Shown: positions 1 to 27,191 of the stretch, in pieces | Position numbering within the stretch: position 1 is the stretch's first letter | Layout of the letters: the number at the start of each line of letters is the position of its first letter | Origin: a virus | Virus record (IMG/VR): IMGVR_UViG_3300049478_000005 | Location: 1-27,191 of that record | Strand: one strand, 5' to 3' | DNA: 27,191 nucleotides | Notes under the pieces: generated by a model | Database searches by the model: none | Told to the model about the DNA's origin: nothing | Seen by the model: the letters and a program-made list of their open reading frames with translations, nothing else | Program-made: the position numbers and the translations under genes

Positions 1-147
1 AATACCATCATCGAAGAAATTTTGATAAAGCATAGACCGTATGTGAATGTGTGCTCCCAGATGCATATATCAGAATGCTATGCAAAGAAAATCAAAAAAA
101 AAGCTTTAAAAAAAATGCTGGAGGTATTAGAAGATGATAGATGTTAG
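1..147 (+). CDS. C-terminal end of a small helix-turn-helix protein (partial)
   Basis: An open frame enters from the left edge and ends at TAG 145-147, giving 48 visible residues. The segment VCSQMHISECYAKKIKKKAL followed by KKMLEVLED looks like the second half of a sigma-region-4 / ArpU / RinA-type helix-turn-helix with a basic recognition helix. Small proteins of that kind often sit just before the terminase genes of Gram-positive phages and activate late transcription. That role is inferred from position and a short segment only. The N-terminus lies outside the window and the family is not certain. The next gene starts 28 bases downstream. Confidence 0.45.
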   Translation, partial: NTIIEEILIKHRPYVNVCSQMHISECYAKKIKKKALKKMLEVLEDDRC

Positions 148-175
148 AAGAAGTGAATTGGATAGGGGGATTGTT

Positions 176-457
176 ATGAAGTATCGAAAGAAAGAAATAA
201 TAATTGAAGCTATCCAATGGGATGGAAAAAATAATTTTGAAATAGAAGAATTTGCTCTTGGAAATACGATGTGGTGTGGTGATTTAGTTTATCGGAAACC
301 TTCGGAGTGTTGGAAAGGCATTATGTTGAGCATTAATACCTTTAATGGATTGGTAAAGGTTGAAAGTGGTGATTATATAATAAAAGGATTAGCAGGAGAA
401 ATTTATCCATGTAGAGCCGATATTTTTGAACAGAGTTATGAGAGGGTAGAGGGGTAA
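176..457 (+). CDS. PGDYG-family small phage protein
   Basis: This is a 93-residue protein. It begins MKYRKKEIIIEAIQWDG and ends with the pattern GDYIIKGLAGEIYPCRADIF, both hallmarks of a small, widespread phage family (PGDYG-type) whose function is not established. I chose ATG 176 because AGGGGGA at 164-170 is well spaced and the family normally starts at MKYRKK. An in-frame ATG at 134, preceded by GGAGG, would add 14 residues and overlap the previous gene. No membrane segment or catalytic motif is visible. It is followed after 4 bases by the zinc-ribbon gene and is probably cotranscribed with it. Confidence 0.75.
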   Translation: MKYRKKEIIIEAIQWDGKNNFEIEEFALGNTMWCGDLVYRKPSECWKGIMLSINTFNGLVKVESGDYIIKGLAGEIYPCRADIFEQSYERVEG

Positions 458-461
458 GAGC

Positions 462-656
462 ATGAGAGATATAAATAGAATTTGTCCTTATTGTGGAAAG
501 TATATGGTTATGGACATATATAAAAGGAGTAGGAAAAGTGCTCAAATTATTATCTATTGTGATAATAATGATTGTAAGGTGAAACCATGCACTGATTCGG
601 GTTCACCATCTAGGGTATATGCTGAATTATTGGCTATCACCGGGAATAAGGAGTAA
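462..656 (+). CDS. Lar-like small zinc-ribbon protein
   Basis: This 64-residue protein has an N-terminal CPYCGKYM knuckle and a second cysteine pair in YCDNNDCKVKPC, the layout of a single zinc ribbon. The organisation resembles phage proteins annotated as restriction-alleviation protein Lar, but the similarity is confined to the metal-binding pattern, so a Lar function is only a possibility. It would be relevant here because the DNA is strongly depleted in GATC. The gene is 4 bases downstream of the PGDYG gene. Its stop codon lies inside a GAGTAAAA repeat that recurs near position 6805. Confidence 0.6.
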   Translation: MRDINRICPYCGKYMVMDIYKRSRKSAQIIIYCDNNDCKVKPCTDSGSPSRVYAELLAITGNKE

Positions 657-666
657 AAGAGTAAAG
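651..666 (+). repeat. Two tandem GAGTAAA(A/G) octamers
   Basis: GAGTAAAA followed by GAGTAAAG spans the end of the Lar-like gene, whose TAA stop lies inside the first copy. The octamer is the same unit, in another phase, as the seven-copy array at 6805-6860. Confidence 0.7.
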
Positions 667-859
667 GAAGCGAAAAGTATATCTTTTGTATACTTTTTGG
701 ACATTCTATTTGATAAAAATTTTAATATCATTATAGAGGATATATCTGGATAGTGATACACTTCCCCCCATCATTTATCCCATAATCCCCCAGAAGAGCT
801 TCCAAGACCAATAAAATGGACTTGAAAGCTCTTTTATAAATCAGAAAGCTGGTAGCAGG
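657..859. other. Intergenic region before the packaging block
   Basis: This 203-base gap is the longest in the window. It is AT-rich, with a poor promoter candidate (TGGACA 698-703, 17 bases, TTTAAT 721-726) and a hairpin with a T-run at 794-835. I see no coding signal, tRNA or clear operator. It could hold a late promoter or a packaging site, but neither can be shown from sequence alone. Confidence 0.4.
794..835 (+). terminator. Terminator-like hairpin
   Basis: AAGAGCTTCCAAG at 794-806 pairs with CTTGAAAGCTCTT at 821-833 (13 positions, one C-A mismatch) across a 14-base loop, and a short T-run closes the structure. It lies 24 bases before the ParB-methyltransferase start, so it could end transcription from the small upstream genes or act as an attenuator. 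The weak T-run and long loop keep confidence moderate. Confidence 0.5.
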
Positions 860-2203
860 ATGAAGAACAACATAGAAATAAAGTATATCGATATCACAAA
901 ATTAAAAGAGTGGGAAAACAATCCCAGAATTAATGATGAAGCTGCAGAGAAACTCACGAAGCTCATAAGCAATTACGGATTTATAAACCCAGTAATCATT
1001 ACAGCAGACATGAAAGTCAGAGCCGGACATACAAGGCTTAAGGCAGCCAAAAAGATAGGCATGGATAAAGTCCCGGCTATTATTGTTAATTTCGCAAGTG
1101 AAGCCGAAGCCGAAGCATTCTCTCTGGCAGATAATAAATCCGGGGAATGGGCAGACTGGGACTTTAAAAAATTAGCAAGCATCCTGCTCGATTTAGATAC
1201 CGGGAGCTTTGACATGGACATAACAGGCTTTGCATTAGATGAAATTGAAGACTTGATAAATGAATACGGAGAACAGGAAGTAAAAGAAGAAGAAGACTTT
1301 GATATTGATGAGGAACTAGAAGCTGCAGCAAACCCGATATCGCATCCGGGAGATATCTGGATACTTAATGAGCATCGGGTAGTGTGTGGAGATGCAACCA
1401 AATCTGATGTTGTTAAAAATCTAATGGGCGATAATACAGCTCAACTTATTTTTACTGACCCACCATATAACGTAGATTATGAGGGGTCAACAGGGATGAA
1501 AATACAAAACGATAATATGGCTGATACAGAATTTAGAAAGTTTCTTCTCAATAGCTTTAAAAATATGTTTGATGCAGTAGATGCCGGGTCAGCTTTTTAT
1601 ATTTGCCATGCAGACAGCGAAGGTGAGAATTTCAGAGCTGCAGTAAGGGAAGCCGGATGGAATCAGACACAGACAATAATATGGGTTAAGAACGCACTTG
1701 TGATGGGCAGGCAGGACTACCAGTGGAAGCATGAACCTATCCTATACGGATGGAAGCCGGGGGCAGCGCATAAATGGTATGGCTTTAGAGATAAAACTAC
1801 AGTAATAGATGATGATATAGATATTACAAAGCTAAAGAAACCAGAAATACAAGATATGCTTATGAAAATTCTAAACGAATTAAATACGACAGTCATAAGA
1901 GAAGATAAACCTCGGAAAAATGATTTGCATCCAACCATGAAGCCACTTCCACTAATAAGACATTTCATAAGCAATTCCAGCCGGAGAAAAGATATCATTC
2001 TCGATTTATTCCTCGGAAGCGGTTCAACGATGATTGCTGCAGAGCAATTGGAACGTGTGTGTTATGGGGCAGAGATTGACCCGGTTTATACGGATGTGAT
2101 TGTTAATAGATATATAAAATTCCGGGGAGATACAAACGGAGTCCGACTTCTTAGAGATGGAGATGAAATTCATTATAACGACATCAAAAGAGAGGTCGAA
2201 TAG
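860..2203 (+). CDS. ParB-domain / DNA adenine methyltransferase fusion
   Basis: This 447-residue protein has two parts. Residues 1-90 form a ParB/sulfiredoxin-like domain with the conserved AGHTRLKAAKKIG segment (55-67). Residues 162-430 form a site-specific DNA methyltransferase: DPPY at 200-203 precedes the SAM-binding FLGSGS at 384-389 and EIDP at 405-408. That motif order is typical of beta-class enzymes that methylate adenine N6 or cytosine N4. An acidic linker (residues 130-155) joins them. Phages commonly carry this fusion just upstream of terminase. Likely roles are self-protection against host restriction or marking DNA for packaging; the target sequence cannot be read from the protein. 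The start ATG has only a weak GCAGG signal, so translation may be modest. Confidence 0.9.
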   Translation: MKNNIEIKYIDITKLKEWENNPRINDEAAEKLTKLISNYGFINPVIITADMKVRAGHTRLKAAKKIGMDKVPAIIVNFASEAEAEAFSLADNKSGEWADWDFKKLASILLDLDTGSFDMDITGFALDEIEDLINEYGEQEVKEEEDFDIDEELEAAANPISHPGDIWILNEHRVVCGDATKSDVVKNLMGDNTAQLIFTDPPYNVDYEGSTGMKIQNDNMADTEFRKFLLNSFKNMFDAVDAGSAFYICHADSEGENFRAAVREAGWNQTQTIIWVKNALVMGRQDYQWKHEPILYGWKPGAAHKWYGFRDKTTVIDDDIDITKLKKPEIQDMLMKILNELNTTVIREDKPRKNDLHPTMKPLPLIRHFISNSSRRKDIILDLFLGSGSTMIAAEQLERVCYGAEIDPVYTDVIVNRYIKFRGDTNGVRLLRDGDEIHYNDIKREVE

Positions 2204-2206
2204 TTA

Positions 2207-2803
2207 ATGGAAAAATCATATCGGGCAAAAAGGCATGATGTTATTCGGGAAAAACAGAGAGGAAATAGTAACGAAGTACACCATCCAGTAGAAAAGAAAC
2301 AGCAGATAAGATTAATTCTTAACGGAAAGAAAAGCCTAAAGATTTTAGAATTGTTTGCAGGGCAGGGCAACCTTACAGAAGTGTATAAGGATTATGGAAT
2401 GGTTGAATGCCACGATAAGAAAATAAATTCAAAAGACAGTTACCGGGAGTTTCACAGGCTGATAGCAGATAAGAAAAAATATGATGTTATCGACCTTGAC
2501 CCTTATGGTTTCCCCAACCGTTTCTTCCCGGATATTTTTTTATTAATTGATGATTTATTTATTACTATGCCAAAGCCTTATGTGAATATTTTGAATAGGA
2601 TTACAAGACAACATTTGACTTGTTATTATGGCGAATACAATCCCGGATTAGAAACGATAAAAGAACGAATAAAATTATATGGATTGTGCCATTGGAGAGA
2701 TATCAATTTTCTTGATATTACAGACCTTGGCAGGCTGTGGAGAATGGCAATCCGGGTTAATAAAGTCAAAGCAACCATTTATACAAACACAAATAATAGA
2801 TAG
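2207..2803 (+). CDS. SAM-dependent methyltransferase with Trm1-like DPYG motif
   Basis: This 198-residue protein contains a class I SAM-binding motif LELFAGQGNLTEVY (47-60) and a catalytic-region motif DLDPYG (96-101). The DPYG form, with a following F-P, resembles tRNA guanine-26 dimethyltransferases (Trm1) more than the DPPY of DNA adenine methylases. The protein is about half the length of Trm1 and lacks its C-terminal domain. The first 40 residues are basic and may bind nucleic acid. It starts 3 bases after the ParB-methyltransferase stop, so the two are probably translated together. The substrate (tRNA, other RNA or DNA) is unknown. The fold assignment is secure from motifs; the Trm1 comparison is inference. 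Confidence 0.7.
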   Translation: MEKSYRAKRHDVIREKQRGNSNEVHHPVEKKQQIRLILNGKKSLKILELFAGQGNLTEVYKDYGMVECHDKKINSKDSYREFHRLIADKKKYDVIDLDPYGFPNRFFPDIFLLIDDLFITMPKPYVNILNRITRQHLTCYYGEYNPGLETIKERIKLYGLCHWRDINFLDITDLGRLWRMAIRVNKVKATIYTNTNNR

Positions 2804-2813
2804 GGTGATGTTT

Positions 2814-3311
2814 ATGGCAGGCAGGGGCGCAAGCGAAAAAATAGATAGAAAAACAATAGACGAAATTGTTCTGATGGTTAAGATGGGGAACTACCTCGAA
2901 ACAGCAGCAGCCTATGCCGGAATTCATAAAGCAACCTTACATAGATGGCTTAAGAGGGGTAGAGAAGAAATAGAACGTATTAACAATTCGAGCAACAAAG
3001 CCAGTAAAATCCGAAAGAGCGAAGAGCTGTACGTTGATTTATGCGACTCAGTAGAAAAGTCTCTGGCAGAAGCTGAAATAAGGGATGTGCAGATAATATA
3101 CAATGCCTGCAAAGCAGACTGGAAAGCATCAGCATGGAGATTGGAAAGAAAGTACCCGGAACGATGGGGGCATAAAGAACAGCATGAAATTACCGGGAAA
3201 GATGGTGGAGCTGTAGAAGTTGAGATGGCAAGGAATAAGCTCATAAAAAAACTTACCGACATGAGCGATTGTGAACCGAAAGAGGACACAAAAGGCGATG
3301 ATGCAACATGA
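2814..3311 (+). CDS. terS: Terminase small subunit
   Basis: This 165-residue protein has an N-terminal helix-turn-helix: residues 14-50 contain MVKMGNYLETAAAYAGIH followed by KATLHRWLKRG. The central region is helical and the segment ERKYPERWGHKEQHEITGKD is typical of small terminase subunits of Gram-positive phages. These form a ring that recognises phage DNA and recruits the large subunit. The start ATG 2814 is chosen from AGGGTG at 2802-2807; ATG 2808 is an alternative. A longer in-frame reading back to 2679 would run inside the preceding methyltransferase gene and is not credible. The last four bases overlap the large subunit start (ATGA). Confidence 0.85.
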   Translation: MAGRGASEKIDRKTIDEIVLMVKMGNYLETAAAYAGIHKATLHRWLKRGREEIERINNSSNKASKIRKSEELYVDLCDSVEKSLAEAEIRDVQIIYNACKADWKASAWRLERKYPERWGHKEQHEITGKDGGAVEVEMARNKLIKKLTDMSDCEPKEDTKGDDAT

Positions 3312-4630
3312 GTATAGTCACACTCAAAAAAGAGCTTAAAAAAAGACCTAAAAACGAAATTATAAGAGCAGTTAGTGAATTGAGTTATGAAGAAATAGTA
3401 AGTATTCTTTATGATTGGGATTTCTGGGCGAGATATAACCAGCTCCAGCCTACCGGTAATTGGATTACCTGGATGATCCTGGCTGGAAGAGGATGGGGAA
3501 AAACTAGAACAGGAGCTGAGTGGGTCAGATATAGAGTGGAGAAAGAGGGCGCAAGAAGAGTCGCACTTGTAGCACCTACAGCAGCCGATGCGAGAGATGT
3601 AATGATAGAGGGGGAGTCCGGCTTACTAAATATATTCCCAGAGAATGAGAAGCCAATATACGAACCATCAAAGCGCAGGATTACATTCCACAACGGAGCA
3701 ATAGCCACAGCATACTCAGCAGATGAACCAGAGCGTCTCCGAGGTCCTAATCATGACAGTGCGTGGTGTGATGAGCTTTGTTCTTGGAGATATCCTGCAG
3801 CTTACGATATGCTAATGTTCGGGCTAAGACTTGGAGAACCAAAGGCAATCATAACAACGACACCAAAACCAACAAAGCTATTAAATGAGATTATTTCTAA
3901 CAAAAGTACAGTAATTACAAGGGGAACTACATACGATAATAGAGAGAATTTGGCAACAGCTTTCTTTGATAGAATCGTAACTAAATACGAGGGTACAAGG
4001 CTAGGAAGACAGGAGCTAAATGCAGAGATACTAGAAGACACGCAGGGCGCATTATGGACTAGAAAAACCATAGACGATAATAGAGTGTTTGAGCTTCCAT
4101 CATTGCAGCGAATTGTTGTGGGGATTGACCCGGCAGCAACAGCAAATGAAAACTCCAACGAAACAGGAATTATAGTCGGGGGGATTGGACTGGATGGGCA
4201 TGGTTATGTGATAGATGACATAAGCATCAAAGGGTCACCAGCAGAATGGGCAACCAATGCGATTAAGGCATACCACAACTGGAGAGCAGATAAAGTAGTG
4301 GCAGAGAACAACAACGGTGGTGACATGGTCAAATTTACTCTTAATACCGTAGATAAAACAGTCCCGGTCAGATTAGTTCATGCAGCCAGAGGGAAAGCAA
4401 CCAGAGCCGAACCCATCAGCTCATTATATGAGCAAGGGAAAATTCATCATGTCGGGTGTTTGGGAACGCTAGAAGACCAAATGACAACATGGATACCGGG
4501 GCAAGGTGAAAGCCCCGACAGAATCGATGCGCTTGTCTGGACAATGTGGGAGCTAATGATTGATGGCAGCAAGATAGCCAAAAAAGTAAAACCCGGAAGT
4601 ATATCGTCAACTTCATCATGGAACATATAA
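3308..4630 (+). CDS. terL: Terminase large subunit (packaging ATPase-nuclease)
   Basis: This 440-residue motor protein has a Walker A motif AGRGWGKT (59-66), a Walker B region SAWCDE (151-156) and a coupling segment ITTTPKP (182-188). The C-terminal RNase H-like nuclease shows its acidic residues in VGIDPAA (D274), VVAENN (E333) and ESPDRIDALV (D404/D407). The AGRGWGKTRTGAEWVR context is the form found in terminases related to gene-transfer-agent and HK97-like packaging proteins. It translocates DNA into the prohead through the portal and cuts it. The gene overlaps terS by ATGA and is followed after 15 bases by the portal gene. All key residues are present, so it looks functional. Confidence 0.95.
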   Translation: MSIVTLKKELKKRPKNEIIRAVSELSYEEIVSILYDWDFWARYNQLQPTGNWITWMILAGRGWGKTRTGAEWVRYRVEKEGARRVALVAPTAADARDVMIEGESGLLNIFPENEKPIYEPSKRRITFHNGAIATAYSADEPERLRGPNHDSAWCDELCSWRYPAAYDMLMFGLRLGEPKAIITTTPKPTKLLNEIISNKSTVITRGTTYDNRENLATAFFDRIVTKYEGTRLGRQELNAEILEDTQGALWTRKTIDDNRVFELPSLQRIVVGIDPAATANENSNETGIIVGGIGLDGHGYVIDDISIKGSPAEWATNAIKAYHNWRADKVVAENNNGGDMVKFTLNTVDKTVPVRLVHAARGKATRAEPISSLYEQGKIHHVGCLGTLEDQMTTWIPGQGESPDRIDALVWTMWELMIDGSKIAKKVKPGSISSTSSWNI

Positions 4631-4645
4631 AGAGAGGTGAATAGA

Positions 4646-5938
4646 GTGCCACAGAACATAAAGTTATCACTAGCAACTAACGAATTAGGTAGAACTGGTC
4701 TGGAAGAGTTTGGTGGGTTCATATACGAAGAATTTCTACCACAGCTCCAAGGGACAAAAGGCATTAAAATTTATCGAGAGATGAGTGATAATGACCCGGT
4801 CATTGGTGCGATTCTTTTTGCCATAGAAATGCTTATTCGTCAAGTTGATTGGAGAGTTGAACCAGCAGGAACATCGAAGGAAGAAGTTGATATGGCAGAC
4901 TTCCTAGAATCGAACATGAGCGATATGAGCGATACATGGCAGGATACCATATCAGAAGTATTGTCAATGCTGACATTCGGGTGGAGCTTCCATGAGATTG
5001 TTTATAAGCGCAGACAAGGGATGCAGAGTAACCCGGATAGTTCCTCAAAGTTTAATGATGGAAAGATAGGCTGGGCAAAGCTCCCGATACGTTCACAGGA
5101 ATCCCTGTGGGCATGGATATTTTCAGACAACGGTGACTTACTAGCGATGGAACAGCAGCCACCACCAGATTATAGAATTCGCAGCATACCGATGGAAAAA
5201 GCTCTTCTTTTCAGAACCAAAGTAAGAAAAGGTAACCCAGAGGGTAGGTCAATCCTTAGGAATGCATATAGACCTTGGTATTTTAAAAAGAACATAGAAA
5301 CGATTGAGGGCATAGGGCTGGAAAGGGACTTAGCCGGACTGCCAATAGCATGGGTTCCTCCAGAGCTGCTAGACCCAAACGCAAGTACCGAAGACAGAGC
5401 TGTTCTGTCTGAGATAAAAAAAATAGTTAGAAATGTACGCAGGGATGAACAAGAGGGGATTGTTTATCCCTTGGCTTATGATGAGAACAATAATAAGCTC
5501 TATGATTTAACTTTACTATCAACCGGGGGCAGAAGACAATTCGATACTGGCGCAATCGTTCAAAGATACGATTCGAGAATTGCCATGACTGTTCTAGCTG
5601 ATTTTATTTTATTAGGGCATGAAAATGTAGGGAGCTTTGCACTTAGCTCCGACAAGACAAATTTATTCAGTGTGGCTCTTGGAGCATGGATGGACAGCAT
5701 ATGTCAAGTGTTCAACAGAAAAGCAGTTCCTCAGTTATTCGCATTGAATGGATACAGTACGGAAAATCTTCCAAAGATTGTGCATGGAGATATCGAGAGC
5801 ATTCCATTGTCAGACCTTGGAGAATACATCAATAAATTATCTGGAGCAGGATACCCTCTGTTCCCGAATAAAGAACTCGAAGATGAACTTCTAAGAGTGG
5901 CAGGATTGCCAATAAATAGTGGGGGTGAAGAAGCATGA
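4646..5938 (+). CDS. Portal protein (DUF935-like)
   Basis: This 430-residue protein contains IYREMSDNDPVIGAILFAIE and the following VDWRVEPAG, a signature of the DUF935/Mu gp29-related portal family. It would form the dodecameric vertex ring through which DNA enters and the tail attaches. I chose GTG 4646 because AGAGAGGTGA (4631-4640) is correctly spaced; GTG 4637 lies inside that Shine-Dalgarno sequence. The C-terminus (GLPINSGGEEA) overlaps the next gene by ATGA. Position directly after terL and before the minor head gene is the standard order. Confidence 0.92.
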   Translation: MPQNIKLSLATNELGRTGLEEFGGFIYEEFLPQLQGTKGIKIYREMSDNDPVIGAILFAIEMLIRQVDWRVEPAGTSKEEVDMADFLESNMSDMSDTWQDTISEVLSMLTFGWSFHEIVYKRRQGMQSNPDSSSKFNDGKIGWAKLPIRSQESLWAWIFSDNGDLLAMEQQPPPDYRIRSIPMEKALLFRTKVRKGNPEGRSILRNAYRPWYFKKNIETIEGIGLERDLAGLPIAWVPPELLDPNASTEDRAVLSEIKKIVRNVRRDEQEGIVYPLAYDENNNKLYDLTLLSTGGRRQFDTGAIVQRYDSRIAMTVLADFILLGHENVGSFALSSDKTNLFSVALGAWMDSICQVFNRKAVPQLFALNGYSTENLPKIVHGDIESIPLSDLGEYINKLSGAGYPLFPNKELEDELLRVAGLPINSGGEEA

Positions 5939-6213
5939 AAGAAATATTGATGGAGAAATTAGAAAATTGTTTTGAAAGAGCTATCGCAACCGGGGCGAAA
6001 TATATCGCTGTGATGGTAGCCATGGACAGCTTACCAGAGCCGGAAATCATTATTAATCCGGCAGAAAACATACAAGGCAAGCTGGAGTATTACAAATACG
6101 CATACAATGACAATTTGACACTTAAAAGCTACGACAGGATTAGAATTGTAGGCTTCACATTCGGAAATTCAATAGATGAAATGAAAAAAGTTCTATACGA
6201 ATTTAGAAAATAA
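5935..6213 (+). CDS. Hypothetical protein, 92 residues
   Basis: I do not recognise this protein. It starts at ATG 5935 overlapping the portal stop, behind GGGGGTGA. The N-terminal half (MKEILMEKLENCFERAIATG) is probably helical, followed by a mixed alpha/beta region with YIAVMVAM as a likely buried strand. It is the first of three small genes lying between portal and minor head genes, a place where phages often carry accessory genes, so it may be an unstudied host-interaction protein. No signal peptide, membrane helix or metal site is visible. Confidence 0.7.
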   Translation: MKEILMEKLENCFERAIATGAKYIAVMVAMDSLPEPEIIINPAENIQGKLEYYKYAYNDNLTLKSYDRIRIVGFTFGNSIDEMKKVLYEFRK

Positions 6214-6227
6214 TAGGAGTTGTCTGT

Positions 6228-6509
6228 ATGATGGATTTTAGCGATGCTCTAAAAGAGCTTAAAAAGGGTGAGAAGTTATCCAGAAAAGGATGGAACGGAA
6301 AGAAAATGTTTGTCTATCTGGTTAAGGGAAGCTATATCGATGAAGACTTCTTACACAATGAAGCGAGAAAGCACAAGGTAGCAGAAAACGGATTTGCAAA
6401 TTTTAATTCACACATCGATATGAAGACAGCGAATGGCTCGGTTTGTGTTGGATGGCTTGCGAGCCAAACTGATTTATTAGCAGAAGACTGGATTATTATT
6501 GATGATTAA
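6228..6509 (+). CDS. tad2: Tad2-like (DUF2829) candidate anti-Thoeris protein
   Basis: This 93-residue protein matches the DUF2829 pattern from end to end: FSDALKELKKGEKLSRKGWN, then KKMFVYLV (residues about 25-32), then HIDMKTANGSVCVGWLASQT and a closing DLLAEDWII. The family includes Tad2, established in the anti-defence literature as a small sponge that binds the cyclic ADP-ribose-type signal of Thoeris and blocks abortive immunity. Not every DUF2829 protein has been tested, so the activity here is inferred. GGAG at 6216-6219 precedes ATG 6228 (ATG 6231 is also possible). Its position with the SpoIIID-like gene in a small cassette fits an accessory host-takeover function. Confidence 0.8.
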   Translation: MMDFSDALKELKKGEKLSRKGWNGKKMFVYLVKGSYIDEDFLHNEARKHKVAENGFANFNSHIDMKTANGSVCVGWLASQTDLLAEDWIIIDD

Positions 6510-6521
6510 GGAGAGGTCAGT

Positions 6522-6794
6522 ATGAAGAGAGATATTATTCATTCTAGGTCAGTAAAAGTAGCTGATTATATTATTAAAACAAACCATACAGTAAGAAAAG
6601 CAGCACAAGAATTCGGAGTAAGCAAGAGTACCATTTACAAGGATGTTACAGAAAGACTTATGGAGTCAGACCCAGCAAAGGCAGATATCATAGATGGCAT
6701 TCTGGCAGAACATAAAAACTCAAGACACATCCATGGCGGCATGGCAACAAAAGAAATGTATGAGAAGAAGAGGGCAGCAGCAATAATGGCATAA
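6522..6794 (+). CDS. SpoIIID-like sporulation transcription regulator
   Basis: This 90-residue protein is collinear with Bacillus SpoIIID (about 93 residues), the DNA-binding regulator of mother-cell genes. Shared blocks are VKVADYIIKTNHTVRKAAQE, the recognition region FGVSKSTIYKD (about 32-42), TERL, and the C-terminal basic arm HKNSRHIHGG followed by ATKEMYEKK. Both DNA-contacting elements, the helix-turn-helix and the basic tail, are present. Start ATG 6522 follows GGAGAGG. It lies 12 bases after the Tad2-like gene and immediately before the octamer array. A phage copy could steer or block host sporulation, or simply regulate phage genes. Family assignment is strong; the role is inference. 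Confidence 0.88.
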   Translation: MKRDIIHSRSVKVADYIIKTNHTVRKAAQEFGVSKSTIYKDVTERLMESDPAKADIIDGILAEHKNSRHIHGGMATKEMYEKKRAAAIMA

Positions 6795-6804
6795 ATTCCT
6801 AAGA

Positions 6805-6864
6805 AGAGTAAAAGAGTAAAAGAGTAAAAGAGTAAAAGAGTAAAAGAGTAAAAGAGTAAAAGAG
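6805..6864 (+). repeat. Seven perfect AGAGTAAA tandem repeats plus half a copy
   Basis: The octamer AGAGTAAA is repeated seven times without a mismatch (6805-6860), then AGAG leads into the GGGAGAA ribosome-binding site of the next gene. It fills almost the whole gap between the SpoIIID-like stop and the ATG at 6876. Every unit contains TAA, so no frame reads far through it. Perfect short repeats like this can change copy number by slippage. Confidence 0.95.
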
Positions 6865-6875
6865 GGAGAAATACT

Positions 6876-7268
6876 ATGTTTGATTACAAGCTTATATCAG
6901 ATGATGTGAAAGAAATGGGAATGACTCAGCTTGCACATAACCAATTTTTTATTAAAGATGGGGAAGCATGGTATAGAGATTTTGAGCGAGAAATATCATG
7001 CCGAAGCCTTGTCAGAGAGATAGGTGTGAAATTAGATATCTGGAAAAGCCCTAAAGAATATGGGTTAGATGCAGACAACGAAATGGTTGACGATGACATT
7101 CTGGATGAAACATTGGTGGACTCATTACAGTACGGAACGGAAGAACACATCGGGATATTAGCAATGTATTATACCGCTATGTGGGGAATGGCAGAGCTGC
7201 GAGAGTGGTATAAAGAAAAGCTGGCAACAGAAGTAAAAGAGGGTAAGGAAGATGGCATTCACATTTAA
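6876..7268 (+). CDS. Hypothetical protein, 130 residues, acidic
   Basis: I do not recognise this protein. It is acidic, with DNEMVDDDILDETLVDSL near residues 68-85, and ends in a helical, charged tail (ELREWYKEKLATEVKEGKED). ATG 6876 is preceded by GGGAGAA that directly abuts the octamer repeat. It overlaps the minor head gene by 17 bases, which suggests translational coupling and a role in head assembly, for example as a chaperone or partner of the minor head protein. That role is inferred from position only. Confidence 0.7.
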   Translation: MFDYKLISDDVKEMGMTQLAHNQFFIKDGEAWYRDFEREISCRSLVREIGVKLDIWKSPKEYGLDADNEMVDDDILDETLVDSLQYGTEEHIGILAMYYTAMWGMAELREWYKEKLATEVKEGKEDGIHI

Positions 7269-8187
7269 AAAAGCAAAAGTTCATGGTGTCCCTTACGGAA
7301 CTTGTGGGGTTAGAAAACAAGTCAGTACAGAACCCGGAGAAGAGCCAATATGGATACCAATACATAATGCTGCAGACAAAAACACCAAGCGCATGGCAGA
7401 CCAGATATCAAGGGGTACAGACCGAACAAAGAGCAACACAAACGAATCCGGGATGAGAGCCGGGGCTAGAGATTTTGATGCAAACAGAATGTATGCTTCT
7501 ATCCCATGGGATGAATACGACAATGCGCTTGATTTATCGAGTGAAACAATTCAGATAGCACTAAATGAAGCCGGAGCTGCTATGCTTCTTCATCTTCCAG
7601 CCGAATATAGAAAATTTACCTTTGACAGCACTACACCAAGAGCAATCAACTGGGCTAAAGACCAAGGGGCAAGGCTAGTCGTTGAAGTAGGGGATGAAAC
7701 CAAGGCAGCAATTAGAACTGAAATAGACAAGGCATTAAAAGAGGGTCTGGGAGCTGACAGGACAGCCAAAAACGTTATAAATCTAATCGGGCTTACCAGA
7801 AGACAGGCAGCAGCAGTAACAAACTATAGAAAACTATTAGAAGCATCCGGGGCAAGCGAAAAAGCTATAGAGAGAGATACTAAAAAATATTCTAAACGAT
7901 TACATGAATATAGAGCTGGCAACATAGCCAGAACCGAGCTAATGAACGCAGCCAATCAAGGTCATTTAGAGATGCTGCAACAAGGAGTAGAACAAAACCT
8001 CATACCACCAGATGCTTATAAGGTTTGGATTGTTACAAGTGATGATAGATTGTGTAAATATTGCAAACCCATGGATGAACAGAAGCAGCCACTTGATGGT
8101 CAATTTACATCGGAAAAAGGAAATGTTGACAGACCACCCTTGCATCCCATGTGTAGATGCGTAATGGGTGTCGAGTTTGAAAAATAG
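7252..8187 (+). CDS. Minor head protein (SPP1 gp7 / Mu F family)
   Basis: This 311-residue protein carries the typical phage minor-head architecture. A central helical region (about 140-250) contains GLTRRQAAAVTNYRKLL and YRAGNIARTELMNAANQGHL. A C-terminal cysteine/histidine cluster follows: DDRLCKYCKPMDEQ (C268, C271) and HPMCRCVMG (H298, C301, C303). Proteins of this family bind the portal, help head assembly and in some phages are ejected with the DNA. The N-terminal 100 residues are less conserved. The gene overlaps the preceding unknown gene, with GAGGG/AAGGA as ribosome-binding site. Confidence 0.9.
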   Translation: MAFTFKKAKVHGVPYGTCGVRKQVSTEPGEEPIWIPIHNAADKNTKRMADQISRGTDRTKSNTNESGMRAGARDFDANRMYASIPWDEYDNALDLSSETIQIALNEAGAAMLLHLPAEYRKFTFDSTTPRAINWAKDQGARLVVEVGDETKAAIRTEIDKALKEGLGADRTAKNVINLIGLTRRQAAAVTNYRKLLEASGASEKAIERDTKKYSKRLHEYRAGNIARTELMNAANQGHLEMLQQGVEQNLIPPDAYKVWIVTSDDRLCKYCKPMDEQKQPLDGQFTSEKGNVDRPPLHPMCRCVMGVEFEK

Positions 8188-8205
8188 AAAGGAGCTGGAA
8201 ATTAT

Positions 8206-8619
8206 ATGGCTAATACTTTTACGGATTATTTAGAACAAAAAATTCTCGATTATGTATTTGGATTAACAGCATTCTCCCCGGCAGCAACATTATACGTAGG
8301 ATTATCGACCACAACGATAACGGATGCTGGTGGGAACATCACAGAACCAGTAGGCAACAACTATTCAAGAGTATCATTTACAAACAATAAGACCAGTTTC
8401 TCAACTGCAGCCGGAACACCAACAGAAGTGACAAATGCTATTGATTTTACGTTTCCTCAAGCAAGTGGTTCATGGGGAGCTATTACAGACTTCTTTATTA
8501 GTGATTTGGCTGCTGCTGGCAACATTTATGTTTATGGAGCATTAACAGTACCTAAAACCATTACCACAGGTGATACAGCCCGGTTTGCTGCTTCTGACTT
8601 TGATATCCATTTGGACTAA
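8206..8619 (+). CDS. Phage structural protein of the LYVGLSTT type
   Basis: This 137-residue protein starts MANTFTDYLEQKILDYVFG and contains LYVGLSTTTITDAGGNITEP, NNYSRVSFTN and FPQASGSWGAITDFFISD. It belongs to a recognisable group of small, beta-rich phage virion proteins, variously annotated as tail-fibre or structural proteins. Being between the minor head protein and the capsid protease, it may decorate the capsid or be part of a surface fibre with the next two genes. No catalytic motif is visible. ATG 8206 follows AAAGGAG. Confidence 0.7.
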   Translation: MANTFTDYLEQKILDYVFGLTAFSPAATLYVGLSTTTITDAGGNITEPVGNNYSRVSFTNNKTSFSTAAGTPTEVTNAIDFTFPQASGSWGAITDFFISDLAAAGNIYVYGALTVPKTITTGDTARFAASDFDIHLD

Positions 8620-8640
8620 CAATACGAGGGAGGTATTACT

Positions 8641-9768
8641 ATGCCCTTAAGTTTCTATACGGACTTTGGAGAATATACAACCGGGGTGCAGCCTGCAGAC
8701 TGGTCGACAAGGTGGCTGGCAACTAACTCAACTTGGCAAGTAGTAGCAAAGACTCCATCAACCAGTGGTCAAGTATTGCAGCACACAGCTACAGTAACAG
8801 CCAGAAGAGCTTTGATATGGGATGACGTAGGACTTCCGACTGACTGCGATATTAAAACAAGACTAAAAACAGATACAGAAGCCACACTACAAAACGGTAT
8901 CGGATTAAGAGTTAGTGGTGTAGCTCAATTTGTTGAAAGTGGATATTTCATTCAGTTAGCAAGCAGGGCGCAGCTAGGATACGATATTCTGTTTGGAAAA
9001 TATGTGGCTGGTGCTTTTACGGAGCTTGGTAATTCCGGGCAGACATTTGATTGGAGTACAGCTCAATATGTGTTCCTACGATTACAAGCAATCGGAACAA
9101 CCATCAAGGGAAAGTACTGGTTCGATGGAGCTACCGAACCAGCCAGCTTCCAGTTTAGTGTTACAGATGCCAGCCTTACCAGTGGTGGGGTTGGAGTTAT
9201 AGCAAACACACTAACAGGAACAAGAGATTATGCTCAGTTCTGGGCTGATATTATTCCAAAAGATATAGCCGGAGTGACAAACGCAGTTACAACAATATCC
9301 GGAAGCCAGCAAGTAGATAGAAAATTATTTGCTTTAACAGATGGTGTGTCAAGTATTAATGCAGTACCACAGGTCAGCAGATTATTAACAGGATTAATAG
9401 ATGGGACATCAGATGTTGATGCGCTCCTTGGGCTTAATTTTATTCTTGCAGGGACTACGCAGGCAAGCTCTAGCATTGCTGCAGCAATAAAGCTGCTTAT
9501 GGACATTATAGCTTCCACAGAGGGCAGCTCACAGCTCACAGGAACGATAATAATAGATTGGAATTTGAACGCAAACGTAGAAAGCCAATCATTAATAACA
9601 GTAGCAGCAAAAGTAGCAAGGCTTTTAATGGGACTTATTGAAGCAGAAAGCTCAGTCACAGGGAACGCATTCGAATATAGAGCTATTCAGCTCACCGGGT
9701 CAGCTATAACAATCATTAATATTAATGCAAATACTGACACAACAATCGAGTTAGATGGGAGGTTTTAA
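8641..9768 (+). CDS. Lectin-like surface protein with 20-residue repeats
   Basis: This 375-residue protein has two parts. Residues 1-205 look like a concanavalin/laminin-G-type jelly roll: alternating strands such as LQNGIGLRVSGVAQFVESGY and a KGKYWFDGATEPASF segment as in secreted-glycan-binding modules. Residues 217-355 are built from seven degenerate 20-residue units, for example SSINAVPQVSRLLTGLIDGT, which would suit a beta-solenoid or fibre stalk. The final 20 residues are strand-rich. GGGAGG lies before ATG 8641. Its position in the head module suggests a capsid-borne adhesin or head fibre, perhaps assembled with the neighbouring Ig-like protein; a tail-fibre role is not excluded. Confidence 0.65.
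   Translation: MPLSFYTDFGEYTTGVQPADWSTRWLATNSTWQVVAKTPSTSGQVLQHTATVTARRALIWDDVGLPTDCDIKTRLKTDTEATLQNGIGLRVSGVAQFVESGYFIQLASRAQLGYDILFGKYVAGAFTELGNSGQTFDWSTAQYVFLRLQAIGTTIKGKYWFDGATEPASFQFSVTDASLTSGGVGVIANTLTGTRDYAQFWADIIPKDIAGVTNAVTTISGSQQVDRKLFALTDGVSSINAVPQVSRLLTGLIDGTSDVDALLGLNFILAGTTQASSSIAAAIKLLMDIIASTEGSSQLTGTIIIDWNLNANVESQSLITVAAKVARLLMGLIEAESSVTGNAFEYRAIQLTGSAITIININANTDTTIELDGRF
9289..9705 (+). repeat. Seven degenerate 60-bp (20-residue) coding repeats
   Basis: In-frame units begin at residues 217, 237, 257, 277, 297, 317 and 337 of the lectin-like protein. The common pattern is S-S-[IV]-x-A, then a hydrophobic/arginine patch (V-x-R-L-L), then G-L-I-[DE]-G/A. Units 2 (SSINAVPQVSRLLTGLIDGT) and 6 (SLITVAAKVARLLMGLIEAE) are most alike. 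The DNA of the units has diverged, so the periodicity is best seen in protein. Confidence 0.65.
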
Positions 9769-9769
9769 A

Positions 9770-10111
9770 TTGGCTGCTACAAATCAAGACCTTACGATAT
9801 ATGCAGGAGAAACAAAGTACTTAAGGGTAACAGTCACTAACGATGTTGGAGCAGCAAAAAACCTCACAGGAGCAACAATAAAATGGCATATGAGGAAACT
9901 GGCAGAAACGTATATAGAAAAAGAATATCCAACCGGGATAACAATAGAGAACGCAGTCGGGGGGATTTTTGTAGTTAATCTTCTCCCTGCAGATACCGAA
10001 GACCTCGGAACAGGGACATACGGACACCAAGCAGAAATCACAGACAGTGATAATGCCACATCAACTGTTATGTCCGGGACAATTACCATAAATGATAGCT
10101 ATTTTGATTAA
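9770..10111 (+). CDS. Ig-like virion protein (BppU N-domain-like)
   Basis: This 113-residue, all-beta protein has the pattern LTIYAGETKYLRVTVTND, NLTGATIKWHMRK and GGIFVVNLLPADTEDLGTG, ending in a typical last strand VMSGTITIND. It matches small Ig-like phage proteins related to the N-terminal domain of baseplate upper protein BppU. I chose TTG 9770 because GGGAGG (9757-9762) is well spaced; ATG 9755 overlaps that signal and the previous gene. It probably forms part of a surface structure with the two preceding products. Whether it sits on the head or the tail is not decidable here. Confidence 0.7.
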   Translation: MAATNQDLTIYAGETKYLRVTVTNDVGAAKNLTGATIKWHMRKLAETYIEKEYPTGITIENAVGGIFVVNLLPADTEDLGTGTYGHQAEITDSDNATSTVMSGTITINDSYFD

Positions 10112-10125
10112 GGGGGTGGTAGGGA

Positions 10126-13100
10126 GTGAGTATTAATAAAGCTGCATTTACAAGAGAGTACCTAGAAACAATCCTCGAAATTATAGAAGACTACCTATCA
10201 CCCGAAGTCTATCAAGATATTGTTAGAATGGCAATCCCGAAATCCGGGGGCAAGGCAAAGTCAAACAAATGGAGCAAAGAAACTTCACTCATAGAAAAAC
10301 TATCACTTGAAGAAATGCACCCGGACTTATTAAAGGATGTGCCAGACAAAGAGATAGTATCAGCATGGCATAGATTAAATCAATGGTATGGCGCAGCCAA
10401 AGACAAGAAAACAGCCATCGAAAACTTTGTTAATGCTGCTATCTGGGTAAGCGAAGAGATGAAAAAAAGAGGGTTTCAAATCGATGAAGAGAATGATTTA
10501 TACAAGACTGTTCAAGAATTTAAAACCACAAAAAAATACAATGTAGTGAAAAGATTTTATGACCTACCGAATGAAGTAGTGTGTGTTCGTGATTTCGTTT
10601 CCATTGTTGGGAGCGCAGCAAAAGAAAAGCCGAACCCGAATGACATAGATATTTTATTCAGAGCGAATGAGGACAACGGTAATTATTTAATTCAAAGCGA
10701 GAATGTATGGCTTCCAGTCAGAAATGTATTAGACCCGAACAAAGAAGAAGAACTTCACTTCATAGCGAACCCACAGGGAGCGCATGGGGACTATGTAAGC
10801 TGCTATGATTTGATTTTGAGAAAGAAGCCTGCATACAAGAGGGAAATTGTAAAGGCAGCATCCGAGATGCCAGACTGGGAGCAATATATCAAGAACGATG
10901 CTCCCATCGGCTCGATGTTCGACTTAGGAAGTGGTAATTCTAAGCCAGATGGGTTCATTGGGATAGATAAAAATAATTTTGATGGTGTTGATATTATCGC
11001 AGATTTAGACTATGGAATTCCTCTGCCGGATAATTGCGCTGCAGCTATCAGAGCAAACCACTTCATAGAGCATATGAGCGATACAGAACAGATACTAACG
11101 GACATTTTTAGAGTGTTAATGCCGGGGGGCATAGCCATTATTACAGTCCCCAGCATGGATAGCGAGGGAGCAGCAGCGCATCCCGGACATAAAAACTTCT
11201 TTAATCAGTCAAGTTTTGATTTCTGGACTAACCCGGAACTGACCGAAGACCGACCAGTCTATGAAAAAATGTGTGTTAATAAAAGAACTGAACCGACTGG
11301 ACTGTCGTATATCGATGCAGTATTAAGAAAACCCAGTGATGGTAGCAGTAAGAAAATAAAAAAGATTGCACCCGGTCAGACATTCATCCCACCGAAGCCA
11401 CAGATGGCAGGGACAACGGAAGCCTTTGAATTAAAAGATTTGTTCGAGTGGGCAAAAGATAGGTATCCGATTGATATAGAACCCAAGTGGAATGGCTTCC
11501 GTTCCGTAGTCAGCAAAAAAGGGGACAATGCTGAACTCTGGTTCGAGGGTCAAATGGGAAAAAACCAGCTTGATAAGCTCCCGGAATTAAAAGCAGCACT
11601 CGAAAAAATTACTGGTGATTTTGTGTTTGATGCAGATATCGGAATAGAGAAGAACGGAAAACGAGTATCCAGACCAGACTTAATGAAATTTAATGCAGAT
11701 AACCCGGTATTTGAAAAAGATGAAATTCCGATTCTGATGATATTTGATTTAATGTATAGGGACAAAGATATATCAGACTTGCCATTTGAAGAGCGCAGGA
11801 AGCTCACAGAGCGATTTTATAGGCAAGAGGTAGGGGATAAATCAATTATTAAATTATCGCCAGCCAAAACGACAAATAGCGACACCGAAACAAGGGCAGC
11901 AGCAAGGTGGGCTTTTGATTTTGATATGAGCGAGGGGCTGGTAGCCAAAGACACCAAGAGTACATATGAGCAGGCTGGAACGGATGGCTGGTTTAAATTA
12001 AAAAAAGTCGCAGAGTTAAAAGTCATTGTTCTAGATAAGCAGGAAACAAAGACAAAAGGTGTTTATAACTACTATGGTGGGCTTCTTCCATCGCAGGAAG
12101 AGAACTGGACTAATACAAAGGAACTGAACGGAAAGGAATATGTAGACCTTGGGAAAACGTTCTCTACAAAAGTGATAGCAGAACCGGGTGACATTATCAC
12201 CGTAAGTATCCTAGAACTCATACCAGACACAGCAAAGAACGAACTAGCATGGCTAGGCGCAAGGGTTCAAGATATCGATGATACCAGAAAAGAACCTTAT
12301 ACCACAGCCCAAGCTCAGACGATAGCAGCAAGCAGGCAAGTGATACAGAAAGATGTTAATAGATTTGTACCCAGCGCAGGAAATAAAAATTCGAAAGTTG
12401 CTTTTATAGGCGCAAGCCCGAATATTATTGATGCTGCCAGAGGTGAAGCATTTACCGGGTTATGTGGTCAATTATTATCCGAAATGTTTTTACAACCACT
12501 TGGGATAACAAAGCAAGACATTTTTATATCTCATGTTGTGCCGGAGCTATTAACAAACGAAGCTGGTCATGCAAGAGAACCAATCACTAAAGAAATAGAT
12601 GAATGGAAAGACTGGATAGAAAAAGAGATAGCAGCAGCGAACCCGGATGTTATTGTTGCACTCGGCAGGATTGCCAAAGATGCGCTCGGAAACAAAGCTG
12701 ATTTTGTTATGCCCCACCCGGATGCGATTAATCGGTTCGGTGACAAGGGTGAAGTATCAAGGAAGATAAAGCAAGTTAAAAAGCAGATGAACAAAAAATT
12801 AATAGATGGAATTTTAAAAGCAGCGCAGCCGGATGAAGAGGGTGGAACAAGGGAAGCAGACTCCGAAGTATTCTGGAAGAACAACTGGCAAGATATGTAT
12901 CCAAAAGATGGCAATGGTCGGTACGTTTATCAGCACCACTGGAGAGGACTAACAGAAGATGAAACGAAACTACCAGAAAGCGATTTATTAAAGACAGACC
13001 ATTCCTTACATGGTGATTTAAGGTTTGAAAAAGATGGTGGGCTGTGGGGCTTTTCAGTCTTCCTCGGAAAGACAGAGGATAACAGGGATGGCGATAGACT

Positions 13101-13893
13101 TATAAACCTACCTCCAGAGGATAATCTGCAGGGAGCTTTTAAACTACAGCAGCCCAGTGAATGGTTAGAGGTTGGAGTTGAGAAACCATATATAAGCGAA
13201 CCGGGTGGAGTGGGAAGTACAGCAAATGCATGGGCTGAATTCTTTGCACAAGATACCGGGACATATGAAATAGGAGTATGGAGAGAGCATATGTTTGAAG
13301 TGTTCCTTCATGGGGATAAATTAAAGGGCAGATTTATTATTGAGTATGCGCCAATTGGTGGAGAGAGAATATGGCTGATTGATAAGCCGAAAGACCAGAC
13401 ACCATATGCCGAAAAAAATAAACTTGAGGATGTAATATCAGAGCTAAAAAGTAAAGGTCAGAAATGGCTTATATGGGCGAAACCCGGACAGAAACCTCAG
13501 AAAATAAACGTACAATCCCAGAAAATAGAAAAAGAATATTTTGCATATATAATTAAAGCAGATGATGAACAGCAGATAGCAACCGGGATTGTTTTAGAAC
13601 CGAACACCATAGATGCCCATGGTGATGAAATAAGCGCAGATGAGATAGAAAAAGCAGCTCATTTCTTCATGAAAAATTCGAGAACCATCGGTGACAGCCA
13701 CAAAAAGAAAGCTCCTGCAGATTTGATTGAAAGTTATATAGCACCAGATGACTTTACACTAAATGGTCAGAAAATCAAAAAGGGAACGTGGATGATATCA
13801 GTTAAAATTCTCGATGATAAATTATGGAAACTCGTAAAAGCAGGATTTTATACTGGCTTTTCAGTTGGTGGTTTTGGCATTAGAGAGGGGTGA
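10126..13893 (+). CDS. Giant DNA-repair polyprotein fused to XkdF-type prohead protease
   Basis: This single 1255-residue frame starts at GTG 10126 after GGGGGTGG. Domains in order follow. Residues 65-130: helical region of unknown role. 135-235: nucleotidyltransferase-like, with G162-S163 and D173/D175. 258-390: class I methyltransferase (FDLGSG 265-270, IGID 278-281, PGGIAIITVPS). 437-630: ATP-dependent ligase adenylation domain with KWNGFR (K454 nucleophile), IFDLMYRDKDISDLPFEERR, and EGLVAKDT with WFKLKK; then an OB fold to about 720. 755-890: uracil-DNA-glycosylase superfamily, with IVALGRIAKDAL and an HPD in place of HPS. 930-1095: LigD-type 3'-phosphoesterase, with HHWRG and SLHGDLRFE, then LHGDKLKGRF. 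1135-1255: XkdF/S78-like protease (H1192, S1246 in GFSVGG). Domain identities rest on motifs. The glycosylase lacks the iron-sulfur cysteines of family 4, and the second phosphoesterase histidine is not evident. Confidence 0.88.
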   Translation: MSINKAAFTREYLETILEIIEDYLSPEVYQDIVRMAIPKSGGKAKSNKWSKETSLIEKLSLEEMHPDLLKDVPDKEIVSAWHRLNQWYGAAKDKKTAIENFVNAAIWVSEEMKKRGFQIDEENDLYKTVQEFKTTKKYNVVKRFYDLPNEVVCVRDFVSIVGSAAKEKPNPNDIDILFRANEDNGNYLIQSENVWLPVRNVLDPNKEEELHFIANPQGAHGDYVSCYDLILRKKPAYKREIVKAASEMPDWEQYIKNDAPIGSMFDLGSGNSKPDGFIGIDKNNFDGVDIIADLDYGIPLPDNCAAAIRANHFIEHMSDTEQILTDIFRVLMPGGIAIITVPSMDSEGAAAHPGHKNFFNQSSFDFWTNPELTEDRPVYEKMCVNKRTEPTGLSYIDAVLRKPSDGSSKKIKKIAPGQTFIPPKPQMAGTTEAFELKDLFEWAKDRYPIDIEPKWNGFRSVVSKKGDNAELWFEGQMGKNQLDKLPELKAALEKITGDFVFDADIGIEKNGKRVSRPDLMKFNADNPVFEKDEIPILMIFDLMYRDKDISDLPFEERRKLTERFYRQEVGDKSIIKLSPAKTTNSDTETRAAARWAFDFDMSEGLVAKDTKSTYEQAGTDGWFKLKKVAELKVIVLDKQETKTKGVYNYYGGLLPSQEENWTNTKELNGKEYVDLGKTFSTKVIAEPGDIITVSILELIPDTAKNELAWLGARVQDIDDTRKEPYTTAQAQTIAASRQVIQKDVNRFVPSAGNKNSKVAFIGASPNIIDAARGEAFTGLCGQLLSEMFLQPLGITKQDIFISHVVPELLTNEAGHAREPITKEIDEWKDWIEKEIAAANPDVIVALGRIAKDALGNKADFVMPHPDAINRFGDKGEVSRKIKQVKKQMNKKLIDGILKAAQPDEEGGTREADSEVFWKNNWQDMYPKDGNGRYVYQHHWRGLTEDETKLPESDLLKTDHSLHGDLRFEKDGGLWGFSVFLGKTEDNRDGDRLINLPPEDNLQGAFKLQQPSEWLEVGVEKPYISEPGGVGSTANAWAEFFAQDTGTYEIGVWREHMFEVFLHGDKLKGRFIIEYAPIGGERIWLIDKPKDQTPYAEKNKLEDVISELKSKGQKWLIWAKPGQKPQKINVQSQKIEKEYFAYIIKADDEQQIATGIVLEPNTIDAHGDEISADEIEKAAHFFMKNSRTIGDSHKKKAPADLIESYIAPDDFTLNGQKIKKGTWMISVKILDDKLWKLVKAGFYTGFSVGGFGIREG

Positions 13894-13897
13894 GTTG

Positions 13898-14752
13898 ATG
13901 TCAGAGCTTAAAGACCTAGAAGCAATTGAAGTATCACTTGTATCTAAGGCAGCAAATAAAAAAAAGTTTGTAATTTTAAAATCTGAAAGTAAAGGAGTGA
14001 ACCAAATGGATGAAATTTTAAAAGCAATAGTTGAATCGGAGCTTGAGAATGAAAAGGAAGTAGATAAGATACTCAAGCAGAAAAAGGTATCCGAAAAGGC
14101 TGTTATAGCAGTTAAGGGAGCTTTGAAAGTCCTCAATGCATTTAAGGATGAACTTCCAAAGGATGTTATGAATACACTTGCTGAACTTGCTGGGTATGGA
14201 TATGAAGCACCAGAGGGTATGGCAAAGCAGAAAGCTGCAGGGTGTGGAGATTACAAACCAGTGAAGAAAGCAGATGGCAGCATCGACCTTACTGGTGTGC
14301 CGGAGGAAGTGAAACCACTTCTTACAGCACTCTGGAAAGAGAATGAAGACATGGCAAAGAGAGCAAACGTCTTAGAAGCCATGATACAGAAACAGGAAGA
14401 TGATAAGCTCACAGATAAATATGTGCAAGTTGCAAAGCAGTTCAAGAACTTTTCTCTTAATCCGGCAGAACTTGGCGCAGTATTAAAAGATATTGCAAAG
14501 AAGACTCCCGAATCAGTTGCAAAGATTGAGGAAGTACTTAAGTCAGCAGATGCAGCTATTTCCAATAGTGGATTATTCAAAGAGATTGGAAGCGCAGCAG
14601 GCAATTCTCCTAAGGCTATGGATAAGATAGAGCAAAAAGCAGTTGAGATTATGAAGACCGAGAAAATCACAAAGGCAGAAGCTATCACCAAGGCATTAGA
14701 GAGTAACCCGGAGCTTTACAATGAATATCTAAAAGAGGGAGGTAATTTCTAA
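13898..14752 (+). CDS. Capsid scaffold protein with detached protease tail
   Basis: This 284-residue, charged, mostly helical protein has long coiled-coil-like stretches (ENEKEVDKILKQKKVSEKAV; KENEDMAKRANVLEAMIQKQ) and ends NPELYNEYLKEGGNF. That composition and its place between protease and major capsid genes fit a scaffold. The first 30 residues (LKDLEAIEVSLVSKAANKKK and following F) are the segment that, in XkdF-family proteases, normally follows the catalytic domain in the same polypeptide. Here they are in the +1 frame after the protease stop. ATG 13898 follows AGGGGTGA. A second start at 14006 would give a 248-residue scaffold without this tail. Confidence 0.8.
   Translation: MSELKDLEAIEVSLVSKAANKKKFVILKSESKGVNQMDEILKAIVESELENEKEVDKILKQKKVSEKAVIAVKGALKVLNAFKDELPKDVMNTLAELAGYGYEAPEGMAKQKAAGCGDYKPVKKADGSIDLTGVPEEVKPLLTALWKENEDMAKRANVLEAMIQKQEDDKLTDKYVQVAKQFKNFSLNPAELGAVLKDIAKKTPESVAKIEEVLKSADAAISNSGLFKEIGSAAGNSPKAMDKIEQKAVEIMKTEKITKAEAITKALESNPELYNEYLKEGGNF
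13991..14008 (+). promoter_or_regulatory. Internal translation start for a nested scaffold
   Basis: AAAGGAGTGAACCAAATG lies in frame inside the scaffold gene. The ATG 14006 codes for residue 37, exactly where the protease-tail segment ends and the scaffold (MDEILKAIVESELENEKEV) begins. The major capsid gene uses an almost identical signal, AAAGGAGTGAAACCAAATG at 15492-15510. This points to two products from one frame, as with phage lambda C and Nu3. Confidence 0.7.
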
Positions 14753-15477
14753 TGGCACATGAAATAATTGTTCAAAATACTTCCTTAGTTGCAGCAGCCG
14801 ATTATTCAGCAAAGCAATATTATGCTGTTAAAGTGAATGCTTCTGGTCTTGCTGAATTATGTGGAGCTGGCGAAAACGCACTCGGTATATTGCAGGATAA
14901 GCCAGAGAGTGGTGATGTTGGCTGTGTTATGGTGCTTGGTGAGAGCAAGGCTATCTATGGCGCAACAGTGGCAGCAGGGGCGAACCTTATGACCGATGCT
15001 TCTGGTCGGTTAATCACAGCAACAGGCACAAACCCTGTTATTGCAGTTGCAAAAGTGGGTGGAGCTGTAAATGAAATTCATACCGTATATCTGGTAACAA
15101 GAACTTCATCTGGCGCAAACACCAAGATGATTGTGAGCATTCCTGTTCCATTGGCTGGGCTTGTTACTGGCGATATTGTAACGACATATACACCGGGATT
15201 TGCTGGAACAATTGTCAAGATCTCGGCAGTTGTTACCGTAGCTACTACGGATGTGGATGCCGATGCAACCATCAACATGGAGATTGGCACAACCAATCTT
15301 ACTGGTGGTGTGGTTACTCTGGCAGACAGCACCGTAACACCGAGGGGCGCAGTCATTGATGGCACAGCCATTACTGCAGCAAATGTATTTACAGCAGTTG
15401 ACACGATTAGTGTTGAAGCTGTCGTTACTAACGCTTTTACGGATGGTGAAATTACATTACTTATCGTTATTCAGTAA
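14752..15477 (+). CDS. Capsid decoration protein (DUF2190-like) with extra beta domain
   Basis: Residues 1-115 follow the DUF2190 decoration-protein pattern: a beta-rich fold with AKQYYAVKVNASGLAELCGA, GENALGILQDKPESGDVG and GANLMTDASGRLITATG. Such proteins cement the capsid lattice. Residues 120-241 form a second, separate domain of short strands rich in T, V and A (for example VTVATTDVDADATINMEIGT), perhaps a surface-exposed fibre or adhesion head. The ATG overlaps the scaffold stop (TAATG) behind GGGAGG, so translation is coupled. Only the first domain has a family assignment. Confidence 0.8.
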   Translation: MAHEIIVQNTSLVAAADYSAKQYYAVKVNASGLAELCGAGENALGILQDKPESGDVGCVMVLGESKAIYGATVAAGANLMTDASGRLITATGTNPVIAVAKVGGAVNEIHTVYLVTRTSSGANTKMIVSIPVPLAGLVTGDIVTTYTPGFAGTIVKISAVVTVATTDVDADATINMEIGTTNLTGGVVTLADSTVTPRGAVIDGTAITAANVFTAVDTISVEAVVTNAFTDGEITLLIVIQ

Positions 15478-15507
15478 GCCTAAAAAATAGAAAAGGAGTG
15501 AAACCAA

Positions 15508-16470
15508 ATGCCGAACCCAACCAGAGGTGACGTTCATGTTAATATGCCATTGACCCAAATTTCAATAGCATATATACAGAACCAATTAAATTTTATTGCT
15601 GATAAGGTGTTCCCAAACATCCCAGTCAACAAACAGTCAGATAGATACTTCACATATACCAAGGATGACTGGCATAGGAGCGAAGCACAGAAAAGAGCAC
15701 CCGGAACAGAGAGTGCTGGTGGTGGTTTTAGAATCGACAATACACCTACCTATTTCGCTGATGTTTATTCTATCCATAAGGATGTAGATGACCAGATAAG
15801 AGCTAACGCAGATGCACCCATCAACATGGATAGGGATGCAACGGAATATGTTACCCAACAGCTCTTAATCAAACGAGAAGAAACATGGGCAGCTAACTAC
15901 TTCACTACTGGTGTTTGGACTACCCAGAAGCAGGGAACTACACACTTCACAAAGTGGGATAGTGCATCTTCTACACCGATTGAAGATATTACTACCCAAG
16001 GTATCACAATCGCTCAGTTAACAGGCTACAAGCCGAATGTCTTAGTACTAAGCCCATTCGTATTCAACACATTAAAGAGCAATGCTGATGTATTAGACCG
16101 TATTAAGTACACTCAAAAGGGTGTCGTTACTACCGATATTTTGGCTAACCTCTTCGAAGTTGATAGAGTTGCGGTTGCTATGGGTGTTAAGAATACTGCA
16201 GCAGAGGGCGCAACCGCTACCAATGACTTCATCATAAGCAACAAAGCAGCTTTACTATGCTATGCTAACCCAAGACCGTCTATCTTGACACCAAGCGCAG
16301 GGTACACATTTAGCTGGACTGGTTTAGTTGGAGCTGGTGTGGCTGGAACGAGAATCAAACGGTTCAGAATGGAAGAACTTGAATCAGATAGAGTTGAGGG
16401 GGAGTCTGCATTCGACCTTAAACTTGTATCGGCAGATTTGGGTTGCTACTTCTACGATGCAATCACTTGA
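15508..16470 (+). CDS. Major capsid protein (HK97-fold type)
   Basis: This 320-residue protein has the elongated N-arm and P-domain layout of HK97-like coat proteins: LTQISIAYIQNQLNFIADKV, the FPNIPV turn, the DDWHRSEAQKRAPGTESAGG loop, KREETWAANYF, and YKPNVLVLSPFVFNTLKSNA. It ends ADLGCYFYDAIT. It is preceded by protease, scaffold and decoration genes and has a very strong initiation signal (AAAAGGAGTGA, ATG 15508). A terminator follows at 16502. The start shows no obvious long delta domain, which agrees with a separate scaffold gene. Confidence 0.92.
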   Translation: MPNPTRGDVHVNMPLTQISIAYIQNQLNFIADKVFPNIPVNKQSDRYFTYTKDDWHRSEAQKRAPGTESAGGGFRIDNTPTYFADVYSIHKDVDDQIRANADAPINMDRDATEYVTQQLLIKREETWAANYFTTGVWTTQKQGTTHFTKWDSASSTPIEDITTQGITIAQLTGYKPNVLVLSPFVFNTLKSNADVLDRIKYTQKGVVTTDILANLFEVDRVAVAMGVKNTAAEGATATNDFIISNKAALLCYANPRPSILTPSAGYTFSWTGLVGAGVAGTRIKRFRMEELESDRVEGESAFDLKLVSADLGCYFYDAIT

Positions 16471-16501
16471 TGATTAACTTCATGTAATAATTATAATCTA
16501 C

Positions 16502-16531
16502 AAAAGGCAGCTAAAATATAGCTGCCTTTTT
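16502..16531 (+). terminator. Rho-independent terminator after the major capsid gene
   Basis: AAAAGGCAGCTA (16502-16513) pairs perfectly with TAGCTGCCTTTT (16519-16530) around an AAATA loop, with five T residues at the 3' side (16527-16531). The 12-bp stem is the strongest terminator in the window. It would lower transcription of connector and tail genes relative to capsid, or separate two transcripts. I see no convincing promoter between it and ATG 16562. Confidence 0.9.
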
Positions 16532-16561
16532 ACCAATAAGAGATAAAGAGAGGGGTGCTGG

Positions 16562-16783
16562 ATGGTTAAGTATATAGCATTAAAACCATTGATATTAAAT
16601 GAAAAAAAGATACCACCGGGAAAGCAAGTCAAGGGCATGAACAAAAGGATGCTCGATGTAAATATTAGGCTCGGAAGAATTAAGATGGTCGATGATAAAG
16701 AACCACCTAAGGAAGAGCCAAAGAAAGAGGGGGGAAAAGAGGTGGAACATAATGAGTTGGAGCTACACCCAGAATCCCAGTAG
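16562..16783 (+). CDS. Small hypothetical head-region protein
   Basis: This 73-residue protein has a compact N-terminal half (YIALKPLILNEKKIPPGKQV) and a highly charged tail (DDKEPPKEEPKKEGGKEVEH). The first half resembles small phage proteins found between capsid and connector genes, whose function is not known. AGAGGGGTG precedes ATG 16562. Its 3' end overlaps the connector gene by 32 bases in another frame. I cannot assign a role beyond probable head-connector assembly. Confidence 0.65.
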   Translation: MVKYIALKPLILNEKKIPPGKQVKGMNKRMLDVNIRLGRIKMVDDKEPPKEEPKKEGGKEVEHNELELHPESQ

Positions 16784-17192
16784 TAGCAGTAAAGATATGG
16801 TTCGTTTTAAGATGGGAGATACTATCTCAACAGACCAGCTTCTACAAGATGAAGAAATCAATGCTATTTTAGTAGAAGCTCCAGATACAACACTTGCAGC
16901 AGCTATATGCTCAGAAGCCATAGCCGGAAAGTTTTCTAGACTTGCAGATACCACAGTCGGGAAGACCAGTGTATCCTACAGCCAGAAAGCAAAGGCATAC
17001 TTTGACCTCGGAACGAAGCTAAGAACCCAGTATAAGAAGAGCTATAAAGCTGTTCCTTATTGTGGCGGTATATCTGAATCAGACAAACAAGTTGATGAAG
17101 ATAATACGGATAGAGTGAAGCCGAAGTTTGAAATGGATATGATGGATAATCCCGGAGTTGTAGATACGAGGAACGAATACTATGGATTATAA
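16752..17192 (+). CDS. Head-tail connector (adaptor) protein
   Basis: This 146-residue protein starts MSWSYTQNPSSSSKDMVRFK and continues with GDTISTDQLLQDEEI and TLAAAICSEAIAGKFSRLAD, then VSYSQKAKAYFDLGTKLRTQ. This is the characteristic pattern of small helical adaptors that dock under the portal. ATG 16752 is chosen for GAGGTG at 16739-16744; an earlier in-frame ATG at 16692 has no support and would extend inside the preceding gene. The stop overlaps the next gene by 11 bases. Confidence 0.85.
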   Translation: MSWSYTQNPSSSSKDMVRFKMGDTISTDQLLQDEEINAILVEAPDTTLAAAICSEAIAGKFSRLADTTVGKTSVSYSQKAKAYFDLGTKLRTQYKKSYKAVPYCGGISESDKQVDEDNTDRVKPKFEMDMMDNPGVVDTRNEYYGL

Positions 17193-17514
17193 CTTTGTTT
17201 TGATGATGGAAGATGCATTCACAGTCACAAGAAAATCAAGAGTCGCAGATGGAACTGGTGGATATACGAAATCAGAAGTGCCAGTTACCATGAACAATGC
17301 ATATGGCAGGCTTGACGATGAGGGATACTCAGAGGTACTAAGGGTCGGGCAAGATATGGTTTATATAACTCACAGGCTGTTCACGTTTCCGGGAGAAGAC
17401 ATCCAAAGGGATGATAAGGTGACCGTAAAAGGCAGAACCCTAAGAGTTATATACATAAGAACCGAATATGAAGACCACCCGATGGAAGTGTTATGTCAAG
17501 AGATAGACCCATAA
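17182..17514 (+). CDS. Head closure / head-tail joining protein
   Basis: This 110-residue beta-rich protein contains TVTRKSRVADGTGGYTKSEV, EVLRVGQDMVYITHRLFTFP and VTVKGRTLRVIYIRTEY, a pattern like SPP1 gp16 / HK97 head-tail joining stoppers that close the portal channel after packaging. Its position after the adaptor and before the gp10-like gene is canonical. ATG 17182 follows GAGGA with a 9-base gap and overlaps the upstream gene, suggesting coupling. Confidence 0.8.
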   Translation: MDYNFVLMMEDAFTVTRKSRVADGTGGYTKSEVPVTMNNAYGRLDDEGYSEVLRVGQDMVYITHRLFTFPGEDIQRDDKVTVKGRTLRVIYIRTEYEDHPMEVLCQEIDP

Positions 17515-17526
17515 GAGGTGATTAAT

Positions 17527-17979
17527 TTGGCAGGATTGAAAGTAGAATTTGTCGGAGCTGATGAAGCCACAAAAACATTTAATCGGATTGATGAAGAAAC
17601 AGCATATAAAATTCAAAAGCAGATAGTGAAGTCCGGGCTGATTATAGAAACAAATGCAAAGAAAGCAGCCCCATCCGATACTGGAAGACTTAGAAGCTCA
17701 ATCCAAACAGAGATAAAAGATAATGGATTTACAGCACAGGTGTTTTCTGATGTGAACTATGCACCTCATGTTGAGTATGGCACTAAGGCGCACTTTCCAC
17801 CACCAAGCGCACTACAAGGATGGGCTAGAAGACATAACATGACAGGCATGGAGTTTCTTATTGCTCGGTCAATTAGCAGGAGAGGGACTAAAGCAAGACC
17901 GTTTTTATTCCCTGCTTTTGAAAACGAAAAGCAGCCATTCACGAATAGCATAAAAGATATTCTCAAAGGGATGAGGTGA
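17527..17979 (+). CDS. Tail completion protein, HK97 gp10-like
   Basis: This 150-residue protein shows the gp10 family pattern: AKKAAPSDTGRLRSSIQTEI (about 43-62), VNYAPHVEYGTKAHFPPPSA and, near the C-terminus, TKARPFLFPAFENEK. Such proteins act at the head-tail interface. I chose TTG 17527 because AGAGGTGA (17514-17521) is well placed; GTG 17518 lies inside that signal. Two genes upstream and one downstream complete the connector block. Confidence 0.88.
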   Translation: MAGLKVEFVGADEATKTFNRIDEETAYKIQKQIVKSGLIIETNAKKAAPSDTGRLRSSIQTEIKDNGFTAQVFSDVNYAPHVEYGTKAHFPPPSALQGWARRHNMTGMEFLIARSISRRGTKARPFLFPAFENEKQPFTNSIKDILKGMR

Positions 17980-17984
17980 GGTAA

Positions 17985-18392
17985 ATGGCAGCAGCATTAC
18001 TTGATGTTCAAACAGCGATATATAACAAACTGAAAAACGATGCAACATTGACCTCATTAGTCACAGGTATCTTTGATTTTGTTCCGAAGAGCCAGCTCAT
18101 GCCATACATCGAGATTGGGGAAGCCATCGACAACGTGTTTAATACGTTTAACAGGCAGGGCAGGGACATCGTAGAAACGATTTATATTGTGAGTGAATAT
18201 GAGGGCTACAAAGAAGCACTTACGATACTAGATAGAATTGTTACACTACTTGATTATTCGACAATTACATTGACAAGTCATTCATTGGTTTATATCAGAT
18301 ACGACAATGGAGCAACAGCACTATTTGAGGTAGACAATAACAGAACAAGGCAAGTTGTAGCCAGATTTAGAGTCATAGTACAAGAGGTGTGA
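17985..18392 (+). CDS. Tail terminator protein (DUF3168-like)
   Basis: This 135-residue protein starts MAAALLDVQTAIYNKLKNDA and contains GIFDFVPKSQLMPYIEIGEA and REIVETIYIVSEYEGYKEA-like elements (here RDIVETIYIVSEYEGYKEAL). It ends with a strand VVARFRVIVQE. This is the fold of DUF3168 / gpU-type tail terminators that stop tail polymerisation and join the tail to the head. GAGGTGAGG precedes ATG 17985. Its place right before the tail tube genes supports the call. Confidence 0.85.
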   Translation: MAAALLDVQTAIYNKLKNDATLTSLVTGIFDFVPKSQLMPYIEIGEAIDNVFNTFNRQGRDIVETIYIVSEYEGYKEALTILDRIVTLLDYSTITLTSHSLVYIRYDNGATALFEVDNNRTRQVVARFRVIVQEV

Positions 18393-18394
18393 AT

Positions 18395-18613
18395 ATGGCA
18401 AGTAAAGATGAACTTAGGAAATCTATCCTATCACAAATGTATATCTTAAAGGCACACATGGAAACCATCGTTTACATGATTGAAGAGCTTGAAAAGGAAG
18501 AAGAGCAATGCAATCATCCGAAGAAATTCCGAAGAAATTATACAACGATGGGTGGAAAGGAACACTGGGTATGTGAAATATGTGGATTTGAATATAAAGA
18601 GGGAGGTAACTAA
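18395..18613 (+). CDS. Small coiled-coil zinc-ribbon phage protein
   Basis: This 72-residue protein has an N-terminal helix (MASKDELRKSILSQMYILKA, then METIVYMIEELEKEEEQ) and a C-terminal metal site: CNHPKKFRRNYTTMGGKEHW followed by VCEICG. Cysteines C40, C60 and C63 with nearby histidines could bind zinc. Similar small proteins occur near tail genes of clostridial phages; their function is unknown. ATG 18395 is chosen from AGAGGTG at 18383-18389. It overlaps neither neighbour but is closely packed. Confidence 0.7.
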   Translation: MASKDELRKSILSQMYILKAHMETIVYMIEELEKEEEQCNHPKKFRRNYTTMGGKEHWVCEICGFEYKEGGN

Positions 18614-18615
18614 AA

Positions 18616-19014
18616 ATGGCAGTATTGGCAGGAAAAGACGTTGTTGTTGCTGTTTCTACGAATGACTCAACTTATAACACAGTTGCTGAAATGAATGATA
18701 TGTCCATGAGCTTTGAGGGCGATAACATCGATGTGACTGTATTCGGGGAAGATTTCGTCAAGAGGATACAAGGGCTAAAAGATGGTTCATACAGTCTTAG
18801 TGGATTTTATGACCCAACAGATACCAATGGTCAAGTTGTTATTCGTTCAGCATGGCTTAATGACACATTACTTTATGCAAGAATTTATCCAAATGGGACA
18901 GCAGGGTTCAAGCAGCAAGTAAGAGTTGCTAGTTTTGAAGTGTCGGCTGGGGTTGATGGCGCAGTCGAGGTATCTATCGATTTAGAGGGTACTGGAACGA
19001 TAACAGCAGTTTAA
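18616..19014 (+). CDS. Major tail tube protein
   Basis: This 132-residue beta-rich protein starts MAVLAGKDVVVAVSTNDSTY and includes EMNDMSMSFEGDNIDVTVFG, KRIQGLKDGSYSLSGFYDP and, at the end, VDGAVEVSIDLEGTGTITAV. The pattern matches TP901-1/lambda-V-type tube subunits, in which hexameric rings stack into the tail. GGGAGG at 18601-18606 lies in the previous gene's end. The order terminator, tube, chaperones, tape measure is standard. Confidence 0.85.
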   Translation: MAVLAGKDVVVAVSTNDSTYNTVAEMNDMSMSFEGDNIDVTVFGEDFVKRIQGLKDGSYSLSGFYDPTDTNGQVVIRSAWLNDTLLYARIYPNGTAGFKQQVRVASFEVSAGVDGAVEVSIDLEGTGTITAV

Positions 19015-19029
19015 TGGGAGGTGTTCAGT

Positions 19030-19647
19030 ATGGCACTCGCAGGAAAGAAAGCCAAAATACTGGCTTATAGTGCTGCTGTTTCCATGACAGCAGAAGCTAC
19101 AACCACCAGCGATAATATAACATATCAAATTACAAATACAGCCAAACGGATATTATGCCGGGATTGCACCATTACAGTTGATGATGGTGGAAGCCCAACA
19201 GTTGAAATCTATACACTTGATAGATTGACTGGCAGGGTTACGTTTGGCAGCGCAGTGGTTAGAGTTATCACCATTGATGGGTACTATCTGCCAGTTACAA
19301 CAGTTGCAAATGCAAATGAATACACGTGGAGTTGCAGCGCAGATAACGCAGACTCGACAGTATTTGAATCAGAGTTCATAGATAGAGCGCAGACAATAAA
19401 AGATTTTGCAGCTAGCATTTCACAGTTTTATGAGGTATCGAATTATTTCTATGATTTGCTGATAGGTGATGGACAATTCGTTCTTGAATTTTACTCAGTC
19501 GGGACTTCATCCCCGGATGTTAGAGCATGGGCGAAAATAGCGAGCGATGAAGTGAGTGGCGCAGTCGATGGGCTGATAGAAGAATCGCTTGATTTTGAGG
19601 GTACTAATGATGCAGACAATAGAGCTGTGTCATTTGGAGCATTTTAA
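19030..19647 (+). CDS. Second, larger tail-tube-like protein
   Basis: This 205-residue protein ends like the preceding tube protein (VSGAVDGLIEESLDFEGTND against VSAGVDGAVEVSIDLEGTGT) and has a similar MALAGKKAKILAYS opening. The middle (about 35-110) is longer and holds extra strands (GSPTVEIYTLDRLTGRVTFG) absent in the first copy. It may be a minor tube subunit, a tube initiator or an adaptor ring. ATG 19030 follows GGGAGGTG (19016-19023); GTG 19021 lies within that signal. Duplication followed by divergence is the simplest explanation. Confidence 0.72.
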   Translation: MALAGKKAKILAYSAAVSMTAEATTTSDNITYQITNTAKRILCRDCTITVDDGGSPTVEIYTLDRLTGRVTFGSAVVRVITIDGYYLPVTTVANANEYTWSCSADNADSTVFESEFIDRAQTIKDFAASISQFYEVSNYFYDLLIGDGQFVLEFYSVGTSSPDVRAWAKIASDEVSGAVDGLIEESLDFEGTNDADNRAVSFGAF

Positions 19648-19662
19648 TTAGTCGGAGGTATT

Positions 19663-20013
19663 ATGGAAAATTTAAGAGATAAAATACTCAATTCAAAAGA
19701 TATTAAAACAGAGCTTGTGTTAATCGAAGAGTGGGAAACAACAGTAGAAGTTAAATCATTGACAGGAAAGAAAAGGGCAAAGATTATCGGAGAAGCTATG
19801 GATAACAAGGGTAGGATGGACTTTGAAAAGCTCTATCCCGATTTAGTTATCTCTTCCACATATGACCCGGAAACACATGACCCAATATTCCAAATGGCTG
19901 ACCGGGATGCGCTCAATGAAAAGAGTGGTGGGGCATTGGAAAAGATAGCGCAAGTGGTTCTCAGATTATCCGGGCTTGACAAAGAAAGTGTTCAGATAGC
20001 AGAAAAAAACTAA
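19663..20013 (+). CDS. Tail assembly chaperone, G-like product
   Basis: This 116-residue product is read without frameshift. It contains WETTVEVKSLTGKKRAKIIG, DFEKLYPDLVISSTYDPETH and the closing VVLRLSGLDKESVQ, the pattern of siphovirus tail chaperones that coat the tape measure before tube growth. GGAGG precedes ATG 19663. Its last sense codons form the slippery sequence A-AAA-AAC directly before TAA, so part of translation should continue in the -1 frame. Gene order, directly before the tape measure, agrees. Confidence 0.9.
   Translation: MENLRDKILNSKDIKTELVLIEEWETTVEVKSLTGKKRAKIIGEAMDNKGRMDFEKLYPDLVISSTYDPETHDPIFQMADRDALNEKSGGALEKIAQVVLRLSGLDKESVQIAEKN
20004..20010 (+). promoter_or_regulatory. 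Programmed -1 frameshift site, A AAA AAC
   Basis: The heptamer AAAAAAC is phased as X XXY YYZ in the chaperone frame and is followed at once by the in-frame stop TAA 20011-20013. A -1 slip would re-read the last C and open a 68-codon extension. A-AAA-AAC is among the most efficient known slippery sequences. I did not find an obvious downstream hairpin by eye, so a stimulator is unproven. Confidence 0.92.
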
Positions 20014-20216
20014 CATCGCACCCAGAACGAAGATTTTATTTTGAATTGGCTGAAAAGTTCGGGTGTACGGTTAATGAGCTGCTAGAAAGAATTAGTTCCT
20101 ATGAGCTTACAGAGTGGATAGCATATTACAAAATAAAACAGGATGAAGCCAAAAGAGAACAAAAGAAAGCAGAAGCAGAGCGAAAAAGAAAAGGCAGAAA
20201 AGGCAGGAGGGGGTGA
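20010..20216 (+). CDS. T-like frameshift extension of the tail chaperone
   Basis: After the -1 shift the frame runs from C20010 to TGA 20214-20216, adding 68 residues to make a 184-residue fusion with the G-like part. The extension includes LTSHPERRFYFELAEKFGCT, VNELLERISSYELTEWIAYY and a basic tail (QKKAEAERKRKGRKGRRG). The ELTEWIAYYKI segment is typical of lambda gpT-like domains that bridge tail tube and tape measure. There is no separate start codon with a ribosome-binding site, which supports expression by frameshift. It ends 6 bases before the tape measure start. Confidence 0.9.
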   Translation, partial: LTSHPERRFYFELAEKFGCTVNELLERISSYELTEWIAYYKIKQDEAKREQKKAEAERKRKGRKGRRG

Positions 20217-20222
20217 GCATAA

Positions 20223-22298
20223 GTGGCAGTTGTAGCACAGTTGATGGTCAATATTGGGGCAGATACATCCAAATTTGACAGTGGCATGAAAGATGTAAGC
20301 CAGAACCTTAGTAGCGCAGGAAAACACGCTCTGAGTTTTGGGGACATTTTAAAAGCCAATGTTTTATCGGATGCGATTGTTGGTGGGTTTAGTGCGCTAG
20401 GTGGTGCGATAGGCGATGCAGCAGGAAAACTAAAAGACTTCGCAATGCAGGGAATACAAACAGCTAGTGATTTAGGAGAGGTCGAAAATGTTGTTGTAAC
20501 AACCTTTGGAAAAGAGGGTTCTAAAGTAATAGATGACTTCGCTAAAACAGCATCGACATCATTTGGATTAAGTGAATTATCTGCTAAACAATTTACCGGG
20601 ACAATGGGTGCGATGCTTAAGTCTACCGGGTTAAGTGGAAAACAAGTTGAAGAAATGTCAACTTCGATAACTGGTCTTTCTGGCGATTTTGCATCGTTTT
20701 ATAATCTCCCTGCAGAAGAAGCATTCGCTAAAATCAGAGCTGGTATATCTGGTGAAACAGAACCACTAAAACAGCTTGGTATAAATATGAGTGCTGCAAA
20801 CCTTGAAACGTATGCTTTGACACAAGGATTAGGCAAATCATATAAAGAAATGTCAGAAGCTGAAAAGGTAGCACTAAGATACAATTATTTAATGTCGGCT
20901 ACAGCAGATGCACAAGGTGACTTTGCAAAAACTTCCGATAGCTACGCAAACCAACAGAGAATAATGCAATTGAATATGGAAAACCTATCGGCAACCATCG
21001 GAAGCCAGCTTCTACCGATGGCGAATGGATTAACAACAGCTTTTAATAATTTATTAACTGGCGCATCAAGTGCCGAAGAATTCGGGGCTACAGTTGGTGG
21101 TATCCTTACGGATTTGGCAAATTTAATCATGGAAAATATTCCAATGATAATTGATATCGGTATAGAAATTATTAATGCCCTTTTAAACGGTATCATGAAA
21201 AGTCTTCCAGACCTTATCGGGGCAGCAGGGACTATTTTTTCTAGTCTTGGAAATATGCTCATGCAAAATTTACCGTTACTAATTGATATGGGGATACAAA
21301 TACTCAATGCTCTCATAAATGGAATTATTCAAAATTTACCAATGATTGTAACATCGGCACTGTCAATTATAAATCAGCTCGTGACAGCTTTACTAACTAT
21401 GCTCCCACAGATAATTCTTATGGGGGTTCAATTGCTTATACAGTTAGCACTTGGTATAGCGCAGGCATTACCAACTTTAATTCCAGCCATAATTAATGCT
21501 GTTTTATTAATGCAGGAAACACTTATAGATAATATTGATTTATTAATTGATGCAGCAATTCAGCTCATGATTGGATTAGCGAATGGATTGATTGCAGCAC
21601 TGCCACAGATAATAGCAAAAGCACCGATAATTATAAGCAAATTAGTAACTGCAATCATTAATAATCTGCCTAAAATAATAGCTGCAGCATGGCAAATCAT
21701 AAAATCATTAGCAGGGGCAATCATATCTAATTTACCTCAAATAATGTCATCGGCTGGACAGATTATAGGCACAGTAGTTCGTGGTATTGTGGGTGGAATT
21801 GGTTCAATAAATAAGGCAATGACTGATATCAGAAATAACATTCTTTCCTCTATTGGTGGATGGGCTGGTAAGCTATGGGATAAAGCAAAAAGTATCGGTT
21901 CTAGTTTATGGAAAGGCTTTAAAAAAGGGATTGGAATGGGTTCTCCATCCTTGATTGAAAGAGCTTTCATGGCTATCGAAGCCCAAGGATATGAAACGGT
22001 AAGTAATTTAAATAAATTGTCACCAAGACTAAAGGCTGAAATGTTTGATATAACAGAGCCTAGTTCACCATTTACAATGGCAGGCACAGCAGCAGCAAGG
22101 GTAGTAAAAGCTCCAGTATTAACACCAGAAGAAAAAGCACTCAGAACAGATAATTTAAAAACGCAGAGCAATGGACTAACTATTAATATTTATGGGTTGA
22201 CAGTAAGAGAGGATGCAGATATCGAGAAAATATCTCAAAGATTATACTATTTGCAGCAATCTAACATGAGGGGAGTAGGGGGTGAGCCTAGTGTTTAG
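20223..22298 (+). CDS. Tail tape measure protein
   Basis: This 691-residue protein starts at GTG 20223 after GGAGGGGGTGA. Residues 1-80 and the ASDLGEVENVVVTTFGKEGS segment are typical of tape measure N-terminal regions, and helical charged stretches follow. Residues about 300-540 are a long hydrophobic, repetitive section with units such as NLPLLIDMGIQILNALINGI, a likely membrane-active or channel part. GMGSPSLIERAFMAIEAQGY near 575 is a common tape-measure motif. Length sets tail length: using the rule of thumb of about 0.15 nm per residue, roughly 100 nm. The last 8 bases overlap the Dit gene. Confidence 0.92.
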   Translation: MAVVAQLMVNIGADTSKFDSGMKDVSQNLSSAGKHALSFGDILKANVLSDAIVGGFSALGGAIGDAAGKLKDFAMQGIQTASDLGEVENVVVTTFGKEGSKVIDDFAKTASTSFGLSELSAKQFTGTMGAMLKSTGLSGKQVEEMSTSITGLSGDFASFYNLPAEEAFAKIRAGISGETEPLKQLGINMSAANLETYALTQGLGKSYKEMSEAEKVALRYNYLMSATADAQGDFAKTSDSYANQQRIMQLNMENLSATIGSQLLPMANGLTTAFNNLLTGASSAEEFGATVGGILTDLANLIMENIPMIIDIGIEIINALLNGIMKSLPDLIGAAGTIFSSLGNMLMQNLPLLIDMGIQILNALINGIIQNLPMIVTSALSIINQLVTALLTMLPQIILMGVQLLIQLALGIAQALPTLIPAIINAVLLMQETLIDNIDLLIDAAIQLMIGLANGLIAALPQIIAKAPIIISKLVTAIINNLPKIIAAAWQIIKSLAGAIISNLPQIMSSAGQIIGTVVRGIVGGIGSINKAMTDIRNNILSSIGGWAGKLWDKAKSIGSSLWKGFKKGIGMGSPSLIERAFMAIEAQGYETVSNLNKLSPRLKAEMFDITEPSSPFTMAGTAAARVVKAPVLTPEEKALRTDNLKTQSNGLTINIYGLTVREDADIEKISQRLYYLQQSNMRGVGGEPSV

Positions 22299-24216
22299 TT
22301 TTTCCTTAGATGGAATCCGTTCAGAAGATAAAGGGATTTATATTAATAATGTCACTAGGGACATTCTACCACCCATCACATCCCGAACCATATCTATCCC
22401 GGATAAACATGGAGCTTATTATTATAAGCACAAGTATGGGGTTAGAAGAATAGAGATAGCAATCAGTATTATCAGCTCGACTTTTAATTCCAACCAAGAT
22501 ATGGTTCGTACTATTGCTGAATATTTAGACCCACTAAAAGATGAAAGAAAATTAATATTTGATGATGAAAACGATAGATATTATATGGCTGTCATAACAG
22601 AGGACACCAACGTATCTCAGATAATAAAATTAAAAAGGGGAACAATTCGATTTTTGATTGTTTATCCATTTGCAAGAAGCACCACAGATGAACTTATAAA
22701 ATTTATAAAAAAAGCTGATACCGTATTCGTGAGAGCATCGACAGCCTATGATTATAAAACACTCAAAACCACTAATGCACCGAGATTTACAGATGGACTT
22801 CATATCGAGCAGGGAACAACTAATTTAATTGGTGTGTCAAACTTTGAAACCGGGGTAGATAGTTGGTTCGACACAGCAGATGGAACTACTAGTTCGGCAC
22901 AAAGCAATTATGCTTACATCGGAAATAGAAGTTTAAGAGCTACATGGGTACCGGGTGGAAGTGTGCTAAGAGATTATGTATCAACTTTTACAGCCGGAGA
23001 TAAATACGTATTTAGTGCGTGGATTTTTGTACCAGACCATGTCGTAGGAAAAACATTGAGGGTTGGAGTAGAGCAAAGGGGTGGAGTCAATGCTAATGTA
23101 TTTAATTATTATAGCCTTGTATTAGTTGCTGGATGGCAATTTATTGACCCATTAATCACTATAGATTATTCGGACAGAGATACCATGCGAATGAGAATTA
23201 ATGCTTATTCTGGTTTTGATTACGGTGACCAGATATGGATTGATGTTCCACAGTTTGAAAAGTCAGACTATGCAACAACCTATACCGATGGAACAAGAGC
23301 TTATGAGAGCGCATATGTCACAAAGGCTTCCAGTGGTATTAACTTCCATACCGGCACGATAGAATTTTATTTAAATAAAATTACAAAACCAGAAGCAGCA
23401 GGGGGGATAATGGAAATAGGTGCTTATTCTTCCCCAGTAACACTTGATAGATTTGTAATATTAAATGGAACTGGGTTGACGAATGGGGAAAAACAGTTTT
23501 CTTTTCAAGTAAATAATGGGTCTACAGCAGAAAGCAATACAGTATCTGCTACATTAACGAATACACCAGTTAAAGGACAAAATTATTATGTTTGCATTCG
23601 CTGGAAATTGACAGATTATATCAAGATTGATGTATATGACTACACGAATACTGAACACATTATTGCAAGTTCAACAATAAGCATGACTGCCCCTGGAATG
23701 GCATCTTATACCAATGTTTATTTCGGATTATTAACCAGTACAGATAATTCAAATTGGAGATTTAGAGCAATCATGCTATCAGAGGGTGCGAAGTCAGACA
23801 GCGATATATTAGATGCGATTGCTAATGGCGCAGACCAATTTATAAGCGATAGCAGAACTGAATATCATTTGAACTTAGTTAGTAATCAAACACTGGATAA
23901 TATATCATTTACGAGAGTAGGGACAGCACCAGCCACACCAGTTATAAAGGTTAGATTTAGTGGGAGCGTGTCAGAGTATAAAATCATTCAAACCCAGAGC
24001 AACAAATATATAAGGGTTGTAAATAGCTTTGTATCCGGGGACATTCTTCTGATTGATGGAAACAATAACAAAATTTATATCAATGATGTACTGCACATGG
24101 ATAAATTGGATTTAAATTCCCAGTTTTTTGTATTGGAATACGATGAAAATATATTCACGATTAATCAGTATTCGAGTACGGAAACAATGATAAGTTACTC
24201 ACCAACATGGCTATAG
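22291..24216 (+). CDS. Evolved Dit (distal tail) with carbohydrate-binding inserts
   Basis: This 641-residue protein has Dit parts at both ends: an N-terminal belt domain (to about 155; GIRSEDKGIYINNVTRDILP, KYGVRRIEIAISII) and a C-terminal galectin-like region (about 530-640, GSVSEYKIIQTQSNKYIRVV). Between them lie two binding-module-like domains. The first, about 178-330, is CBM4/9-like (TTNLIGVSNFETGVDSWFDT, DKYVFSAWIFVPD). The second, about 330-520, is laminin-G/lectin-like (FHTGTIEFYLNKI, NYYVCIRWKLTD). Such evolved Dits attach to cell-wall glycans. GTG 22291 is chosen from AGGGGGTGA at 22277-22285; GTG 22282 would add three residues. Confidence 0.85.
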   Translation: MFSFSLDGIRSEDKGIYINNVTRDILPPITSRTISIPDKHGAYYYKHKYGVRRIEIAISIISSTFNSNQDMVRTIAEYLDPLKDERKLIFDDENDRYYMAVITEDTNVSQIIKLKRGTIRFLIVYPFARSTTDELIKFIKKADTVFVRASTAYDYKTLKTTNAPRFTDGLHIEQGTTNLIGVSNFETGVDSWFDTADGTTSSAQSNYAYIGNRSLRATWVPGGSVLRDYVSTFTAGDKYVFSAWIFVPDHVVGKTLRVGVEQRGGVNANVFNYYSLVLVAGWQFIDPLITIDYSDRDTMRMRINAYSGFDYGDQIWIDVPQFEKSDYATTYTDGTRAYESAYVTKASSGINFHTGTIEFYLNKITKPEAAGGIMEIGAYSSPVTLDRFVILNGTGLTNGEKQFSFQVNNGSTAESNTVSATLTNTPVKGQNYYVCIRWKLTDYIKIDVYDYTNTEHIIASSTISMTAPGMASYTNVYFGLLTSTDNSNWRFRAIMLSEGAKSDSDILDAIANGADQFISDSRTEYHLNLVSNQTLDNISFTRVGTAPATPVIKVRFSGSVSEYKIIQTQSNKYIRVVNSFVSGDILLIDGNNNKIYINDVLHMDKLDLNSQFFVLEYDENIFTINQYSSTETMISYSPTWL

Positions 24217-24230
24217 AGGGGGGGCTATTA

Positions 24231-27191
24231 ATGTTATACATTTTTAATAAAAGCGAAGTTTTAATATTATCGATGGACAACACACTAGAAAATAGTCTTC
24301 CGTATTTTGAAGCTGTGAATACGGATAAATTAAACGAGAACAATACATTCACATTTAAAGTGCCGATAGGACACCCGGACAGCGATAAGATTGCAGAGGG
24401 AAACTACGTGGCTTTTAAAGATTTAGAGGGAACGTTCCAAATGTTCGAGATGGTAACTGTAGAAGAGAGCCACACCGATTCCCTTTTAAAATCTGCATAC
24501 TGTGAGAATGTTTCTAATGAGCTTTTAGATGAATTTTTTATATACCAGAAATTTACATCAAGCACTCCTACAACAATTATTAATGCGCTGCTCGCAGGAA
24601 CAAGGTGGAGCTTAGGAACAACAAATGTTATAACACCGACAAACCTAGAAGTTATAAGAGGGAGTGTTCATTACTGGATATCCCAGCTTAGAGCAAAGCT
24701 AAGATGCGACATTAAATTTTATGTCCAGTTTACCGGAACAGCTATCACCGGGCGAAAAATTGATTTGTTAATACGCAGAGGTAGCAATACTAACCTACGA
24801 TTTGAGTACGGAAGAAATCTAAAAGAAATCAAAAGAACCGTAGACATGACAAATGTTAAAACAGCTTTGTATGGATATGGTTCTGCTATTAAGAACGCAA
24901 CAACAGGCAAAGGCGATAGAACATCATTTAAAAATACGGTATGGACTTATCCGACAAATCCAGCGAATAAACCTGCAGGGCAGGAATACATCGAAGACCC
25001 TGCAGCAAAGGCTCTGTATGGATACGCTGGGGGGACTAGGAACAGGTTCGGAAAGTATGATGATAAAGAAATAAAAACAGCATCAGACCTTATAGCAGCA
25101 ACATGGGATGTGCTTCAAGACAATAATGCACCTAAGATAACGTATGAGTGTAAAATAGCTGACATTGACTGGCTTCTAGGGCTGGACAGCGATACTCCGT
25201 TATTGTTAGGAGATACCATAAAAGTTATTGATACGGAGTTCAATCCAAACTTAGCATTAGAAGCAGACGTTATCGAGATAAAAAGACATCTCAATGATGA
25301 AGAAAATGGAGATATTGTACTTGGTAGTTTTAAAAAATTAGTAACAGATGATGGGCGAAGAGTGCGCTATGTTCAAAGGGATTTAGCAGAAGCAAACCTC
25401 TCCATACCGACACCCACACTTAATGGAGATATTGATACCCTGCCAAATCCAGTCAGTTCATATAATGGCTTTGTTTATATTACCGATGGAGATGGCATCG
25501 TTATTTATAATGCAGTAACCAAGGCAGCAGCTACAAAGGCTCTAAGGCTAAGAGGTGGAGAATGGGCAATCGCCAATTCGAAAGATATCTTCGGAGAGTT
25601 TATTTATACCACAGCAGCCACAGGCGATGGAATAACTGCAGGGGTTGTAACGACAGGCGAATTAAATGCAAATCTGGTTACTATCCGGGGGGACACGTAT
25701 TTCTTTTGGAGTGGGTTATATTTAAAGGTTCAGAAACCATCGGATGCGAATGCCCAGATTAGGATAGGAAAATATGATGGTACAAATTACGGTATAGCAT
25801 TCACACAGGATAACGGAGTTACATGGAATACTATCATGGACTGGGATGGGGTTCTAGTTAATAATGCCAACTTTAGACTTTTAGAAGATAACGTAGAAAA
25901 CATTATTAAACCAGCCGATAATTCAGTGACGAATCCCAGTTTTGAATTAAGCCATGTAGATTATAGTACCATAAGTGCTTATGAAACAGCACTTGTTAAT
26001 TCAGTTTCAAATTGGACACCGGGTGCTTCATTTGCTGATTGGAGATTATATATAGGTGGTGATTTTACAGACGTACCACCGTCAAAATTTGGGGCTTATG
26101 CAGCAGTTATAAAATCAGATTCGACTTGGGAAACCATTGTTGATAGTGACCCAAATAATACAAGTTATGATTATACATTTTCTGCTTATGCAGCATCATA
26201 TCCAGAAAATGCAGTTACTGGAACTATCAGAATGTATATTCGTGTAATGGATAGTCTTTTTGATGTAATCGCAACACCAACACCATTATCAATTAGCATT
26301 ACCTCTGGACAAAATTTTATATGGAAAAGATATGCTACCCATATTAACTTAGCCGATCTAACATATTCTGGTGGGTTCGATGAAACGGATGTACGTCATT
26401 TTGAAATTGGATTTGAACCAGTTACAGCGAGTATTAAAGCTTTGATAGATGGTGTTCAAATAGTTGGATTGGAAAAAGCTGCAGTTTATAAAGAGGAAAC
26501 GGAGCTAACCAGAATTGCTACTGGATTAACAGAAATAGCAGAATTACAAGTTCGAGGAAATATTATAATGTGGCATGAAGACCCTAGTTCATACAGTGGG
26601 ACATCAGAGGGTGGGCATATCGAGTTCATGTATGATAATAAGATATGCTTTAAAATGTATGACTTTGGTTATAAGACATGGATTACCCGGAAAGAATTAG
26701 GTATTTTAAAAATTGCACCATCTACCGTTATTGATGGTGAAACTGCTGATACAACAAAAGAAACCATATTTGATGGAACGTATTTAGATTCGAAACTTAT
26801 TTTTAAATCAAGTAAGGCATTATCTACATCTAATCAAATATGCGATTTTAATCAAGGGTATGGATTATATAGTGATAATACTGGAACTGGTACAACTAAT
26901 AATAGAATATGGATTACTGCTCCAGATGGAGGGGAAATTCTGGTAGGACCTCGTGTAACAGCAGAATATTTAGATAGGTTATGGATTAAAGCCCATCTAT
27001 TCCATTTTTTAGTTGAAGCTGGAAGTGGCACACGAATAATTTTTGATGCGAGTTTTACTGGGAGCGGTGGAACAGAACCAGTTATACATCCCAGTGATGA
27101 TTTAAAAGGTAAAGTTGGAGATACCGATTTCCGATGGTTTAAAATGCATGCTGGGGAATTTTTGACTAGTTCATCCAAAGAAGTAAAAGAT
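24231..27191 (+). CDS. Tail-tip (Tal-type) protein, runs off right edge
   Basis: I translated this frame by hand. It opens at ATG 24231 behind GAGGGGGGG and stays open for all 987 codons to the edge. Residues 1-385 follow the siphovirus Tal / prophage tail endopeptidase N-terminal hub pattern (NTDKLNENNTFTFKVPIGHP, LFQMFEMVTVEES-like FQMFEMVTVEES). The middle holds receptor-binding modules, including a CBM-like domain near 564-745 (VTNPSFELSHVDYSTISAYE). The last visible residues (GDTDFRWFKMHAGEFLTSSS, then KEVKD) look like the start of an S74 endosialidase-type intramolecular chaperone, which trimerises the tip and cleaves itself off. The C-terminus is missing. Confidence 0.85.
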   Translation, partial: MLYIFNKSEVLILSMDNTLENSLPYFEAVNTDKLNENNTFTFKVPIGHPDSDKIAEGNYVAFKDLEGTFQMFEMVTVEESHTDSLLKSAYCENVSNELLDEFFIYQKFTSSTPTTIINALLAGTRWSLGTTNVITPTNLEVIRGSVHYWISQLRAKLRCDIKFYVQFTGTAITGRKIDLLIRRGSNTNLRFEYGRNLKEIKRTVDMTNVKTALYGYGSAIKNATTGKGDRTSFKNTVWTYPTNPANKPAGQEYIEDPAAKALYGYAGGTRNRFGKYDDKEIKTASDLIAATWDVLQDNNAPKITYECKIADIDWLLGLDSDTPLLLGDTIKVIDTEFNPNLALEADVIEIKRHLNDEENGDIVLGSFKKLVTDDGRRVRYVQRDLAEANLSIPTPTLNGDIDTLPNPVSSYNGFVYITDGDGIVIYNAVTKAAATKALRLRGGEWAIANSKDIFGEFIYTTAATGDGITAGVVTTGELNANLVTIRGDTYFFWSGLYLKVQKPSDANAQIRIGKYDGTNYGIAFTQDNGVTWNTIMDWDGVLVNNANFRLLEDNVENIIKPADNSVTNPSFELSHVDYSTISAYETALVNSVSNWTPGASFADWRLYIGGDFTDVPPSKFGAYAAVIKSDSTWETIVDSDPNNTSYDYTFSAYAASYPENAVTGTIRMYIRVMDSLFDVIATPTPLSISITSGQNFIWKRYATHINLADLTYSGGFDETDVRHFEIGFEPVTASIKALIDGVQIVGLEKAAVYKEETELTRIATGLTEIAELQVRGNIIMWHEDPSSYSGTSEGGHIEFMYDNKICFKMYDFGYKTWITRKELGILKIAPSTVIDGETADTTKETIFDGTYLDSKLIFKSSKALSTSNQICDFNQGYGLYSDNTGTGTTNNRIWITAPDGGEILVGPRVTAEYLDRLWIKAHLFHFLVEAGSGTRIIFDASFTGSGGTEPVIHPSDDLKGKVGDTDFRWFKMHAGEFLTSSSKEVKD

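Follow-up and report, generated by a model that had tools for sequence, protein, structure and literature searches.

The domain content of a giant phage frame, and the short motif found at its joints, suggest a polyprotein that is cut inside the prohead. The frame lies in a viral DNA stretch of 27,191 nucleotides (the window) and joins several enzyme domains to a C-terminal XkdF prohead protease (Table 1). According to this reading, which we consider somewhat better than an even bet, the enzymes would be carried in an XkdF-borne precursor, freed in the head, and would enter the cell with the genome. Because the protease is the last segment and a likely cutting signal lies at the joints, the enzymes are probably head-carried and cut free there. 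No earlier description of enzyme delivery via XkdF, and no paper on XkdF-enzyme fusions, was found in the open-licence literature, so the proposal appears to be new here.

Table 1. Features of the giant XkdF fusion and of neighbouring head genes in the window.
Feature	Residues	Positions	Strand	Basis or remark
Upstream head module: terminase small and large subunits, portal, small ORFs, MuF-like protein		2679..8187	+	
Giant XkdF fusion, GTG start	1255 aa	10126..13893	+	one frame; relatives known
N-terminal helical region	66-145	10321..10560	+	AF2 helices
Probable Pol-beta-type nucleotidyltransferase	150-235	10573..10830	+	alignment, weak profiles
Linker J1 site, I-V-K-A	241-244	10846..10857	+	low-pLDDT segment 236-248
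Class I SAM methyltransferase domain	251-402	10876..11331	+	Pfam
Linker J2 site, I-K-K-I, weak motif form	411-414	11356..11367	+	low pLDDT 407-411
ATP-dependent ligase nucleotidyltransferase domain, K454 in KWNGFR	416-628	11371..12009	+	Pfam, structure
Ligase OB-fold domain	629-730	12010..12315	+	structural alignment to DNA ligases
Linker J3 site, I-Q-K-D, weak form	740-743	12343..12354	+	low pLDDT 734-743
UDG-superfamily domain	758-890	12397..12795	+	Pfam, structure
Linker J4 site, I-L-K-A	896-899	12811..12822	+	low pLDDT 899-908 directly downstream
LigD-type 3'-phosphoesterase-fold domain; H938, H962, D964, R966	916-1122	12871..13491	+	
Linker J5 site, I-I-K-A, start of XkdF	1142-1145	13549..13560	+	predicted first protease strand
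XkdF (Peptidase_S78_2) prohead protease, H1192 and S1246	1146-1255	13561..13893	+	
Lys-rich scaffold candidate		13898..14752	+	position and composition
Major head protein		15508..16470	+	phrog_1005 E 3e-90

The giant frame is not an artefact and is under purifying selection, as judged from substitution ratios. It has no internal stop codon, and a separate contig (L002) encodes the same 1255-residue frame with 88% identity. The dN/dS ratio is 0.11 overall and 0.02-0.19 domain by domain. Together with the other relatives, these results rule out misassembly, and the uninterrupted frame described in the sequence-only reading stands. A programmed frameshift into the downstream gene is ruled out as well, since the next ATG (13898) sits after the stop; in L004 the fusion and the next gene overlap by TGATG. 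No Shine-Dalgarno-like start is found near any domain boundary, and internal initiation yielding a stand-alone XkdF is therefore rejected.

The C-terminal XkdF looks like an intact prohead protease from its sequence. The Pfam profile matches residues 1142-1251 with an E-value of 4e-31 (108 bits, cut-off 24), and H1192 and S1246 are located as first read and do not vary across 12 XkdF sequences, ordinary ones among them. The gene lies between portal/MuF and scaffold/major capsid protein genes, the usual XkdF slot. All ten records tested have one XkdF each, always within the large fusion frame.

The ligase motifs are intact by sequence. The ATP-dependent DNA ligase profile matches residues 449-626 above the Pfam cut-off (E 2e-14), K454 of KWNGFR is located as first read, and DNA ligases align structurally over residues 366-735. 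Motif I (K454), motif IV (E603-G604), and motif V (K624/K626) are nearly invariant among relatives. The fold and profile evidence excludes an ordinary XkdF with a chance ligase-like match. A ligase match in human faecal contig MT839701 proved to be a plain ligase frame. For the methyltransferase, Methyltransf_11 matches residues 292-339 above the Pfam cut-off in a full-protein search (E 1e-5); this module is optional, being missing from L005, L008, and L009. The least certain domain is the nucleotidyltransferase, which is probably of Pol-beta type. Its candidate residues (G162-S163, D173-x-D175, and D228) form a G-S-x9-D-x-D...D motif that is invariant or nearly so in an alignment of 16 relatives. 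However, profiles match weakly, with 5.5e-4 for DUF6932 in the window and 4.9e-4 for NTP_transf_2 in a relative, AF2 confidence is low, and comparison of the region with solved structures gave no match. The nucleotidyltransferase-like domain of the earlier reading is thus retained at this lower confidence. In three relatives, the preceding helical region shows weak similarity to Pyr_excise, the T4 endonuclease V profile (best E 0.002).

Two of the presumed repair domains have the expected folds but lack recognised catalytic residues. In the window phosphoesterase, LigD_N reaches only E 0.038 at residues 960-1072, below the Pfam cut-off. Its predicted structure matches the archaeal phosphoesterase 3p43 (E 9.5e-8, TM 0.76; by VIA, Z 13.1 over 123 residues at 2.4 A) and also the phosphoesterase of PaeLigD, and a genome-encoded relative exceeds the Pfam cut-off with an E-value of 5.5e-9. 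These matches settle the LigD-type identity. The catalytic set of LigD 3'-phosphoesterase is His42, His48, Asp50, Arg52, His84, and Tyr88. H938 (paired manually with His42), H962, D964, and R966 are conserved, but counterparts of His84 and Tyr88 are missing, and the window phosphoesterase may be altered or inactive. The uracil-DNA glycosylase (UDG) superfamily profile matches residues 749-889 above the cut-off (E 7e-19), and the predicted structure confirms the fold (1ui1: Z 19.5, 146 residues, 2.0 A). This optional module has GASP where family 4 has GE(A/G)P, losing the motif-1 Glu, and SHVV versus CNVV, with His replacing the motif-2 Asn; the HP motif is retained. The domain has one cysteine, not the Fe-S cysteine set of family 4. 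By these residues the window UDG may also be altered or inactive. The UDG of L003 is decaying, and one relative retains TNAV in its UDG. The description of the fusion as a DNA-repair toolkit is therefore only partly supported: the ligase motifs are intact, but known catalytic residues are missing from both UDG and phosphoesterase, and the modules of relatives are broader than repair.

The linkers between the domains are enriched in a motif that is probably the cutting pattern of XkdF, [VIL]xK[AS], proposed here for the first time from sequence counts. In the window all five linkers have hydrophobic-x-Lys in or beside low-confidence segments, and three of the five have the full motif. The J5 site may be structural, being the first strand of the protease in the predicted structure. 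At J3, most relatives have LQK[AS]. Among 96 interdomain linkers the motif occurs 53 times versus 6.1 expected from within-linker shuffles (8.7-fold), although the relatives' linkers share ancestry, so that shuffle z-scores overstate independence. Junction types J1, J2, J3, and J4 are each above expectation. When Lys is swapped for Arg, Asp/Asn/Gln, or Glu, the pattern occurs at only 0.25-1.8 times expectation, and inside domains [VIL]xK[AS] is found 83 times versus 51.5 expected (1.6-fold). The motif resembles the known HK97 cleavage site, placed by translation at T-F-N-K103|S104. With an embedded protease and its inferred consensus at domain boundaries, the fusion agrees statistically with one hallmark of a viral polyprotein.

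The same motif is concentrated in candidate scaffold proteins, the presumed substrates. Scaffold candidates that follow giant XkdF contain 106 motifs versus 22.2 expected, while other ORFs of these loci contain 70 versus 58.6. In unrelated annotated phages, XkdF and the following proteins have 72 versus 11.6 expected, and a further sample of 47 proteins has 238 versus 49.5 (other ORFs, 156 versus 117). Scaffold enrichment is thus 5-6-fold in phages with giant and ordinary XkdF, compared to 1.2-1.3-fold in control proteins. The window's own scaffold candidate (frame from 13865) has 7 sites versus 1.8 in shuffles. P22 gp8, T7 gp9, and lambda Nu3/C show no enrichment. The window tape-measure protein is also rich in the motif (7 versus 1.9 expected), which, like the occurrences inside domains, weighs against the polyprotein reading. 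Release of the enzymes by proteolysis, as first suggested, gains strong indirect support from the sites in linkers and scaffold; the cutting itself we infer.

Fusions of this kind are widespread, and their modules are exchanged. The proposed search for other XkdF proteins with N-terminal enzyme domains found about 30 more viral contigs and two Bacillota genomes, with proteins of 750-1660 residues in the same head-gene slot. Most share a core of nucleotidyltransferase, ligase-OB, phosphoesterase, and XkdF. The variable modules are methyltransferase, Dam, UDG, metallo-beta-lactamase, 2H phosphoesterase, ChaB, and anti-CBASS Acb1 (carried by L094). Of 77 loci, chosen with a bias toward XkdF resembling that of the window, 32 have more than 300 residues before XkdF, so the form is not unique. 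Ordinary XkdF proteins have the same protease, the same place among the head genes, and probably the same cleavage pattern but are shorter; in 398 Bacillota genomes, 17 of 19 XkdF frames have 78-501 residues. Annotated methyltransferase-XkdF fusions were ruled out as known cases: for example, the Rhizobium phage CDS has 212 residues and is XkdF itself. Members of the XkdF family often carry the wrong label 'DNA methyltransferase'.

The enzymatic core also exists without the protease. The 866-residue protein AJP62006.1 of the archaeal virus ANMV-1 (KP703175), annotated as an ATP-dependent DNA ligase, is collinear with the window in nucleotidyltransferase (BLASTP 2e-4), ligase-OB (4e-8), and phosphoesterase (1e-9; profile 5e-10). 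No XkdF is visible in it and no UDG or methyltransferase was noted, whereas the window has all three; the core therefore does not need the protease. This, and the ordinary replication and repair functions of ligase, methyltransferase, and glycosylase, would suit a cytoplasmic polyprotein from which XkdF removes itself early, the enzymes acting in the replicating cell and the fusion merely tying expression to head assembly. We regard this as unlikely: the gene lies at the late head-gene position, and the HK97-type protease works within the prohead (PMC12749128).

A close general parallel is the polyvalent proteins of phages and conjugative elements, which combine unrelated enzyme domains beside late genes (PMC5512222). 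The window fusion is similar in its many unrelated domains, position near virion genes, and swapped modules. Iyer et al. 2017 liken these proteins to eukaryotic-virus polyproteins freed by embedded peptidases; they do not mention XkdF, and their peptidases are others, such as zincin-like MPTase (PMC5512222). Of the hub domains MPTase, ArdC, ART, SNF2, DdrB-ParB, and MuF, Pfam finds none in the window protein. MuF is encoded there as a separate gene. One polyvalent protein, the N4 virion RNA polymerase, is packaged unprocessed (PMC5512222), and the window fusion might likewise be packaged and ejected whole, its linker motif having another origin such as flexible Lys-rich joints. This is rather less likely still, because the embedded protease is an intact-looking head-maturation enzyme, the sole XkdF found, with a probable site at every joint and in the scaffold.

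Processing of packaged proteins by a prohead protease has a precedent. In SPN3US, the prohead protease gp245 cleaves proteins of the head; these are packaged and are probably ejected (PMC10052503). It cuts at a short motif, as proposed for XkdF, but the motif is AxE, the substrates are separate proteins with propeptides, and there is no polyprotein. The enzymes might instead serve only during packaging, treating nicks and uracils in the prohead, or binding DNA internally as decayed domains. The adjoining terminase, portal, and prohead genes and the lost catalytic residues of UDG and phosphoesterase fit this, but an Acb1 or Dam module would be of more use in a host cell, and we consider it improbable.

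If the polyprotein is cut in the prohead, the steps would be as follows. The XkdF domain would take the precursor into the prohead; at about 141 kDa, several copies would need room there, which counts against this explanation. Active XkdF would cut scaffold and precursor after Lys at hydrophobic-x-Lys|Ala/Ser, setting free in the head the nucleotidyltransferase, methyltransferase, ligase, UDG-like protein, and phosphoesterase. These would stay with the genome and reach the next host alongside it, as head ejection proteins do. Bacterial LigD (phosphoesterase-ligase-polymerase) also has ligase-OB and 3'-phosphoesterase in a single polypeptide. The window differs in domain order and in a probable Pol-beta-type nucleotidyltransferase in place of the AEP polymerase, for which the window protein has no Pfam match; Ku was not found in ten partial records. 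Since the core resembles LigD minus its polymerase, it would most likely process and then ligate nicks or ends in the incoming genome. The exchangeable modules (Dam, UDG, metallo-beta-lactamase, 2H, and Acb1) would fit guarding the genome against host defences or damage.

XkdF proteases may have a general role as cargo tag and processing enzyme. It is close to an even question, leaning slightly against, whether they widely serve N-terminal plug-in enzymes for repair, methylation, and anti-CBASS defence through hydrophobic-x-Lys-Ala/Ser joints. The prohead protease would then cut the polyprotein in the capsid to give a ready-made enzyme set for early infection. If true, a DNA phage would process a polyprotein with the protease of its own capsid, and heads could be filled with enzymes by a general route. 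A large family of proteases would gain a cleavage consensus that can be tested, and further head-delivered cargo, anti-defence proteins included, could be sought by a sequence rule. There might also be a natural tag here with which to load proteins into phage capsids.

A single open frame of 1255 codons joins several enzyme domains to a C-terminal XkdF (Peptidase_S78_2) prohead protease. ATP-dependent DNA ligase, uracil-DNA glycosylase (UDG) superfamily, methyltransferase and XkdF domains, all named in the sequence-only reading, are above the Pfam cut-offs. The LigD-type phosphoesterase of that reading is also borne out. LigD_N is below its cut-off in the window protein taken alone, but in one Bacillota genome a relative exceeds it (E 5.5e-9), and in AF2 models built from the window sequence and relatives residues 930-1090 match the archaeal LigD phosphoesterase 3p43 (Z 13.1, 123 residues, 2.4 A). 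In these models residues 413-735 align structurally to DNA ligases, OB fold included (with human LIG1, Z 25.3 over about 300 residues at 2.9 A), and for the UDG domain the structural match is Thermus UDG (Z 19.5, 146 residues, 2.0 A). The nucleotidyltransferase is probable: its G-S...D-x-D...D residues are invariant, and its profile matches are weak.

The ligase motif residues are kept in the window, as are four LigD-site residues of the phosphoesterase, which lacks equivalents of LigD His84 and Tyr88. The window UDG retains the HP motif, but at the sites of GEGP and CNVV in solved family-4 enzymes it reads GASP and SHVV. TN is retained in the UDG of most relatives, and the UDG copy of locus L003 is decaying. 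Between the window and L002, an 88%-identical copy on a separate contig, each domain has a dN/dS of 0.02-0.19, with dS close to saturation where the value is lowest, and linkers have 0.13-0.39.

Ten close relatives were found, and a phosphoesterase-XkdF query gave 33 loci; the sets overlap and some loci are truncated. Most share the nucleotidyltransferase, ligase, OB fold, phosphoesterase and XkdF, and other modules appear or disappear at fixed positions. The methyltransferase is absent from L005, L008 and L009, and UDG from L008, L009, L029-L032 and L036; Dam is present in L006 and L032. The ligase is missing from L041, and L029 shows ligase, phosphoesterase and XkdF only. In L094 the anti-CBASS protein Acb1 (E 2.8e-33, both HxT motifs visible) stands in the ligase catalytic domain's place, followed by OB fold, phosphoesterase and XkdF. 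The metallo-beta-lactamase fold, present in L017, is also that of anti-Pycsar Apyc1. Between UDG and phosphoesterase, L006 and L017 have a module that lacks annotation, about 90 residues long (ERHSxREVASESG...DGWGERYYLVE); it is also in L041, and the linker motif [VIL]xK[AS] is on its flanks. The fusion is broken into at least two frames in L011 and L019, by contig errors or real splits.

Coordinates of the fusion, neighbouring genes and variant loci
Locus	Position	Strand	Feature
Window	6522-6794		Sporulation regulator, SpoIIID-like; gene lies between those for portal and MuF
Window	10126-13893	+	XkdF fusion
Window	14752-15477		PHROG label scaffolding; Lys-poor, more decoration-protein-like
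Window	20223-22298		Tape-measure protein; [VIL]xK[AS] 7 vs 1.9 in shuffles
L094	2-2110		Acb1 fusion
L017	3821-8038		Metallo-beta-lactamase-fold domain in methyltransferase slot
L043	3518-8179		2H phosphoesterase (LigT-like) at fusion N-terminus
L079	8461-11838	-	Second giant in same prophage-like region; MuF fused to ~800 further residues without Pfam match

The head module around the fusion gene is siphovirus-like and runs from the terminases through portal, MuF-like protein, fusion, Lys-rich scaffold candidate, small head protein and major head protein to the tail genes. The Lys-rich ORF is a better scaffold candidate than the PHROG-labelled gene behind it. The fusion holds the sole XkdF of the window record, and nine related partial records likewise have one XkdF only, in the fusion. 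In Lactococcus, Pseudomonas, Dulem and Methanothermobacter viruses this slot is filled by an ordinary XkdF gene. A Bacillota host is probable, since a SpoIIID-like protein is encoded in the window and all cellular copies found are in Bacillota genomes.

Other XkdF proteins with N-terminal enzymes were found. In a sample from an XkdF-only query, biased toward window-like XkdF, more than 300 residues precede XkdF in 32 of 77 loci, and the cargo is UDG, ligase, ChaB, Acb1 or nothing recognised. DUF3721 lies near the N-terminus of four other XkdF fusions (L109, L111, L112, L115), two with UDG-like domains. A 700-aa BFVD match is named for a zeta-toxin domain. XkdF occurs in 19 of 398 Bacillota genomes, two of the 19 being giant. 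A tblastn search of the isolated phages in the collection returned none with the phosphoesterase domain. The label 'DNA methyltransferase' is widely misapplied to XkdF proteases in phage records (phrog_1530; MN988558 QIG76977.1); the 212-aa example is XkdF itself.

The short segments between modules repeatedly hold hydrophobic-x-Lys-(Ala/Ser), a motif proposed from reading linkers and tested afterwards. It occurs 53 times in 96 linkers of 24 relatives, which share ancestry and hence are not independent, against 6.1 in within-linker shuffles. As ratios of observed to expected, wrong spacings gave 2.3 and 4.2, the motif inside domains 1.6, and controls replacing Lys 1.8 (Arg), 0.25 (Glu) and 1.0 (Asp/Asn/Gln). 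The motif's spacing could be favoured by amphipathic helices, but the Arg and Glu controls count against this. Three of the five window linkers have the full motif (IVKA, ILKA, IIKA) and two have weaker forms (IKKI, IQKD). The C-terminal-most site, IIKA, is predicted to form the first strand of XkdF. Most scaffold candidates were left out of the motif's definition. Those after giant XkdF have 106 vs 22.2 expected (Arg and Glu versions 0.7-0.8, other ORFs 1.2), unrelated annotated XkdF phages 72 vs 11.6, and another sample, of 47 proteins, 238 vs 49.5 (other ORFs 1.33). No enrichment is seen in the scaffold proteins of P22, T7 and lambda. The known HK97 site, K103|S104, reads F-N-K|S in its fetched sequence. 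From the linker and scaffold enrichment, the controls and the HK97 site, we infer that XkdF proteases cleave after the Lys of this motif.

The ligase, phosphoesterase and probable nucleotidyltransferase resemble LigD minus the polymerase. Archaeal virus ANMV-1 has a nucleotidyltransferase-ligase-OB-phosphoesterase core, annotated as ligase, but without XkdF. Among known concepts the polyvalent protein comes nearest, and its authors liken such proteins to polyproteins; the text of that paper does not mention XkdF (PMC5512222). A jumbo-phage survey names XkdF solely as head protease (PMC7824862).

The data show a single frame, a sole XkdF, conserved enzymes in a modular arrangement, and enrichment of the motif. 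The XkdF domain would take the precursor into the prohead and cut it and the scaffold at one shared motif, and the freed enzymes would remain with the DNA. Head proteases work inside the prohead, in HK97 as about 60 copies (PMC12749128), and SPN3US proteins cut by its prohead protease are packaged and probably ejected (PMC10052503). The ligase, phosphoesterase and probable nucleotidyltransferase would suit nick or end repair of the incoming genome, and the Acb1 and Dam of relatives would suit evasion of host defence.
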